From Bradyrhizobium xenonodulans (GTDB lineage: Bacteria; Pseudomonadota; Alphaproteobacteria; Rhizobiales; Xanthobacteraceae): a stretch of 64,000 nucleotides of DNA. Each line of letters begins with the position of its first letter. Position 1 is the first letter of the stretch. The stretch spans positions 6,602,501 to 6,666,500 of the forward strand of contig NZ_CP089391.1 of NCBI RefSeq assembly GCF_027594865.1, written 5' to 3'. Below the pieces are notes generated by a model. It searched no databases. It was given only the letters and a program-made list of their open reading frames with translations, and was not told the origin of the DNA. Position numbers and translations under genes: made by a program. Positions 1 through 64,000 of this stretch are shown piece after piece.

Positions 1-243
1 TGCTTCGTGCGCTCGCGTGTCGACGCCGCCGGCAATGCCGGCCGCCCGACCGTGAACTGCGGTGTGCGCGTCGCCGAAGGCGCGCACCGCGCCTACGTCA
101 CCGACTTCATCCGCGACGCCCGCGCCGGCGGCTGCGCGCAAGGCGTGCCGCCCGCCAATCTCGGCTTCCGCCTGGTGCGGGAGGAGACGTCCTGGGTCGC
201 GAGCGTGTCGGCGCGGTGGGGCAAGGTGTGGATGAGGTCGTAG
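1..243 (+). CDS. 3' end of a SUMF1/formylglycine-generating-enzyme-like protein (partial)
   Basis: The reading frame is open from the first base of the window to a TAG at 241-243 and gives 80 residues. The stretch ending in NLGFRLVRE resembles the C-terminal core of the FGE-sulfatase (SUMF1) fold, whose members usually end shortly after a GFRV/GFRL motif. Here about 18 more residues follow. The 5' part lies outside the window, so domain content and function cannot be checked. The stop lies 13 bases before a palindromic repeat that carries an insertion sequence. The family call rests on one short motif; the frame may instead belong to an unrelated protein. Confidence 0.4.
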   Translation, partial: CFVRSRVDAAGNAGRPTVNCGVRVAEGAHRAYVTDFIRDARAGGCAQGVPPANLGFRLVREETSWVASVSARWGKVWMRS

Positions 244-255
244 CTGAGCGTCCTG

Positions 256-273
256 CTGTCATTGCCCGCGAAG
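256..273. repeat. left fragment of a RIME-like palindromic repeat split by the IS
   Basis: CTGTCATTGCCCGC followed by GAAG. It forms the left arm and loop of a terminal hairpin whose other arm, GCGGGCAAT, lies at 1549-1557 beyond the insertion sequence. GAAG is present on both sides of the IS (270-273 and 1545-1548). Confidence 0.8.
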
Positions 274-324
274 TGTTCAGACCGGGGACATAGCTGACAC
301 CTGTTCGGACACATCACTGACAGG
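274..324. repeat. left end of the IS with modular terminal repeat
   Basis: Reading inward the order is TGTTCAGACCGG (274-285), GACATAGCTGACAC (287-300), TGTTCGGA (302-309), ATCACTGACAGG (313-324). The same modules occur at the right end with the second and fourth exchanged. The transposase stop codon (277-279) lies inside the outermost module. Confidence 0.8.
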
Positions 325-1455
325 TTGGCCATTGGTCAAGTCGATTGATGCGACCTGCCAGCTGGCGAAGAAGATTCCGTAGCGACCGTCGCGGTCGAGC
401 TGCCTGATGGCCAACTGCTCGCCGCAGAAGGCTTGAGGGACTTTCCACATCTGCCCTTTGAAGGCGATGTAGCTCCGGGTCGAGGAGGCGGTGCGAACGA
501 TCTCCCCGGCGTCGTATTGCACCTTCGGCACACGATCGGGCATGGCGCGAGAACTCGGCCGGTAGCGATCGGCGGGGATACCCATGCCGAGGCTTTCATG
601 TGGCCGCTCCAGATTGTAGATCGTGCGCCAGTTGTCGAGGGCGCGCTGAACTTCCGCCAGGGTGCGGAACGTGTGCAGAGCGAACACTTCCGCTTTCAAG
701 CTGCGATGGAAGCGTTCGTTCTTGCCTCGGCCCTGAGGATGGCGTGGCCTGGCGTGGATCACCCTGACGCCGAGCTTGAGCAGCCATACCTTCAGCGAGG
801 TCCAGCGAGCGCCGGACGTGTCGCCCCAGGGAGATCCATTGTCGAGGTAAAAGGCCTCTGGCATCCCATAGCGTCGAAAAGTGTCGGTCAGGTGTTTCTG
901 CACGTCTGGGCGCCGCTCGTTGGCGCATGCCTTCAGACACAGGGCATAGCGCGAGTGGTCATCGACCATGGTGAGCGGATGGCAACGCCTCCCGTCGGCA
1001 AGCGGCATGTGACCCTTGAAGTCCATCTGCCAAAGCTGATTGGGCGCATCCTTCTCGAACCGGTGGTCTGAAGGGCTTGGCGAAGCCTTCTCGCTCGGCT
1101 TGATCCGCTCATTCCGGCACAGGATCTGATGGACCGTCGAAGGCACAGGCACAGCCTGGCCGTCGCGCTTCAGGCAATGGGCAATCTTGCGCGCCCCCCA
1201 GGCTGGATGCTTGTCCCGCACAGCCAGGATTTGCGCCTCCACCGCAGGCTCGCTGCGCCTGGGCATGCTCTTCGGACGACGCGGCTGATCCGCCAGATCA
1301 TGGTCGCCAGCCTGCCAACGCCGCAACCATTTATAGCCCACGTCAGGGCTGATTCCGAACCGCCGGCACAACTCTCGCCGGTTCGCTCCTTCCTGTAAGG
1401 CAAGCCGCACAAACTCGCGTCGCTGATCCATTACCGACACCTCGTTCCAGGGCAT
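277..1455 (-). CDS. IS481-family transposase
   Basis: A DDE transposase of 392 residues. The N-terminal 60 residues form a helix-turn-helix region (LCRRFGISPDVGYKWLRRW), and an integrase-core (rve) catalytic domain follows. The likely catalytic triad is the Asp of WQMDFKG, the Asp of YLDNGSPWG and the Glu of KNERFHRSLK. The frame is unbroken. I chose the ATG at 1455 because GGAGG lies 7-8 bases upstream and the MPWNEVSV start is typical of this family. An in-frame ATG at 1488 would fall inside the right terminal repeat and lacks such a site. The stop codon sits within the left terminal repeat. Confidence 0.95.
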   Translation of the reverse strand: MPWNEVSVMDQRREFVRLALQEGANRRELCRRFGISPDVGYKWLRRWQAGDHDLADQPRRPKSMPRRSEPAVEAQILAVRDKHPAWGARKIAHCLKRDGQAVPVPSTVHQILCRNERIKPSEKASPSPSDHRFEKDAPNQLWQMDFKGHMPLADGRRCHPLTMVDDHSRYALCLKACANERRPDVQKHLTDTFRRYGMPEAFYLDNGSPWGDTSGARWTSLKVWLLKLGVRVIHARPRHPQGRGKNERFHRSLKAEVFALHTFRTLAEVQRALDNWRTIYNLERPHESLGMGIPADRYRPSSRAMPDRVPKVQYDAGEIVRTASSTRSYIAFKGQMWKVPQAFCGEQLAIRQLDRDGRYGIFFASWQVASIDLTNGQPVSDVSEQVSAMSPV

Positions 1456-1494
1456 GGACGGCCTCCCAAATCGACCAATCCAGCCCATTGTGAT

Positions 1495-1544
1495 GTGTCA
1501 GCTATGTCTCCGAACACCCGTCAGTGATCTGTCCGGTCTAAACA
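1495..1544. repeat. right end of the IS with modular terminal repeat
   Basis: Reading inward from 1544 on the minus strand the order is TGTTTAGACCGG, ATCACTGACGGG (1517-1528), TGTTCGGA, GACATAGCTGACAC (1495-1508). The two longer modules are in the opposite order to the left end. Confidence 0.8.
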
Positions 1545-1634
1545 GAAGGCGGGCAATCCAGTATTCCGAGACGGCGGTGATTGAACCGAGAAGCCGCAGC
1601 GTACTGGATGCCCCGCCTGCGCGGGGCATGACAG
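1545..1634. repeat. right fragment of the RIME-like palindromic repeat
   Basis: It holds the second arm of the interrupted hairpin (GCGGGCAAT, 1549-1557), an inner inverted pair ATCCAGTA/TACTGGAT (1556-1563 and 1602-1609), and a second terminal hairpin ATGCCCCGC-CTGC-GCGGGGCAT (1608-1629) ending in GACAG. Joined to 256-273, with one GAAG copy removed, it is a repeat of about 104 bp with inverted ends CTGTCAT. Short mosaic palindromes of this kind are common between genes in rhizobia. Confidence 0.8.
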
Positions 1635-1699
1635 CGCGAAATGTGGAAAGCGCACTGCGTTGAACAACGCGCCATCGGGCCAGCGACGTCACAAACGAA

Positions 1700-1725
1700 A
1701 ACGGCCGAGACGACGCCCGGCCGTT
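1700..1725 (-). terminator. probable terminator of scoAB
   Basis: Stem AACGGCCG/CGGCCGTT with a 10-base loop, 22 bases past the scoB stop. On the minus strand it is followed by TTCGTTTG, a modest T-rich run. Confidence 0.55.
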
Positions 1726-1747
1726 CGCATTCATTACAATTGCTGTC

Positions 1748-2398
1748 TTACGTGTTCTTCAGCGCGACGCGGAATTCGGCTTCGGTCTTGGCCTTGACCT
1801 CGTCGAGCGAGACGCCGTCGGCGAGCTCGATCAGGGCCATGCCGCCGTCGCCGTGCTTGTCGATGGTGAACACGGCCAAATCGGTGACGACCATGTCGAC
1901 CACGCGCTCGCCGGTCAGCGGCAGGTTGCACTTCTTGAGCAGCTTCGAGCCGTCCTTGGCCGAATGCTCCATCACCACGACGACGCGCTTGACGCCGGCG
2001 ACGAGATCCATCGCGCCGCCCATGCCCTTGACCATCTTGCCGGGGATCATCCAGTTGGCGAGATCGCCGTTCTGGGCGACCTGCATGGCGCCGAGGATCG
2101 AAAGGTCCATGTGGCCGCCGCGGATCATGCCGAAGGAATCCGCGCTCGAGAAATACGAGGTCGAGGGCAATTCGCTCACGGTCTGCTTGCCGGCATTGAT
2201 GAGGTCGGCGTCTTCCTCGCCCTCATAGGGAAACGGTCCCATGCCGAGCATGCCGTTCTCGCTCTGCAGGCTGACATCCACGCCGTCGGGGATGAAGTTC
2301 GAGACCAGCGTCGGGATGCCGATGCCGAGATTGACGTAGTAGCCGTCACGCAGTTCCTTTGCGGCGCGCGCAGCCATCTGTTCACGGGTCCAGGCCAT
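1748..2398 (-). CDS. scoB: 3-oxoacid CoA-transferase subunit B
   Basis: Beta subunit of a class I CoA-transferase, 216 residues, the usual length. It transfers CoA from succinyl-CoA to acetoacetate or a related 3-oxoacid, in the cytoplasm. The [10 protein letters not shown] segment carries the Glu expected to form the glutamyl-CoA thioester, and GIGIPTLV near the N-terminus is typical of the family. The ATG at 2398 has AGGAGAG just upstream. It lies 15 bases after subunit A, so the two form an operon. The acceptor cannot be told from sequence: acetoacetate (ketone-body or PHB use) and 3-oxoadipate (PcaJ) are both possible. No PHB or beta-ketoadipate genes lie nearby. Confidence 0.9.
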
Positions 2399-2413
2399 GT
2401 GGCTCTCCTGATC

Positions 2414-3121
2414 TTAAGCGGCGTTGCGCGGGCGGGTGTTGCGGAATTCGATGCGCTTCTTGGCCGTACCGACCTCGACGATGCGCTTCACGAAGATGCC
2501 GGGCGTGTGGATGTGGTCGGGATTGAGTTCACCGGCCGGAACCAGATGCTCGACCTCGGCCACCGTGATCTTGGCGGCGGTCGCCATCATCGGGTTAAAG
2601 TTGCGCGCGGTCTTGCGGTAGATGAGGTTGCCGGCGGTGTCGCCCTTCCAGGCGTGCACGATGGCGAGGTCGGCGAACAGGCCGCGCTCCATCAGGTATT
2701 TCTCGCCGTCGAACTCCTTCACTTCCTTGCCTTCGGCGATCAGCGTGCCGACGCCGGTCTTGGTGTAGAAGGCTGGGATACCGGCGCCGCCGGCGCGGAT
2801 GCGCTCGGCCAGCGTGCCCTGCGGATTGAATTCGAGTTCCAGCTCGCCGGCGAGGAATTGCTGAGCGAACAGCTTGTTCTCGCCGACATAGGACGAGATC
2901 ATCTTCTTGATCTGGCGGGTTTCCAGCAGGCGGCTGAGGCCGATGCCGTCGACGCCGGCATTGTTGGAGACGACCGTCAGGCCCTTGACGCCGGACTCGC
3001 GGATCGCGTCCGACAGCGCCTCGGCGATGCCGCAGAGGCCGAAGCCGCCCGACATGATCATCATGTTGTCTTTCAGAATGCCGTCGAGAGCCGACTTGGC
3101 GTCGGGATAGACCTTGTTCAT
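2414..3121 (-). CDS. scoA: 3-oxoacid CoA-transferase subunit A
   Basis: Alpha subunit of the same heteromeric class I CoA-transferase, 235 residues. It has the N-terminal glycine-rich CoA-binding segment MSGGFGLCGIAEAL and the family segment VVSNNAGVDGIGLSRLL. It is the first gene of the two-gene minus-strand operon. The 288 bases between its start and the divergent AsmA-like gene should carry the promoter; I see no strong consensus there. Confidence 0.9.
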   Translation of the reverse strand: MNKVYPDAKSALDGILKDNMMIMSGGFGLCGIAEALSDAIRESGVKGLTVVSNNAGVDGIGLSRLLETRQIKKMISSYVGENKLFAQQFLAGELELEFNPQGTLAERIRAGGAGIPAFYTKTGVGTLIAEGKEVKEFDGEKYLMERGLFADLAIVHAWKGDTAGNLIYRKTARNFNPMMATAAKITVAEVEHLVPAGELNPDHIHTPGIFVKRIVEVGTAKKRIEFRNTRPRNAA

Positions 3122-3409
3122 GCAAATGACCTTCGACTGAACCTTCGGCTTGCGGGCGTCGCGCCTTATTGGCGGCGATTATTAGGCGAAATCCTCCAAA
3201 GCCGTCAATGATACGGGGTTCTCCGTTCCGTCCCTGGGTGATAGAAGCTGCCCACGCCGTGGGCAGAACCGCCCGCGGCCTTGAAAGCGACAAGAAAACC
3301 CATCAAGTTGCGGCACTTAACATCATAGGGCTTGGGCGTGGGGCGCGCAGGTTTCCCGGCCCGCCCTTCCGGCTCCAACGACCAACCCGATCAGGACACG
3401 CCATTGACC

Positions 3410-5338
3410 ATGGCCCAAGGAATGAAGCGCCTCGGGACGCCGATCGCGGCGCTGCTCGGCGTCGTGCTGATCGCCCTGATCGCGACCTCCTGGCTCATCA
3501 ACCGCGACGCGTTGCGCAGGGCGGTGGAAGCACAGATCCGTGACGTCACCGGGCTCGAACTCAATGTCGCAGGCAGCATCGACATCTCCGTGCTGCCGGC
3601 GAGCTACATCTCCTTCCATGACGTCGGCCTGAAGGGCGGCGGCACCAGCGACCCTGCGCTCCATGTCGACGTGCTGACCGCCAATCTGCGGCTGCTGCCG
3701 CTGCTGCTGCAACGGTTCGAGATCGCCGACCTGACGCTGCTGCGGCCGCGCATCCATGTCAGCCTGAAGCCGGATGGCGAGAGCAACTGGACGCCCTTCA
3801 TCCAGACCATCGCCCGCACGATGAAGCCCGGCGCGGACAATCAGGTCTCGTTCTCCGAAATCCGGATCCAGGACGGCGTGCTCGACTACGAGGACGCCGC
3901 CACGCACGCCACCGAGAAGTTCGAGGACATCGACCTGTCGCTGGCCTGGCCCTCGATCTCGCGCTCCTTCGCCGCCACCGGACAGTTCGACTGGCGCGGC
4001 GAGCGCGTCGACGGCACGATCAGCTTCGCCGATTTCGTCGCCGCTCTCTCCGGCGACCGCTCGGGGTTGAAGGCACGGATCGCCAGCGCCCCGCTCAAAC
4101 TCGCCTTCGACGGCAGCGTCGCCAACCGCACCAGCCCGATGATGGAAGGCACGCTCACCATCGACAGCCCGTCGCTGCGCAATGCGCTGCGCTGGGCCGG
4201 CCAGCCGCAGCCCGGCAGCGGCGGCTTCGGCCGCTTCGCGCTGAAGGCGCGCGCCAACGTCGTCGGCCCCTCGATCGCGTTGACCAACGTCAATGTCGAA
4301 CTCGACGGCAATGCCGCCGAAGGCGTGATGACCTACGCCAATAACGGCCGGCAGACGCTGCAAGCGACGCTCGCCGCCGACGCGCTCGACTTCACACCTT
4401 ATATCTCGACCTTCCGCCTGCTCGCCAGCGGCGCACGCGACTGGAACAGGCAGCTGTTCGATCTCAACGGGCTCTCGACCACCGACCTGGACATGCGCCT
4501 GTCGGCAGCCAAGCTGACGGTCGGGCCGACGAAGCTCGGCCGCACCGCGATCGGCGCCAATTTGCGCAACGGCACGCTGGCGCTTTCGGTCGGCGAGGCC
4601 CAGGTCTATGGCGGCATCGCCAAGGGCTCGTTCGGGATCGCGCGCTCCGACACCGTCGCCGACATCAAGGCGCAATTCCAGTTCACCGATGTCGATCTTC
4701 AGGCCTGCGCCTCCGAACTGTTCGGCCTCAACAAGCTCTCGGGGCGCGGCAACATCAACGTCTCGCTCCTCGCCTCCGGCTCGAGCCCGTTCGGCCTCGT
4801 GCAGTCGCTCGACGGCACCGCCACCGTGACCGGACATGACGGCGCGATCGCGGGCTTCAATGCCGAGCAGCTCCTGAAGCGGCTGGAGCGGCGGCCGCTG
4901 TCTGGTGGCGGCAATTTCCGCAACGGCTCGACCCCTTACAACAACCTCACCATCGCGGTGAAATTCTCCGACGGGGTCGCCACCGCCGAGGACATCCGCG
5001 TCGAAGGGCCGGCGGCGAAGATCACGCTGACCGGCACCGCCTCGGTGCCGACGCGCGAATACGACATGAAGGGCGTCGCCAGCCTCAACACCACGTCCGG
5101 CTTCGAACTGCCCTTCGTGGTGCAGGGTCCCTGGGACGATCCGCTGATCTTCCCCGATCCGGAAAGCCTGATCCGCCGCTCGCCGGCCTCGGCGCCGCTG
5201 CTCGACATGTTGAAGGACCGCAAGGGAGGCGATGCCGTGCGCTCCGCGATCGAGCGCATCACCGGCAGCGGAAAGCGCCCCGCGCCGGCAGAATCGCCGA
5301 CAGCGGAGAACGCCAAGGAAGGCGCGAAGTCCAACTAG
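3410..5338 (+). CDS. AsmA-family protein
   Basis: 642 residues. One N-terminal membrane helix (PIAALLGVVLIALIATSWLI) is followed by a large periplasmic beta-rich region, as in AsmA/TamB-like proteins that are thought to help move lipids to the outer membrane. The segment LRRAVEAQIRDVTGLELNVAGSIDISVLP is the usual AsmA start, and the C-terminal third matches the conserved AsmA core. I chose the ATG at 3410, with CAGGA about 12 bases upstream. A TTG further upstream (3332) would add 26 hydrophilic residues before the helix and is less likely. It is single and convergent with dctA. The exact lipid substrate is unknown. Confidence 0.85.
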   Translation: MAQGMKRLGTPIAALLGVVLIALIATSWLINRDALRRAVEAQIRDVTGLELNVAGSIDISVLPASYISFHDVGLKGGGTSDPALHVDVLTANLRLLPLLLQRFEIADLTLLRPRIHVSLKPDGESNWTPFIQTIARTMKPGADNQVSFSEIRIQDGVLDYEDAATHATEKFEDIDLSLAWPSISRSFAATGQFDWRGERVDGTISFADFVAALSGDRSGLKARIASAPLKLAFDGSVANRTSPMMEGTLTIDSPSLRNALRWAGQPQPGSGGFGRFALKARANVVGPSIALTNVNVELDGNAAEGVMTYANNGRQTLQATLAADALDFTPYISTFRLLASGARDWNRQLFDLNGLSTTDLDMRLSAAKLTVGPTKLGRTAIGANLRNGTLALSVGEAQVYGGIAKGSFGIARSDTVADIKAQFQFTDVDLQACASELFGLNKLSGRGNINVSLLASGSSPFGLVQSLDGTATVTGHDGAIAGFNAEQLLKRLERRPLSGGGNFRNGSTPYNNLTIAVKFSDGVATAEDIRVEGPAAKITLTGTASVPTREYDMKGVASLNTTSGFELPFVVQGPWDDPLIFPDPESLIRRSPASAPLLDMLKDRKGGDAVRSAIERITGSGKRPAPAESPTAENAKEGAKSN

Positions 5339-5414
5339 AGCGATCGACGCCCCTCTCTTGGGGGTGGCTGCCTGCGCACCACGGGCTCGACTTGCCAGAC
5401 TCAATACCGCGACG

Positions 5415-6800
5415 TCAGGCGGCCGATTGCGTCGTCGAAATCCAACTCTTGTCCTCCCGCACCGCTGTTGCGGCCGCGATCTTCGTGCCGGTCGCGACCG
5501 CGACAGTGCCGCTCTGTCCCAGTTCACGGGCCAATACCTCACGGTCACAGGCGTCCTCCCACAGCGAAACGGTGATGGCTGCAACACAGTTGCTGATCAT
5601 ACTGGTCAGCGCCCGCGCCTCCGACATGAAGCGGTCGATGCCGACAAGCAGCGCCACGCCAGTCACGGGCAAATCCGGCATGACGGAGAGGGTCGCGACA
5701 AGCGCGACGAAGCCGCTGCCAGTGACACCCGCCGCCCCTTTGGACGTCAGCAGCATCAGTCCGAGCATCGCCGCGATCTGTCCCCATGACAGGTGAATGT
5801 CGCAGGCTTGCGCGATAAAGATGGACGCCAGGGTGAGGTAGATGGCGCTGCCGTCCAGATTGAAAGAGTAGCCCATCGGCAACACGAGCCCCGAAACGCC
5901 TTTCCGGCATCCAAGTTGCTCCAGTTTGCGCAGCGCGCCGGGCAGCGCCGGCTCCGACGATGACGTGCCGAGCACGATCAGCAGCTCTTCCTTGAAGTAG
6001 CGGATGGTCTTCCACAGGCTGAAGCCGTTCAGTCGCGCCAGCGCCCCAAGCACGACGACCACGAAAACGGAGCAGGCGATATAGAATGTCAGGATCAGCA
6101 GTCCGAGCGAGCCAATCGAACGGATGCCATAGCGGCCCACCGTGAACGCCATGGCGCCAAAGGCGCCGAGCGGGGCAAGCTTCATGACGAAACCGAAGGC
6201 CACAAACAGCACATGAGAGAACGAGGTGACGGCCTTGGTCACCATCACACCGTCGTCACCGGCGCGGCTCAGCCCAAAGGCGATGAGGATGGAGACCAGC
6301 AGGACCGGCAGCACTTCGCCATCGGCAAACGCGCCAAAGAAGGAATGCGGGATGATGTGCAGCATGAAGTCGGCAAATCCGCTCGCAGCTGCCTGCTTCG
6401 CGAATTTCGCGGCCACCGACGGATCGAGCGTATTGACGGACACATGCATGCCGACGCCCGGCTGGATCAGCGATACTGCAATCAGTCCAGCCAGCAGTGC
6501 GAGCACGGTCAGCAGGTAGAACAGCGCCATGGATTTCACCAGCGTGCGGCCGACTTCGCGCGAATCGCTGATGCTGTTGATGCCGCTGACGATGGTGCAG
6601 AACACGATCGGCGCGATCATCATCTTGACCAGCTTGACGAAGCCGTCACCAAAAGGCTTCAGCGCGGCGCCAAATTCAGGCCACAGATGGCCGGTGAGGA
6701 CACCCAGCATGAGGCCAATCAGCACCTGGACGTAGAGAATCCGGTAAAACGGCTTTCGCACCTCACTGTTCGCGGGCTCAACCAGCGCTTGCTTGTGCAT
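5415..6800 (-). CDS. dctA: C4-dicarboxylate:cation symporter DctA
   Basis: 461 residues, a sodium/proton-coupled dicarboxylate symporter of the DAACS family in the inner membrane. Recognisable parts are the N-terminal helix FYRILYVQVLIGLMLGVLTGHLWP, the serine-rich reentrant loop LGTSSSEPALP, and the cation-site region GYSFNLDGSAIY. In rhizobia DctA imports succinate, fumarate and malate and is needed for symbiotic nitrogen fixation. Here the gene lies 55 bases downstream of a PrpF/GalD-type isomerase, so it may serve an unusual dicarboxylate or tricarboxylate. Start at ATG 6800 with GGGAG about 10 bases upstream; ATG 6815 is an alternative. No dctB/dctD pair is adjacent. Confidence 0.92.
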   Translation of the reverse strand: MHKQALVEPANSEVRKPFYRILYVQVLIGLMLGVLTGHLWPEFGAALKPFGDGFVKLVKMMIAPIVFCTIVSGINSISDSREVGRTLVKSMALFYLLTVLALLAGLIAVSLIQPGVGMHVSVNTLDPSVAAKFAKQAAASGFADFMLHIIPHSFFGAFADGEVLPVLLVSILIAFGLSRAGDDGVMVTKAVTSFSHVLFVAFGFVMKLAPLGAFGAMAFTVGRYGIRSIGSLGLLILTFYIACSVFVVVVLGALARLNGFSLWKTIRYFKEELLIVLGTSSSEPALPGALRKLEQLGCRKGVSGLVLPMGYSFNLDGSAIYLTLASIFIAQACDIHLSWGQIAAMLGLMLLTSKGAAGVTGSGFVALVATLSVMPDLPVTGVALLVGIDRFMSEARALTSMISNCVAAITVSLWEDACDREVLARELGQSGTVAVATGTKIAAATAVREDKSWISTTQSAA

Positions 6801-6855
6801 TCTCGTTTCTCCCATGGCTCTGATTTTTTCTTGATGGCTTCGAAGGCGGCGGGCT

Positions 6856-7929
6856 TCAGGCCGCCAGGACCGACTGAGGCACGTGCGATCGACGGGCGAA
6901 AACATGGCCCTCGAAAATCCGCCGGGCCGTCCGCTGCACCCGGGCAACCGGGCCGGGCTCCAGGCGAACCACAAGCTGGCCGGAGGGATGGGCGAGCGTG
7001 ATCGACACCGGCGGCGCCAGCGGTCCGACCATCTCTGCGGCGATCGTTCCGGGCGTGACACAGGCCGTCGCGATCGCGACGGCGCCGGTCACCGCCAGCG
7101 CGCTATGGCAGTCGTGCGGCATGAAGTAGCGGGTGTTCAATGCCGCCTCGCCCGCGGGCGCAATCAGAACCGGCTTCGGGATCACCATTGCCGCAGAATT
7201 CGGAAAGCCCATCCGGCGTCCGGCCTGGATGCGCAGATGCTCGAGACGCGCGCGGAAGCCGCTGTCGGCGAAGTCCGAGGGCACCTCACGGCCGCTCCAG
7301 CCCAGATCCGCCGCGCGGACCAGCATGACCGGCATAGCCGCGTCGATGCAGGTGACGTCGATCCCTTCGATCCGGTCGACCGGTCGTCCCGTGGGCAGGA
7401 GGCGACCGGTGCGTGCGCCGGCCGCGTTGGGGAACGACAGTTCGATCGGCGCGGCCGTTCCTGGTACACCGTCGATCCGTGCCTCGCCCTCGTAGGTCAC
7501 CCGCCCTCCGGGTGTGGCAACGGTCGCATCAATCAGCTTGCCGGTGTTGACATTGTGGATGCGCACATGGGTGCGATCTGCGGCAGCGGTGACCAGCCCG
7601 GCTTCGATCGCGAACGGCCCCACCGCCGCCAGCATATTTCCGCAGTTCGGCGAGGTATCGACGATGCCTTCACGGACCCGCACCTGGGCAAACAGATAGT
7701 CAACGTCGGCGCCGGGCACCGATCCCGGTCCAACGATTGCGACCTTGTTGATCACGGCATTGCCGCCGCCGATCCCATCGATTCCAAGATCGTGCCCACC
7801 TCCCATCACGGACAGCAGGACCGCATCGCGCAATCTGGCGTCGGCTGGAAGATCGCGGGCCAGGAAGAATGGTCCGCGCGAAGTGCCCCCACGCATGACC
7901 ACACAGGGAATGGCAATCTGATCGTTCAT
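6856..7929 (-). CDS. PrpF/GalD-type isomerase (4-oxalomesaconate tautomerase family)
   Basis: 357 residues, a PrpF-fold protein related to diaminopimelate epimerase. It starts with IPCVVMRGGTSRGPFF, typical of the family, and keeps DTSPNCGNML, which carries the conserved Cys of the first half. The second-half segment GFPNSAAMVIPKP is also conserved. Known members move a double bond in tricarboxylic acids: PrpF acts on aconitate or 2-methylaconitate, GalD on 4-oxalomesaconate from gallate. There are no prp or gallate dioxygenase genes nearby, so the substrate is open. It is the first gene of an operon with dctA and is divergent from a LysR gene. Start at ATG 7929; the ribosome-binding site is weak. 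Confidence 0.85.
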   Translation of the reverse strand: MNDQIAIPCVVMRGGTSRGPFFLARDLPADARLRDAVLLSVMGGGHDLGIDGIGGGNAVINKVAIVGPGSVPGADVDYLFAQVRVREGIVDTSPNCGNMLAAVGPFAIEAGLVTAAADRTHVRIHNVNTGKLIDATVATPGGRVTYEGEARIDGVPGTAAPIELSFPNAAGARTGRLLPTGRPVDRIEGIDVTCIDAAMPVMLVRAADLGWSGREVPSDFADSGFRARLEHLRIQAGRRMGFPNSAAMVIPKPVLIAPAGEAALNTRYFMPHDCHSALAVTGAVAIATACVTPGTIAAEMVGPLAPPVSITLAHPSGQLVVRLEPGPVARVQRTARRIFEGHVFARRSHVPQSVLAA

Positions 7930-8002
7930 GGAGTTGTTCCGTTCGGCGACATCTTCGCTCGAACCTGAGCATCCTCGGTCTGAACTCTTTTGTGAAATGC
8001 AA

Positions 8003-8036
8003 ATATCTGAGGTATTATTCCGGATATCGATATAAT
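8003..8036. promoter_or_regulatory. putative LysR-type operator and promoter region
   Basis: Between the divergent isomerase and LysR genes, an imperfect inverted repeat ATATC (8003-8007) ... GATAT (8023-8027) spans 25 bases. LysR regulators bind such interrupted dyads. TATAAT at 8031-8036 could be a -10 element for the LysR gene, 13 bases before its ATG, but no good -35 is visible. Confidence 0.4.
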
Positions 8037-8048
8037 GGAGCTCGCCCA

Positions 8049-9029
8049 ATGAATGCGGAACTGCTCGACCTCAAAGCGTTCATCACCGTCGCGGAGACAG
8101 GAAGCTTCGTTCGGACGGCCAAGGCGCTGAACCTGTCCCAGCCGGCGCTCAGCCGGCGCATCCAGAAGCTGGAAGAAAGCCTCGGTGCCCCGTTGCTCGA
8201 ACGGTCGACGCGCCACGTCAATCTCACCATGACGGGCCGCGACTTCCTGCCGAAAGTGCGCCGCCTGATCGACGAGTTCGAGACCTCGGTGCTCGCCATC
8301 CATGATATCGGCGCGCGAAGTTCAGGTTTGGTGTCGGTGGCTGCGGTCCCGACGGCGGTGTTCTATTTCCTGCCGCGTGCGATCGGCCGATTCGCCGAAG
8401 CGTATCCGCGCATTCGCATCCGGATACTGGACATCGGTGCCAATGAGGGTTTGGAAGCCGTCGCGCGCGGAGAAGTCGATTTCGGCATCAATTTCATCGG
8501 TGCTTCGCATGCCGAAATTGAATTCGAGAAACTGGTCGAAGATCCTTTCGTCCTGGCCTGCCGTCATGACCATCCGTTGGCATCGCGCAAACAGGTGAGT
8601 TGGTCGGAGATCGTGCCGCACCGGATCATCACCGTCGGTCGCAACAGCGGCAATCGCGCATTGATCGACAATGCGCTGGCGCGACACGGCCTGCAGTTGA
8701 ACTGGTCCTATGAAGTCGCTCACCTCTCCGGTTCGCTTGGCCTGGTCGAAGCGGGGCTGGGCATCGCCGTGCTACCGAGGCTCGCAACGCCAGCCGCCGG
8801 CCATCCGATCATTCACACCGTTCGGTTGATCGAGCCGGAAGTGTCGCGGACGATCGGAATCGTGCGCAGGCGCGGGGCGACATTATCCCCTCACGCCAGC
8901 CAATTTCTCAAGATGCTGCTCGAGGCATGGCGTTCCCCTTCCCGGACGAGCGTCCAGGGCAAGCCGCGGTCCCGATCCGCTCAGGCAAGTTCGAATGCCG
9001 TTTCGATAGGCCTGAAGGCGAAACGCTGA
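8049..9029 (+). CDS. LysR-family transcriptional regulator
   Basis: 326 residues. An N-terminal winged helix-turn-helix (FVRTAKALNLSQPALSRRIQKLEESLGAPLLER) is followed by a periplasmic-binding-protein-like effector domain from about residue 90. The last 30 residues are a basic, low-complexity tail beyond the usual end. The ATG at 8049 has GGAG about 10 bases before it. It is divergent from the isomerase-dctA operon with 119 bases between the two ATGs, the standard layout for a LysR gene that regulates its neighbour. The effector would then be the isomerase substrate or product; this is inference. Confidence 0.9.
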   Translation: MNAELLDLKAFITVAETGSFVRTAKALNLSQPALSRRIQKLEESLGAPLLERSTRHVNLTMTGRDFLPKVRRLIDEFETSVLAIHDIGARSSGLVSVAAVPTAVFYFLPRAIGRFAEAYPRIRIRILDIGANEGLEAVARGEVDFGINFIGASHAEIEFEKLVEDPFVLACRHDHPLASRKQVSWSEIVPHRIITVGRNSGNRALIDNALARHGLQLNWSYEVAHLSGSLGLVEAGLGIAVLPRLATPAAGHPIIHTVRLIEPEVSRTIGIVRRRGATLSPHASQFLKMLLEAWRSPSRTSVQGKPRSRSAQASSNAVSIGLKAKR

Positions 9030-9422
9030 CGGCTCGCCCGCGTCGCGGTCCAAGGCCATTCCCACGTCGAACCGGAGTTCCTGGGCCAACCCGCGTCGTC
9101 AGAGACTTTTGGCTCCTGCAGCCGGAGCAGCGTTGCGGGCCGGTTGCGTTGCATTCAGTCCTCATACTGCTTACAACGACCGGATCTTTCGCGAGCGGCG
9201 AGCAGGGATGTGACGTTGCGCATGGGTCAGGCGAAGAGCGCGCAACCCGAATTGATGGCCGCGAATTGATACAGCGATTGGATCGATGCACGCATTAAGC
9301 ATCTCCTCCGGCCCGAGACCCCACGACCTAGGTCTGACAAGATGCCGCTAGATCGGCTGACGGGCATGCGCTAGTGTTTTATACGACCGGTTAAAAACAC
9401 CGGCCGTTTAAGGGAGAAAAAC
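9030..9422. other. 393-base gap before the sugar-type ABC operon
   Basis: No convincing gene on either strand. The one long minus-strand frame (to 9291) has poor composition and overlaps the end of the LysR gene. The last 40 bases hold an inverted repeat and a ribosome-binding site for the next gene. Confidence 0.5.
9384..9406. promoter_or_regulatory. inverted repeat before the binding-protein gene
   Basis: CGACCGGT (9384-9391), 7 bases, ACCGGCCG (9399-9406). The arms match at 7 of 8 positions. It ends 16 bases before the GTG start, so it could be a repressor operator or a 5'-leader hairpin. No regulator gene of the usual LacI or GntR type is adjacent. Confidence 0.35.
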
Positions 9423-10808
9423 GTGAAATCCAAGGTTATTGGCGCAGTTTCACTCGCGGTCGCTGCGGCTGGGCTGTTTGCAGCCGCTGCACCCGCATTT
9501 GCGCAGCAGAAGACGATTACGGTCTGGTGGGGCAAGGGCTTCTACCGCTCCGAAGACGACGCGCTGATCGAGACGATCAAGAAGTTCGAAGCCAAGACCG
9601 GCATCAAGGTCGAATTGTCGCAATACGCGATCCAGGACATGATTCCGAAGACGGTCGCCGCGCTCGACGCCGGCACCGTGCCCGATGTCGCCTATTCCGA
9701 TTCCTATGACGTGCAGGCGCAGGGCAAGTGGGCCTATGAAGGCAAGCTCGAGGACCTCACGGACGTCATGGAGCCGATCAAGGGCCGGTTCGTGCAGAAC
9801 ACGCTGGATGCCTCGATCCTCTATAACGACGTCAGCAAGAAGAAGGCCTATTACGGCTTCCCGCTGAAGCAGCAGAGCATGCACGTCCAGATCTGGAACG
9901 ACATGCTGGAGAAGGCCGGCTTCAAGTTGAGCGACATCCCGACCGACTGGGCGGGCTACTGGACGTTCTGGTGCGACAAGGTGCAGCCGGGGATCCGCAA
10001 GGCGACCAACCAGCGCATCTATGCCGTCGGCCAGCCGATGGGCGTGGAATCCACCGACGCCTTCCAGTCGTTCTACACCTTCATGGACGCCTACCACGTC
10101 AAGCTGGTCGACGACGACGGCAAGCTCACGGTCGACGATCCCACGGTTCGCGAGAACCTGATCAAGGCGATGAAGGACTACACCGACACCTACATCAAGG
10201 GCTGCACGCCGCCGTCCTCGACGACCTGGAAGGATCCGGACAACAACGTCGCCTTCCACAACAAGACCATCGTGATGACCCACAATTTCACGATCTCGAT
10301 CGCGGCGAAGTGGTACGAGGACTCGCAGAACCAGGCACTCACGCCGGAACAGCGCGAGGCCGGCAAGAAGGCCTATGAGCAGGACATCGTCACGGCGTCC
10401 TTCCCCAAGGCGCCCGATGGTTCGACCATCCGCTACCGCTCCGACGTCAAGACCGGGCTGGTCTTCACAGCGGCCAAGAACAAGGCCGAGGCCAAGCAGT
10501 TCATCAGCTTCCTGCTCCAGGAAGAGAACGTCCGCCCCTATATCGAGGGCGCGCTCGGCCGCTGGTTCCCGGTGACCAAGGAAAGCCAGGCGAGCCCGTT
10601 CTGGCAGGCTGACAAGCACCGCAAGGCCGTCTACGCCCAGTTCACCGGCGGTACCGCCGCGTTCGACTTCACCAAGAACTGGAAGTTCACGATCCTGAAC
10701 AACGAGAACGTCTGGGCCAAGGCGATGAACCGGGTCGTCAGCGAGAAGGTCCCGGTCGACAAGGCCGTCGACGAGCTGATCGCCCGCATCAAGCAGGTTG
10801 CAGGCTAA
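9423..10808 (+). CDS. ABC-transporter substrate-binding protein, sugar (CUT1) type
   Basis: 461 residues. A Sec signal peptide ends near APAFAQ-QKT; the mature part starts with ITVWWGKGFY and has the extracellular solute-binding family 1 fold (maltose-type). It would capture a sugar or oligosaccharide in the periplasm and hand it to the two permeases encoded downstream. GTG start at 9423 with GGGAG 8 bases upstream. The 97-base gap to the first permease gene holds two strong hairpins, a common way to make more binding protein than permease. The ligand cannot be read from sequence. Confidence 0.85.
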   Translation: MKSKVIGAVSLAVAAAGLFAAAAPAFAQQKTITVWWGKGFYRSEDDALIETIKKFEAKTGIKVELSQYAIQDMIPKTVAALDAGTVPDVAYSDSYDVQAQGKWAYEGKLEDLTDVMEPIKGRFVQNTLDASILYNDVSKKKAYYGFPLKQQSMHVQIWNDMLEKAGFKLSDIPTDWAGYWTFWCDKVQPGIRKATNQRIYAVGQPMGVESTDAFQSFYTFMDAYHVKLVDDDGKLTVDDPTVRENLIKAMKDYTDTYIKGCTPPSSTTWKDPDNNVAFHNKTIVMTHNFTISIAAKWYEDSQNQALTPEQREAGKKAYEQDIVTASFPKAPDGSTIRYRSDVKTGLVFTAAKNKAEAKQFISFLLQEENVRPYIEGALGRWFPVTKESQASPFWQADKHRKAVYAQFTGGTAAFDFTKNWKFTILNNENVWAKAMNRVVSEKVPVDKAVDELIARIKQVAG

Positions 10809-10820
10809 GTTCGCTTTCTC

Positions 10821-10880
10821 CCTCTCCCCGCTGGCGCGGGGAGAGGCGAAACGCTAATACCGGCCGCCTCGTGCGGCCGG
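10821..10880 (+). promoter_or_regulatory. two tandem stem-loops between binding protein and permease genes
   Basis: First: CCTCTCCCCGC-TGGC-GCGGGGAGAGG, a perfect 11-bp stem (10821-10846), which looks like a copy of a common rhizobial intergenic palindrome. Second: CCGGCCGC-CTCGT-GCGGCCGG, a perfect 8-bp stem (10860-10880). Neither is followed by a T-run, so they more likely protect upstream mRNA or attenuate transcription than fully terminate it. Confidence 0.6.
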
Positions 10881-10905
10881 AAGTCCTTTCAAAGAGTCCC
10901 AAAGA

Positions 10906-11778
10906 ATGGCGATCACGCTCTCTGGCGATCAGTCGATCCCCGCCCCACCCCTGTCGTCGCGGCTGACCCCGGCGCAGGTCTGGGGCATCGTGCTGCTTGC
11001 GCCCTATCTGCTCGTCTTCCTCGCCTTCGTCGTCTACCCCGTCTGCTACGGGCTGTGGCTGGCGCGGGCCCCGTCGAACTATGTCGCGCTCTACAACGAT
11101 CCGATCTTCGCGCGCGCCGCGGTCAACACGCTGATCTTCCTGGTCATCGGCATCAACATCAAGATGCTGATCGCGCTGTTCCTGTCCGGCTTCTTCGCCC
11201 AGCAGCGCCCCTGGATCAAATGGCTCTCGGTGATCTTCATCCTGCCCTGGGCGGTGCCGTCGATTCCGACCATCCTGTCGGTGCGCTTCATGCTCAATCC
11301 CGAATGGGGCGTGATCAACCACATCATCTTCTCCCTCACCGGCGATGACGGCCCGAACTGGCTGAACGACCCGACCGTGGCGTTGAGCATGGCGATCGGC
11401 GTGCACATCTGGAAGTCGCTGCCGTTCTGGACCCTGATCCTGATCACCGGACGTCTTGCGATCGCGCATGATCTGTTCGAGGCCGCCGAGGTCGACGGCG
11501 CGAGCTGGTGGCAGAAATTCCGCTACATCACCTGGCCGTCGATGCAGACGCTCTACATCACCTGCACGCTGCTCTCGATGATCTGGACGCTGGGCGACTT
11601 CAACAGCGTCTATCTGCTCACCGGCGGTGGCCCGGCCGATCTCACGCATGTGCTGTCGACGCTCGGTATCCGCTATCTCCGGCTCGACCAGCTCTCGCTC
11701 GCGATGGCCTCCATCGTCTGCGCGATGCCGTTCGTCCTGCCGCTCGTGTATTTCATGATGAAACGGTTGTCGCGATGA
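10906..11778 (+). CDS. ABC sugar permease, MalF type
   Basis: 290 residues, an inner-membrane permease with about six helices (first: VWGIVLLAPYLLVFLAFVVYPVCYG). The cytoplasmic EAA loop, EAAEVDGASWWQKFRYITWP, is where the ATPase docks. It pairs with the next gene, whose ATG overlaps this stop (ATGA). No ATPase gene follows, unlike most CUT1 operons, so the pair must borrow one encoded elsewhere. Confidence 0.88.
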   Translation: MAITLSGDQSIPAPPLSSRLTPAQVWGIVLLAPYLLVFLAFVVYPVCYGLWLARAPSNYVALYNDPIFARAAVNTLIFLVIGINIKMLIALFLSGFFAQQRPWIKWLSVIFILPWAVPSIPTILSVRFMLNPEWGVINHIIFSLTGDDGPNWLNDPTVALSMAIGVHIWKSLPFWTLILITGRLAIAHDLFEAAEVDGASWWQKFRYITWPSMQTLYITCTLLSMIWTLGDFNSVYLLTGGGPADLTHVLSTLGIRYLRLDQLSLAMASIVCAMPFVLPLVYFMMKRLSR

Positions 11779-12641
11779 AGCTTCCCGGCGTAAGCGAATT
11801 TTCCTGGCGCGACGTCGCGACCGAAGCGCGGCTCCTGCTGATCGGCATTCCCGTCTTCCTGTGGACGATGATTCCGATCTACCACATGTTCCTGTTCGCG
11901 ATCTCCCCGAAGGAAGACGCGTTCTCGGGCAAGCTGTGGCCGGACCATCCGACGCTGCATAACTTCGAAATCGTGTTCAAGCAGCAGCATTATTTCCTGC
12001 GCGACTTCTACGTGCAGTTCTGGAATTCGCTGGTGATCGCGGCGTCCGTCGGCGTGCTGACGCTGGTCATCGCCACTGCCGCGGCGTTCTCGATCTCGCG
12101 GCTCAAGGTGCCGGGCGGACGCGTGGTGCTGAACCTCGCGCTGTTCACCTATTTCATCCCCGCGGCGTTCCTCGCCGTGCCGATGTACCGCACCATGGGC
12201 AATTACGGTCTGCTCAACAATCACTGGTCGCTGATCCTGGCGATGGTGACGATCGCCAGCCCCTACGCGATCTGGGTGCTGAAGCAGGCTTCCGACAAGC
12301 TGCCGGTCGAGCTGGACGAAGCAGCCGTCATGGACGGCGCGACGACGCTCCAGATCTTCCGCCTGGTCTATCTGCCGCTGATGATGCCCTCGCTGGTCGC
12401 GATCGGCACCTATGCGGTGCTGCTGGCGTGGAACGAATATCTCTACGCGTTCCTGCTGCTCTCGAACGACCGCGAGATCACCCTCCCCGTCGCGCTCGGC
12501 AACTTCCTCGCGGCCGATGACTCGCCGTGGGAGCTGCTGATGACCACCGGCTTCATCTACGCGCTGCCGCCGGCCGCGGTCTACTACGCCTTCCGCCGCT
12601 ACATGGTGGGCGGGCTGACGGCGGGCGCGGTGAAGTCCTGA
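11775..12641 (+). CDS. ABC sugar permease, MalG type
   Basis: 288 residues, second permease subunit. It carries the EAA loop DEAAVMDGATTLQIFRLVYLPLMMP and the C-terminal helices usual for MalG-like proteins. The ATG at 11775 overlaps the TGA of the upstream permease by four bases, so translation is likely coupled. It is the last gene of the importer; the next gene downstream is an unrelated membrane protein. Confidence 0.88.
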   Translation: MKLPGVSEFSWRDVATEARLLLIGIPVFLWTMIPIYHMFLFAISPKEDAFSGKLWPDHPTLHNFEIVFKQQHYFLRDFYVQFWNSLVIAASVGVLTLVIATAAAFSISRLKVPGGRVVLNLALFTYFIPAAFLAVPMYRTMGNYGLLNNHWSLILAMVTIASPYAIWVLKQASDKLPVELDEAAVMDGATTLQIFRLVYLPLMMPSLVAIGTYAVLLAWNEYLYAFLLLSNDREITLPVALGNFLAADDSPWELLMTTGFIYALPPAAVYYAFRRYMVGGLTAGAVKS

Positions 12642-12753
12642 CGCAACAGGACGCATCGGGTCGCCGCAAGCGGGGCGTTCGAGCGACAACCTGGACAATT
12701 GCGGGTTGTCCGCGCCTGCTCTAACCTCGCAGCCCTGTCACGGGCTCATCACC

Positions 12754-13743
12754 ATGCGCGGCAACGACGCGATCCACCTCGGCCTGATGCTGCTGGCGCT
12801 CGCGGCGGCCTATCTGGTGCCGTTCGAGTTGTTGCTGCTGGCCTATGTCGTGCTCGGCCCGGCACACTACTTCACCGAGATCTCGTGGCTGCACGATCGC
12901 AGCTATTACCTGCCCCACCGCGGGATCGCGGCGGTCCTCGCGATCATCGCCGTGATCGCGGCATTGATCGACAACGCTTCGTGGTTCGGCTTTGCGATGT
13001 GGGGCGCACTGCTCGTCTGCGCCATGCTGGCGGCCACCACCTCCGCGATCGAAAGCATGCTGCTGTTCATGGTGGCGATCGCTCTGTCCGCGATCATGTA
13101 TTCCAGCGGATCGTCGCTCGCGGTCATCGGCATTCTGATCCCGACGCTGATCCACGTCTCGCTGTTCACACTGATCTTCATGGTGCTCGGCGCATACCGA
13201 TCCGGCAGCCGCGTGCAGGCTGCGCTGGTGGTCGTCTATCTGCTTGCGGTCGCCACGATCCTGTTGCTGCCGCCAACGGCCGAAATCCGGATCTCGAGCT
13301 TTGCCCGGGTCGGGCAGGACTATTTCGGCAATGTCGGTCCGGCGCTGGGCCGGCTGTTCGGAGTCCCCGGCCTCGTCCTCGACACCAGGCTGACGAGCCT
13401 GCTCGCTTTCGTCTATACCTACCATTACCTCAACTGGTTCATCAAAGCCGACGTGATCCGCTGGACTGAGGTGCCCAAGGCGCGGCTGGCGGCGATGGCC
13501 GCTGCAAGCGCCGCCTCCACCGCGCTGTACTTCTACGATTATGCGTTCGGCTTCACCTTCCTGCTGGCGCTGAGCCTGATCCACATCCTGCTCGAATTTC
13601 CGCTCAACAGCCTCGCGCTGCGGCAGCTGGGCGCCGCGATGCAAGGCGCCGTTCGCGCGCGGTACGTCGGCCCCGTCGCCTCTGCGACGCGGTCGCGTTC
13701 TACCGGCACCAAGGCCGCGAAGCGCGCAACCCGGTCACGCTGA
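12754..13743 (+). CDS. polytopic membrane protein of unknown function
   Basis: 329 residues with about nine predicted membrane helices and a basic tail of about 35 residues. I do not recognise the family. Two histidine-containing segments stand out: VVLGPAHYFTEISWLHDRSYY near the N-terminus and YTYHYLNWFIKADVIRW in the second half. Both lie at helix ends, as in membrane enzymes that hold a metal, but this is only an impression. ATG at 12754 has no clear ribosome-binding site; a TTG at 12706 would add 16 residues. The stop abuts the stop of the next, convergent gene with no base between. Confidence 0.7.
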   Translation: MRGNDAIHLGLMLLALAAAYLVPFELLLLAYVVLGPAHYFTEISWLHDRSYYLPHRGIAAVLAIIAVIAALIDNASWFGFAMWGALLVCAMLAATTSAIESMLLFMVAIALSAIMYSSGSSLAVIGILIPTLIHVSLFTLIFMVLGAYRSGSRVQAALVVVYLLAVATILLLPPTAEIRISSFARVGQDYFGNVGPALGRLFGVPGLVLDTRLTSLLAFVYTYHYLNWFIKADVIRWTEVPKARLAAMAAASAASTALYFYDYAFGFTFLLALSLIHILLEFPLNSLALRQLGAAMQGAVRARYVGPVASATRSRSTGTKAAKRATRSR

Positions 13744-14241
13744 TCATCTCTCCGCGCTCTTGCGTCGATACGCGACCAGCAGGGCGATCGTCGAGCCGAT
13801 GAAGTAGCCGGCGGTCGCGCCCGAGATAGCGCGGCCGACGACGATCGCCAGCGCACGGTCGCCCGCATCGATCGCCGAGATCACGCCGACCGCATATTGC
13901 GAGGCGAAGACAATCAGGTTGCGGACAAGACCAAATGGACTGCCCGGACGGATGATCTGCCCGGTCGTGTGATCGACGTCGAACGGGCGCGGCGTCAGCA
14001 CGCCAAGAGGCAGCAGCACCAGCGCGGCCGCGATCCATGCGACCAGCGGCCAAACGCTGTCTTGGTGGCCGAAGCCGAGCCGCGACACCCCCCAGGCGAT
14101 GAATACGACCGGCACGATCAGCGCGCGCCAGATTGGCGTCCTGCGCGGACGCATCGCCTGAACGCCCTGCCACAACAGAAAGGCGAGCAGCATCCAGACC
14201 CAGACCGGCGTATGGATCAGGATCTGCCAGGCGAATGTCAT
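13744..14241 (-). CDS. small membrane protein, DUF6622-like
   Basis: 165 residues with about four helices (first: VWVWMLLAFLLWQGVQAMRPRR). It resembles a family of uncharacterised proteobacterial inner-membrane proteins; I am not certain of the family number. It lies 13 bases downstream of the second polyamine-type permease on the same strand and may be co-transcribed with it. It is exactly convergent with the gene at 12754-13743. Confidence 0.65.
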   Translation of the reverse strand: MTFAWQILIHTPVWVWMLLAFLLWQGVQAMRPRRTPIWRALIVPVVFIAWGVSRLGFGHQDSVWPLVAWIAAALVLLPLGVLTPRPFDVDHTTGQIIRPGSPFGLVRNLIVFASQYAVGVISAIDAGDRALAIVVGRAISGATAGYFIGSTIALLVAYRRKSAER

Positions 14242-14254
14242 GATTGCTCCTCGC

Positions 14255-15067
14255 CTACAGCGGTGCCGCGCTCTCGCCCTGCGAACTCGACAGTTTCGAA
14301 GCCAGCGAAGCGATGACGATGACGACCGCGATCAGGCCGATCACCAGCGTGCAGATCGCGTTGATCTCGGGCTTCACGCCAAGCCGCACCTCCGAATAGA
14401 TCCGGATCGGCAGCGTCGCCGAGCCTGGACCGGTGGTGAAGCTCGCGATCACGAGATCGTCGAGCGACAGCGTGAAGGCCAGCATCCAGCCCGCCACGAT
14501 CGCGGGCGCGATCAGCGGCAGCGTCACGGCGACGAACGCACGCACCGGATTGCAGCCGAGGTCCATTGCCGCCTCCTCCAGCGAGCGGTCGAGCGAGCCG
14601 AGGCGGGACTGCACGACGACAGCGACGAAGCACATCGTCAGCGTGGTATGGGCGATCGTCACCGTCCAGAAGCCGCGCTCGGCGTTCAGCGCGACGAACA
14701 ACAGCAGCAGCGACAGGCCGGTGATCACCTCGGGCATCACCAGCGGCGCATAGAGCATGCCGGAGAACAGCGTGCGGCCGTGGAACCGCTCGCCGCGCGA
14801 CAGTGCGACTGCGGCGAGCGTGCCGAGCAGCGTGGCGATGGTCGCGGAGGAGACCGCAACCCGCAAGCTCATCCAGGCCGCCTCGATCATGGCGCGATCA
14901 TTGAAGAACTCGTGATACCAGCGCAGCGACCAGCCACCCCATACCGTCACCAGCCGCGAGGCGTTGAAGGAATAGATGACGAGGATGAGGATCGGCAGAT
15001 AGAGGAACGCCAGCCCCAGCGCGAGCGAGGCGATATTGAAGCGGGACAGGCGGGAGACCTTGCGCAT
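14255..15067 (-). CDS. ABC permease, PotI/PotC type
   Basis: 270 residues, about six helices, with the EAA loop EEAAMDLGCNPVRAFVAVTLP. It belongs to the spermidine/putrescine permease family and is the second permease of the importer. It starts 4 bases after the stop of the PotH-like gene. In this family the substrate can be a polyamine or other small charged compounds, so the name gives the family, not a proven ligand. Confidence 0.87.
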   Translation of the reverse strand: MRKVSRLSRFNIASLALGLAFLYLPILILVIYSFNASRLVTVWGGWSLRWYHEFFNDRAMIEAAWMSLRVAVSSATIATLLGTLAAVALSRGERFHGRTLFSGMLYAPLVMPEVITGLSLLLLFVALNAERGFWTVTIAHTTLTMCFVAVVVQSRLGSLDRSLEEAAMDLGCNPVRAFVAVTLPLIAPAIVAGWMLAFTLSLDDLVIASFTTGPGSATLPIRIYSEVRLGVKPEINAICTLVIGLIAVVIVIASLASKLSSSQGESAAPL

Positions 15068-15071
15068 GGCG

Positions 15072-15986
15072 TCACCGCCCCTGTTCCAGTTGCCGCTTCT
15101 GCAACCGCTCGTACAGCAGCAGCGGCACCAGCAGCACCACCAGCAGCACGATGGCTGCGGCGGAGGCGACCGGCCAGTCCTTGTTGGTGAAGAATTCGAG
15201 CCACAGGGTCTGGCCGATCATCAGCGAATTGGAGCCGGCCAGAAGGTCCGGGATCACGAACTCGCCGACGATGGGGATGAAGCACAGCAGCACGCCGGCG
15301 CCGACACCGGGCAGCGACAGCGGAAAGGTGACGAGCCAGAACACCTGCCAGGGCGGCGCGCCGAGATCGCTGGCTGCCTCCTCCAGCACCGGCTCCATTT
15401 TCGCCAGCGTGGCGTAGAGCGGCAGGATCATGAACGGCAAATAGGAATAGACGATGCCGATATACATCGCGGTGTCGGTGGAGAGCCACACTACGGGCTG
15501 GCTGACCAGATGCAGCGCCAGCAGGATCTGGTTGAGCAGGCCGTCATGCTGGAGGATGTTGATCCAGGCATAGATGCGGATCAGGAACGAGGTCCAGAAC
15601 GGCACGATCACCAGCACCATCGCCGCCGCCTGCCAACGCTTCGGCAGCCGCGCCATGCCGTAAGCGACGGGATAGCCGATCAACAACAGCAGTGACGTCG
15701 CGGTGAGAGCAACGGTCAGGCTGCGCACATAGGCGAACACGTAGATGTCGTCGGAGCCGAGCAGCTTGAAATTGTCGATCGACAGCGCCGCGAAGGCTGT
15801 CTTCAGCGCCTCCCATCCCGCGGTCAGATCGAACACCGGCTCATAGGGCGGCTGCGCGATCGCGGTCTGCGACAGGCTGATCTTCAGCACGAAGGCGAAC
15901 GGCACCAGGAAGAACAGCACCATCCAGACATAGGGGACGATCGCGGCCAAGTGGGCCGGGCGTGTGAAGATGCGGCGCGCGCTCAT
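15072..15986 (-). CDS. ABC permease, PotH/PotB type
   Basis: 304 residues, about six helices, EAA loop EEAASDLGAPPWQVFWLVTFP. It is the first permease of the polyamine-type importer. Its ATG (15984-15986) overlaps the TGA of the ATPase gene (ATGA), so the two are translationally coupled. No periplasmic binding protein is encoded in this cluster. Confidence 0.87.
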   Translation of the reverse strand: MSARRIFTRPAHLAAIVPYVWMVLFFLVPFAFVLKISLSQTAIAQPPYEPVFDLTAGWEALKTAFAALSIDNFKLLGSDDIYVFAYVRSLTVALTATSLLLLIGYPVAYGMARLPKRWQAAAMVLVIVPFWTSFLIRIYAWINILQHDGLLNQILLALHLVSQPVVWLSTDTAMYIGIVYSYLPFMILPLYATLAKMEPVLEEAASDLGAPPWQVFWLVTFPLSLPGVGAGVLLCFIPIVGEFVIPDLLAGSNSLMIGQTLWLEFFTNKDWPVASAAAIVLLVVLLVPLLLYERLQKRQLEQGR

Positions 15987-17155
15987 GACGGCAGCACCAC
16001 GCAGTCGTCCGGCGTGAACCAGGCGACGACATGCTGGTTCAGGCTGAAGGCATCGACGTCGAGGCGCGCGCTGTTGGCAACGGACGCCTCAATGATCCCG
16101 CCCGTATCGAGCCTCACCTTGTAGGTGGTGGTGCCGCCGAGATAGCAGATGTCCTCGATCACGCCGTCCAGGACGTTGATCGCCGTTTCACGACCGGCCT
16201 CGGTTACGGGACCGCGGCGCGACAGCTTGACCTTTTCGGGGCGGATCGCGACCGCAAATTTGCCGGCGCCGACCGGCTCGCGCGGCTCGGCCACCACCAG
16301 CGCACCCGCATCACGCGTGCCGACGACCAGACGGTGACCGTCGCGTAATTTGGACTCGCCGTCGAACAGATTGACGTCGCCGACGAACTCCGCGATCCAG
16401 CGCGAGCGCGGCGCCTCGTAGAGCTCGCGCGGAGGCGCGACCTGGGCGAGCTTGCCCGCCTTCATCACGCCGATCCGGCTCGCCATCGTCATGGCTTCTT
16501 CCTGGTCGTGGGTGACGATGATGAAGGTCATGCCGAGCCGGCGCTGGAGCTCCATCAGCTCGCCTTGCGTGTTTTCGCGCAACTTCTTGTCGAGCGCTGC
16601 GAGCGGCTCGTCGAGCAGGAGAAGCTGCGGTCGGCGCGCCAATGCGCGCGCCAGTGCCACGCGCTGGCGCTGGCCGCCCGAGAGCTGGTCCGGCTTGCGC
16701 TTCTCCAGCCCTTCGAGCTTCACCAGCGCGACCATCTCAGCCACGCGGGTGGCAATCTCGGCGCGGGCCATGCCGGCACGCTTCAGGCCGAAGGCGATGT
16801 TGTCGCGCACGGAGAGATGCGGAAACAGCGCGTAGTTCTGGAACATCATGTTGATCGGGCGCTCATGCGGCAGCGCCTGCGCGATATCCTTATCCCCGAG
16901 CAGGATGCGTCCCTCGTCCGGTGCCTCGAACCCGGCAAGCATGCGCAGCAGCGTGGTCTTGCCGCAACCGGAGGGGCCGAGCAGCGCAAAGAACTCGCCG
17001 GCCTTGACGTCGAGCGACACGCCGTCGACGGCGCGGAACGTCCCGAACGTCTTGGCGACGTTCTCGATGCGCAGCAGCGGCTGCCCCGCTGCAGGAAACG
17101 CATCTCCGCCGGCCGCATCCGCCGGACCGTCTATCCTGGGCAACTCGTTCGTCAT
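15983..17155 (-). CDS. ABC-transporter ATPase, PotG/PotA type
   Basis: 390 residues. Walker A GPSGCGKTT, Q-loop FQNYALFPH, signature LSGGQRQR, Walker B LLLLDEPLAALD and switch HDQEEAM are all present. A C-terminal TOBE domain follows (residues about 280-390), typical of polyamine and sugar importer ATPases. ATG 17155 has AGGGA just upstream; a TTG at 17167 is possible but less likely. It lies 52 bases downstream of the glpD-type gene on the same strand. It is the only importer ATPase in the window, so it might also serve the sugar permeases at 10.9-12.6 kb; this is speculation. Confidence 0.88.
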   Translation of the reverse strand: MTNELPRIDGPADAAGGDAFPAAGQPLLRIENVAKTFGTFRAVDGVSLDVKAGEFFALLGPSGCGKTTLLRMLAGFEAPDEGRILLGDKDIAQALPHERPINMMFQNYALFPHLSVRDNIAFGLKRAGMARAEIATRVAEMVALVKLEGLEKRKPDQLSGGQRQRVALARALARRPQLLLLDEPLAALDKKLRENTQGELMELQRRLGMTFIIVTHDQEEAMTMASRIGVMKAGKLAQVAPPRELYEAPRSRWIAEFVGDVNLFDGESKLRDGHRLVVGTRDAGALVVAEPREPVGAGKFAVAIRPEKVKLSRRGPVTEAGRETAINVLDGVIEDICYLGGTTTYKVRLDTGGIIEASVANSARLDVDAFSLNQHVVAWFTPDDCVVLPS

Positions 17156-17207
17156 GGTCCCTGCCAACCCCGATTCCGCCGCACGCTAGCTGCCGATCGG
17201 TCTTTGC

Positions 17208-18686
17208 TCAACCGGTTCGGAGCGAATCGTTCACGCCCGCCATGAACGCGGCCAGCGGGTCGCGGTCGGCCGCAGGCATGGTCAGGCCGAGCTTGGAGCG
17301 GCGCCACAGAATGTCCTCGGGAAAACGCGCCCATTCGTGTGTCATGAGATAGCGCACCTCGGCGCCAGTCAGCTCGGGGCCGAAGGTTGGGCCGAGGTCC
17401 TCGCGGGTCTTCGCTTCTCCCAGCACGGCCGCCAATCGCGAACCATAGGCCGCAATCAGGCGCTGGGCCTGCGGCTCCGAGAGAAAGCGCCAGCGGTCAC
17501 GGGCGAGGTCGACCTCGTGATCGAAACGATCCCAGGCAAAATCTCCGCCGGGCAGCGCGGCGCCGGCGGTCCAGGGCCGCGACATCGGATAGAACGGCGT
17601 CAGCCGCGTCACGGCCCGCTCCGCGCGCAGGCGCGAGGTGGTGACGTCGCCGCCGAACATCGTGATCAGCGGCGCCTTGCGCCGGCGCGCGTGGAACAGC
17701 GTGGTCCCGTCACGCCGCCGCGCGGACGCTGGCGTCAAATTGACGCCGGAGACCGCGCGCACCACGTCGGTCGGCGCCACGCGCTCGCGGAAATAGCGGC
17801 TGGCCGCTTCGCAGAGATAGCTGACGTCGGCCCCCGACATCGCCACGATGGCGGGATCGCCGGTGAAATCATGCGTGACCGTGCCGATCAGCGTGAATTC
17901 GTGCGCAAACGGACTTGCGAAGATCAGCCGTCCATCGCTGTTCTGAAAGACATAGACGTTATCGGAGTCGAACAGCCTGGGCACGATGATCTGGCTCATC
18001 TGCATCGCCACCAGTGCGGGCTGCGGCTGCCGCAGCACGGTCTCCGCGACGGTCGAGGTCCAGCCGCCGGTGGCATTGGCGAGCGACCGGGCCGTGATCG
18101 TGCGGCGAATGCCGCGATCGACCACCGCGAGGCGCCAGGTGTCGGTTCGATCGGCACGGACACAGCGAGCCCCGGTCCGGATCGCAGCGCCACGTTCTGC
18201 AGCATCCAGCGCCGTGAGCACCACCAGGCGGGAATCGTCGACGACGCAGTCCGCATATTCGAAGGCCGTGCCGAATGGCCGCTTCAGCGCGTTGCCGACC
18301 GGATGATGTGTGATGTCGAGGGTCGCCGCTCCAGGCAGGCCGCTCCGGCCGGTGAGGCTGTCGTAGAGAAACAGGCCGGCGCGCAGCAGCCAGGGCGGGC
18401 GCTCCTCGGAATGGGCCGGGATCACGAAACGCATCGGCCGGACCAGATGCGGCGCGATAGCAAGCCAGGTCCGGCGCTCGGCCAGCGCCCGGCGCACCCG
18501 CCGGAACCCACGGCGCTCCAGCACTGACAGATCACCATGGATCAGTCGCGGCGTCGCCGAGGAGGCGGCGCCGCCGAGATCGCTCTGCTCGAACAGGATG
18601 ACACGCAGGCCGCGGCCGGCCGCATCGCGGGCGAGGCTGACACCGTTCAGGCCGCCGCCGATGATCGCAAGATCGTAATCCGCCAT
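17208..18686 (-). CDS. glpD: FAD-dependent glycerol-3-phosphate dehydrogenase
   Basis: 492 residues. It starts with the FAD-binding motif YDLAIIGGGLNGVSLARDAAGRG and continues as GlpD-type DAO proteins do (SSATPRLIHGDL; C-terminal cap region with YLMTHEWARFPEDILWRRSKLGL). It would oxidise sn-glycerol 3-phosphate to dihydroxyacetone phosphate at the inner membrane, passing electrons to quinone. No glpK, glpR or glycerol transporter is beside it. Instead it lies between a c-di-GMP protein (33 bases upstream) and the polyamine-type ABC genes (52 bases downstream), all on the same strand. A paralogue acting on another alpha-hydroxy substrate is possible. Confidence 0.85.
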   Translation of the reverse strand: MADYDLAIIGGGLNGVSLARDAAGRGLRVILFEQSDLGGAASSATPRLIHGDLSVLERRGFRRVRRALAERRTWLAIAPHLVRPMRFVIPAHSEERPPWLLRAGLFLYDSLTGRSGLPGAATLDITHHPVGNALKRPFGTAFEYADCVVDDSRLVVLTALDAAERGAAIRTGARCVRADRTDTWRLAVVDRGIRRTITARSLANATGGWTSTVAETVLRQPQPALVAMQMSQIIVPRLFDSDNVYVFQNSDGRLIFASPFAHEFTLIGTVTHDFTGDPAIVAMSGADVSYLCEAASRYFRERVAPTDVVRAVSGVNLTPASARRRDGTTLFHARRRKAPLITMFGGDVTTSRLRAERAVTRLTPFYPMSRPWTAGAALPGGDFAWDRFDHEVDLARDRWRFLSEPQAQRLIAAYGSRLAAVLGEAKTREDLGPTFGPELTGAEVRYLMTHEWARFPEDILWRRSKLGLTMPAADRDPLAAFMAGVNDSLRTG

Positions 18687-18719
18687 GAAACCGTCGAGAG
18701 AGCGAGGTGAGCCCCCTCA

Positions 18720-21407
18720 CTAGCCGGTCTTGAGCGCAAGCTCCATGGTCTCGGCGCGGCCGATGAGGCCGGCATATTTCCCGATCGGCAGCGGCTTGCC
18801 GAGCAGGTAGCCCTGCACGCCGTCGCAGCCCTCCTTGGCAAGGAAGGCGAGCTGATCGAGGGTCTCGACGCCCTCGGCGATGATCGACATTTCGAGGCCG
18901 TGGCCGAGATCGATCACGGCGCGCACGATCGCCGCCGATTGCGGATTGCGGCCGAGATTGATGATGAAGGCGCGATCGATCTTGATCTTGTCGAACGGGA
19001 ACGCCTGGAGATAGCTCAGCGAGGAATAGCCGCTACCGAAATCGTCCATCGAGATGCGCACGCCGAGCGCCTTCAGCCGACGCAGCAGCGCCAGGCCGCG
19101 ATCAAAGTCCTCGATCAGCACGCCCTCGGTGATCTCGAGCTCGAGCCGGCCGGGCGCAAGGCCGGTCTCGATCAGGATGGCATGAACCAACCCGACGACG
19201 TCGCCGTGCATGAATTGCGCCGGCGACAGATTGACAGCGACCTGGAGCGGTTTCGGCCAGGACGCCGCCTCGCGGCAGGCCTCGCGCAGGATCCACTCGC
19301 CCATCTCGACGATCAGGCCGCTCTCTTCCGCGATCGGGATGAACTCGGCCGGCGAGACCTGGCCGCGCACCGGGTGCTGCCAGCGCGCCAACGCCTCGAA
19401 ACCGATGATGTCGCTCTCGGCGACGCTGTGACCCGCCATGCCCTGCGGCTGGAAGGCGAGCGAGAGCTCGCCGTTCTTGATCGCCATCGAGAGGTCCTGA
19501 TGCAGCACGCGGCGGTCGCGGATCTGCTGGTCCATCTCGGGCTGGTAGAGGCTGATCGTGCCACGCGACTTCTGCTTGGCGCGGAACAGCGCCGCGCCGG
19601 CATTGGCGAGCAGCGAGGCGGCATCGGTGCCATTGTGCGGGAAAACCGACATGCCGGTGGTGACGCCGGCGCGGACCGCCCGGCCGTCGATCTGGAATTC
19701 GTGCGCGACGGCCTCGCCGATCTGCTGCGCCAGCGCGAGACCCGCCTGCGGCTGCTTGCCGTCGATGATGAGGCCGAACTCGTCGCCGGACAGGCGCGCG
19801 ACCACGCCGCCGCGCGCGGAGTCCTGGAGCCGCTTGGCCACCTCGATCAGGAGCTTGTCGCCGAGCGCATGACCGAAGACGTCGTTGACCTCCTTGAGGC
19901 CGTCGAGATCGATGCAGAGCACGGCGAACTCCTCGCTGGTGCCTTCGCAAGCCTCGATCATCTGGGTCAGCGCCTGAAGGAAGGCGGCGCGGTTCGGCAG
20001 GTCGGTGAGACCGTCGTGATAGGCCATGTGCGCCATGCGCGACTCGGTCTGCCGGCGGTCCGTGACGTCCTCGTGTGTCTTGATCAGATATTGCGGCTCG
20101 CCGGCATCGCTGAGCACCGTCGCGCGGCGGGTCAGGAACAGCCGCAGGCCGTCCTTGGTGGAGATCGGATGCTCCTCGGTGATCATGCCGCGTTTCTTGA
20201 TCGCGGCCTCGTCGCGCGCGATGATCAGCTTGGCTTCCTTGGGATTGAAGATGTCGGACGCGGTCAGGCCCGTGGCATCCTCGCGCCGGCGGTTGAGGAT
20301 CGTCTCCGCGCTGCGATTGGCGAGCAGATAGCGGCCGTCCTTGACCTGCTCCACGATCAACGCGACCGGAATGTTGTCGACCACGAGTTCGAGGAATTTC
20401 TTGGTGCTTTCCAGCTCCTTCGACAGCGAGCGGCGGTCGGTGATGTCCTCGAACACGAGCATCAGGAATTCGGGCTTGTTGCTCTCGTTGCGGACCACGA
20501 TGCGGATCGAGGCCACCATGCGCCGCTCACCGGCGCGGTCGACCTCGAATTCGTTGCGGAACTGGCCGTCCGGCGAATTGAGCGCCGCCCGGTCGGTCGC
20601 CTCGATGCTGGCCGCCGAGACGGGCGCAAACAGCTCGCGCGCATTCTTGCCGACGGCGTGGTCGCGCGAGAAGCCCCAGAAGCGCTCATAGGCCGTGTTG
20701 GCGAAGATGTAGCGGCCGTCCTCGATGTTCTTCGCGGCCACGCAGGCCGGGACGTTGTCCAGCACCGTTTCCAGGAACTGCTTGGTGGAGGCGAGCTGTC
20801 GCGACAGCCTGCGCTGCTCGCTGACGTCGAGATGCGTGGCGACCGAGCCGCCGTTCGGCAGCACGAAATATTTCACCAGGATGGCCCGTCCGTCCGGCAG
20901 CTCGGTGATCAGGCCGTTGGTGCTGGCCGCCTTCTCGTAGAACTCGTCGTCGGAGACGTCGCCCAGGACCCCGCGCTTGCGTCGCAGCTCGAGGAGCTCA
21001 TAGCCATTCATGTTGGCCCAGACATCCGAGCGCGTCAGGCCGTAGATCTCGAGATAGCGGTCGTTGCAGAAGATGACGCGGCGTTGCGCATCCGTCATCA
21101 CCACGCCCTGGTTGAGGTTGTTCATGGCGGAGGAGACGAAGGCGTTGCGCCGCAACTGCAAACGCTTGGCGCGGCGCAGCGAGGAATGGATCCACAGCGC
21201 GATCGCAGCGAGGAACGCGCAGATGACGACGCCCGCGATCAGGGCTTCCCAGATCACGTTGGGATCAAGCTGGCCGAGATAGCTCGGCGGGGCAAGGCTG
21301 TCCGAGAGGGCAAAGGCGCGCGCGGGCGCGACCGCGCTGCCCAGGCACACGACGGCCTGCACAGCAATCGGAAGCGTGCTGCCCACGTGCCAGTTCTTCT
21401 CAGCCAT
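18720..21407 (-). CDS. PAS-GGDEF-EAL protein (c-di-GMP synthesis and breakdown)
   Basis: 895 residues. A signal-like N-terminus and a membrane helix (about residues 53-72) come first, then three PAS domains (about 85-200, 205-330, 330-455), a GGDEF domain (about 455-625) and an EAL domain (about 640-885). The cyclase motif is SGDEF (about residue 537), compatible with activity. The inhibitory RxxD site expected five residues before it is absent (ARGG). The EAL motif GFEALARW is intact, as is the downstream DDFGSGYSSLSYL loop. It may therefore act mainly as phosphodiesterase or as both. Three PAS domains suggest sensing of redox, gas or a ligand. ATG start at 21407. Confidence 0.92.
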   Translation of the reverse strand: MAEKNWHVGSTLPIAVQAVVCLGSAVAPARAFALSDSLAPPSYLGQLDPNVIWEALIAGVVICAFLAAIALWIHSSLRRAKRLQLRRNAFVSSAMNNLNQGVVMTDAQRRVIFCNDRYLEIYGLTRSDVWANMNGYELLELRRKRGVLGDVSDDEFYEKAASTNGLITELPDGRAILVKYFVLPNGGSVATHLDVSEQRRLSRQLASTKQFLETVLDNVPACVAAKNIEDGRYIFANTAYERFWGFSRDHAVGKNARELFAPVSAASIEATDRAALNSPDGQFRNEFEVDRAGERRMVASIRIVVRNESNKPEFLMLVFEDITDRRSLSKELESTKKFLELVVDNIPVALIVEQVKDGRYLLANRSAETILNRRREDATGLTASDIFNPKEAKLIIARDEAAIKKRGMITEEHPISTKDGLRLFLTRRATVLSDAGEPQYLIKTHEDVTDRRQTESRMAHMAYHDGLTDLPNRAAFLQALTQMIEACEGTSEEFAVLCIDLDGLKEVNDVFGHALGDKLLIEVAKRLQDSARGGVVARLSGDEFGLIIDGKQPQAGLALAQQIGEAVAHEFQIDGRAVRAGVTTGMSVFPHNGTDAASLLANAGAALFRAKQKSRGTISLYQPEMDQQIRDRRVLHQDLSMAIKNGELSLAFQPQGMAGHSVAESDIIGFEALARWQHPVRGQVSPAEFIPIAEESGLIVEMGEWILREACREAASWPKPLQVAVNLSPAQFMHGDVVGLVHAILIETGLAPGRLELEITEGVLIEDFDRGLALLRRLKALGVRISMDDFGSGYSSLSYLQAFPFDKIKIDRAFIINLGRNPQSAAIVRAVIDLGHGLEMSIIAEGVETLDQLAFLAKEGCDGVQGYLLGKPLPIGKYAGLIGRAETMELALKTG

Positions 21408-21609
21408 CAGCCACCCGCGATTTCAACGTCGGATTGTCTGGCCTCGTGGGTTTGGATCGGGTAAACGCCTGTACGCGCAACGGAAAAATGTGACGTCAAA
21501 TACGGCAATTGCCCTGACATGATAAATGCTTCCTTAACGGAAATCGGCCCCGCGCCGTCGTTCTCGGGCCTGACGCCACCGGCACTTTTAGCGGACACTT
21601 TGCACAACC

Positions 21610-22725
21610 ATGGATAGGGTCGACTGCGTCGTCATCGGAGCCGGCGTGGTCGGGCTCGCGGTGGCTCGAAAGCTCGCCCAGGCCGGGCGCGAGGTGATCG
21701 TGCTCGAGGAAGCCGAGGCCATCGGCACCATCACCTCTTCGCGCAACAGCGAGGTGATCCATGCCGGAATCTATTACCGCGCCGGGAGCTGGATGGCGCG
21801 CATGTGCGTCGAGGGCAAGCACGCGCTGTACCACTATTGCGGCGAGCGCGGCATCCCGCACAAGAATTGCGGCAAGCTGATCGTCGCGACCAGCGCGAAA
21901 GAGACCGAGAAGCTGCAATCGATCAAGGCGCATGCCGAGGCCAACGGCGTGCTCGACATGCAGCTGCTCACGGGCGCGGCTGCGCGCGCGCTGGAGCCGG
22001 CGCTCGCCTGCGACGCCGCGCTGCTCTCGCCCTCGACCGGGATCATCGACAGCCACGCCTACATGCTCTCGCTGCGCGGCGAGGCCGAGGCCGCGGGCGC
22101 GGCCTTTGCGTTTCACACCCCGCTGATCCGCGCCAAGGCGGCGGGCGGTGTGATCGAGGTCGAGGCCGGCGGCGACGCGCCGATGACGCTGCAATGCGAC
22201 CTGCTCGTCAACGCCGCGGGGCTCTCGGCAACGAAGGTGGCGCGCCACATCGACGGCATGCCGATCGACCGGATTCCGCCGGCCTATCTCGCCAAGGGAA
22301 ACTATTTCAGCTGCAACGCCAGGGCGCCGTTCTCGCGCCTGATCTATCCCGTGCCCGAGCCGGGCGGGTTAGGGGTGCATCTGACGCTGGACATGGCAGG
22401 TCAGGCGCGCTTCGGCCCCGACGTCGAGTGGATCGAGACCATCAATTACGAGGTCGACCCGTCACGCGCCGAGCGCTTCTATCCGGCGATCCGCAAATAC
22501 TGGCCGACGCTGCCCGACGGTGCGCTGATGCCGAGCTATTCGGGCATTCGCCCGAAGATCGTGCCGCCGGCGGTGGCCACGCAGGATTTCCTGATGCAGG
22601 GCCCGCGCGATCACGGCGTCGAAGGTCTGGTCAACCTGTTCGGCATCGAATCGCCGGGGCTGACGTCATCGCTCGCGATCGCCGATCACGTCGCAGAACT
22701 CGCAGGTCTAAGTCCCGCGCAATGA
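21610..22725 (+). CDS. FAD-dependent oxidoreductase, L-2-hydroxyglutarate oxidase (LhgO) family
   Basis: 371 residues. The FAD-binding motif [30 protein letters not shown] is at the N-terminus, followed by [14 protein letters not shown], the LhgO/L2HGDH signature, and KGNYFSC in the middle. Family members oxidise L-2-hydroxyglutarate to 2-oxoglutarate, a repair or catabolic step that feeds electrons to the membrane quinone pool. It is transcribed divergently from the PAS-GGDEF-EAL gene with 202 bases between, and stands alone. Some relatives act on other 2-hydroxy acids or glycerol 3-phosphate, so substrate is not certain. Confidence 0.85.
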
Positions 22726-22822
22726 TGATCGCACGGGCGCACACCTTCGAGCAGGGATGAGCGCGATAGCTCTCACCCCTGCCTGAAAGGGTACGTTCAA
22801 CTCTACGCTGTTACGGGGGCTA

Positions 22823-23002
22823 CTAGTGGAGCGTGTCGCCGTGTCGCAAACGCTCGATCTGGTCCTTGACCAGCAACTTCCGTCGCTTCAACTCAACAAT
22901 TTGCAGGTCGTCTGTTGAAAGGTGCACGAGAGCCTCGTGCAATTCATTTTCGAGAAGTTTGTGCTTCCGTTCCAATTCAACCAGATGTGCCTGAATTGTC
23001 AT
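22823..23002 (-). CDS. small DUF465 (YdcH-like) protein
   Basis: 59 residues, beginning MTIQAHLVELERKHKLLENE and ending RLRHGDTLH. It is a helical, charged protein with the DUF465 pattern: a first helix LxxLxxKHxxLExE, then a second helix LKRRKLLVKDQIERL. The ATG at 23002 is preceded by GAGGAGG at 8 bases, an excellent ribosome-binding site. Homologues are common in proteobacteria but their role is unknown. A second member lies 329 bases away in divergent orientation (23332-23538). Confidence 0.85.
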   Translation of the reverse strand: MTIQAHLVELERKHKLLENELHEALVHLSTDDLQIVELKRRKLLVKDQIERLRHGDTLH

Positions 23003-23331
23003 TCGAAACCTCCTCGGTAGGGTTGAACCTTAGGATTCGATCCGGACGAGGAAGTCTACATCACCGATTCGTTCTGTCGATGGGTATCCGTCGTCGCAGC
23101 GTCATTTTTGAAAATTCATATGTAACGAAGCGTGAGTAAGGGAACCACGCAGGAAAAATCCATGATATCAATGTGCTTGCGCAACGCTGCTGCGAATCGT
23201 CGAAATATCTCGCGAGAGTTCGGTGAGCGGCGGCCCGAGATCGCTTGCGATCAGGCCGCGCAAGGACGATAATTTCCACAGGGCATCCACAGCCTTAACC
23301 TCACGCCTATCGGTTTTCGGCCACCGCAAAC
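23003..23331. other. 329-base gap between two divergent DUF465 genes
   Basis: No gene is supported on either strand. It is somewhat less GC-rich than its surroundings and presumably carries both divergent promoters. I see no strong consensus or palindrome. Confidence 0.5.
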
Positions 23332-23538
23332 ATGACCAATGAAGACGAGCGTGAGCTCGAAGCCGAGCTCACCCGGTTGCAGCAGGAACACCGAGATCTC
23401 GATGCCGCGATCGATGCACTGCATCAGTCGCCAGCCCCCGACCTATTGCGGTTGCAGCGGTTGAAGAAGCGCAAGCTGTTGTTGCGCGACCGTATCGCGT
23501 TCATCGAAGATCAGATCACGCCCGACATCATCGCCTGA
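23332..23538 (+). CDS. small DUF465 (YdcH-like) protein
   Basis: 68 residues, highly charged and helical (DERELEAELTRLQQEHRDLD, then RLKKRKLLLRDRIAFIEDQI). It shares the DUF465 pattern with the protein at 22823-23002 and is probably its paralogue; the shared core is [RK]LKxRKLLxxDxIxxxxDxI. The ATG at 23332 lacks a good ribosome-binding site, unlike its twin. Function unknown; a coiled-coil hairpin is likely. Confidence 0.8.
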   Translation: MTNEDERELEAELTRLQQEHRDLDAAIDALHQSPAPDLLRLQRLKKRKLLLRDRIAFIEDQITPDIIA

Positions 23539-23666
23539 TCGGCAAAGGCGCTGTTCGCGGCGGCTCGTCGCATGTGGGAATCCGCTTGACTCCAAAAGAA
23601 CAAAATAGGAACATCCGGGCACCTCATCGCCCCCAGAAATGCCCATGCAGCCCAAGGACAATGCAG

Positions 23667-23885
23667 ATGCCGGCAACCGCCCTTCTCGACAACAGCCATT
23701 ATGAACAGGCCTGCGATCAGGCGATCGCGATGTGCGACGGCAATCTGCGCAGCACCATCAAGGCGCTGATCATGGCCAACGAATATCTGGAAGCCGAACT
23801 GGAAGAATTGCAGGCGGCGATTTCAGCCGGCTGCATTCCGGAGACCTCGCGCAGCAAGATGCGGAGCAAGAGCAGCGCCGCCTGA
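23667..23885 (+). CDS. small hypothetical protein
   Basis: 72 residues starting MPATALLDNSHYEQACDQAIAMCDGNLRSTIKALIMANEYLEAE in part. It is mostly helical and acidic in the middle, with a basic tail (SKMRSKSS). I know of similar small hypothetical proteins in Bradyrhizobium but no function. AAGGA lies about 10 bases before this ATG; an in-frame ATG at 23661 is the alternative. A strong terminator follows 5 bases after the stop, which supports it as a real transcribed gene. Confidence 0.65.
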   Translation: MPATALLDNSHYEQACDQAIAMCDGNLRSTIKALIMANEYLEAELEELQAAISAGCIPETSRSKMRSKSSAA

Positions 23886-23890
23886 ATTCC

Positions 23891-23920
23891 AAAGCGCGAT
23901 GAGATCGCGCTTTGTTTTTT
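23891..23920 (+). terminator. rho-independent terminator
   Basis: AAAGCGCGAT-GAG-ATCGCGCTTT, a perfect 10-bp stem with a 3-base loop, followed by GTTTTTT. Its first 15 bases are identical to the first arm of the RIME-like repeat at 28063-28077. Confidence 0.85.
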
Positions 23921-23938
23921 GAGCACTGGAGCAACGCC

Positions 23939-24190
23939 ATGTCGGATGTGACCTATTACGTTGCAATGCCCTTCCTGATCGATGCTGACGGATCGCCCGT
24001 CGCGGGCGCCGCGGAAGAATGCCAGAGCTCGACGGCCGCGTTGCGGCGCGCCGAGGCCTTGTCGCGCGGCGTGGGCCATATCGGCGCGGTCGCATTCAGC
24101 CGCAGCGGCGATCCCATGACCGGCGAATTCGGCGACGCGACGCTGCTGCGCAAGTTCGGCAACGTGCCGGAAGACCTCGCCACTCTGTAA
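23939..24190 (+). CDS. small hypothetical protein
   Basis: 83 residues (MSDVTYYVAMPFLIDADGSP...). ATG at 23939 with TGGAG 8 bases upstream. It has an N-terminal beta-like stretch and a helical middle (STAALRRAEALSRGVG), with no membrane segment. I recognise it only as a conserved rhizobial hypothetical protein. It is convergent with the diguanylate cyclase gene, with two bases between stops. Confidence 0.65.
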   Translation: MSDVTYYVAMPFLIDADGSPVAGAAEECQSSTAALRRAEALSRGVGHIGAVAFSRSGDPMTGEFGDATLLRKFGNVPEDLATL

Positions 24191-24192
24191 GA

Positions 24193-24960
24193 TCAGCTGC
24201 TGACAAGCCTGATCCGCGGCTCGTGCCGCCGGTGCGCCTTGCGCACGTACATGGCGGCGTCAGCCTCCTCCAGCGCGCGGCGTGCATCGGACTGCGCCCC
24301 GAGCAGCGCGACGCCGGCGGAAGCACCTGCGGTCACGCGCTGACCGCGAAAGGTGAACGACAGATCGTCGATCGCCTGTTCGAAGATCGCAGCTTTCGCC
24401 TTGGCATCGGTCTCGCTGAGATTCCAGAGCAGCAGCGCGAACTCGTCGCCACCGAGCCGGCCGACCACGTCGGAGGCACGGATCTGCCGCGTCAGCGCGC
24501 CGGCAATCGCCTTGAGCACCTCGTCGCCGGCGGCATGGCCGAAGGAATCGTTGATCGGTTTCAGGCGATCGACGTCGAGTACGATCAGCGCGCCGCTGGC
24601 GCGGTAGCGCTTCATGTAGGCGATGGCGCGCGCGAGCTCGCGCTCGAAGCCGCGCCGGTTCGGAATCTCGAGCAGGAAATCGGTGTCGGCCGCAGCTTCC
24701 AGTTCCGCAATCCGCCGCTCCGCCGCCTTGAGCCTGCTCCGCAAGCCGCGGATGGTCACCCTGCTGTCGCCGGCGGTCGACGCTCCGCGCGGCCGAGGCC
24801 CGGCCGGGCGCTTGGCCAACCGCTTGAGGGCGGCTTTGGATCGGCTGGCGCTGGCCTTCCGGCCCTTTTTGGCCTTCGCAGCGCTCGCCTTTTTTGGTTT
24901 CTTCATGGGCATCCTGCTCAATGAAGGCTTGCGGGGATTCACCAAGACAGGATAGTGCAT
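24193..24960 (-). CDS. cytoplasmic diguanylate cyclase (GGDEF)
   Basis: 255 residues. An unusual N-terminus of about 60 residues rich in Lys, Ala and Arg is followed by a short coiled coil (RSRLKAAERRIAELEAAAD) and a GGDEF domain (about 95-255). The motif GGDEF is intact and the RxxD inhibitory site (RASD) lies exactly five residues before it, so product feedback is expected. No membrane helix or sensory domain is seen. ATG 24960 has AAGGAG about 8 bases upstream; an inner ATG at 24912 would remove 16 residues. The Lys-rich start could bind nucleic acid or the membrane; this is a guess. Confidence 0.88.
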   Translation of the reverse strand: MHYPVLVNPRKPSLSRMPMKKPKKASAAKAKKGRKASASRSKAALKRLAKRPAGPRPRGASTAGDSRVTIRGLRSRLKAAERRIAELEAAADTDFLLEIPNRRGFERELARAIAYMKRYRASGALIVLDVDRLKPINDSFGHAAGDEVLKAIAGALTRQIRASDVVGRLGGDEFALLLWNLSETDAKAKAAIFEQAIDDLSFTFRGQRVTAGASAGVALLGAQSDARRALEEADAAMYVRKAHRRHEPRIRLVSS

Positions 24961-25047
24961 TCCCTTCTCCTTGCCATCGCCTTGCGAGCCACCGGCCGGA
25001 ACCGTTAATCTGGCCTATCTTTCTGTTTTCCGAGCACAATTGACGTC

Positions 25048-25536
25048 ATGACCGCGCCGATCGCCATCATCATGGGAAGCCAGTCGGACTGGGAGACGAT
25101 GCGGCACGCCGCCGATACGCTTGCCGCGCTCGGCGTTGCCGCCGATACCCGTATCGTTTCGGCCCACCGCACCCCCGACCGGCTGTTTGCCTTCGCCAAG
25201 GGCGCCAAGGCGGCCGGCCACAAGGTCATCATCGCCGGTGCCGGCGGTGCGGCCCATCTTCCCGGCATGGCGGCGGCGCTGACGGAGCTGCCGGTGTTCG
25301 GTGTTCCCGTCGAATCCAGGACCCTCAAAGGCATCGATTCGCTCTATTCGATCGTGCAGATGCCCGCGGGCATCCCGGTCGGCACCCTCGCCATCGGCAA
25401 GGCCGGCGCGATCAACGCGGCGCTGCTTGCAGCGTCCGTCTTGGCGCTGTCCGACCCGGCTTTGTCGGATCGCCTCGCCGCCTGGCGCAAGGCACAGACC
25501 GAGGCGGTTGCCGAGCGCCCGGAGGACAAGGCGTGA
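25048..25536 (+). CDS. purE: N5-carboxyaminoimidazole ribonucleotide mutase
   Basis: 162 residues, the usual PurE length. [19 protein letters not shown] at the N-terminus and [37 protein letters not shown] are the signature segments; the active-site His is in SAHRTP. It moves the carboxylate of N5-CAIR to C4 in purine synthesis. Its stop overlaps the GTG start of purK (GTGA), so the two steps are made together. ATG at 25048. Confidence 0.97.
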
Positions 25537-26636
25537 CTGACGCAAAGCAGGTGAAGCTGAAGCCCGGCGACACCATCGGAATCCTCGGCGGCGGACAATT
25601 GGGGCGGATGCTGGCGATGGCTGCGGCGCGGCTCGGCCTGCGCTGCCAGGTGTTCTCGCCCGATCCGGATTCGCCGGCCTTCGACGTCGTGCTCAACGCG
25701 ACCTGCGCCGAATACGCCGACGTCGAGGCGCTCGAGCTGTTCGCAAGCGACGTCGACGTCATCACCTACGAATTCGAGAACGTACCGTCGGCCGCCGCGA
25801 TGGTGCTGGATGCGCGCCGCCCGGTGCTGCCCAACCGCAAGATCCTCGAGACGACGCAAGACCGGCTCGCCGAGAAGGATTTTGTCACAAGGCTCGGCAT
25901 CGGCACGGCGGCTTACGCGGACGTCACCTCAGTGGCGTCGTTACGCGAAGCCATCGTGAGGATCGGCCTTCCGGCCGTGCTGAAGACCCGCCGCTTCGGC
26001 TATGACGGCAAGGGCCAGGCCATCATCCGCGAGGGCGACGACATCGCGAAAGTGTGGACCAGCCTCGCCACCAAATCGGCGATCCTGGAAGCCTTCATCC
26101 CCTACGAGCGCGAGATCTCCGTGATCGCCGCACGCTCGGCATCGGGCCAGGTCGAGTGCTTCGACGTCACCGAGAACGAGCACCGCGACCACATTCTCAA
26201 GATCTCACGGGCGCCCGCGCCGATCCCGGACGCACTTGCCGAAGAAGCGCGCAGCATCGCCGGCAAGATCGCCAGCGCGCTCGACTATGTTGGCGTGCTC
26301 GCGGTCGAGATGTTCGTGCTCGCCAATGGCTCGGGGCCGAAAGTGCTGGTCAACGAGATTGCCCCGCGCGTGCATAATTCCGGCCACTGGACGCTCGACG
26401 GTGCGTCGGTCTCGCAGTTCGAGCAGCACATCCGCGCCATCGCCGGCTGGCCGCTCGGCAAGCCCGTGCGTCACGGCGACATCGTCACCATGACCAACCT
26501 GATCGGCGAGGAGATCAACGATTACGAAAAGTGGCTGACCGTCCCGGGCGCGACCATTCACATTTACGGCAAGGGCGCACCGCGCCCCGGCCGCAAGATG
26601 GGCCACGTCACCGAGGTCCAGCCGAAAGGCAAGTAG
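25533..26636 (+). CDS. purK: N5-carboxyaminoimidazole ribonucleotide synthase
   Basis: 367 residues, an ATP-grasp enzyme that makes N5-CAIR from AIR, bicarbonate and ATP. The N-terminal [24 protein letters not shown], the ATP-grasp segment [16 protein letters not shown] and [16 protein letters not shown] are diagnostic. It begins with GTG at 25533, overlapping the purE stop by four bases. A hairpin just past the stop serves both this gene and convergent aqpZ. Confidence 0.97.
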
Positions 26637-26669
26637 CGGGACCGCGGCGCATGCTGCGATCCCGCCTTT
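26636..26669. terminator. terminator between convergent purK and aqpZ
   Basis: GCGGGA (26636-26641, overlapping the purK stop) pairs with TCCCGC (26660-26665), with further pairing inside; CTTTT follows on the plus strand. Confidence 0.55.
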
Positions 26670-26673
26670 TCGA

Positions 26674-27396
26674 TCAAGCCGTCTTCGCGCCCGCGACGAC
26701 GCCTGAGGGCTCCTCGCTGAGCCAGCGATAGACCACCCCGCCCAGTGCGCCGCCGATCAGCGGCGCGACCCAGAACAGCCAGAGCTGCGACAGAGCCCAG
26801 CCGCCGACGAACAGCGCGGGACCGGTGCTGCGCGCCGGGTTCACCGACGTGTTGGTGACGGGGATGCTGACGAGATGGATCATCACCAGCGCGAGCCCGA
26901 TCGCGAGCGGCGCGAAGCCCGCCGGCGCGCGGCCGTGGGTCGCGCCCATGATGATGAACAAGAACATCATGGTCATCACCACCTCGGTGACGAAGCAGAC
27001 GGCCATGCTGTACTGGCCGGGCGAATGCGCATCATAGCCGTTCGACGCAAAACCCTTGGTGACGTCGAAACCGGGCGCGCCGCTGGCAATGACATAGAGC
27101 AGCCACGCAGCAAAGATCGCCCCGCCCACCTGGGCAATCACGTAGGGCAGGATCTGTCCGGCCGGAAAGCGCCCGCCGGCAGCAAGACCGACCGTGACGG
27201 CCGGATTGAGGTGGCAGCCGGAGATGTGGCCGATCGCATAGGCCATGGTGACGACGCTTAAGCCGAACGCCAGGGACACGCCGACCAGACCGATTCCGAC
27301 CTGGGGGAAGCCGGCTGCAATGACCGCGCTACCGCAGCCCGCAAATGTGAGCCAGAATGTGCCGATGGCCTCGGCAGCGTATTTTTTCATATCCAT
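26674..27396 (-). CDS. aqpZ: aquaporin Z
   Basis: 240 residues, six helices with two NPA half-loops: [11 protein letters not shown] and [10 protein letters not shown]. The selectivity-filter residues of water-specific AqpZ are all visible: Phe in VSLAFGLSV, His in MIHLVSIP, Thr in NTSVNPA and Arg in NPAR. It should pass water but not glycerol. I chose ATG 27396 ([14 protein letters not shown]) with GAGGGG 8 bases upstream; a longer frame to 27471 adds an unlikely N-terminus. It stands alone, convergent with purK. Confidence 0.95.
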
Positions 27397-27658
27397 GTGT
27401 CGTCCCCTCATTTCCAGGATTCCGGAACAAAGCTCCGGCCGCGGCCCCCTCAATGGCGTCAAATCTCCCAAATCAGGGCCACATGGAGGTATTTTCGCCG
27501 CATTTAATGGCCGAACTTGGCCCGAAAACCTGCTTGGCAGGTGGACATTGCAGGTTTTGTCTGATACATCCGCGCCCTCAAGGTTAAGGGCTTGCGCGTT
27601 TCGCCATCCCCTTAGACTTACCAGAATTCAAATCCGATCCACCTGAAGAGGATGCCGC

Positions 27659-27955
27659 GTGCAGGTTCTCGTCCGCGATAACAATGTCGATCAAGCCCTG
27701 AAGGCGCTGAAGAAGAAGATGCAGCGCGAGGGAATTTTCCGCGAGATGAAGCTCCGCGGTCATTACGAGAAGCCCTCCGAGAAGAAGGCCCGTGAAAAGG
27801 CCGAAGCCGTGCGCCGCGCGCGCAAGCTGGCCCGCAAGAAGCTGCAGCGCGAAGGCCTGCTGCCGATGAAGCCGAAGCCGGTGTTCGGCGCCGGCCCCGG
27901 CGGTGATCGTGGCGGTCGTAGCGGCCCGGGTGCAGGTCCGCGCGGACCGCGCTGA
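27659..27955 (+). CDS. rpsU: 30S ribosomal protein S21
   Basis: 98 residues. [20 protein letters not shown] is the diagnostic start, followed by the basic S21 core to about residue 70. A tail of about 25 residues rich in Gly, Pro and Arg follows, longer than the roughly 70-residue S21 of enterobacteria. S21 helps the 30S subunit pair with the Shine-Dalgarno sequence during initiation. GTG start at 27659 with GAGGA 8 bases upstream. A strong terminator lies 33 bases past the stop. Confidence 0.97.
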
Positions 27956-27988
27956 TTTGCCGGACTTGTAAGATCTCAGTTTTCGATG

Positions 27989-28018
27989 ACGCGGGCCCCT
28001 GGCCCGCGTTATTGTTTT
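27989..28018 (+). terminator. rho-independent terminator of rpsU
   Basis: ACGCGGGCC-CCT-GGCCCGCGT, a perfect 9-bp stem, followed by TATTGTTTTG. Confidence 0.85.
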
Positions 28019-28060
28019 GTGAGCGGTGCCTTTCTGGGACGGGGCACTACCGATGCGGCC

Positions 28061-28187
28061 CTAAAGCGCGATGAGATTGCGTTGAAAAATCATCGCGCTT
28101 TAGTTTGTTGTTCGAGCATGATCTTTTCGGAAAACCGCTGCACACTGTTCGCTAACGCGGTCCTTCGGATCCAGATCATGCTCTAGC
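28061..28187. repeat. RIME-like double palindrome
   Basis: First hairpin: CTAAAGCGCGATGA (28061-28074) with TCATCGCGCTTTAG (28090-28103), a perfect 14-bp stem. Second: GAGCATGATC (28114-28123) with GATCATGCTC (28174-28183), a perfect 10-bp stem around a partly paired interior. This two-palindrome mosaic is a widely repeated intergenic element in rhizobia. It lies between rpsU and the TPR lipoprotein gene, 15 bases before the latter's ATG. Confidence 0.85.
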
Positions 28188-28202
28188 GCGAGCGAACCGT
28201 AG

Positions 28203-28856
28203 ATGGCCATCCCTTTCTCCGTGCGCGGCTTGGCGCGGCTACGCCGGATCTGGCGTCAGCCGCTCGCGCTCTGCTTGATGGGCGTCGCGCTGTGCGGTTG
28301 CTCCTTCGACCTTGGCTCCCTGATGCCGGAGAAGGACAAGCCGCAGGAGGCACCCAAGGCGGCTGCCGCCACGGAAAGCGCCGTCAGCGCCGACAATGTC
28401 TCTGAGGCCCAGGTCCATACGGCCAAAGGCCAAACCCTGGCGAAGTCGGGAGAGACGGCCGGCGCGCTGGACGAGTTCAATCGTGCCATAGCGCTCGATC
28501 CCTACAACGCGCAGGCTCTGTATGGCCGCGCCCTGATCTATCAGGGCAGCAACGAGCACAACTTCGCCATCGCCGATTTCAGCGCCGCCAACGGGCTCAA
28601 CCCGCAAAAGGTCGAGCCGCTGCTCGGCCGCGCCACCAGCTATCTCGCCATCGGCAAGGTCAAGGAAGCCGCGGCCGATCTCGATGAGGCCTCCGAGGCC
28701 GACCCGCACAACGCCCAGGTGTGGACCGCGCGGGGCCAGGCTTATGAGCGGCTGGGCGACAGGGCCAAGGCGGCCGCGTCCTACAACAAGGCCGTCGCGC
28801 TGCGTCCACGTGACGATGCCGCCCGCAGCGGCCTCGCCCGTGTCGGCGGCGGCTGA
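28203..28856 (+). CDS. TPR-repeat lipoprotein
   Basis: 217 residues. The N-terminus has a signal peptide with a lipobox-like end (MGVALCGCSF), so Cys may be lipidated and the protein held at the periplasmic face. From about residue 70 come three to four TPR units (e.g. GALDEFNRAIALDPYNAQALYGRALIY; DRAKAAASYNKAVALRPRDD). TPR proteins of this kind scaffold envelope complexes. It stands alone; the partner is unknown. The upstream region is occupied by a RIME-like repeat that ends 15 bases before the ATG. Confidence 0.8.
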   Translation: MAIPFSVRGLARLRRIWRQPLALCLMGVALCGCSFDLGSLMPEKDKPQEAPKAAAATESAVSADNVSEAQVHTAKGQTLAKSGETAGALDEFNRAIALDPYNAQALYGRALIYQGSNEHNFAIADFSAANGLNPQKVEPLLGRATSYLAIGKVKEAAADLDEASEADPHNAQVWTARGQAYERLGDRAKAAASYNKAVALRPRDDAARSGLARVGGG

Positions 28857-28881
28857 CAGTCCTGGCAGCGCAGGCGCCGTC

Positions 28882-29829
28882 TTAATCGGGGGTGGAGTTC
28901 TTCGGCAGCACGGAGTGGAACATCGACTTCATGCCCGACAGCATCTCGTCGGCGACATTGGTCTTCTTCGGCCGCGGCAGGGTGGCGCCGGCATCGGCGC
29001 GCAGATCGAGCGGCGGCGCAATCATCGGGACCGGGATATCAGCCGGCGGCGTCATCCGGTTCGGATCGTCGTTGCCGACCGAGGCGGTGTAGGACGGCGA
29101 CGAACCGCTATTGCCATAGGCCTCAGGTGCAGGCGTCGACACCGTGATCGGCGGCGGCAATGGGCGGACCATGGACGGCTCCGCCGAGATAACACGCGGG
29201 GCCTCCGGGCTGCGGGCGGCTTCCCGCACCGCGGGCTCCGAGGTCTTCTCGGCCGGCTTGGTCTCGCCAGACTTGAATTCGGTGGATTTGGACTCGGCGG
29301 CCTTGGCTTCGGCAGATCTGCCCTCAGGCGACTTGCGCAGGCGCTCGATGGCGGCGCGGGCAAGATCATTGGCATCAGGGGTCGCGGCAGCCGGCGCCGA
29401 ATTGGCTTCAACCACCGGAGCGGTGGCTGCCGGGGTCGACTTGGCGGCCGCCTTCTCGCGCGCCGCGGGGCGCCCATGCGAAGCGGTCTCGGCCGGAGCA
29501 ACATCCGCAGCCTTGGTATCCGCAGCCTTGGTCTCGGACTTGTCGGCGGGCTTCTCGGCCGCGGCCTTCTCCGTCACGCTCTTCTCGGAGACGCCCTTCT
29601 CAGAGACGCCCTTCTCAGAAACGCCCTTGGCCTTGACGCCGGGCGCGGGCAGGTTGGCGGTGTCCGTCGGCTTGGCGTCCTTGCCGGCCTCGGCAGGCGC
29701 AACGACAGCTGCGGGGGTATCCGCCGCCGGCTTGGCGTTGATGTAGTGGTTAACGATGTACGCCCCGATGATCGTCGCGAGCACCGAGGGGAAAATATCC
29801 ATCGAGATTTTAGCGAGGTATTTCAGCAT
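28882..29829 (-). CDS. membrane-anchored low-complexity protein
   Basis: 315 residues. One N-terminal helix (DIFPSVLATIIGAYIVNHYI) is followed by a long Ala/Lys/Glu/Pro-rich region and no recognisable domain. Four copies of a five-residue unit, GVSEK-type, lie near residues 69-88 and are encoded by tandem 15-bp repeats. The C-terminal 80 residues are less repetitive and end DEMLSGMKSMFHSVLPKNSTPD. It looks like a periplasm-facing tether. I do not recognise a family; in Bradyrhizobium such proteins are annotated hypothetical. Confidence 0.7.
   Translation of the reverse strand: MLKYLAKISMDIFPSVLATIIGAYIVNHYINAKPAADTPAAVVAPAEAGKDAKPTDTANLPAPGVKAKGVSEKGVSEKGVSEKSVTEKAAAEKPADKSETKAADTKAADVAPAETASHGRPAAREKAAAKSTPAATAPVVEANSAPAAATPDANDLARAAIERLRKSPEGRSAEAKAAESKSTEFKSGETKPAEKTSEPAVREAARSPEAPRVISAEPSMVRPLPPPITVSTPAPEAYGNSGSSPSYTASVGNDDPNRMTPPADIPVPMIAPPLDLRADAGATLPRPKKTNVADEMLSGMKSMFHSVLPKNSTPD
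29566..29625. repeat. four 15-bp tandem repeats inside a gene
   Basis: Units of the form CTTCTCNGAGACGCC at 29581, 29596 and 29611, plus a diverged unit at 29566. Because 15 is divisible by three, copy-number change would keep the frame and alter only the length of the EK-rich linker. Confidence 0.8.
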
Positions 29830-29920
29830 TTCTCGGCCACTCCCCGCGCGTCAGATGCGGGAACTTTGGGGCATTGTAAGGGATCAACTGCGACGGATCG
29901 ATGGCAAACGTAACGCTGCC

Positions 29921-30205
29921 TTACGGCTTCAGCTCGATCTCAAGGAACACGATCTCGGTTGAGGTTTCGTTAAGTACGTCGTGTTGGACGCCGGCCTTGC
30001 GAAAGTAGGATTTTCCGGCCGCAAGCTGCGCCTTGGAACGCTCGCCACCGGGCGCCACGATGGTCATCTCGCCGGCGACGACGGGCACGATGACATAGTC
30101 CATGCCGTGGGTGTGATGCCCGGTCGCGCTGCCCGGGGCAAGCCGCCACTCGGTCACCCGGACCTGTTCGTTGTCGATCTGGACCTCGGACTTGGCGGCA
30201 AGCAT
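29921..30205 (-). CDS. small cupin-domain protein
   Basis: 94 residues, a single cupin barrel. Metal-binding motif 1 is PGSATGHHTHGMDYVIVPVVAGE (His, His, Glu), and motif 2 supplies His in AGVQHDVLN. It could be a small metal-dependent enzyme or sensor. It lies 18 bases downstream of the ChaA-type antiporter gene on the same strand, so the two are probably co-transcribed; a functional link is not evident. Confidence 0.8.
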   Translation of the reverse strand: MLAAKSEVQIDNEQVRVTEWRLAPGSATGHHTHGMDYVIVPVVAGEMTIVAPGGERSKAQLAAGKSYFRKAGVQHDVLNETSTEIVFLEIELKP

Positions 30206-30223
30206 CGGAACCTCTTTGGGGAA

Positions 30224-31321
30224 TCAGGGCACGAAAACCATGAACACATAGACGGCAAATACCACCATATGGACCAGCCCGAACAGGACATTGGTCCTGC
30301 CGGTGCCGAAGGTCAGCATGCTCAGCAAGAATGTCAGGAACAGCAGCGCGGTGTTCGCCGGGTTCAGGCCCAGCACCAGCGGCTGGTCGAGCGCATAGGT
30401 GGCCAGTCCGACCGCCGGTATGGTCAGGCCGATGGTTGCGAGCGAGGAACCGAGCGCCAGGTTGATGCTCTTCTGGAGATCGTTCTTGCGAGCCGCGGCG
30501 ATCGCCGAGACGCCCTCCGGCATCAGGATCAGGAGCGCGACCAGCAGGCCAGCAAAGGCCGGCGGCGCGCCGATCCTGGCGGCGACGGCATCGACCACGA
30601 GGGAGAACTTCTTGGCGAGCAGGACCACCGCCAGTAGCGAGACCAGCAGCAGCGCGATGCTGAGTGCCAGCATCCCGCCCGACAAATGCGCCTCCCCGCC
30701 CTCGCCGTCCGCCCGCTCGTGGACGAAGTAATCCTTGTGTAGGACGGTCTGGGTGTAGAGGAACACGCCGTAGAGCACGATCGTTGCGAGATCGACGAAG
30801 CCGAGCTGGATCGCCGAATAGATCGGGCCCGGCGTCGTCAGCGTGTAATTGGGCATGATCAGCGTGATCGTTGCCATTGCAGTCAGCACGCTGAGATAGA
30901 CGTTGGCGCCGGAGACCTGAAAGCCCTGCTCGCGATAGCGCATGCCGCCGATGAACACGCAAAGACCGACGAGGCCGTTGCAGACGATCATCACGACCGC
31001 GAACACGGTGTCGCGCGCGAGCTCCGGCGCCGGCTTGTCGCCGAGCATGATCGTGGTGATCAGCGCCACTTCGATGATGGTCACCGCCAGCGTCAGCAGC
31101 AGCGTGCCGTAGGGCTCGCCGATGCGCTCGGCGATCACCTCGGAATGGTGAACGGCCGCGAACACGGTCCCGAACAGGATCACCAGGAGCACGATCGCGA
31201 ACAGGCCGCCGCCGGCCGACAGGGTGAAGCCATAGCCGGTCGCGGTCACGATCAGGAACAGCAGCACTGCCAGAGCGGGGAAGATCCATGACGACCGCGG
31301 CATCGGTCCGTGTGCGCTCAT
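30224..31321 (-). CDS. chaA: calcium/proton antiporter, ChaA/CaxA type
   Basis: 365 residues, about eleven helices, in two halves. The CaCA-superfamily alpha repeats are clear: GEPYGTLLLTLAVTIIEVALI in the first half and LILMPEGVSAIAAARKNDLQKSINLALGSSLATIGLTIP in the second. It exports Ca2+ (and perhaps Na+ or K+) in exchange for protons across the inner membrane. ATG at 31321. Neighbours are the cupin downstream and an alpha/beta hydrolase upstream, both on the same strand. Confidence 0.9.
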   Translation of the reverse strand: MSAHGPMPRSSWIFPALAVLLFLIVTATGYGFTLSAGGGLFAIVLLVILFGTVFAAVHHSEVIAERIGEPYGTLLLTLAVTIIEVALITTIMLGDKPAPELARDTVFAVVMIVCNGLVGLCVFIGGMRYREQGFQVSGANVYLSVLTAMATITLIMPNYTLTTPGPIYSAIQLGFVDLATIVLYGVFLYTQTVLHKDYFVHERADGEGGEAHLSGGMLALSIALLLVSLLAVVLLAKKFSLVVDAVAARIGAPPAFAGLLVALLILMPEGVSAIAAARKNDLQKSINLALGSSLATIGLTIPAVGLATYALDQPLVLGLNPANTALLFLTFLLSMLTFGTGRTNVLFGLVHMVVFAVYVFMVFVP

Positions 31322-31381
31322 GCAGGCGATTCCTTCAAGTGACGGACCGATTATGCGCGAGAAGATCGCGGCCGTCAGCCC

Positions 31382-32182
31382 TCAGGAGCCATTGATGAAT
31401 TGCCGCGCCGTCTCCAGAGCCCCGAAATCATCGAGATTTTCGTGCCCGCCGCCTGCAAACCGGACCAGCTTCTTCGGCTCGCGCGCGAGGGCAAACAAGC
31501 GCTCGCCGAAAGCAACGGGGATCGCGGGGTCGCTCGTACCGTGCATGATCAGCAGCGGCACCGTGACGCCCGCGATCCGCTCGTCGGAGTGAAATCGATC
31601 CCGCATCAGCAGGCGAACCGGAACGAAGCGAAAGAGCGAGGCTGCAACGTCAACCGTCGACGTGTAGGGAGCTTCCAGGATCAATTTTCCGACCGGATGC
31701 CCGGATGCGACGGCGACGGCAACGCCGGTCCCAAGCGAGAAACCCCAGGCGACGATACGCCGTGCATCGTAGCGTTCCGTCGCAAAGGCGTAGGCCGCAG
31801 CCGCGTCCTGCAACAGGCCCTGCTCGCTGGGCGCGCCCGTCGAGCCGGCATAGCCGCGATAGGACAGCGCGACGAGGCCGGTGCCGTCGGCCGTGATGCC
31901 CTTGAAGCGGCTGACGCGCCCTGCAAGGAAGTCGCCGTTGCCTGGAAAGAACAGGACCACGGCATGACCGGGCTTTGCCGGGACATGCCAGACGATGACC
32001 TTCTCGCCATCGAATGTCGTGAGAACGTGCTCCTCAGCCTCGGGAAATCCCGCGGCGGCGGGCGCCCTGCGCTCGACCGTGGGTATCGGAAACAGCATGT
32101 CGCGCTGCTTCACATAGAGCAGGAGCAGACCGGCGAGATAACCGGACGCAAGGACGATGGCGATCCATTTCAGGACTGTCAT
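31382..32182 (-). CDS. alpha/beta hydrolase, ABHD13/17-like
   Basis: 266 residues. An N-terminal helix (WIAIVLASGYLAGLLLLYV) anchors it to the inner membrane. The nucleophile elbow is GFSLGTG, the acid is the Asp of HGTSDPAIP, and the His is in GGGHENLDDFG. Related bacterial proteins are uncharacterised; eukaryotic ABHD17 removes palmitate from proteins. It stands 60 bases upstream of chaA, and the transhydrogenase operon ends 73 bases further upstream. Confidence 0.85.
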   Translation of the reverse strand: MTVLKWIAIVLASGYLAGLLLLYVKQRDMLFPIPTVERRAPAAAGFPEAEEHVLTTFDGEKVIVWHVPAKPGHAVVLFFPGNGDFLAGRVSRFKGITADGTGLVALSYRGYAGSTGAPSEQGLLQDAAAAYAFATERYDARRIVAWGFSLGTGVAVAVASGHPVGKLILEAPYTSTVDVAASLFRFVPVRLLMRDRFHSDERIAGVTVPLLIMHGTSDPAIPVAFGERLFALAREPKKLVRFAGGGHENLDDFGALETARQFINGS

Positions 32183-32255
32183 CGCTGCGCCGCCGCTCCG
32201 GAATTCAGCCGCACGCCAACGCGTCGCCGGCGTGCCATCCGATGCGACCCTCGCG

Positions 32256-33653
32256 CTACATCGCCTTGACGATGTTCTCGGTGACCTTCTTGGCGTCGCC
32301 GAGCAGCATCATGGTGTTGTCGCGATAGAACAGCGGATTGTCGATGCCGGCATAGCCGGACGCGAGCGAGCGCTTGATGAACATCACCGTGCCGGCCTTC
32401 CAGACCTGGAGCACGGGCATGCCGTAGATCGGCGAGGTCTTGTCCTCTTCGGCCGCCGGGTTGGTGACGTCGTTGGCGCCGATCACGAAGGCGATGTCGG
32501 CCTGCGCGAATTCGGAGTTGATGTCCTCGAGCTCGAACACCTCGTCATAGGGCACGTTGGCTTCGGCCAGCAGCACGTTCATGTGGCCTGGCATGCGGCC
32601 GGCGACCGGGTGAATGGCGTACTTCACCTCGACGCCTTCCTTCTTGAGAATGTCGCCCATTTCGCGCAGCGCGTGCTGGGCCTGCGCCACCGCCATGCCG
32701 TAGCCGGGCACGATGATGACCTTCTGGGCATTCTTCATGATGAAGGCGGCATCGTCGGCCGAGCCGAGCTTGGCGGGCTTCTGCTCGCCCGAGCCGCCGC
32801 CGGCCGCGGCGGTCTCGCCGCCGAAGCCGCCGAGGATGACCGAGATGAAGGACCGGTTCATCGCGTGGCACATGATGTAGGACAGGATCGCGCCCGACGA
32901 GCCGACCAGTGCGCCGGTGATGATCAGCGCGGAGTTGCCGAGCGTGAAGCCGATACCGGCCGCGGCCCAGCCGGAGTAGGAGTTCAGCATCGAGATCACG
33001 ACCGGCATGTCGGCGCCGCCGATCGGGATGATCATGAGCACGCCGAGCGCCAGGGCGAGGATGACGATCAGCCAGAAGTCGAGCGCGCTGCCCGTCATCA
33101 CCAGCCCGACGATGAAGACGACGAGCGCGATTGCCAGCGCGATGTTGATGACATGGCGGAACGGCAGGATGATCGGCGCACCGCTCATCCGCGCGGACAG
33201 CTTCAGGAACGCGATCACCGAGCCGGTGAAGGTCAGCGCGCCGATGGCGACACCGAGCGACATCTCGACCAGGCTCTGCGGATGGATGTTGCCGGGCGTG
33301 CCGATGTCGAAGGCCTCGGGCGCGTAGAACGCACCGGCAGCGACCAGCACCGCGGCCATGCCGACCAGCGAGTGGAAGGCGGCGACCAGTTCGGGCATCG
33401 AGGTCATCGGCACGCGGCGGGCGATCACCGCGCCGATCGCACCGCCAATGGCGATACCTGATATCACCAGGATCCAGGCGACGCCGTCCGCCGGCGGATG
33501 GCTGGCCAGCGTGGTCGCGACCGCGATCCCCATGCCGATCATGCCGAACAGATTGCCCTGGCGCGACGTCGCCGGGCTCGACAGCCCGCGCAGCGACAGG
33601 ATGAACAGCACCCCCGCCACGAGATACAAAAATGCAGAGAGATTGGCGTTCAT
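32256..33653 (-). CDS. pntB: proton-translocating NAD(P)+ transhydrogenase subunit beta
   Basis: 465 residues, the normal length. The N-terminal half has about eight to nine helices and forms part of the proton channel (domain II); the C-terminal half is the NADP(H)-binding domain III with VIIVPGYGMAVAQAQHALREM and the GRMPGHMNVLLAEA loop. Together with PntAA and PntAB it uses the proton gradient to make NADPH from NADH. Last gene of a three-gene operon. Confidence 0.97.
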   Translation of the reverse strand: MNANLSAFLYLVAGVLFILSLRGLSSPATSRQGNLFGMIGMGIAVATTLASHPPADGVAWILVISGIAIGGAIGAVIARRVPMTSMPELVAAFHSLVGMAAVLVAAGAFYAPEAFDIGTPGNIHPQSLVEMSLGVAIGALTFTGSVIAFLKLSARMSGAPIILPFRHVINIALAIALVVFIVGLVMTGSALDFWLIVILALALGVLMIIPIGGADMPVVISMLNSYSGWAAAGIGFTLGNSALIITGALVGSSGAILSYIMCHAMNRSFISVILGGFGGETAAAGGGSGEQKPAKLGSADDAAFIMKNAQKVIIVPGYGMAVAQAQHALREMGDILKKEGVEVKYAIHPVAGRMPGHMNVLLAEANVPYDEVFELEDINSEFAQADIAFVIGANDVTNPAAEEDKTSPIYGMPVLQVWKAGTVMFIKRSLASGYAGIDNPLFYRDNTMMLLGDAKKVTENIVKAM

Positions 33654-33692
33654 CTCAGGTCCCCATCTGTCCCTTCAGCCCGAGGTGGCCGC

Positions 33693-34010
33693 TTACTTCG
33701 ACTTCTTCTTGTACATCGCCAGCATGCGCTGGGTGACAAGGAAGCCGCCAAAGATGTTTACGCAGGCGAAGATGAGCGCGATGAAGCCGAAGCCGCGCGC
33801 CCAGCCCGAGCCGCTCGAAACCATGCCGACGCCGACCGCGAGCAGCGCGCCGACCACGATCACCGAGGAGATCGCGTTGGTCACGCTCATCAGCGGCGTG
33901 TGCAGCGCCGGCGTCACCGACCACACCACGAAATAGCCGACGAAGACGGCGAGGACGAAGATCGACAGCCGGAAGACGAAGGGGTCGACGACCTGTGCAA
34001 CATGCTCCAT
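33693..34010 (-). CDS. pntAB: transhydrogenase subunit alpha part 2
   Basis: 105 residues with about three to four helices; it is the membrane part of the alpha subunit that is fused to PntAA in E. coli but separate in many alphaproteobacteria. The segment [34 protein letters not shown] is highly conserved. AAGGAG lies 9 bases before its ATG. It sits between pntAA and pntB with short gaps. Confidence 0.95.
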
Positions 34011-34022
34011 GGCGATCTCTCC

Positions 34023-35150
34023 TTATGCCTTCGGCTGGAAGTTCGGGTGGATCACGGCGCCGTCCTTGGTCAGCGCGGTCGCCTTGACGAGTTCATCGTC
34101 CCAGTTCACGGCGAGCTTCTTCTCATTCTTGTCGACCATGGTCTCGATGAAGGAGAACAGATTGCGTGCGTACAGGCTCGAGGCCGAGGCCGCGACGCGG
34201 CCGGCGACATTGGTGTAGCCGACGATCTTGATGCCATCGAGGTCGACGACTTCGCCGGCTTTGGCGCCCTCGACATTGCCGCCGCGCTCGACGGCGAGAT
34301 CGACCAGCACCGAACCCGGCTTCATCGACTTGACCATCTCGCCAGAGACGAGCTTCGGCGCCGGCCGGCCCGGGATCAGCGCGGTCGTGATCACGATATC
34401 CTGCTTCTTGATGTGCTCGGCGGTGAGCGCGGCCTGCTTGGCCTGGTACTCTTTCGACATTTCCTTGGCGTAGCCGCCGGCGGTCTGCGCGTTCTTGAAC
34501 TCCTCGTCCTCGACGGCGAGGAACTTCGCACCGAGCGATTCGACCTGCTCTTTCGTCGCGGGCCGCACGTCGGTCGCAGTGACGATGGCGCCGAGACGGC
34601 GCGCGGTCGCGATCGCCTGGAGACCGGCGACGCCGACGCCCATCACGAAAACTTTCGCGGCGGGCACGGTGCCGGCTGCGGTCATCATCATCGGGAAGGC
34701 GCGGCCGAAGGCCTCGGCACCCTCAATCACGGCGCGGTAGCCGGCAAGGTTCGCCTGCGAGGACAGCACGTCCATCACCTGCGCACGGGTGATGCGCGGC
34801 ATCAGCTCCATCGCGAAGGCGGAGACGCCGGCATCGGCGATCGTCTTCAGCGCTGCTTCGTTGCCGTAAGGATCCATGATGGCGATGACGAGCGCGCCAC
34901 GCTTGTACTGCGCGAGCTCGGACGCCTCGGGGCGCTTCACCTTGATGATGATGTCCGCATCCTTCAGCGCGTCGGCGCTCACGGTGGCGCCCACGGCGGT
35001 GAATTCGGAATCCGGCAGGCCCGACTTGAGGCCGGCGCCCGGCTCGACCGCGATCTCGGCGCCCAGCGCCTTGAATTTCTTCACCGTATCGGGCGAAGCG
35101 GCGACACGCGGCTCCGACGGATCGATTTCCTTGGCAACGGCGATCTTCAT
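34023..35150 (-). CDS. pntAA: transhydrogenase subunit alpha part 1 (NAD-binding)
   Basis: 375 residues, the soluble NAD(H)-binding domain I, related to alanine dehydrogenase. Starts MKIAVAKEIDPSEPRVAASPDTVKKF; the NAD fold shows VMGVGVAGLQAIATARRLGAIVTATDVR, and the mobile loop and QDIVITTALIPGRPAPKLVS region are present. First gene of pntAA-pntAB-pntB, with GGAGG 5 bases before the ATG. The cytochrome oxidase subunit IV gene lies 139 bases upstream on the same strand. Confidence 0.97.
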   Translation of the reverse strand: MKIAVAKEIDPSEPRVAASPDTVKKFKALGAEIAVEPGAGLKSGLPDSEFTAVGATVSADALKDADIIIKVKRPEASELAQYKRGALVIAIMDPYGNEAALKTIADAGVSAFAMELMPRITRAQVMDVLSSQANLAGYRAVIEGAEAFGRAFPMMMTAAGTVPAAKVFVMGVGVAGLQAIATARRLGAIVTATDVRPATKEQVESLGAKFLAVEDEEFKNAQTAGGYAKEMSKEYQAKQAALTAEHIKKQDIVITTALIPGRPAPKLVSGEMVKSMKPGSVLVDLAVERGGNVEGAKAGEVVDLDGIKIVGYTNVAGRVAASASSLYARNLFSFIETMVDKNEKKLAVNWDDELVKATALTKDGAVIHPNFQPKA

Positions 35151-35289
35151 AGGTCCTCCGGCGGCGCGAAACAGCGCGCACGCAAAACTAAGCGTTACTC
35201 CCGCGGCGTTCGATTACCGGTTTTGGCACCGGCTTGGATGCAAATATTCTGGGCAGCTGCTGCCGCTGGCGTGTGCAGCCGCCGACAGA

Positions 35290-35442
35290 TCAGGTCAGGA
35301 AGATCGCCATCAGGATCACGATGAGCGCGACCGAGGCCGTGCCGTACTTCACCAGCTTGATGAAGCCCTCATAGGTCTGCTCGTGGGCAACGTAGTCGTT
35401 GCCGTCGGCGGTGGTGTACGCCACTTCGCTATGGTCAGCCAT
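35290..35442 (-). CDS. aa3-type cytochrome c oxidase subunit IV (bacterial)
   Basis: 50 residues: a short soluble start (MADHSEVAYTTADGNDY) and one C-terminal helix (TASVALIVILMAIFLT). It matches the small subunit IV of bacterial aa3 oxidases. The ATG at 35442 has GGGGA 8 bases upstream. The main oxidase genes (ctaCDE) are not in the window, so this subunit is encoded apart from its complex, upstream of the transhydrogenase operon. This location recurs, to my knowledge, in related genomes. Confidence 0.85.
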   Translation of the reverse strand: MADHSEVAYTTADGNDYVAHEQTYEGFIKLVKYGTASVALIVILMAIFLT

Positions 35443-35573
35443 GTATTGTCCCCAGTCGAAAGTCGAATTCTTGGGCTGGGATACCGCAAACTTTCGGGCA
35501 GGGCAACGGCAGGCAGGCACGGTTTTGCCGCAAATCAGGTCATTTGGAATTCCGATTGCCGCGAATGGGGGAA

Positions 35574-36266
35574 TCACGGCGAGCGCGAGCGTTCGATCCC
35601 GCTGAGCAGGATTTCGAGACCTGTCTCGAACGTGGCCTGAAAATGCGCCGACCGGAAAAAGGGCGCGGCCGCGGCAAGGTGCTTGAAGCTGGCGACGATG
35701 GTCTCATTGGAGACGGGCTCGGGCGACGAAGGCCCGCTGGCGTAGCCCGCCGTCTCATCCAGGGCCGCCCCCGTGAGGTAGTAGCCGAGCTCGCGAAAAT
35801 AGATCGCTGCCTCGCGGTCGGAGAAGCCGGCGTCACGCAGGATGCCGATGATTCCGTCGATATAGGCGACCCCGGCCTGCGTGTTGAGGCGATGCACTGC
35901 GAAGAACGGGAAGAACGCGGGGTGCTTCAGCGCCATGGCGCGGAAGCCGTGCGCGGCCCGGCGCAGGCGCTCGCGCCAGTCCCATTGCGGCTCCATCGCA
36001 ACCTGTGCCTCCGCGAGCATCAGGTCGACCAGTGCGTCCATCAAATGCGCCTTGCTCGGGAAGTGGTGATAGATGCTCATGGCCTCGCAGCCGAGTTCCT
36101 CGCCCAGTCTGCGCGTCGAGAACCTGGCCAGACCATCGCGATCGACCAGCGTCATCGCGGCGGCCGCAATCCGCTCGCGGGACAGCCCTCTGCCCGTGTC
36201 GCCAGCGGCCCGGCGCTTGCGCTGTGAAGGGGCGGCTTTCCGGCTCGCCCTGGCTTTTCTGGTCAT
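35574..36266 (-). CDS. TetR-family regulator
   Basis: 230 residues. After a basic 28-residue start, the helix-turn-helix is ERIAAAAMTLVDRDGLARFSTRRLGEELGCEAMSIYHHFPSKAHLMDAL. The rest is a helical ligand and dimer domain of the TetR-C type. It is divergent from a fatty-acid-hydroxylase gene with 87 bases between, and a perfect 13-bp palindrome lies in that gap, so it very likely controls that gene and itself. The inducer is presumably a lipid or hydrophobic compound; this is inference. Confidence 0.9.
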   Translation of the reverse strand: MTRKARASRKAAPSQRKRRAAGDTGRGLSRERIAAAAMTLVDRDGLARFSTRRLGEELGCEAMSIYHHFPSKAHLMDALVDLMLAEAQVAMEPQWDWRERLRRAAHGFRAMALKHPAFFPFFAVHRLNTQAGVAYIDGIIGILRDAGFSDREAAIYFRELGYYLTGAALDETAGYASGPSSPEPVSNETIVASFKHLAAAAPFFRSAHFQATFETGLEILLSGIERSRSP

Positions 36267-36286
36267 GACATCCGAATCGATCCCGC

Positions 36287-36341
36287 TTGCAACCTTACAC
36301 CGGAAGGCTGTATCGTGAAGTCTGACTTACACTGTAAGGTT
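36287..36341 (+). promoter_or_regulatory. TetR-type operator and promoter of the hydroxylase gene
   Basis: A perfect palindrome CTTACA-C-TGTAAG (36326-36338), and a wider pair AACCTTACA (36291-36299) / TGTAAGGTT (36333-36341). A possible promoter has -35 TTGCAA (36287-36292) and -10 TATCGT (36311-36316), which would place the start of transcription at the palindrome. The half-site CTTACA occurs twice in direct orientation. Confidence 0.6.
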
Positions 36342-36353
36342 GGAGCTGAGGCG

Positions 36354-37136
36354 ATGTCCGCAATTGACCTGTTCGGCCTGCTGGTGCCGGTCACCTATCT
36401 GGCGATGCTGGGAATCGAGCGCCTGATTCCGGCGCGGCATTTTCCTGACATTCCCTATTGGCGGCTCAGGGGCTTCTGCTTCCTGACGGTGCAGGGCCTG
36501 TTGGCCACGTTGACCCCGCTACTGCTTCCGGAAGCGTGGCTGGAGCGGCACCGGTTGATGGACCTCACCGGCCTCGGCGTCGCTGGCGGCGCGGCGCTGG
36601 GCTATGCCGTGCTGTCACTGGTCAATTACGGATGGCATCGCAGCGCGCACACATTCCCCCTGATGTGGCGGCTGTTCCACCAGATCCATCACAGTCCCCA
36701 GCGCATGGACATGTCGGGCGCGGCGCTCTTCCATCCGCTCGAGACGATCGCGTTCTTCATGATCGCATCGGTGATCACGACGCTGGTGCTCGGGCTCGAT
36801 CCGGTCGCAGCCGCCGCGACCGGCTACATCGCCGCCTTCTACGGCTATTTCCAGCACATGAATGTCCGCACGCCGCAATGGCTCGGCTACATCATCCAGC
36901 GGCCGGAGGCGCACTGCGTCCACCATCAGCGTGACGTGCACGCCTTCAACTATGGCGACCTGCCGATCTGGGACATGCTGTTCGGCACCTTCCGCAATCC
37001 GGCAAGCTTCGAGGGCGCGGTCGGGTTCGAGCAGCCCGCGACCGACCGTTTCGGCGCGATGCTGGGCTTCGTCGACGTGAATGAGCCCGTGGCCGGGCAG
37101 AACAGCCTCGGTCGCGGCCCCACCTCGACCGGCTAA
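36354..37136 (+). CDS. fatty acid hydroxylase / sterol desaturase family protein
   Basis: 260 residues with about four helices. It carries the histidine motifs of the family: HRSAH, HQIHHS and HCVHHQRDVH, which hold a di-iron centre in the inner membrane. Such enzymes hydroxylate or desaturate lipids using O2. In bacteria substrates include fatty acids, carotenoids and possibly hopanoids; Bradyrhizobium is rich in hopanoids, but no link can be read from the sequence. ATG 36354 with GGAG 9 bases upstream. Controlled by the divergent TetR gene, as inferred from the operator. Confidence 0.88.
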   Translation: MSAIDLFGLLVPVTYLAMLGIERLIPARHFPDIPYWRLRGFCFLTVQGLLATLTPLLLPEAWLERHRLMDLTGLGVAGGAALGYAVLSLVNYGWHRSAHTFPLMWRLFHQIHHSPQRMDMSGAALFHPLETIAFFMIASVITTLVLGLDPVAAAATGYIAAFYGYFQHMNVRTPQWLGYIIQRPEAHCVHHQRDVHAFNYGDLPIWDMLFGTFRNPASFEGAVGFEQPATDRFGAMLGFVDVNEPVAGQNSLGRGPTSTG

Positions 37137-37158
37137 GGCGAAGCGTCGACCCGCCCGC

Positions 37159-39066
37159 TCAGCCCATCGCCTCCAGCTCGTCGATCATCCCGGCGATGAC
37201 CGAGAGACCGCCGTCCCAGAATCTGGGATCCTTGGCATCGAGCCCGAACGGCCGCAGCAGCTCGGAATAGTGCTTGGTGCCACCGGCGGCGAGCATGTCG
37301 AGATAGCGTTCGGCAAAGCCCTGGGCCGCGTTCTCATAGACGGCGTAGAGCGAGTTCACGAGGCAATCGCCGAACGCGTAAGCATAGACGTAGAACGGCG
37401 AATGGATGAAGTGCGGGATGTACATCCAGTAGCTCTCGTAGCCCGCCTTGATCTCGATCGCCGGCCCCAGGCTCTCGCCCTGCACCGAGAGCCAGATCTC
37501 GCCGAGCCGCGTCGCGGTGAGCTCGCCGTTCTTGCGCTCGGTGTGGACCGCGCGCTCGAACGAATAGAACGCGATCTGGCGCACCACAGTGTTGATCATG
37601 TCCTCGACCTTGCCGGCGAGCAGCGCCTGACGCTGCTTTGCGCTCTTGGTCTGCGCCAGCAGGCGCCGGAAGGTCAGCATCTCGCCGAACACGCTCGCGG
37701 TCTCGGCCAGCGTCAGCGGCGTCGGCGCCATCAGCGCTCCATTTTTGGCCGCCAGCACCTGGTGCACGCCGTGGCCGAGCTCGTGCGCGAGCGTCATCAC
37801 GTCGCGCGGCTTGCCCTGGTAGTTCATCAGCACATAAGGGTGCGCCGACGGCGTGGTCGGATGCGAGAACGCGCCCGGCGCCTTGCCCGGACGCACCGGC
37901 GCGTCGATCCAGCGGTCGGTGAAGAAACGCTCGGCGATATCGGCCATTTTGGGCGAGAAGCCGCGATAGGCCGTCAGCACCATGGTCCTCGCATCGGGCC
38001 AGCCGATGACGTCAGTCGCCGCAAAGGGCAGCGGCGCGTTGCGGTCCCAATAGGCCAGACGCTTCTTGCCGAACCACTTCGCCTTCAGCGCGTAGTAGCG
38101 GTGCGACAGCTTTGGATAGGCCGCACGCACCGAGGCGACCAGCGCATCCACCACCTCGCGCTCGACGCGGTTGTTCAGATGGCGGGAGTCCGCGACATCC
38201 TGAAAACCGCGCCAGCGGTCGGAGATGTCCTTGTCCTTGGCGAGCGTGTTGGTGATCAGCGCGAAGGTGCGCTCATTGGCCTTGAAGGTTTTCGCCAGCG
38301 CTTCAGCCGCGGTCTTGCGCTTGGCGCCGTCGCGGTCCTGCAGCAGATTGAGCGTCGGCTCGATCGCGAGCTCTTTTGCGCCGACCTTGAACCGCAGGCT
38401 CGAAATGGTCTGGTCGAACAGCCGGTTGAAGGCGGAATAGCCGGTCTGCGCCTTCTCCAGGAAAAGCTGCTCGAGCTTGTCGTCGAGCTGGTACGGCTTC
38501 TCCTTGCGCAAATCCTCGATCCAGGGGCGGTAATGCGCGAGCTCGGGAGCCTGCATCGCGCGGTTCAAAATATCGTCATCGATCCGGTTGAGCTCGAGCG
38601 CGAAGAACAGGAGATGCGTGGACGCCGCCGTCAGCCGCTCGGAAACGTCGCCGTAAAACTTTGAAATCGCAGGGTCCACGCTGTCTCCGGCATGGACCAG
38701 ACCGGCATAGGAGCCGAGACGGCCGGCGAGATCGTCGATCGCCTCATAGCGTCGCACGGCTCCCGCGAGCCATTTTCCGCCATCTTCGTTTGCTGTTCCT
38801 GTCGCGAGCTTGCCCTTGTAGTCCGTCTCGAACGCGACGCAATCGGCATCCATCTTGTCGAGATCGCGCGCCACTTCCGGCGAATCGATCCCGGAATAGA
38901 GGTCGGCGAGGTTCCACTCGGGAAGCTTGCCGGTCTTGCTCGCAGGTTTGGAGGACTTTGCCTTGACGACGGATTTCTTGGCGGCGGATTTTTTGGCAGC
39001 CGATTTGTTGGTCGCGGGCTTGCGGAGAGCGGTCTTCTTAAGTGCAGGCTTGGAGCGCGAATTCAT
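37159..39066 (-). CDS. pepF: M3-family oligoendopeptidase F
   Basis: 635 residues. The zinc motif HELGH is at about residues 428-432 (MTLAHELGHGVHQ), with the third ligand expected in the following helix. PepF cuts peptides of about 7-17 residues in the cytoplasm. The first 50 residues are a Lys/Ala/Ser-rich extension with repeats of KKSAAKKS type, ahead of the normal start near LPEWNLADLYSG. That extension is either a disordered tail or a sign that translation starts later; no ATG lies between to decide. Convergent with the hydroxylase gene. Confidence 0.92.
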   Translation of the reverse strand: MNSRSKPALKKTALRKPATNKSAAKKSAAKKSVVKAKSSKPASKTGKLPEWNLADLYSGIDSPEVARDLDKMDADCVAFETDYKGKLATGTANEDGGKWLAGAVRRYEAIDDLAGRLGSYAGLVHAGDSVDPAISKFYGDVSERLTAASTHLLFFALELNRIDDDILNRAMQAPELAHYRPWIEDLRKEKPYQLDDKLEQLFLEKAQTGYSAFNRLFDQTISSLRFKVGAKELAIEPTLNLLQDRDGAKRKTAAEALAKTFKANERTFALITNTLAKDKDISDRWRGFQDVADSRHLNNRVEREVVDALVASVRAAYPKLSHRYYALKAKWFGKKRLAYWDRNAPLPFAATDVIGWPDARTMVLTAYRGFSPKMADIAERFFTDRWIDAPVRPGKAPGAFSHPTTPSAHPYVLMNYQGKPRDVMTLAHELGHGVHQVLAAKNGALMAPTPLTLAETASVFGEMLTFRRLLAQTKSAKQRQALLAGKVEDMINTVVRQIAFYSFERAVHTERKNGELTATRLGEIWLSVQGESLGPAIEIKAGYESYWMYIPHFIHSPFYVYAYAFGDCLVNSLYAVYENAAQGFAERYLDMLAAGGTKHYSELLRPFGLDAKDPRFWDGGLSVIAGMIDELEAMG

Positions 39067-39193
39067 TGTGTGGGAAACCTGTGTTCAACAAGCGCGACGG
39101 CGGGCGGGGGCATCAAGGTTTAAGAGTGCGTTAATCGGCTTCGGCCAGAGTGCCCCGATTCGAGACAGATAGTAGTAGCGTGCGGGGAACACC

Positions 39194-40690
39194 ATGGCTG
39201 CCAGTATTTTGATCGCCGACGACGACGCTGTAGCCCGCCGGCTGGTCGAGAACATGGTGCAGAAATGCGGCTATGAGACGATCCTCGTGGACTCCGGCGA
39301 CGCCGCGATCGCCACCCTCACCGCCCCCGACGCACCGGCGATCGACGCCGTCATTCTCGATCTCGTCATGCCGGGCCTCGACGGCATGGGCGTGCTGGCG
39401 AAAATCCGCGAAGCCGGCCTCAGCGTCCCCGTCATCGTGCAGACCGCCCATGGCGGCATCGACAACGTCATCTCGGCGATGCGCGCGGGCGCGGCCGATT
39501 TCGTCGTCAAGCCGGTCGGCGTGGAGCGGCTCCAGGTCTGCCTTCGCAACGCGCTCAACGCCTCCGCGCTCAAGGGCGAATTGCAGCGCATCCGTCACAG
39601 CCGCGAGGGCCGGCTGACCTTCTCCGACATCATCACGCGCTCCGAAGCGATGGCCGGCGTGATGCGCGCCGCACAGAAGGCGGCGGGCTCCTCGATCCCC
39701 GTCCTGATCGAGGGCGAGTCCGGCGTCGGCAAGGAGATGTTCGCCCGCGCCATCCATGGCAGCGGCGAGCGCAAGGCCAAGCCGTTCGTTGCGGTCAATT
39801 GCGGCGCGATCCCCGACAACCTCGTCGAGTCCATCCTGTTCGGTCACGAGAAAGGCGCCTTCACCGGCGCCACCGAGCGGCACACCGGCAAGTTCGTCGA
39901 GGCCCATGGCGGCACGCTGTTTCTGGACGAGGTCAGCGAACTGCCGCTGACGGCGCAGGTCAAGCTGCTGCGCGCGCTTCAGGAAGGCGCGGTCGAGGCC
40001 GTCGGCGGGCGGAAGCCGTTGAAGGTCGATGTCCGCATCATCTCCGCAACCAATCGCAGGCTGCTGGAGCGGGTGAAGCAGGGGCACTTCCGGGAAGACC
40101 TGTTCTACCGCCTGCACGTGCTGCCGCTGACGATCCCCTCGCTGCGGGCCCGGCGCGAGGACATCCCGCACTTGCTGCGGCATTTCCTGGCGCGCTTTGC
40201 CGCCGAGGAGAACCGCCCGATCACCGGCATCAGCGGCGATGCCGTGGCGCACCTCGCCCAGCTCGAATGGCCCGGCAACATCCGCCAGCTTGAAAACGCG
40301 ATCTACCGCGCGGTGGTGATGAGTGACGGCGACCAGCTTGGCCTTGCCGACTTCCCCCTGCTCACCTCGCAGCCCCATCACGCGACAGACATCCCGACCG
40401 CGCCGCTGATGCTCGAGCCGATCGCCGCGCCCTCCGTGGTGTCGGGTGGTGAAATACCGATCGCACCGCTCCCCCTGGCGGGGTCCCTCTCCATGCTGAC
40501 CCCGACCGGCGACGTCCGCCCGCTGGAGGACATGGAGAACGAGATCATCCGTTTCGCGATCTCGCATTACCGCGGACAGATGTCCGAGGTTGCCCGCCGC
40601 CTCAAAATCGGCCGCTCCACCCTCTACCGCAAACTCGACGAAGCCGGGGTTCCCGGACATGGCGGCAAAAGCGGTGAGGAGACGCATTGA
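39194..40690 (+). CDS. sigma-54-dependent response regulator (NtrC family)
   Basis: 498 residues in three parts. A receiver domain (1-125) has the phosphorylation Asp at about residue 56 (VILDLVMPG). An AAA+ domain (about 145-390) has Walker A GESGVGKE and the sigma-54 contact loop GAFTGA. The C-terminal Fis-type helix-turn-helix (about 445-490) is [19 protein letters not shown]. It should activate RpoN-dependent promoters when phosphorylated. No histidine kinase gene is adjacent, so it is an orphan here, and its targets are unknown. ATG at 39194 with GGGGAA 5 bases upstream. Confidence 0.93.
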
Positions 40691-41037
40691 GCCTCGTGCG
40701 AACGGAGGTTCTCGCGGCGCTGCGATGAGGCCGCAAGCCCTTCGCATCACGGCAAAATTTGGCCGCGACATGAACCGTGACTTGGAAGTGACAGACACAG
40801 GGAAAAGCGCGAGGCAGAGGCGCACAATCCGTTGCAAACAGGCTTCCTTGAAGTCAGTTTGTCGTGAGTTGTCCCGGGTAGCGCTGGCTGCAAAATCGGG
40901 GCCTGTATATCGTCTCGCGTAAGAATCGTTGCGTGCGGGCGTGCAACTTTCGAGAGGCCGGCGCGATCTAGCCGAAGCTCAATAGGCGATAACAAAGCTG
41001 TTCCACGAGGGACAGTTCACCCGAGGGGTGCGACACA
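40691..41037. other. 347-base gap before the L,D-transpeptidase gene
   Basis: No convincing gene. Short frames on both strands (e.g. minus 40747-40995) lack ribosome-binding sites. The last 16 bases hold GAGGGG, the ribosome-binding site of the next gene. I see no clear -24/-12 sigma-54 site. Confidence 0.5.
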
Positions 41038-43230
41038 ATGCGTGACTGTTTGAACCACCGTGCAGGCTTTGACCGTGTCTTGATGACGGTCGCGGCGACC
41101 TTCCTCACGGTATCGGCCAGCTCAGCCCTGGCGCAGGATCAGACCCGCAGCAGCGCTGCCGAGCTCGCGATCGAAGCCGCGATCCCGCGCCCCGAGCCCG
41201 CAAACGTCCCGCCCCCGACCGCGTCCGACATCAAGCCCGACACCACCGCCACGGTGCAGGACTCCGCCAAGGAGCCGACGAAGGAACCGGTGAAGGCCGA
41301 AGCGGCACCGGCCGCCGACAAGGTCGAGACCAAGCCGTCCGACGTCGCCACGACGCCCGCCACCGACGCGCCGAAGAACGAAACCGCAAAGACCGAGCCT
41401 GCGAAGACGGAACCTGCCAAGGCCGACACTGCGACCGCAACGCCGGCTGCGCCTGCGGCTCCCGCAGCAGCAGCTCCGGCCGCCGAGCCCGTGAAGGCCG
41501 CGAGCAACGTTCCCGCCGCCGACCAGCCGGTCGCCGACAGACTGAAAGACATCATCGGCGCCAAGACCTCGCGCCATTTCGACCGCAAGAACGAGCGTGC
41601 GGCGATCGAGAAATTCTACGGCGCACGCGATTTCGCGCCGGTCTGGACGCAAGCCGGCGGCCTGACCAATGCTGCCAAGGGCGTGATCGCGCGGCTGAAG
41701 GATGCGGCCTCCGACGGTCTCAACCCGGCTGACTATCCGGTGCCGGACTTCGCCGCCGCCACGACACCCGATGCGCTCGCCGACGCCGAGTTGAAGCTCA
41801 CCGCGAGCATGTTCGACTATGCGCGCCAGGCCCAGAGCGGCCGCATGCACTGGTCGCAGGTCAGCGGCGACATCCTCTATCCCGAGCACCCGACCGATCC
41901 GAGCGAGGTGCTTGCCAAGGTCACGACCGCGGCCGACGCGTCCGCGGCGCTCGACAGCTACAACCCGCCGCAGAAGCTCTACAAGGAGCTGAAGGCCAAG
42001 CTCGCGGAGCTGCGCGGCCAGGGCAACGGCCCGGTGATCGAGATCGCCGATGGTCCGGCACTGAAATACACCCCGGCCGGCAAGAAGCAGGCTGAAATCG
42101 TCGTGGAAGATCCGCGCGTGCCGCAGCTGCGCGCCAAGCTCGGCCTCGCCGAGAATGCCAGCGACACCCGCTACGACGCTGCGGTCGCCGAAGCCGTGCG
42201 CAAATTCCAGAGCGGCGCCGAGATGAAGGCAACAGGCATCCTCGACGACAAGACGGTCAAGGCAATCAACACGCCGAAGCGCGACAAGCAGATCGACGTG
42301 GTGCTGGTGAACATGGAGCGCTGGCGCTGGCTGCCGCGCGACCTCGGCACGCCCTCGCTGGGCGATGCCTATGTCATCCTCAACATTCCCGACTACACGC
42401 TGAAGGTGATGCAGCGCGGCCAGCCGGTCTGGACCACCCGCGTCGTCACCGGCAAGCCGGGCACGCATGCGACCCCGCTGCTCACCGAGACGATGAAGTA
42501 CATCACGGTCAACCCGACCTGGAACGTGCCGCCGTCGATCGTCTACAACGAGTATCTGCCGGCGCTTCAGCAGGACCCGACCGTGCTCCAGCGCATGGGC
42601 CTCAAGCTCGAACAGAACCGCGACGGCTCGGTGCACATCTCGCAGCCGCCCGGTGAGGCCAATGCGCTCGGCCGCATCCGCTTCAACTTCCCGAACAAGT
42701 TCCTGGTCTATCAGCACGACACGCCGGACAAGAACCTGTTCGCCCGCGAAGATCGCGCTTTCAGCCATGGCTGCATGCGGGTGCAGAACCCGGATCAGTA
42801 CGCGAGCGTGCTGCTCAACATCGCGCTGCCGAACGAGAAGTACACGCCGGAGCGCGTGCGCAGCATGTACGGCAAGAGCGAGATCGACCTGAAATTCCCG
42901 ACCCCGATCCCGGTCAACATCACCTATCAGACCGCGTTCGTGGACGATGGCGGCAAGCTGCAATTCCGCAAGGACGTCTATGGCCGCGACGCGACCATGA
43001 TCAACATCCTGAAGAACAGCCGCGGCAAGGACCTCGAGAACGTGGTCGCGCACACCCAGCCGAGCTATTCGCGCCCGGCAACGACGCTGCCCTCGGGCGT
43101 GGCGGTGGCCAACAATGGCGGCTCGTCCGGCCTGAACTTCTTCGAGCGGCTGTTCGGCGGCGGTGCCCCGACCCCGCCACCGGCCCCGGTCGGCCGCCGG
43201 CCGCAGCAGCAGCGGGTGTTCACCCGCTGA
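41038..43230 (+). CDS. L,D-transpeptidase, YcbB (LdtD) type
   Basis: 730 residues. After a signal peptide (cleavage near ASSALAQ) comes a low-complexity Ala/Pro/Lys/Thr region to about residue 165, then a YcbB-type scaffold domain, a peptidoglycan-binding helical domain (about 370-425, KFQSGAEMKATGILDDKTVKAI), and a YkuD catalytic domain. The catalytic motif SHGCMRVQ places the nucleophile at Cys579 with His577. It makes 3-3 cross-links in peptidoglycan, which are abundant in rhizobia. The gene is followed by a strong terminator and then a DUF882 peptidase gene, the same order as ycbB-ycbK (ldtD-mepK) in E. coli. Confidence 0.92.
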   Translation: MRDCLNHRAGFDRVLMTVAATFLTVSASSALAQDQTRSSAAELAIEAAIPRPEPANVPPPTASDIKPDTTATVQDSAKEPTKEPVKAEAAPAADKVETKPSDVATTPATDAPKNETAKTEPAKTEPAKADTATATPAAPAAPAAAAPAAEPVKAASNVPAADQPVADRLKDIIGAKTSRHFDRKNERAAIEKFYGARDFAPVWTQAGGLTNAAKGVIARLKDAASDGLNPADYPVPDFAAATTPDALADAELKLTASMFDYARQAQSGRMHWSQVSGDILYPEHPTDPSEVLAKVTTAADASAALDSYNPPQKLYKELKAKLAELRGQGNGPVIEIADGPALKYTPAGKKQAEIVVEDPRVPQLRAKLGLAENASDTRYDAAVAEAVRKFQSGAEMKATGILDDKTVKAINTPKRDKQIDVVLVNMERWRWLPRDLGTPSLGDAYVILNIPDYTLKVMQRGQPVWTTRVVTGKPGTHATPLLTETMKYITVNPTWNVPPSIVYNEYLPALQQDPTVLQRMGLKLEQNRDGSVHISQPPGEANALGRIRFNFPNKFLVYQHDTPDKNLFAREDRAFSHGCMRVQNPDQYASVLLNIALPNEKYTPERVRSMYGKSEIDLKFPTPIPVNITYQTAFVDDGGKLQFRKDVYGRDATMINILKNSRGKDLENVVAHTQPSYSRPATTLPSGVAVANNGGSSGLNFFERLFGGGAPTPPPAPVGRRPQQQRVFTR

Positions 43231-43325
43231 GCCTGGCTCGGCTCCAGCGCCTCGTTGCGTGAAATTCTGCAATGAAATCAGCGACCCCGTCCCCAGGATG
43301 CGGTCGCTTAACGTTAACCATTCTC

Positions 43326-43356
43326 CGCCCGGCCTCAGGGAGCGGGCGTTTTTTTG
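43326..43356 (+). terminator. rho-independent terminator of the L,D-transpeptidase gene
   Basis: CGCCCG (43326-43331) pairs with CGGGCG (43343-43348), with an inner CCT/AGG pairing, followed by TTTTTTT. Confidence 0.75.
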
Positions 43357-43508
43357 CCACACTCAGGCGTTTAGGATTGCAGCCTGACTTGGTTTGGGGG
43401 CGGGAAGGTCAACCTCGAATTAACCTTCTCGCTTTAATAAAGCGTTCATCCTCTTTCGCGCGCTAACGGGGTTGGCGGGAGAGTCCATTTTGAACGCTCG
43501 TCGACTGG

Positions 43509-45113
43509 GTGGGCTCATACGTGCTGACTGGTCTTGCACGCCAATTTGCTGTGCTGTCGTTGTCCCATGCGGGAGTGAAGGCCGGATCCCGGATCGGCCT
43601 TGCTGCCGTATTGCTGCTTGCTGCCGCAGGCTCGGTCCATAACGCCGCCGCGCTGAACGAGACCAAGACGCTCTCCTTCCACCACACCCATTCCGGCGAA
43701 GACCTCACCGTCACCTTCAAGCGCGATGGCCGCTACGACGAAGCCGCGCTGAAGCAGCTCAACCACTTCCTGCGCGACTGGCGCACCCAGGACGAGACGG
43801 TCATGGACCGTCACCTCTTCGACATCCTCTGGGAAGTCTATCGCGACGTCGACGGCAAGCAGCCGATCCAGATCATCTCCTCCTACCGCTCCCCCGCCAC
43901 CAACGCCATGCTCCGCCGCCGCTCCTCGGGTGTGGCGCGCTTCAGCCAGCACATGCTGGGACATGCGATGGACTTCTACATTCCGGGCGTGCCGCTGGAG
44001 CAGATCCGCTTCGCCGGCCTTCGCCTCCAGCGCGGCGGCGTCGGCTTTTATCCGACCTCCGGCTCGCCCTTCGTGCATCTGGACACCGGCAGCATCCGGC
44101 ACTGGCCGCGCATGACGCATGACCAGCTCGCCCGCGTGTTCCCGGACGGCCGCACCGTCCACGTCCCGACCGACGGCACGCCGCTGAAGGGCTATGAGCT
44201 CGCCAGGGCCGACATCGAGCGCCGCGGCAATGGCGACGATGCCGGCAGCAGCAAGCCGAATTTCTTCGCCGCTTTGTTCAAGAGCAAGTCGTCGGCTCCG
44301 GCCGCCATGAGCAGCGACGAGGATGACGAGGGTGCCCCGGCCGCGAAGCCGACCGTGGTTGCCGCTGCAGTCAAGCCGGCCGATCCGGTGCCCACGCCGC
44401 GCGCCAAGCCGCAAATGGCCGCACTCCAGCTCGCTTCGGCCGATGCGCAGATCGTTGCGCCGCCCAAGCCGAAGCCCGCGCCCGTGGCGGACAAGCCGGC
44501 TGCCGGCAAGCCGGAGACCCCGGCCGACATCATCAACGCCCGCGGCTTCTGGGATACCCCGGCCACGCCGCAGCAGGCGACACCGGCCCAAGTGGCCGCG
44601 CTGAAGGCCCGTCAGGCGCTCGCCGCCGCCACCGATCCGCAAGCCACCGCGAGTGTCTCCAGCGCGGCCTATCAGGCGCTGGCCTATGCGCCGGCTTCCG
44701 CCTCCCCGGTCGATCGCGCCAACGTCGTCGCCGCTTCCGCACCGATCCCGCGCTCCGCCCGTCCGGCCGCCTCCCGCAGTGTCGCTCAGGCGACCGAGAT
44801 CAACACGGTGGTCGGCAAGAGCATCGACGGCAGGATCGCAACCGCGACCCGCCTCTCCGCGGCCAAGGGCGAGAGCATCTGGCTCAAGATCGTCATGCTG
44901 TCGCCGAGCGCCAGCCGCGCGATGTCGGTAACGCTGATGGGCGAGCTCGATACCGCCGCGCTGCGCGGCTATTTCGTCAAGCCGCAGGCCGTGATCGCCA
45001 TGGGCTTTGCCGACGATCCGATGCAAGGCCTGTCCTGCGACAGTTTCTCGGGCAGCGCGACCGCGAAGCTCGAGATGACGTCGTTCGTCATGCGGACGGC
45101 CTCGCTGCGCTGA
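43509..45113 (+). CDS. DUF882 (M15-type, MepK-like) peptidase with extra C-terminal domain
   Basis: 534 residues. A signal-like helix (about 20-45) is followed by a DUF882/Peptidase_M15 domain (about 50-230). The zinc ligands expected for the family are visible: His and Asp in SQHMLGHAMDFY and His in SPFVHLDTGSIRHW. The MepK relative in E. coli cuts 3-3 cross-links made by L,D-transpeptidases. A long Ala/Pro/Lys linker (about 240-420) leads to a C-terminal domain of about 110 residues that I do not recognise. GTG at 43509 is the earliest start after an in-frame stop at 43491, but no ribosome-binding site supports it; GTG 43521 is also possible. Confidence 0.85.
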   Translation: MGSYVLTGLARQFAVLSLSHAGVKAGSRIGLAAVLLLAAAGSVHNAAALNETKTLSFHHTHSGEDLTVTFKRDGRYDEAALKQLNHFLRDWRTQDETVMDRHLFDILWEVYRDVDGKQPIQIISSYRSPATNAMLRRRSSGVARFSQHMLGHAMDFYIPGVPLEQIRFAGLRLQRGGVGFYPTSGSPFVHLDTGSIRHWPRMTHDQLARVFPDGRTVHVPTDGTPLKGYELARADIERRGNGDDAGSSKPNFFAALFKSKSSAPAAMSSDEDDEGAPAAKPTVVAAAVKPADPVPTPRAKPQMAALQLASADAQIVAPPKPKPAPVADKPAAGKPETPADIINARGFWDTPATPQQATPAQVAALKARQALAAATDPQATASVSSAAYQALAYAPASASPVDRANVVAASAPIPRSARPAASRSVAQATEINTVVGKSIDGRIATATRLSAAKGESIWLKIVMLSPSASRAMSVTLMGELDTAALRGYFVKPQAVIAMGFADDPMQGLSCDSFSGSATAKLEMTSFVMRTASLR

Positions 45114-45132
45114 GGCGGGTAGCAGGTCCGCC

Positions 45133-45558
45133 TTATCTCTTCTTCCTGCCCCGCCGATCCAGATGATACGTCAGCGCCAGCGACAGGCAGACCGATAGCT
45201 CCTGTTTCGGCAACTCGCCCGCTACCGGCAACAGCAACGCCCGCGTCTGCCGATATTCGAACTGATCAGGGAAGCGCTCGCGGAACGCGTCGACCAGCGT
45301 CGTCTTGCAGTTGAAGAGGATGGCGGCGTGCTCGGAGTCCTTCAGGCGCCCGAGCCGGATCGTGGAGCCGCTGCCGGTCTCATCGGTCAGATAAGCGGGC
45401 TCGCCCCATTTCAGCGTCTCGGTGAGCTTGCCAACATCGTCGTGCGCCGCAGCGCTGGCGAAGATCAGGTCTCGCACCTGAAGCAGCCGCTTGCCGATCG
45501 GCGCGGGGAGAGCGTCGAACGCACGGCTCACCTCGCGCGGCAGCTTCGGCGCAGTCAC
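45133..45558 (-). CDS. DUF1801-family protein
   Basis: 141 residues. The pattern LIFASAAAHDDVGKLTETLKWGEPAYLT is typical of DUF1801 (YdhG-like) proteins, and the end is basic (YHLDRRGRKKR). The biochemical role is unknown; the fold may bind a small ligand. ATG at 45558. Convergent with the DUF882 gene with 19 bases between stops. Confidence 0.75.
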   Translation of the reverse strand: MTAPKLPREVSRAFDALPAPIGKRLLQVRDLIFASAAAHDDVGKLTETLKWGEPAYLTDETGSGSTIRLGRLKDSEHAAILFNCKTTLVDAFRERFPDQFEYRQTRALLLPVAGELPKQELSVCLSLALTYHLDRRGRKKR

Positions 45559-45601
45559 GGCGGTCTCCGTTCACAGACGAAGTGTAACGCGCCCGACTTG
45601 T

Positions 45602-45633
45602 AACCCGGATTTCGCTTTCGCTCCATCCGGGCT
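45602..45633. repeat. REP-like palindrome
   Basis: CCCGGAT (45604-45610) ... ATCCGGG (45625-45631) around TTCGCTTTCGCTCC. It matches the type of short palindrome repeated between Bradyrhizobium genes. It lies between gapR and the DUF1801 gene, both on the minus strand. Confidence 0.65.
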
Positions 45634-45660
45634 CGGCAGTGGTGCTCGAGGCGACGCGCC

Positions 45661-45933
45661 TCAGAGCATGCCCAGCGCCTGCATGTAGGTCTCGAGGATC
45701 GTCTCGGCCTCGGCGCGCTCGTTGGGGTCCTGCTTGCGCAGGCGCACGATGGTGCGCAGCGCCTTGACGTCGTAGCCGTTGCCCTTGCTCTCGGCATAGA
45801 CGTCGCGGATGTCGTCGGAGATCGCCTTCTTCTCTTCTTCCAGCCGCTCGATGCGCTCGATGATGGATTTGAGCTGGTCCTTGGCAAATTTCGTCGCGGG
45901 CTCGTCGTCGCGGACGGCGGCGGTGGTGGCCAT
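45661..45933 (-). CDS. gapR: GapR-family nucleoid protein (DUF2312)
   Basis: 90 residues, as in Caulobacter GapR. After a short acidic start, a long coiled coil ([34 protein letters not shown]) is followed by the conserved [38 protein letters not shown]. GapR tetramers clamp overtwisted DNA ahead of polymerases and help topoisomerases. ATG chosen at 45933; a longer frame to 45978 adds 15 unlike residues. It is on the minus strand, near the divergent DUF1036-pyk pair. Confidence 0.92.
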
Positions 45934-46144
45934 CTTGGTACTCCAAATGGAACTGGCAAAACGAGGTGACGCCGGCATCCCTCACCGCGCGTGCTGGCAG
46001 AACCCTTAGGGTTGGCGCCCGTTGCGTTCAAGCAAGCATCGCGCTCGTCCACAGCGCGCCCACACCTTCCTGCGGCAGCTCGAAGAAAGCTGTTGTGTGA
46101 TGCGACTCAGGGGCGCCGCGCCGGCAGGTCGCCGACGAGCCTGC

Positions 46145-46450
46145 TCAGTGCCCGTGGGGATGAACCTTCTTCATCCCCTCGATCTGCTCGGGCGTGGCCG
46201 TGCCCTGGTATTTCGACTTCCAGGTCTCGTAGGGCATGCCGTAGACGGCTTCCCGGCTCTCGTCCTTGCTTAAGCTCACGCCTTGGGCGTCGGCGGCGTC
46301 CTTGAGCCAGTTCGACAGGCAGTTGCGGCAGAAGCCGGCCAGATTCATCAGGTCGATGTTCTGGACGTCCGTCCGCGTCTTCAGATGATCGACCAGGCGC
46401 CTGAAAGCGGCGGCCTCGAGCTCCGTTCTGGTTTTGTCGTCGATTGCCAT
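46145..46450 (-). CDS. DUF1244-family protein
   Basis: 101 residues. The segment LMNLAGFCRNCLSNWLKDAADAQGV with its CxxC-like pair (CRNC) and GMPYETWKSKYQ are hallmarks of DUF1244. The two Cys could bind a metal. Homologues are small and cytoplasmic, with no assigned function. It shares the minus strand with gapR and is divergent from the DUF1036-pyk pair, with 172 bases between. Confidence 0.88.
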   Translation of the reverse strand: MAIDDKTRTELEAAAFRRLVDHLKTRTDVQNIDLMNLAGFCRNCLSNWLKDAADAQGVSLSKDESREAVYGMPYETWKSKYQGTATPEQIEGMKKVHPHGH

Positions 46451-46622
46451 GGCTGGATCCCTGAATTGGCTCGGACCTTGTTAGGGTCACCCTTACGGGA
46501 TCAGGTGGGGCCTGTCACAGATTTTGCCATATCGCGGCGCAAACGGCCCCCTAGGCCAAACCGCGGCCCAGTTCCCCGGCCCTACGCCAAATCGTCAATC
46601 ATCTGGTATACGTTCCGCGACA

Positions 46623-47222
46623 ATGATCGCCGAATCTCCCCGCTCCTCCCTTCGCCTGCTCGCCCGGTTGGTCCCGGTGCTGGTGGTTGGCCTGCTGTGC
46701 CTCTGGGCCAGCCCGGCCTCCGCCGATTTCCGGCTTTGCAACAACACATCGAGCCGGGTCGGCATTGCGCTGGGCTACAAGGACGCCGAGGGCTGGACCA
46801 CCGAGGGCTGGTGGAACATCTCGTCCCGCTCCTGCGAGACCCTGCTGCGGGGAACGCTGGTCGCCCGTTACTATTACATCTACGCGATCGACTACGACCG
46901 CGGTGGCGAATGGTCGGGCCAGGCCTTCATGTGCTCGCGCGACAAGGAATTCACCATCCGCGGCACCGAGGATTGTCTGGCGCGCGGCTATGACCGGACC
47001 GGCTATTTCGAGGTCGACACCGGCGAGCAGCGGGCCTGGACGGTGCAGCTCACCGATGCCAACGAGCAGCCGTCACAGCAGCAACGCGTACCCGGCCTGC
47101 CGGGCCCGGTGGGGCCTGGTGGCGGCGTCCCGGGTTTGCCCAATAATCCGCCCGGTGGTACGCCGCCCGCCGGTCCTGGTCTCCCGCCAGCCCCTCCACC
47201 ACCGTCTGGAAGTAAGCCATGA
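46623..47222 (+). CDS. DUF1036-family secreted protein
   Basis: 199 residues. A signal peptide ends near ASPASA-DFRLCNN. The DUF1036 domain (about 35-150) has the conserved DFRLCNNTSSRVGIALGYKDAEGWTTEGWW and paired Cys residues. A Gly/Pro-rich tail of about 50 residues follows. Its function is unknown; periplasmic location is predicted. The last codons overlap the pyk start (ATGA), so the two are translationally coupled. ATG 46623 lacks a clear ribosome-binding site. Confidence 0.85.
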   Translation: MIAESPRSSLRLLARLVPVLVVGLLCLWASPASADFRLCNNTSSRVGIALGYKDAEGWTTEGWWNISSRSCETLLRGTLVARYYYIYAIDYDRGGEWSGQAFMCSRDKEFTIRGTEDCLARGYDRTGYFEVDTGEQRAWTVQLTDANEQPSQQQRVPGLPGPVGPGGGVPGLPNNPPGGTPPAGPGLPPAPPPPSGSKP

Positions 47223-48655
47223 GGCGTCTTCGCCGTATCAAGATTCTCGCGACCCTGGGACCTGCCTCTTCGGATCTCGCGATGATCCGCCGCCTGTTCG
47301 AGGCCGGCGCCGACCTGTTCCGCATCAACATGAGCCACACCCCGCACGACAAGATGCGGGAGCTGGTGGCGACGATCCGCAACGTCGAAAGCAGCTACGG
47401 CCGGCCGATCGGCATTCTGGTCGACCTCCAGGGCCCCAAGCTCAGGCTTGGCGCCTTCGCCGAAGGCGCGGTGCAGCTCCAGAACGGCCAGACCTTCACG
47501 CTCGATTCCGACAAGACGCCGGGCGATGCCACGCGCGTCAATCTTCCGCATCCGGAGATTCTGGCTGCGCTCAGGCCCGGCCATTCGCTGCTGCTCGACG
47601 ACGGCAAGGTGCGGCTGATCGCCGAGGAGACCTCGAAGGAGCATGCGGTGACGCGTGTCGTGGTCGGCGGGAAGATGAGCGACCGCAAGGGCGTCAGCCT
47701 GCCCGACACCGATTTGCCGGTCTCGGCGATGACGCCGAAGGACCGTGCCGACCTCGAGGCCGCGCTGGTCACCGGCGTCGACTGGATCGCGCTGTCCTTC
47801 GTGCAGCGCGCCGACGACGTGCTCGAGGCCAAGAAGATGATCCGCGGCCGCGCCGCAGTGATGGCCAAGATCGAGAAGCCGCAGGCGATCGATCGCCTCG
47901 CCGACATCCTCGAAGCCTCCGACGCGCTGATGGTGGCGCGCGGCGACCTCGGCGTCGAATTGCCGCTGGAGCGCGTACCGAGCCTCCAGAAGCAGATGAC
48001 GCGCATGGCGCGCCGCGCCGGCAAGCCGGTGGTGATCGCGACCCAGATGCTGGAATCGATGATCCAGTCGCCAGTGCCGACCCGGGCCGAAGTCTCGGAC
48101 GTCGCCACCGCCGTCTATGAAGGCGCCGACGCCATCATGCTGTCGGCGGAATCGGCGGCCGGCAAATTCCCTGTCGAGGCGGTCTCGACCATGAACCGTA
48201 TCGGCGAGGAGGTCGAGCGCGACCCGACCTATCGCTCCGTGGTCATGGCCCAGCGGCCGGCGCCGGAAGCCACCGCCGGAGACGCCATTGCCGACGCCGC
48301 GCGGCAGATCGCCGAGACGCTCGACCTGCCTGCGCTGATCTGCTGGACCTCGTCGGGCTCGACCGCCGTGCGCGTCGCCCGCGAGCGGCCGAAGCCACCG
48401 ATCGTGGCGATCACGCCGAACATCACCGCCGGCCGCCGGCTCGCCGTCGTCTGGGGCGTGCATTGCGTGGTGGCGGACGATGCCCGCGACCAGGACGACA
48501 TGGTCGGCCGCGCCGGCCAGATCGCGTTCCGGGACGGCTTCGTCCGCGCCGGCCAGCGCGTGATCATCGTCGCCGGCGTGCCGCTCGGCATTCCCGGCAC
48601 CACCAACATGGTGCGCATCGCCTCGGTCGGACCCGAGGGCGACGCGATTATTTGA
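47219..48655 (+). CDS. pyk: pyruvate kinase
   Basis: 478 residues. KILATLGPASSDLAMIRRLFEAGADLFRINMSH is the diagnostic start, followed by the barrel with B domain, the catalytic segment VMAKIEKPQAIDRL, MVARGDLGVELP, and IATQMLESMIQSPVPTRAEVSDVATAVYEGADAIMLSAESA. The C-terminal domain carries the allosteric site. It makes pyruvate and ATP from phosphoenolpyruvate and ADP. The ATG at 47219 overlaps the TGA of the DUF1036 gene. Confidence 0.97.
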   Translation: MRRLRRIKILATLGPASSDLAMIRRLFEAGADLFRINMSHTPHDKMRELVATIRNVESSYGRPIGILVDLQGPKLRLGAFAEGAVQLQNGQTFTLDSDKTPGDATRVNLPHPEILAALRPGHSLLLDDGKVRLIAEETSKEHAVTRVVVGGKMSDRKGVSLPDTDLPVSAMTPKDRADLEAALVTGVDWIALSFVQRADDVLEAKKMIRGRAAVMAKIEKPQAIDRLADILEASDALMVARGDLGVELPLERVPSLQKQMTRMARRAGKPVVIATQMLESMIQSPVPTRAEVSDVATAVYEGADAIMLSAESAAGKFPVEAVSTMNRIGEEVERDPTYRSVVMAQRPAPEATAGDAIADAARQIAETLDLPALICWTSSGSTAVRVARERPKPPIVAITPNITAGRRLAVVWGVHCVVADDARDQDDMVGRAGQIAFRDGFVRAGQRVIIVAGVPLGIPGTTNMVRIASVGPEGDAII

Positions 48656-48806
48656 GCCGCCTGAGCGCGGCAAAACAAAAATGTCGAAAACAACCCCATG
48701 CACAGTAGCCGGCCGGTCCGGCTAAAATGCGCGGGTTTCGTGAAAAGACCTGCTCGTGCAACGACCTGAGCACGATCAGGCCGCACCCCCGGTCGCACGC
48801 CGCTTT

Positions 48807-49487
48807 TTACGCCCCGACCAGCGCTTTCGTGGTCGGGAGCAGCGTCTGCTGCACCACCAGCCCACGCGCGCGGGCGTCCATGACGCCGACGGCGCGCAGC
48901 GCCAGCAGGGTCACGGTCTGGACCGCATCGCGCATCTTGATGGGATCTTCGAGATTGTCGGGCGCGAGCGGCCCGACCAGGGCCTCGTGCAGCGCCCCGA
49001 GCAGCGCGGTGGCGGCAAGCGCGGTGTCCTGCGCCGGCAAATGGCCGGCGCGCACGGCGGCGTCGATCCGCGCAGCGATCTCGCCCGCGATCTCGCGCCG
49101 GCTGGCGAGGCGGGAGGCGCTGACATCGACATCGACGGGCTCGGCCAGGATGCCCCAGGCCAGCCTGCGCTGCGACAGCGTATGGACCGCCACGGTCGTG
49201 ACGGCTGCCGCCAGCGCCGAGGACGGGCCCGGCGCAGCATCGGCCGCCCGGCGGATCGCGGCGAGTTCGTCGCGCGACACCTCGGCGATCAATTCGGAGA
49301 TCAACTCAGCCTTGGACGGGAAGTAACGGTAGACCGTTCCGGCCGCGACACTGGCGCGAACCGCGACCGGCGCGATCTGCACCGCCGCCATCCCGCCTTC
49401 CGCCGCAGCCTCCCGCGCCGCCGCCAGTATCGCACTGCGCCTGGCCGCAAGGCGCTTAACCACTTGATGCGTCCGCCGATAAACCAT
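48807..49487 (-). CDS. TetR-family regulator
   Basis: 226 residues. The helix-turn-helix is ILAAAREAAAEGGMAAVQIAPVAVRASVAAGTVYRYFPSKAELISELI, followed by a helical effector domain. ATG 49487 has AGGA about 9 bases upstream; a longer frame to 49580 is unlikely. No divergent partner gene is within 400 bases, only repeat sequence, so its target cannot be inferred from context. Confidence 0.88.
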   Translation of the reverse strand: MVYRRTHQVVKRLAARRSAILAAAREAAAEGGMAAVQIAPVAVRASVAAGTVYRYFPSKAELISELIAEVSRDELAAIRRAADAAPGPSSALAAAVTTVAVHTLSQRRLAWGILAEPVDVDVSASRLASRREIAGEIAARIDAAVRAGHLPAQDTALAATALLGALHEALVGPLAPDNLEDPIKMRDAVQTVTLLALRAVGVMDARARGLVVQQTLLPTTKALVGA

Positions 49488-49884
49488 GGCGCGCTTCCTG
49501 TCCCACACGCCTGCCGCACGCCCCGCGGCCGAACGCTTCGTCACTGCATAGATGCAAATCGCCCCGCAAGGACTGAACAACTATTCAGAGTGGATGACAA
49601 GACGCAAATGCGTGGAGCGTCACGGCGAACGGACGAACGCGCCATGCCCGGCGATGCGGGCTGGAGGACCCCTGAAGAAAGAGGGTGGGGGAAAGCCCTG
49701 CCTGTAGCTATCCTTCGAGACACCCGCCTGCGGCGGACCCTCAGGATGAGGACTCGTTTTGCGGCGAGGTATCAGATCCTCATGGTGAGGAGCCTGCAAA
49801 GCGGGCGTCCGGACGATGCTCCGCATCGCCGGCGAAACATGCAGGCCGAGCAGCCGCCGGCCGACTGTACCACCCCAAAAGAAA
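49488..49884. other. 397-base gap upstream of a TetR gene, with repeat sequence
   Basis: No supported gene. The first part presumably carries the TetR promoter. The rest is dominated by the palindromic repeat at 49709-49840. Confidence 0.5.
49709..49840. repeat. Bradyrhizobium-type palindromic repeat
   Basis: First palindrome: ATCCT (49710-49714) / AGGAT (49743-49747) enclosing CCGCC-TGC-GGCGG. Second: CCTCA-TGG-TGAGG (49778-49790). The two motif types (CCTTCGAGAC..., CTCATGGTGAGGAG) recur together between genes in this group of bacteria. Outer limits are approximate. Confidence 0.65.
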
Positions 49885-49909
49885 AGAGCCCCGTCGAAGA
49901 CGGGGCTCT
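49885..49909 (-). terminator. rho-independent terminator of the Flp pilin gene
   Basis: AGAGCCCCGTC-GAA-GACGGGGCTCT, a perfect 11-bp stem, followed on the minus strand by TTTCTTTTGG. It lies 22 bases past the pilin stop. Confidence 0.85.
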
Positions 49910-49931
49910 CAAAACTGTCAGATCGTCCGGC

Positions 49932-50096
49932 TTACTTCAGGCTGGACGAGATCGAGCCAAACTTGGTGTTCAGCGAGGTGCCGAGGTTGTTGACGACGGT
50001 GATGATCGCCAGCGCGATGCCGGCAGCGATCAGGCCGTATTCAATGGCGGTGGCGCCGGATTCGTCCTTCACGAAACGCGAAACGAGGTTCTTCAT
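49932..50096 (-). CDS. Flp-type (type IVb) pilin
   Basis: 54 residues. The start MKNLVSRFVKDESGATAIEYGLIAAGIALAI is the Flp prepilin signature: a short basic leader, cleavage by TadV/CpaA-type peptidase after the Gly before ATAIEY, and the Glu-Tyr pair at mature positions 5-6. The end is NTKFGSISSSLK. It would be assembled by a Tad secretion system for surface attachment. No tad or cpa genes are in the window, so this is a lone pilin gene with its own terminator. ATG at 50096. Confidence 0.93.
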   Translation of the reverse strand: MKNLVSRFVKDESGATAIEYGLIAAGIALAIITVVNNLGTSLNTKFGSISSSLK

Positions 50097-50399
50097 AGAC
50101 TGCTCCCAAAGAGTACACGAGGCTTACAAATGGTCTGGTCTATTCGGCTTCCCAGCGCCGCCCGACCATGGAACCGAACGTAGGGGCAAAGAATTGCGCC
50201 GCAGTTAATTCGACTGCGTAAACACCGGGCGCATTGCGTGTATTCGCCGATGGTAAAGAGGAATTAAAAACAATCCGTTAAATTGCAGGCATCCGCGGCA
50301 GCGTCTGCGCCCGCGGGTTTACCCGAAGTTATGACCGCGCATGGTCCAATGCCGCCCGCTCGGCCAACCCGACAAGAACAAGCAGGACGACGAGGCGGC
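50097..50399. other. 303-base gap between the divergent pilin and membrane-protein genes
   Basis: No gene is supported. The middle (about 50240-50285) is AT-richer than the surroundings and probably holds one or both promoters; I do not see a clear consensus. Confidence 0.5.
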
Positions 50400-51893
50400 A
50401 TGTCCCTCTCCTTTGCCAACAGCACCGTGGTGCAGAGCCGCGCACGCGCCCTGGTGCCGCTCTGCGTCGGTGCCGGCGTTTATCTCTTTTTCTTCTTCGT
50501 CGGCGACACCCTGCTTCAGGATTCCGACTCGTTCTGGCAGATCAAGATCGGGCAATGGATCCTCGATCACGGCGCCCTCCCCACCACGGACTTCTATTCC
50601 TTCACGCGGACCGGCGAGACGTGGATCTCGACGTCGTGGCTGTCGCAGGTTCTGTTCGCCTTCTCCCATGCGCAATGGGACTGGGCCGGGCCCGTGATCC
50701 TCACCGCGATCGGGATGGCGCTCACGGCCGCGATCTTCGTCTATCTGCTCGATGCGCAGATCGAGGCGCCGCGCGCGGTGCTGTTCGCCATGCTGGCGTT
50801 GCTGCTGACGATCCATCATGTGCTGGCGCGTCCGCATATCCTGGCGCTGCCCGTCATGGTGGCATGGGTCGGCCTGCTGATGGCGGCTGCCGATCGCAGA
50901 AGTGCGCCATCCTGGCATTGGCTGCCGCTGATGGCGCTCTGGGCCAACCTGCATGGCGGCTTCGTGCTGGGCCTCGCGCTGATCGGCCCGATCTCGCTCG
51001 AAGCAGTCGAGCATGCCGAGAAGGGACAGCGGCTGCGGCTGTTCCTGCGCTGGGTGCTGTTCGGGGTCGGCGCGCTGATCGCGAGCTGCTGCACGCCCTA
51101 CGGCTGGCGGACGCTGATGGGCGCGACCAACATCCTCGGCCTCGGCGAGCTGCTGTCGGTGATTTTCGAATGGATGCCGGCGAATTTTGCGACCTTCACC
51201 GCGTTCGAAGGCGCGCTGCTCGGCCTGATCGCGCTCGGCTATTATCGCGGCATCGTGCTCTCGGCGCCCAGGATTTTCCTGATCCTGTTCCTGACCTGGA
51301 GCGCGCTGACCCATTTCAGAAGCATCGAAGCCTTTGCCTTCCTGGTGCCGCTTGTGCTGGCAAAACCGCTCGGCGAGATGTTCGCGCGTCCGCAAGGCGA
51401 CGCCGCTGGCGGCGACCGCTGGCCGGCCCGCACCGTCACGGCACTCGGCGCGCTGATGATCGTTGCCGCCAGTTGGACCTCGACCTCGCTCTACATGGCG
51501 CACCACCGCTTCACCTTCACGATGACGCAGACGCCGGCTGCAGCGGCGGATCTGCTCGAGAAGCTCAAGGTGAAGCGCATCTTCAACGCCTATCAGTTCG
51601 GCGGCTATCTGATCTCGCGCGACATCCCTGTCTTCGTCGACGGCCGCGCCGAGCTCTATGGCGAAAAATTCGTGATGGACTTCTTCAAGGCGACGGAAGG
51701 CAAGAAGCCCGAGCTGCTGCCGCGCCTGCTGGATGAATACAAGATCGACGCGACGCTATTGGTCGCCGATGCGCCGGGCCCGCAAATCCTCGACCAGCTC
51801 AAGGGCTGGAAGCGGGCTTATGCGGATGACATCGCGGTGGTGCATGTAAGGGAGAAGGTGGAGGGCGGGGCGGCGGTCGCGCCGTCGAATTGA
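50400..51893 (+). CDS. GT-C-like polytopic membrane protein
   Basis: 497 residues, about eleven helices and a soluble C-terminal part of about 110 residues. The first loop, LLQDSDSFWQIKIGQWILDHGALPTTDFYSFTRTGETWISTSWLSQVLF, has the acidic and aromatic layout of GT-C glycosyltransferases that use lipid-linked sugars (D-x-D...W...G...LP..D.YS). The C-terminal segment NAYQFGGYLISRDIPVFVDGRAELYG is also conserved in such proteins. A role in glycosylating a lipid or cell-surface molecule is plausible but unproven. ATG 50400 with GAGG 7 bases upstream. One base separates its stop from the next gene. Confidence 0.78.
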   Translation: MSLSFANSTVVQSRARALVPLCVGAGVYLFFFFVGDTLLQDSDSFWQIKIGQWILDHGALPTTDFYSFTRTGETWISTSWLSQVLFAFSHAQWDWAGPVILTAIGMALTAAIFVYLLDAQIEAPRAVLFAMLALLLTIHHVLARPHILALPVMVAWVGLLMAAADRRSAPSWHWLPLMALWANLHGGFVLGLALIGPISLEAVEHAEKGQRLRLFLRWVLFGVGALIASCCTPYGWRTLMGATNILGLGELLSVIFEWMPANFATFTAFEGALLGLIALGYYRGIVLSAPRIFLILFLTWSALTHFRSIEAFAFLVPLVLAKPLGEMFARPQGDAAGGDRWPARTVTALGALMIVAASWTSTSLYMAHHRFTFTMTQTPAAAADLLEKLKVKRIFNAYQFGGYLISRDIPVFVDGRAELYGEKFVMDFFKATEGKKPELLPRLLDEYKIDATLLVADAPGPQILDQLKGWKRAYADDIAVVHVREKVEGGAAVAPSN

Positions 51894-51894
51894 G

Positions 51895-52623
51895 ATGTCC
51901 TCGCGCCTCAAACCGTGGCTTCTAGGGCTCGCTTCCGTCTTTGTCGTTGCAACGCTCGTCTTGCATCAGTGGGATCGCCCCCGGTTCTCCCTGAACCCGT
52001 TTTGCAGCGTACGCTTCGCATATCGCGTGGACGCCACTATCGAAGTTGACGGCCGCCAGTATGCATCGAAAGCGTTCGGCGAACTGCAGCACAATCGGAT
52101 CAATACCGGAGGCGGATGCCTCCAGCCTGTTGGGTCCATAATCGCATTTCGCCTCGCAGATAGTCGTCTTGTTCTTCTCTATGCAACGCTCTGCCGCGAT
52201 GCGGTCGCTATCTTCTCCGGCGGGCGCAACGCCTCGCCAACCGATCAGGGAGAAGAGGAGACTTTCGCGGATGACAGCTTCGTTGTCGCAATGAAGGAGC
52301 ACAAAAAGGTCGACTTGATAGCCAATTGCAACGGCAAATTTCATGACCGATACGACGGTTACATTGTCGACAATGCGGATACACCAACCAAGTGGCGAGG
52401 GTTTACTTTCAACGGCACGAGTCCGCGAGATCCACGGCTCCTCTCGGCCATCGCGGAAGGCGCCAATCTTCCGCCTGACGACAGCATCGAGATCATCGCT
52501 CCAGCAACTCTGGAGACAGACTTCAAATATAATAGATGGGAATATAGCCCCAGCGGGATGCTTTATTCGCGCCGGCGCGTCAATCAAAAAAATAGTTACA
52601 CTGCGACAGAGGAGCGAACCTAA
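51895..52623 (+). CDS. orphan secreted or membrane-anchored protein, lower GC
   Basis: 242 residues. An N-terminal helix (PWLLGLASVFVVATLVLH) may be a signal or anchor; the rest is soluble with at least four Cys and no domain I recognise. Codon use differs from the neighbours: many A- or T-ending codons and AT-rich stretches near the end (about 52520-52600), which suggests transfer from elsewhere. It starts one base after the stop of the GT-C-like gene, so it is translated in the same operon despite its different composition. Confidence 0.65.
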   Translation: MSSRLKPWLLGLASVFVVATLVLHQWDRPRFSLNPFCSVRFAYRVDATIEVDGRQYASKAFGELQHNRINTGGGCLQPVGSIIAFRLADSRLVLLYATLCRDAVAIFSGGRNASPTDQGEEETFADDSFVVAMKEHKKVDLIANCNGKFHDRYDGYIVDNADTPTKWRGFTFNGTSPRDPRLLSAIAEGANLPPDDSIEIIAPATLETDFKYNRWEYSPSGMLYSRRRVNQKNSYTATEERT

Positions 52624-52678
52624 GTTCCCACTCTCTCGATAACTACCTCCAACCGAATTGACCACTTGTGATTTAAAG

Positions 52679-52688
52679 ACCAATCGGT
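52679..52688. promoter_or_regulatory. putative TetR-type operator
   Basis: ACCAATCGGT, an 8-of-10 palindrome, 13 bases before the TetR ATG and next to the AT-rich TTTATATAT. Sites of this ACC-N4-GGT type are bound by several AcrR/TetR regulators. Confidence 0.35.
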
Positions 52689-52701
52689 TTATATATCGTT
52701 C

Positions 52702-53316
52702 ATGCCTCGCCCAGCCCCACCGCAATTGCCCCGCGGCCGCCCCCGAAACTTCGATGTGGAGGCCGCGGTCGAACGCGCGATGAATGCGTTCTGGTCGCGC
52801 GGCTATCACGCCACCGCACTCCCGGACCTGCTTCGTGCAACGAAACTCTCGCGGGGCAGCCTTTATGCCGCGTTTGGTGACAAGCACTCGCTGTTCCTGC
52901 GCGCGCTCGATCGCTACATCGCGGATGCCGTGACAAGGATGGATCTCGAGTTTGCGCAAAGCAGAGATCCGGTCGAGGGCCTGCGGGCCTATCTTGCCGG
53001 CTATGTCGAGCGCACCAGCGGCGCCAACGGCCGGCGTGGATGCTTGCTGGTGGCCACGGCGATGGAGCTGGCTGGCGAGGACGCGACCGTCGCACGCCGC
53101 GTCGCGGGTTTCTTCAAGGCGATGGAGACCAGGGTGGCGGGTGCGTTGTGCCGTGCTCAAGCGGCGGGCCAGCTGGCCAAGGGAGTCGATCCCGCGAGCG
53201 CCGCGAAAATTCTCGTCTGCTTCGTCGAGGGGCTGCGCGTGGTCGGCAAGACGGCACCGGCTCAGGCCGCATCGCAAGCCACCGCTGACGCGCTGCTCGA
53301 CCGCTTCATCGAGTAG
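52702..53316 (+). CDS. TetR/AcrR-family regulator
   Basis: 204 residues. The helix-turn-helix is AVERAMNAFWSRGYHATALPDLLRATKLSRGSLYAAFGDKHSLFLRAL, the form seen in TetR regulators of small efflux or oxidoreductase genes. The C-terminal domain has GCLLVATAMELAGED, common in this subgroup. It lies 83 bases upstream of an EamA exporter gene on the same strand and probably controls it and itself. Confidence 0.9.
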   Translation: MPRPAPPQLPRGRPRNFDVEAAVERAMNAFWSRGYHATALPDLLRATKLSRGSLYAAFGDKHSLFLRALDRYIADAVTRMDLEFAQSRDPVEGLRAYLAGYVERTSGANGRRGCLLVATAMELAGEDATVARRVAGFFKAMETRVAGALCRAQAAGQLAKGVDPASAAKILVCFVEGLRVVGKTAPAQAASQATADALLDRFIE

Positions 53317-53399
53317 GCAATCCAATCAGGTCCAGCCATGAACACCTCCGTCATCGATTGGCCCATATCTGGACTGAATGATCTTGAAAGGAAGATGCC

Positions 53400-54251
53400 A
53401 TGACTGCGATCCAGATCGTCTGCGCCGTGGCCGTTCCGCTGCTCTGGGGCTATCAGTTCGTGGCCATCAAGGTCGGCGTTGCCGAGTTTCCGCCGCTGTT
53501 CTTCCTCGCCCTGCGCTTCGTCGCCATCGCGCTGCTGCTCGTTCCGTTCGTCAAAAGGCCCACGCGCGAGCAGCTCGGCCCTGTCGCAGTCATTTCGATC
53601 TTCCTGGGCGGCCTGAACTTCGGGCTGTTCTATGTTGGCCTTGGACTTGGCTCAGGAAGCTTGTCGGCCGTCGCCTATCAGCTTGCCACGCCCTTCGCCG
53701 TCCTATTGGCCTGGCCGCTGCTTGGCGAGCGACCGTCTCTCACCACGTCTGCCGGTGTGGTGCTTGCCTTTGCCGGCGTGGTCGTGCTGGCGACGGGACC
53801 AGCCTTGTCGGCAAGTGCACTTCCGCTTCTGCTTGTGGTCGGCGCCGCCTTCGCATTCGCGGTGTCCAATGTCCTGACGAAATGCTACGGCCCTTTTGAT
53901 TCCCTGATGCTGATGGGCTGGTCGTCGCTGCTCACCGTGCCGCAGGTCATGTCGATGTCGCTGCTCCTTGAACACGGACAAACGGCAAGCCTCGTCGCCG
54001 CGGATGAAATTGGCTGGCTCGCGCTCGCCTATACGATCTTCATCGGAGGAATCTTGGGATTTGGCCTCTGGTTCTGGCTGATCGGGCGCTGCTCCATGAG
54101 CCGCGTCGCTCCCTTCGGCCTGCTGCTTCCGGTGTTCGCCCTGATGTCGAGCGTGCTGTTCCTCGGCGAGCCCGTGACCCCGAAGCTGATCGTCGGCGGA
54201 CTGCTCGCGGTGTCAGGCGTGGCGATGACGCAGGTCAGGCCGAAGGCGTAA
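53400..54251 (+). CDS. EamA-family (DMT) transporter
   Basis: 283 residues with ten helices in two EamA repeats (first begins QIVCAVAVPLLWGYQFVAIKVG; second near PLLLVVGAAFAFAVSNVLTKCYG). It exports amino acids or other metabolites across the inner membrane. The repeated WGxxxxxIKxG-type start is a family hallmark. ATG 53400 with AAGGAAG about 7 bases upstream. The TetR gene just upstream suggests inducible export of a toxic or surplus compound. Confidence 0.88.
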   Translation: MTAIQIVCAVAVPLLWGYQFVAIKVGVAEFPPLFFLALRFVAIALLLVPFVKRPTREQLGPVAVISIFLGGLNFGLFYVGLGLGSGSLSAVAYQLATPFAVLLAWPLLGERPSLTTSAGVVLAFAGVVVLATGPALSASALPLLLVVGAAFAFAVSNVLTKCYGPFDSLMLMGWSSLLTVPQVMSMSLLLEHGQTASLVAADEIGWLALAYTIFIGGILGFGLWFWLIGRCSMSRVAPFGLLLPVFALMSSVLFLGEPVTPKLIVGGLLAVSGVAMTQVRPKA

Positions 54252-54275
54252 TCAATTTGTCCCGCGGAAGTCGCA

Positions 54276-56060
54276 TCATGAGGAGCTCCGGAGCCGGCCG
54301 TCAGGCGGCAGCCCGCGGACCGATGCGTCCTTCCGTACCGTGGGCTCGGTTGCGTCCGTTGAGTATACGCAGAGCCGCTTCGTTCGATAGACGGCGCCGC
54401 TCTGCGCTTCAGGGCTCTGACAGATATCGATGACATAGCCGATGCCGTTGCGCGACGCATAAGCCATTCGCTCCGCAAGCGAATTCAAGCCCTCGACATC
54501 CGTCAACCTGCTTCGCCACGTCGGATAATACGAAGGCGTCAACATCGCCGATCCGCCGCGCTTGAAGTCGACCCAGACGCGACGATGTGAGACGAACTCA
54601 AACACACCGCCGCGATCGAGCGCCATGTCGGCGATGCTCACTTCAGCCCGGCCATCAAGCTCCGGCCTTCTGGGCGTGAGGAACACCGCAGTCAAAGGCG
54701 TACTGCGCGCCCACTTGCCGACGTCGGTCCATTCCGCGACCGCCTCATTGCAGATCCGGTTGAAGTTGAGGCTGGACCTGATCGCGAGCGGGTATGCGAC
54801 CAGAACGGTCATGGCAAGCACCAGATAGCCGATGGTGCGCTGGCGGGATGGGGCTGGTCCCGGGACAGTTGCTCGAAGAGCAAAGATCAGAACGGCGAGG
54901 ACGGAGGCGAGGCCAGTCCAGCCATCAAAGCTCAGGAACAGGATGACAAGACAGGCCGGAAGGAAGGCCGCGTCCTTGTCGCGCCGCAACCAGTTCGTCG
55001 CCAGTGCCGCAATCGCCAGGGCAGCAAGCAGATGGATGACCGTTCCCGATCGCAGGAGATGAAGGTTGAGAATAAGCGGCGATGCGGTCACGAAGGGAAC
55101 GGCGATGCCGATCAGGTAGACGAGGATCGCGCCCAAATAGGCGGCCTGCAAATCAGAGGCGGGCCGGCCCGGCCAGAACAGCGCGAGCGCTCCGATCAGG
55201 GTGACCGCCGACAGCCCCACGATGTCGGCGAGCGATGTCGAGTCTATCAGCACATGCCCTGGAAAATACTGGCGAAGGAAACCCGCAAGGTCGAACGGAT
55301 GGCCAAATTCGGGATTTGCGAGAAACCCATTGAGCACGACCAGCCCAAGCGGCACGCACGGGACGAGGCCGATCAGCACGCGCAAGGAGATTTGGCCGAT
55401 CGTCACTTTCCGCTGCGACAGGTGACGGATCCCGATCAACACCAGCGGCGGAACGAGCCAGACCGCAAAGAAGGCGTTGATGAAGAAGATGATGCCGACC
55501 GCGATGACCGCTGTTGTGTAGCGGCCGCGCGCGGCAAAGTAGATCGCCAGCAGGGCCACGCCATTCGCCATCTCCGAATGGGTGAAGTAGTTGATGAACA
55601 GGCCGCCGGAGCCGGCGTAGCTGTAGCCGTCAAGAAACGCGGTGAAGCAGACAACCAGACTGAAGACGATCTTGTCGCGCCTCTCCGTCACCCCGAGCAG
55701 GGAGGCGCAGCAGAGCAATCCGACAAAGCTGACCAGCCGGGAGAGGAAAAACAGGACGAAGAAGAGCAACGGAACGTCGTCGACATATCTCTCGACGCCG
55801 CTCAGCATCAGCCAGACGCCGGAAGCAAAGTACCGCAACGACTGGATAAACCCGTCGTCACGATACTGCGGCTCGTTGTAGAGTCCTGCGACGATCGGCA
55901 AATGATAGAGATTGCTGGTCAGGCCGAAGACAAATCCCGAGCGCAATACGGAGATCGCCGACGCGAACAAGGCGATCGAAAACGTCTCGACCCGGAAGTT
56001 CGGGGTGCTCGTCGCGCGAGCGCGGCGGACCATGTCAGAGGTGACGTTGACGTCCGCCAT
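54276..56060 (-). CDS. large polytopic membrane protein
   Basis: 594 residues from the ATG at 56060, about eleven to twelve helices and a soluble C-terminal part of about 130 residues. The early segment SNLYHLPIVAGLYNEPQYRDDGFIQSLRYFASGVW is conserved in a group of uncharacterised bacterial membrane proteins; the layout (acidic first loop, many helices, soluble end) is also that of GT-C enzymes. I do not know its function. The start is uncertain: no ribosome-binding site is seen before the ATG, and a TTG at 56132 would add 24 residues. Convergent with the EamA gene. Confidence 0.72.
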   Translation of the reverse strand: MADVNVTSDMVRRARATSTPNFRVETFSIALFASAISVLRSGFVFGLTSNLYHLPIVAGLYNEPQYRDDGFIQSLRYFASGVWLMLSGVERYVDDVPLLFFVLFFLSRLVSFVGLLCCASLLGVTERRDKIVFSLVVCFTAFLDGYSYAGSGGLFINYFTHSEMANGVALLAIYFAARGRYTTAVIAVGIIFFINAFFAVWLVPPLVLIGIRHLSQRKVTIGQISLRVLIGLVPCVPLGLVVLNGFLANPEFGHPFDLAGFLRQYFPGHVLIDSTSLADIVGLSAVTLIGALALFWPGRPASDLQAAYLGAILVYLIGIAVPFVTASPLILNLHLLRSGTVIHLLAALAIAALATNWLRRDKDAAFLPACLVILFLSFDGWTGLASVLAVLIFALRATVPGPAPSRQRTIGYLVLAMTVLVAYPLAIRSSLNFNRICNEAVAEWTDVGKWARSTPLTAVFLTPRRPELDGRAEVSIADMALDRGGVFEFVSHRRVWVDFKRGGSAMLTPSYYPTWRSRLTDVEGLNSLAERMAYASRNGIGYVIDICQSPEAQSGAVYRTKRLCVYSTDATEPTVRKDASVRGLPPDGRLRSSS

Positions 56061-56451
56061 CGGGGTGCCGGAGGGAGTGACGGGTGCGCGGCTCAGCCTC
56101 GGTAAAGCGCCGTGATTACCGCCCGCCTTCAAGCGTCTAGCTGGCCGGGCCCGCGGAGCGACGAAGACGGATGACAGCAGAACTACCCCACAAACGCTAA
56201 TGGCGGATTAATCAGAGCGCGAGAATTCGGCGCGCCGGGCTGACGGCAAGTTCCGAACCAAGCCACGTGACCAAATCGCTGCTGTCGGCGGCCTGTTGGT
56301 TCGCCGTCTGCATCTCATTGTCGCCGCACGCCCCCGATGGTTCGGCCCCTGGCGCTCGCAGTCATTCACGTCTCAGTGCTGTACCGTCCTGACGGTGGCG
56401 CGTCCGATTTGCGATGCGGTAATGTCGGATGGTCGAACAGGAATGCTGATC
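56061..56451. other. 391-base gap between divergent genes
   Basis: No supported gene. It should hold the promoters of the large membrane protein and the secreted hydrolase. I see no strong palindrome or consensus. Confidence 0.5.
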
Positions 56452-57306
56452 ATGATGTTTCGCAATTTTTGCGCCGCGCTTGTCATCACGGTCTCGCTCG
56501 GCTCTGCGCAGGCGGCGCCGCAATGGCTGAGCCTCCCGCCGACGCCGACATTGCCCAAGGCGGCGCAAAGCGGCCTCGCTCCCGTCAACGGGGTGAAGAT
56601 CTGGTACGCGGTCTATGGCCGCGGCGAGCCCGTCATCCTGCTGCATGGCGGCCTCGCCAACGCGAATTACTGGGGCCACCAGGTCCGCGCGCTGCAACGG
56701 CACTATCAGGTCATCGTCATGGAAAGCCGCGGGCATGGGCGCAGCAGCCGCAATCAGGAACCGTATGGCTACGATGTGATGGCCTCGGACGTGGTCGCCC
56801 TGCTCGATCGTCTCAAGATCAAGAAGGCTGCGATCGTGGGCTGGAGCGACGGCGCCATCATCGGCCTCGACATCGCCATGAAGCACCCGGAGCGCGTCAG
56901 CAGGCTGTTCGCCTTCGCGGCGAACTCCGATCCGTCAGGCGTTGCGGATATCGCGTCGAGCGAGGTCTTCAACGCCTACATCGCAAGGGCCGGCGAAGAG
57001 TACAAGCGCCTCTCGCCGACGCCGACGGAGTACAAGAACTTCGTCGCGGAGATTACAAAGATGTGGGAGAGCCAGCCGAAATGGACGGCGTCGGATCTTG
57101 CGGCCATCAAGGTCCCGACCTGGATCGTGGACGGCGACCACGACGAGGCGATCAAGCGTGACAACACCGAATTCATGGCGGCGAACATTCCCGGCGCCGG
57201 TCTGCTGATCCAGCCGCAGGTCAGTCACTTCTCGTTTTTGCAGGATCCCGAGCAGTTCAACGAGGATGTGCTGCGGTTTTTGGGGCGTGGAGCCGCGGCG
57301 AAGTAA
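56452..57306 (+). CDS. secreted alpha/beta hydrolase
   Basis: 284 residues. A signal peptide (MMFRNFCAALVITVSLGSAQA-APQW) predicts export. The hydrolase fold shows the oxyanion HGG (LLHGGLANANYWG), the nucleophile elbow GWSDGA, the acid in VDGDHDE and the His in VSHFSFL. It may hydrolyse an ester or lactone in the periplasm. Start chosen at ATG 56452 with AGGA 9 bases upstream; 56443 and 56455 are alternatives. Its stop is followed after 6 bases by a palindromic repeat shared with the convergent DUF3052 gene. Confidence 0.85.
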   Translation: MMFRNFCAALVITVSLGSAQAAPQWLSLPPTPTLPKAAQSGLAPVNGVKIWYAVYGRGEPVILLHGGLANANYWGHQVRALQRHYQVIVMESRGHGRSSRNQEPYGYDVMASDVVALLDRLKIKKAAIVGWSDGAIIGLDIAMKHPERVSRLFAFAANSDPSGVADIASSEVFNAYIARAGEEYKRLSPTPTEYKNFVAEITKMWESQPKWTASDLAAIKVPTWIVDGDHDEAIKRDNTEFMAANIPGAGLLIQPQVSHFSFLQDPEQFNEDVLRFLGRGAAAK

Positions 57307-57312
57307 GATATC

Positions 57313-57406
57313 GCAGGGTGGGCAAAGCGACAGCGTGCCCACCACGTCTGTCGTGACAATCAAGAGATCGTGGGCACGGCGCAAGAACGCCTTTGCCCAT
57401 CCTTGC
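57313..57406. repeat. palindromic repeat between convergent genes
   Basis: Outer arms GCAGGGTGGGCAAAG (57313-57327) and CTTTGCCCATCCTTGC (57391-57406) are inverted with few mismatches. An inner hairpin pairs GTGGGC with GCCCAC. It fills almost all of the gap between the hydrolase and DUF3052 stops and may end transcription in both directions. Confidence 0.75.
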
Positions 57407-57413
57407 ACTGTCG

Positions 57414-57833
57414 CTATTTCGCGGGCTTTGCCCGGTCCTTCACCGGGATCACGAGCTTCAAGCCGGACCAGACGTCGTCGACGGCGCAGACCTTGATATC
57501 GACGAGGCCGTTCGCAAGCGCGGTCTCGCGCACCAGCGTCTCGGTCACGTCGCTTACGACGCCTGACGCCTTCTTCGGCCAGGACGCCCAGATCATCCCG
57601 GCGGGCGCGATCGCCTTGCGGTAGCTGCGCAGCTTTGCAGCGAGACCTTTGGCTTCTGTCGCGAAGAGATGCACCACATCGAGTGGCGCCTTGGCGGTCT
57701 TTGCGATCGTCACGTCGTCAGGAAGCTCGCCGACAATGTCGCTGTAGGCGACCGAAAGACCGTCCACAAAAATGCAAAAGCCCGGCTTGATGCCGAGCTT
57801 TTGCACGGTCGACCTGCCGGAATAGCCCGCCAT
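57414..57833 (-). CDS. DUF3052-family protein
   Basis: 139 residues. MAGYSGRSTVQKLGIKPG and the end VCAVDDVWSGLKLVIPVKDR are typical of DUF3052, small cytoplasmic proteins of unknown role. ATG 57833 has AGGCGG about 7 bases upstream. A GTG at 57851 overlaps the stop of the upstream DUF2867 gene (GTGA), so a start there, adding 6 residues, cannot be excluded. The two genes form a unit. Confidence 0.85.
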   Translation of the reverse strand: MAGYSGRSTVQKLGIKPGFCIFVDGLSVAYSDIVGELPDDVTIAKTAKAPLDVVHLFATEAKGLAAKLRSYRKAIAPAGMIWASWPKKASGVVSDVTETLVRETALANGLVDIKVCAVDDVWSGLKLVIPVKDRAKPAK

Positions 57834-57847
57834 GACCGCCTGCCCTT

Positions 57848-58369
57848 TCACAAGCGTCGCGCCGCAACCGCGTTCGACATCAGGGCCCGAACGCCGGTGC
57901 GATGAAACGGAAGGATGACGAACAGATAGATCTTCCCGAAGACGTTGTGCACGGTGCAGACCGTCGTGACGACGACATCGGTCGCGACGCCTCCCTTCAC
58001 TTTCAGCACTGACAATCTGAAATCGAGGTGCTTGTTATCGCGCCCCGCCACGATCTCGTTCTCGGCGATGAAATAGATCGGCCATGGCCCGATCTTGTCG
58101 CCGACCCGGTGTCCGCTCCTGATCGCGGGGCTCATGACCTCACCGATGGTCGGCGTGTCGAGCCCTGCGAACCTCGCGATGACGTTGCGGACGATCAGCA
58201 GCAGCTTCATCCAGAGCGGCGTATGCCCGAACAGCGCGAAGAAGATATCGACAATCCCGAGTTCCGGATGTGCCAGTGCCGCACGATAGGAATCGTGGAA
58301 ATATGCACTCTCGACAAACTCGCGACCAAGCGCGCTGTCCGAGGGACAATTACAGTCGACGACGTCCAT
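57848..58369 (-). CDS. DUF2867-family protein
   Basis: 173 residues. The segments YFHDSYRAALAHPELGIVDIFFALFGHTPLWMKLLLIVRN and GRDNKHLDFRLSVLKVKG are conserved in DUF2867. A hydrophobic stretch near the C-terminus (GKIYLFVILPFHRTGVRALM) may touch the membrane. Function unknown. ATG 58369 with GAGGGG about 7 bases upstream; a longer frame to 58828 is antisense to ftsH coding sequence in other frames and is rejected. Confidence 0.82.
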   Translation of the reverse strand: MDVVDCNCPSDSALGREFVESAYFHDSYRAALAHPELGIVDIFFALFGHTPLWMKLLLIVRNVIARFAGLDTPTIGEVMSPAIRSGHRVGDKIGPWPIYFIAENEIVAGRDNKHLDFRLSVLKVKGGVATDVVVTTVCTVHNVFGKIYLFVILPFHRTGVRALMSNAVAARRL

Positions 58370-58402
58370 GGCGCCCCTCGAACAGTGTGCCCAACATGAA
58401 AA

Positions 58403-58426
58403 AACGGGCGCCGCGAGGCGCCCGTT
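58403..58426 (-). terminator. rho-independent terminator of ftsH
   Basis: AACGGGCGCC-GCGA-GGCGCCCGTT, a perfect 10-bp stem, followed on the minus strand by TTTTCATG. It lies 29 bases past the ftsH stop. Confidence 0.85.
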
Positions 58427-58454
58427 CTGAATCAATCGTTGCAAGCCATCTCCG

Positions 58455-60377
<1,923 letters not shown>

Positions 60378-60642
60378 CGATCTTCCTTCGTGGTCGCGCG
60401 GATCGCGGCCTGATCCTTGGGCGGTATCTTGGACGATTACTTTGTCAGTGCGAGGAAATCCCCAAGGAATCCTCTTGGTTAGACGCATACAATTTAGGTG
60501 CCGCCCCGGTCGCTGCCAAGGGAACGAGATGGGACTATTTATCCCATCTTAGCGCGATTCCCGCTGAAATAATGGCATCAAGGCCGGGGTTTTTCCTGCC
60601 TGGTTAAGGTGTCCTGACGCGGTCCATCGCAAATGGCCGGTG

Positions 60643-61716
60643 TCATGATCCGCCCCTGAACCGGCGCGCCGGCGCAGGCGTGATGTGGATACGCCCCCCG
60701 GCAAGGCTGATCAAGGCTCCCGCAAGGGTCTGCTTCAGGATCGCACGGCCATTTGCGGGTGCAGGGGGCCTTGCGGCCATTACCTGATTCACGGCCTGAT
60801 CGAGCGCGGCCAGGAGGGCCTCGACCTTGCCGAGTTCCGCCGGCCCTTCACGGCCGAGGGCATTGACCGTCCGCAGCAGCAGCCGCAGCCGGACCTCCTC
60901 CGGCAGGAGGGCAAAGGCTTCGGCCTCGAAGCTTCGGCCATTCGCCTGCGGCGCATCGCCGCGCGCCCGGAGCTGAAGGAAGCGCTCGGCGCCATCGACC
61001 AGCACCTCGACCGCCGCATTGGCGCGCGCCAGCCTTGCGGCGAGCCGCGCCAGGCTCCTGCTATCGCCGCCCTCGGCCGCGAGTTGCGGCAGCAGCGCAC
61101 GCAGCCGCGGCCGGGTGAAGGCGGTGTCGCGGTTGGTGGGGTCGTCGGCAAAGCCAATCCTGGCACGCTTCAGCGTCGCGACGAGCTGCGACTTCGGGAC
61201 ATCGAGCAGGGGACGCGCCAGCACGATGCCGTCACGCTCCGTCAGGCGCGCCATCGCCGACAGTCCGGCAAGTCCACTGCCGCGAAGCATGCGCATCAAC
61301 AGGGTCTCGGCCTGGTCGTCGCGGGTGTGGGCGGTCAGCACATGGCTGGCGCCGGCCTTGCGCGCGGCCTCGTTGAGCAGGCGGTAGCGGGCTTCGCGCG
61401 CAGCGGCGGGCAATCCCGTGTCCGGCTTCGCGCCGCGCCAGCGCAGGGTCCGGTGCGTCAGCCCGAGCTCGGTTGCCAGCCCCTTCACCTCGCGCGCCTC
61501 GCGCGCAGCTTCCGGCCGCAGGCCGTGATCGACGGTGACGACAGTGAGCTGGGGGCCACGTGCAAGGCCGCGCCGCCAGCGCGCGGCGAGCCACATCAGC
61601 GCGACCGAGTCGGGCCCGCCGGAGACCGCGAGCACCAGTCCCGGCGCGCTTCTCAACCCGGCGAAGAGCTGCTTCCCCGCGCGCGCCGTGATCGGTGAAT
61701 TGTCGTCGTCTGACAT
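60643..61716 (-). CDS. tilS: tRNA(Ile)-lysidine synthase
   Basis: 357 residues. The PP-loop SGGPDSVALMWLA binds ATP; the N-terminal N-type ATP-pyrophosphatase domain continues with VDHGLRPEAAREA, HTRDDQAETLLMRMLRGSGLAGLS and RPLL. It attaches lysine to C34 of the minor tRNA-Ile so that it reads AUA. ATG 61716 has only a weak ribosome-binding site; GTG 61740 would add 8 residues. It is in the conserved order pal-cpoB-tilS-ftsH, 71 bases after cpoB and 265 bases before ftsH. Confidence 0.95.
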   Translation of the reverse strand: MSDDDNSPITARAGKQLFAGLRSAPGLVLAVSGGPDSVALMWLAARWRRGLARGPQLTVVTVDHGLRPEAAREAREVKGLATELGLTHRTLRWRGAKPDTGLPAAAREARYRLLNEAARKAGASHVLTAHTRDDQAETLLMRMLRGSGLAGLSAMARLTERDGIVLARPLLDVPKSQLVATLKRARIGFADDPTNRDTAFTRPRLRALLPQLAAEGGDSRSLARLAARLARANAAVEVLVDGAERFLQLRARGDAPQANGRSFEAEAFALLPEEVRLRLLLRTVNALGREGPAELGKVEALLAALDQAVNQVMAARPPAPANGRAILKQTLAGALISLAGGRIHITPAPARRFRGGS

Positions 61717-61787
61717 GACGTTGCCCAGCAGAATGAGCACCGTTTTAGCGCAGCGTTGTCCGCCTTGTCAGGGATGAATGCGGCGCC

Positions 61788-62825
61788 TCAGCACTTCACC
61801 CGCTTCTGCTCGCGATCGACCGCGGCTTTGACGCCGGCGGAGGCGCGCGGATATTTGCGGCCGACTTCGCCGAAGGCGGCGCAGGCGGCCTCCTTCTCCT
61901 TCAGAGCGGCCAGCGACTGGCCGAGCCGCAGCAGGGCATCCGGCGCCTTGGCCGATTTGTCGTACTTGGTGGTGACGGCAAGGAAGGCTTCCGCGGAGTC
62001 ACGATATTGCTGGCGCTGGAAGTAGCTTTCGCCAAGCCAATATTGCGCATCGCCGAGCAGCGGGTCGCTCGGATATTTCTGCGCAAAGTTCTTCATCGTT
62101 TGCTCGGCGAGCGCGTAGTCCTTGCGCTGCATGTAGCCGATGCCGAGGTCGAACTCATCGCGCGGCGTGGCCGAGGGCGGCAGGGTCGCAAGGCCCGTGC
62201 CGCCCGACGGCGCGGGATTGCCCTGTTGGGCCGGCGGATAGCCCGGCTGTGTCGGCACCGCGGCTTGCGGGTAGCGGGGGCCGTTGTTGGAGAGATCGAG
62301 CGGCTCGCCATAGCCGCGGCCGCCGGGCGCACCTGCCTGAGTGCCTGCCGGCATCGGCTGCTGCCCGCCACCGAGCGCGCGCGGCGCGCCGGGTGCGTTC
62401 GGGTTCTGGCTCGGGTCGAAGGAATCACCGCGGCGGCGCGTGCCGGGCGCGCCCGGTGCCGGCTGCTCCTGAACGATCGGCGCGGCGGCCTGCGGCTGCT
62501 CGTAATTCGGCTGGGCCTGCTGCTGCTGGCGAGAGGCCGGCGCGACCTGGGTCGGCGCGATCTGGGCTGGCGGCATCGCCGAGACATTGGGCACCTGTCC
62601 GGGCGCGCCTGGCGCGCCGCCCTCGAGCGCCCGCAGCCGCTCTTCGAGCTGGCGGTTGCGATATTGCAGCTCTTCGTTCTGGCCGGTGAGCTGGCGCAGC
62701 TGGTTCTCCAGCCGCTCGATCCGCATCTCCGGGTCGTCGTCCGACTGCGCGCATACGGGCGCGCAGAAAGAGAGCAGCGCAGCGATCGCCACGGTGCCGG
62801 TAATTGCCTTGAATTTCGATGACAT
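61788..62825 (-). CDS. cpoB: cell division coordinator CpoB (YbgF)
   Basis: 345 residues. Signal peptide ending near FCAPVCAQ-SDDD, a coiled coil (MRIERLENQLRQLTGQNEELQYRNRQLEERLRALE), a long Pro/Gln/Gly-rich linker, then a C-terminal TPR domain (DEFDLGIGYMQRKDYALAEQTMKNFAQKYPSDPLLGDAQYWLGESY). In E. coli CpoB links peptidoglycan synthesis to Tol-Pal constriction in the periplasm. The linker is longer than in E. coli. ATG 62825 with AGGG 6 bases upstream. Confidence 0.94.
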   Translation of the reverse strand: MSSKFKAITGTVAIAALLSFCAPVCAQSDDDPEMRIERLENQLRQLTGQNEELQYRNRQLEERLRALEGGAPGAPGQVPNVSAMPPAQIAPTQVAPASRQQQQAQPNYEQPQAAAPIVQEQPAPGAPGTRRRGDSFDPSQNPNAPGAPRALGGGQQPMPAGTQAGAPGGRGYGEPLDLSNNGPRYPQAAVPTQPGYPPAQQGNPAPSGGTGLATLPPSATPRDEFDLGIGYMQRKDYALAEQTMKNFAQKYPSDPLLGDAQYWLGESYFQRQQYRDSAEAFLAVTTKYDKSAKAPDALLRLGQSLAALKEKEAACAAFGEVGRKYPRASAGVKAAVDREQKRVKC

Positions 62826-62953
62826 CTTGCCCTGACGACAAAAGCGGCGTGGCACGCGGCGGACCGTTGGCCGCGGCTCACAATGAGGAAGGGAGTACGC
62901 CAAAACTGTGACTGCCACCAAGGGGTTTTAGGTCACGGATTGCTGAAACGAAA

Positions 62954-62975
62954 CCGGCGCCCGAGAGGGCGCCGG
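62954..62975 (-). terminator. rho-independent terminator of pal
   Basis: CCGGCGCCC-GAGA-GGGCGCCGG, a perfect 9-bp stem, followed on the minus strand by TTTCGTTTC. It lies 54 bases past the pal stop, so pal and cpoB are at least partly separate transcripts. Confidence 0.8.
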
Positions 62976-63029
62976 CATAATCGGTCTTTGAAGATGAACG
63001 GCGCCTGACTGAGCGTCAGTATCCCGGCG

Positions 63030-63518
63030 TCAGGAGCTCGCGTTCAGCACGGTGACGGCGCGACGGTTCTGCGACCAGCAGGAGATGTCGTTACAGACGG
63101 CGACCGGCCGCTCCTTGCCGTAGGAGATCGTGCGCATGCGGTTCGGATCGATGCCGCGCGAGGCAAGGAACGAACGCACCGACTGGGCGCGGCGGGCGCC
63201 GAGCGCGATGTTGTATTCGCGGGTGCCGCGCTCGTCGGCATGACCTTCGATGGTGAAGCTGTATTGGCGGTAGTTCTGGAGCCACTGCGCCTGCTTCTCC
63301 AGGGTCACGATCGCCTGCGGGGTCAGATCGGTCTGGTCGCTTTCGAAGAACACGCGGTCGCCCACGTTCACCACGAAGTCCTGCTGGCTGCCAGGCGTCG
63401 CCGCGTTGGCCATCGCATCCGTCGCAGCATTCTTGTTGGCGCAGGCGCCCATCGACAGCGCAATTGCAACCACTGCAGCCAGCTTCAATCCCTGGAGGAT
63501 ACGCATAGGATATTTCAT
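63030..63518 (-). CDS. pal: peptidoglycan-associated lipoprotein Pal
   Basis: 162 residues. A lipoprotein signal (LSMGAC-ANKN) predicts anchoring to the outer membrane. The OmpA-like domain (about 55-160) carries the peptidoglycan-binding segment YSFTIEGHADERGTREYNIALGARRAQSVRSFL with the Asp and Arg that bind diaminopimelate. It is the outer-membrane end of the Tol-Pal system. ATG 63518 has GGAGG about 8 bases upstream. tolB, usually just before pal, is not seen in the 480 bases to the window edge. Confidence 0.96.
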   Translation of the reverse strand: MKYPMRILQGLKLAAVVAIALSMGACANKNAATDAMANAATPGSQQDFVVNVGDRVFFESDQTDLTPQAIVTLEKQAQWLQNYRQYSFTIEGHADERGTREYNIALGARRAQSVRSFLASRGIDPNRMRTISYGKERPVAVCNDISCWSQNRRAVTVLNASS

Positions 63519-63797
63519 TCCGGAGCCTCCACGCTCACGTTCGTCCACTGCTTCCGGTCTACAGGGGGTTGGTTAAGCGAACGTTCCGTCAACCTTGATG
63601 GAACCTTGCTTCAGCCGGTCAAATGCCCCCAACCCGCGAAAAGCACCCGTCATGGTTAATGGGTTGTAAATGTGGCGCGAGGGTGAAGGCAAGCCGCGCC
63701 GGTCGGCAAAACGCCGGTTTTTGCTGGAAATCTGGGCCGTGTGATCGGCGAACCGCCCCATAGCGGCCGGCGGCGATGCGGGGATCCCAGCCGGAAT

Positions 63798-64000
63798 TCA
63801 GCCTTGCGCAGCACCCGCGACAAGCACGGGGCGCGGCACGGCGGCGCGGATGTTGTTACCGCGGTCGAACAGCATCCGCCGCTCGAAGGCACTCGAACGC
63901 ATGATCGGAAAGCGGGTCAAGACGCGCTCGCGGAGGCTTCGGAAATCGGACGCCATCAGGGCGACCGGCTTCAACACGTTCGGAAACGAGCGCGGTTCCG
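63798..64000 (-). CDS. 3' end of an unidentified gene (partial)
   Basis: On the minus strand the frame is open from the window edge to a TGA at 63798-63800 and gives about 67 residues, including KPVALMASDFRSLRERV and SSAFERRMLFDRGNN. Most codons end in G or C, as in true genes here. It does not resemble the C-terminus of TolB, the usual gene before pal. I do not recognise it. It could also be a chance open frame. Confidence 0.35.
   Translation of the reverse strand, partial: EPRSFPNVLKPVALMASDFRSLRERVLTRFPIMRSSAFERRMLFDRGNNIRAAVPRPVLVAGAAQG

Follow-up and report, generated by a model that had tools for sequence, protein, structure and literature searches.

The window, the whole 64-kb stretch of DNA analysed here, contains an insertion sequence of the IS481 family located exactly in the loop of a hairpin and flanked by a GAAG target duplication (Table 1). 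The ends of the element form inverted terminal repeats matching at 11 of 12 positions, with TG...CA termini. Once the element and one copy of GAAG are removed, a perfect stem of 9 bp closed by a 4-nt loop is restored, for which the DNA fold gives -11.3 kcal/mol and z -5.85. The original prediction, that the element occupies exactly the hairpin loop and that the tetraloop is the 4-bp duplication, is thus borne out by the coordinates and by the rebuilt stem. The second hairpin of the repeat was expected to be intact, and it is; it has the opposite orientation and is the only match to the searched REP pattern in the window. The two hairpins are located between a rightward reading frame and the 3' end of two adjacent genes that, by eye, resemble those for CoA-transferase subunits.

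Table 1. Features of the interrupted REP dimer and its surroundings in the window.
Feature	Positions	Strand	Evidence or comment
Stop of the rightward reading frame	241..243	+	
Tag TGTC (257-260) and left arm ATTGCCCGC (261-269) of the interrupted REP, first of a head-to-head pair	257..269	+	sequence; tag and AT-first stem as in the available part of PMC3733652
Loop GAAG, left copy of the 4-bp target duplication	270..273	+	target duplication 4, stem 9 (site L001)
IS481-family insertion sequence, 1,271 bp, TG...CA ends TGTTCAGACCGG / CCGGTCTAAACA	274..1544	-	four copies 99.9-100% identical
Transposase gene, 403 aa: HTH, rve core, C-terminal beta strands (predicted)	277..1488	-	profile matches; AlphaFold model
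Loop GAAG, right duplicated copy	1545..1548	+	
Right arm GCGGGCAAT (1549-1557) and tail CCAG (1558-1561) of the interrupted REP	1549..1561	+	
Intact partner REP	1605..1633	-	arms 1608-1616 and 1621-1629; loop 1617-1620; tag 1630-1633
Two adjacent genes	1748..3121	-	by eye resembling CoA-transferase subunits

The element carries a single DDE transposase gene of the IS481 type with an rve core. Its product matches the NCBIfam model 'IS481 family transposase' (NF033577) with 278.7 bits at a cut-off of 224, while the score against the IS3 model, 131.1, is under the cut-off of 160. The AlphaFold model, with a mean pLDDT of 76.1 and a pTM of 0.56 that is too modest to support statements on contacts with the target, predicts HTH modules, an integrase core and C-terminal beta strands; its best PDB match is IS21 IstA. 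Target duplications of the IS481 family are 4 bp or more in length. Those found here are short: GAAG in the window, 4 or 5 bp in relatives, and 6 bp in a distant relative (L280).

The interrupted repeat had been called RIME-like. That it is a hairpin repeat stands; its assignment is revised, as it fits the published head-to-head dimer of CGTC-tagged REPs. As far as the available part of the description goes (Di Nocera and others, 2013, PMC3733652), such REPs have a CGTC or TGTC tag, stems that begin with AT and are 8-9 bp long, loops of 4 or 5 nt and CCA tails; they occur mostly as head-to-head dimers, are common in alphaproteobacteria, including Bradyrhizobium, and are reported there to have only few, fortuitous associations with transposase genes. 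The target in the window, TGTC-ATTGCCCGC-GAAG-GCGGGCAAT-CCAG, has such a tag, AT-first stem and CCA tail, and the partner REP gives the head-to-head arrangement at this site, the only one counted for this feature. The 9-bp stem with a 4-nt loop mixes the types CGTC-1 (8/4) and CGTC-3 (9/5) as given in the available part of the same paper. No paper connecting RIME, insertion sequence and Bradyrhizobium was found in the open-licence literature.

Copies of the element and their target sites

Four copies of the element were found in the host genome (8.28 Mb, one contig), and all of them are flanked by REP halves. In three the duplication is intact and identical with the loop (GAAG twice, GCAG once); the fourth has a CTTC half on one side and a GCAG half on the other and resembles a recombinant of two copies. 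The two REP hairpin patterns searched have 151 matches in the genome, 114 with a 4-nt and 37 with a 5-nt loop, and the reversed control of the arm-loop-arm pattern yielded none. With these 151 places, the chance of finding four of four copies in such loops is about 1e-19. Of 797,200 sampled positions, 71 are the start of a 4-mer loop and 75 of a 5-mer loop closed by a stem of at least 8 bp. No near DNA match to the element was found in plasmids, and no relative of it in viral contigs.

Three of the four copies are located 29-54 bp past the end of a reading frame of at least 130 codons, and inside none; at the fourth, recombinant copy a frame spans the artificial join. As REPs are repeated, and as the three intact copies lie just past the ends of long frames, REPs probably offer many landing sites of low cost, and copies of the element may then recombine with each other. 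The same positions would be expected if insertion were random and only insertions into intergenic REPs were tolerated. However, selection cannot fix a register to the single nucleotide in a repeat with about 150 sites per 8.3 Mb, nor can it make the duplication follow the loop, and we give such survivor bias almost no credence.

A DNA match to the element was present in 137 of 265 Bradyrhizobium genomes, with copy numbers being lower bounds, as lists were capped and two candidates were scored per genome; 20 genomes were re-searched with 20 candidates each. Flanks shared without change with named records, as in L035 and L212, point to Bradyrhizobium as the genus. A loose pattern allowing three mismatches matched all 265 genomes, mostly by chance according to control counts, and was set aside. 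A scan of named genomes yielded 461 relatives, of which 80 were kept. The collection comprised 142 sites, 131 of them distinct and 112 two-sided; at 88 of the latter a direct repeat of 4 bp or longer is present. Sites were left out for want of an end pair (L222, L258-L262, L270, L271, L273, L277) or because the ends were mispicked or ran into gaps (L209, L225, L263, L266, L267, L272, L276); truncated copies and L141-L144, L147, L148 and L167 are outside the site count.

The direct repeat was the exact loop of the best nearby hairpin in 63 of the 88 sites (21 repeats of 4 bp and 42 of 5 bp), and the stems were 8-10 bp long in 61 of these 63. Among the other 25 sites, 13 were degenerate REPs of the ATNGCGAGC or ATNGCTTCG type, with the repeat still centred between the arms. 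In L061 and L279 the loop could itself close further, L040 has one mismatch in an arm, and L046 is likely a recombinant. L100 was hit at the loop of a non-REP hairpin with a 6-bp stem, ACCCTC-CCCTG-GAGGGT; L039 lies inside a reading frame and has GAAG and no hairpin; three odd sites (L112, L238, L252) fit no class. In L280, L281 and L283, located in CCCTCCCC-type hairpins, the duplication is off-centre, covering part of the stem and part of the loop, which would represent a second hairpin register within the family. Both orientations of the element relative to the REP are used (33 vs 40, 16 ambiguous).

Insertion into the loop as a rule is supported, far beyond the copy in the window, by all four copies of the host and by the exact loops of the collection. 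The flanks rebuild a stem exactly around the duplicated bases in 63 sites, and in 13 more the repeat is centred in a degenerate REP. On the question whether GAAG is conserved, the loops vary, being GAAG, GCAG, CTAC, GAAA, TCAAG, CTCGA, ACAAG and CTCGT. A copy in a gene or a non-palindromic site, which had been named as evidence against the prediction, was encountered clearly once (L039).

No direct repeat was present at 24 of the 112 two-sided sites, and 21 of these 24 show, by eye, a REP-like half on each side (L122, L287 and L288 do not). We read the 21 as probable products of recombination between copies. Such recombination is also what would be seen if one element in a single REP had been spread by recombination, so that the sites were not independent. 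Against that, the flanks, stems and loops differ between internally identical copies, and an empty dimer exists at the site of the window in a relative, L326, which makes composite spread very improbable. In L326 an unbroken REP dimer with different arms and loop lies between the same two genes as in the window, the left one matching at 84% over 234 bp, and this locus can be regarded as a natural empty site for the insertion in the window. In L315 the two neighbour genes are present and the dimer is absent.

Two further kinds of sites were noted. In L136, L249 and L293 (and also in L038 and L246) there is no direct repeat, and the two loop copies are mutual reverse complements; the outer REP halves of the first three still look normal. 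Either recombination between copies or inversion of the loop may account for this. Many genomes keep just short conserved ends of the element (about 50-210 bp, L149-L165), mostly beside REP halves, and these appear to be remnants of old insertions.

For the transposase tree (midpoint root), 131 of 135 proteins passed a filter on length and similarity, and 70 representatives of these were used; target classes were partly assigned by eye. One branch of 62 rows (support 99/99) contains 49 well-paired REP loops, nine degenerate REPs, two unclassed sites, one other (L039) and one tentatively assigned to the terminator type (L287). The remaining eight rows (99/99) comprise six sites of the terminator type in CCCTCCCC...GGGGAGGG hairpins, off-centre where the repeat is readable, and two others. 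Distant IS481 relatives in such terminator-like hairpins are L143, L148, L167, L280, L281 and L283. Users of REP loops were found in Bradyrhizobium, Rhodopseudomonas, Pseudolabrys, Rhizobium, Neorhizobium, Sinorhizobium (ISRm20), Caulobacter, Methylocystis and others, and the stem sequences of their targets differ between hosts. The insertions of a nested clade (BTAi1 and others, support 100/100) lie for the most part at the centre of REPs of a weakly folding class.

Duplication length and loop length

The length of a target duplication is usually treated as fixed by the geometry of the transposase. In the sites collected here duplication length follows loop length, and this observation is new; no publication on duplication length tracking a loop was found among the titles and abstract starts of the open-licence literature. 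Since the exact-loop class by definition cannot contain crossed cases of loop and repeat, the arm spacing was re-measured from the outer tag and tail of the REPs. Both outer marks, from a list drawn up after inspection of the sites, were present at 77 sites, with 11 further sites of the 88 lacking a mark. A spacing of 4 was accompanied by a repeat of 4 in 33 sites and a spacing of 5 by a repeat of 5 in 41, and three sites disagree: L046 (spacing 6, repeat 4) and the Caulobacter sites L250 and L251 (spacing 4, repeat 5), where the mismatch arises because the 8-bp stem makes the outer mark misplace the arm.

Elements of identical sequence carry both lengths. In G012, L114 (CTAC, 4 bp) is 100% identical in DNA to L042 (CCTGT, 5 bp) and L103 (TCAAG, 5 bp); in G214, L097, L104 and L123 (4 bp) are 100% identical to L045 (5 bp); and in G193, where the copies are more than 99.6% identical, both lengths occur too. 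Difference of duplication length by element subtype is ruled out by these cases. As identical elements duplicate 4 or 5 bp according to arm spacing, the stagger is set at least partly by the target; it is apparently the target, and not the enzyme by itself, that determines the cut. In ISRm20 and relatives in Rhizobium, Caulobacter and Rhodopseudomonas, the duplication likewise matches the loop, in stems of other sequence.

One-sided junctions show the same across the genus: among the matches listed, the distance to the element was 4 nt in 91 of 97 junctions with the arm CCCGC and 5 nt in 76 of 81 with the arm CCCGG, counts that are not independent, as a complete copy gives two junctions. Contrary or odd junctions included CCCGG at 4 nt (L297) and three at 6-7 nt with no partner seen (L294, L298, L299). 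At two contig ends of G029 (L295 and L296, on different contigs), TCGAAG and CTTCGA lie beside REP halves; paired with each other, they probably stem from a single insertion that duplicated 6 bp in a 6-nt loop.

Structure and sequence in target choice

The original prediction supposed that the site may be chosen by structure. In the strict form of this idea the transposase recognises an extruded cruciform or a single-stranded hairpin at a fork and cuts at the stem-loop border, sequence being irrelevant. The equality of duplication and loop fits this well, as do the differing stems used by one element in G012 (ATGGCCGGG, ATGCCCCGC and ATCGCCCGG) and the insertion of L100 in an unrelated hairpin. 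A further point in its favour comes from a class of REPs with the same tag, tail and loops that folds weakly and is about equally common: 67, 131, 187 and 151 such REPs were counted in G000, G012, G193 and G214, compared with 151, 126, 158 and 115 well-paired ones. The window-type element avoids this class, as 27 of the 28 copies found in the four genomes are in well-paired REPs (L122, with no REP on one flank, being the one left out), a preference that would have a probability of about 10^-8 were the two classes equally accessible.

Nevertheless, hairpins other than REPs are more common and almost never hit. In two 400-kb samples, those with a stem of at least 8 bp and a loop of 4-5 nt numbered 46 vs 7 and 61 vs 9 REP-like ones (rough classes; at least two of the nine are not REPs), yet the sole non-REP hairpin hit at its loop, L100, has a 6-bp stem. 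Many non-REP hairpins lie in genes, where insertions may be lost from view. The nested clade also inserts at the centre of REPs that fold weakly; the one example folded gave -2.7 kcal/mol and z +0.46, and in BTAi1 (L244), the single site with a spacing of 5, the duplication equals this spacing in a REP with non-pairing inner arms. Recognition by structure alone is therefore unlikely in our view. What stands of the prediction is the tracking of loop length and the case of L100; choice of the site by structure is only partly supported, and structure alone is insufficient.

The nested clade (sites L052, L054, L056-L058, L130-L134, L239, L240 and L243-L245) has shifted to the weakly folding class ATTGCGAGC-NNNN-CGAAGCAAT and keeps the central register. 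Identical elements of this clade also occur in well-paired REPs (L053 beside L130, L055 beside L132).

The converse explanation is that the palindrome is incidental and that a set sequence is recognised by the enzyme, for instance GTCAT...ATCC or the loop GAAG. The outer REP mark is indeed found on both sides at 77 of the 88 repeat-bearing sites (marks chosen after inspection), and L039 has GAAG without a hairpin. At the same time the loops vary and the stems change from host to host. Moreover, the classified copies of the window type do not use those REPs that share tag, tail and loops with their targets but have inner arms that do not pair; plain sequence specificity is quite improbable.

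It is very probable that, in the ISRm20-like branch of the IS481 family, the transposase targets CGTC-tagged REPs with a stagger equal to the arm spacing. The target class, the exact position in the loop and the tracking of arm spacing by the duplication among identical elements support this directly. The paired transposase would set one active site against each arm of the REP, and the ends of the element would be joined at the two arm-loop borders; the stagger, and with it the target duplication, would equal the spacing of the arms, that is, the loop, at 4 or 5 bp and perhaps in rare cases 6. We infer that the arms place the active sites individually, in a way that would work on duplex or only partly opened DNA, and extrusion of the palindrome as a cruciform may help. 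A more specific version, in which the opened REP palindrome is captured and cut at the arm-loop borders, so that the host loop and not the enzyme fixes the stagger, is put forward tentatively, as a possibility that we rate somewhat below even.

Targeting of CGTC-tagged REPs by the ISRm20-like branch constitutes a systematic association between these REPs and a transposase in several alphaproteobacterial genera. It also provides a defined setting in which to ask if a transposase sees an opened palindrome in vivo, and hints at how elements of this kind may persist with little harm and seed rearrangements. If the palindrome is indeed opened, this would be a DDE transposase whose duplication length is templated by the target, and the element would report where REP palindromes open in the living cell.

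Known REP-targeting elements

IS1397 and ISKpn1 reportedly have a transposase-determined specificity for REP-type palindromic units; they are said to belong to the IS3 family and to occur in enterobacteria, unlike the IS481 element of the window. Closer to the latter is the element annotated as ISRm20 in Sinorhizobium meliloti, with 63.7% protein identity to the window transposase. Its site, ATCCCTGTG[CTCGT]CACAGGGAT, is the 5-nt loop of a CGTC-like REP with a 5-bp duplication, and the stem sequence is unlike that in the window.

An IS481-family element is also present in Pseudomonas fluorescens SBW25, where the targets are presumably Pseudomonas REPs of the GTAG type. Four copies and one new insertion of this element occupy the same position of REPs, and the 4-bp repeat at the four old copies is said to have been mistaken for a duplication (PMC11708052, available part). 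The SBW25 element is thus like that of the window in family and in having REP targets, whereas variation of repeat length with the loop is not mentioned in the part of the publication available. The original prediction knew of no description of such insertion for an IS481 element in rhizobial palindromes; a link between IS481 elements and REPs is, however, already in print for P. fluorescens, and what is new is the dependence on loop length.

According to the available part of another study (PMC1525189), REP-targeting insertion sequences are known in the families IS3, IS110, IS4, IS256 and IS5, and two of the elements insert at the symmetry axis. These are ISPsy8 (IS3) and ISRm22 (IS4), all copies of which lie in REPs at the symmetry axis of the hairpin or palindrome, as in the present case; they differ from the element of the window in belonging to other families and in having, in the same source, one repeat length each, 3 and 6 bp.
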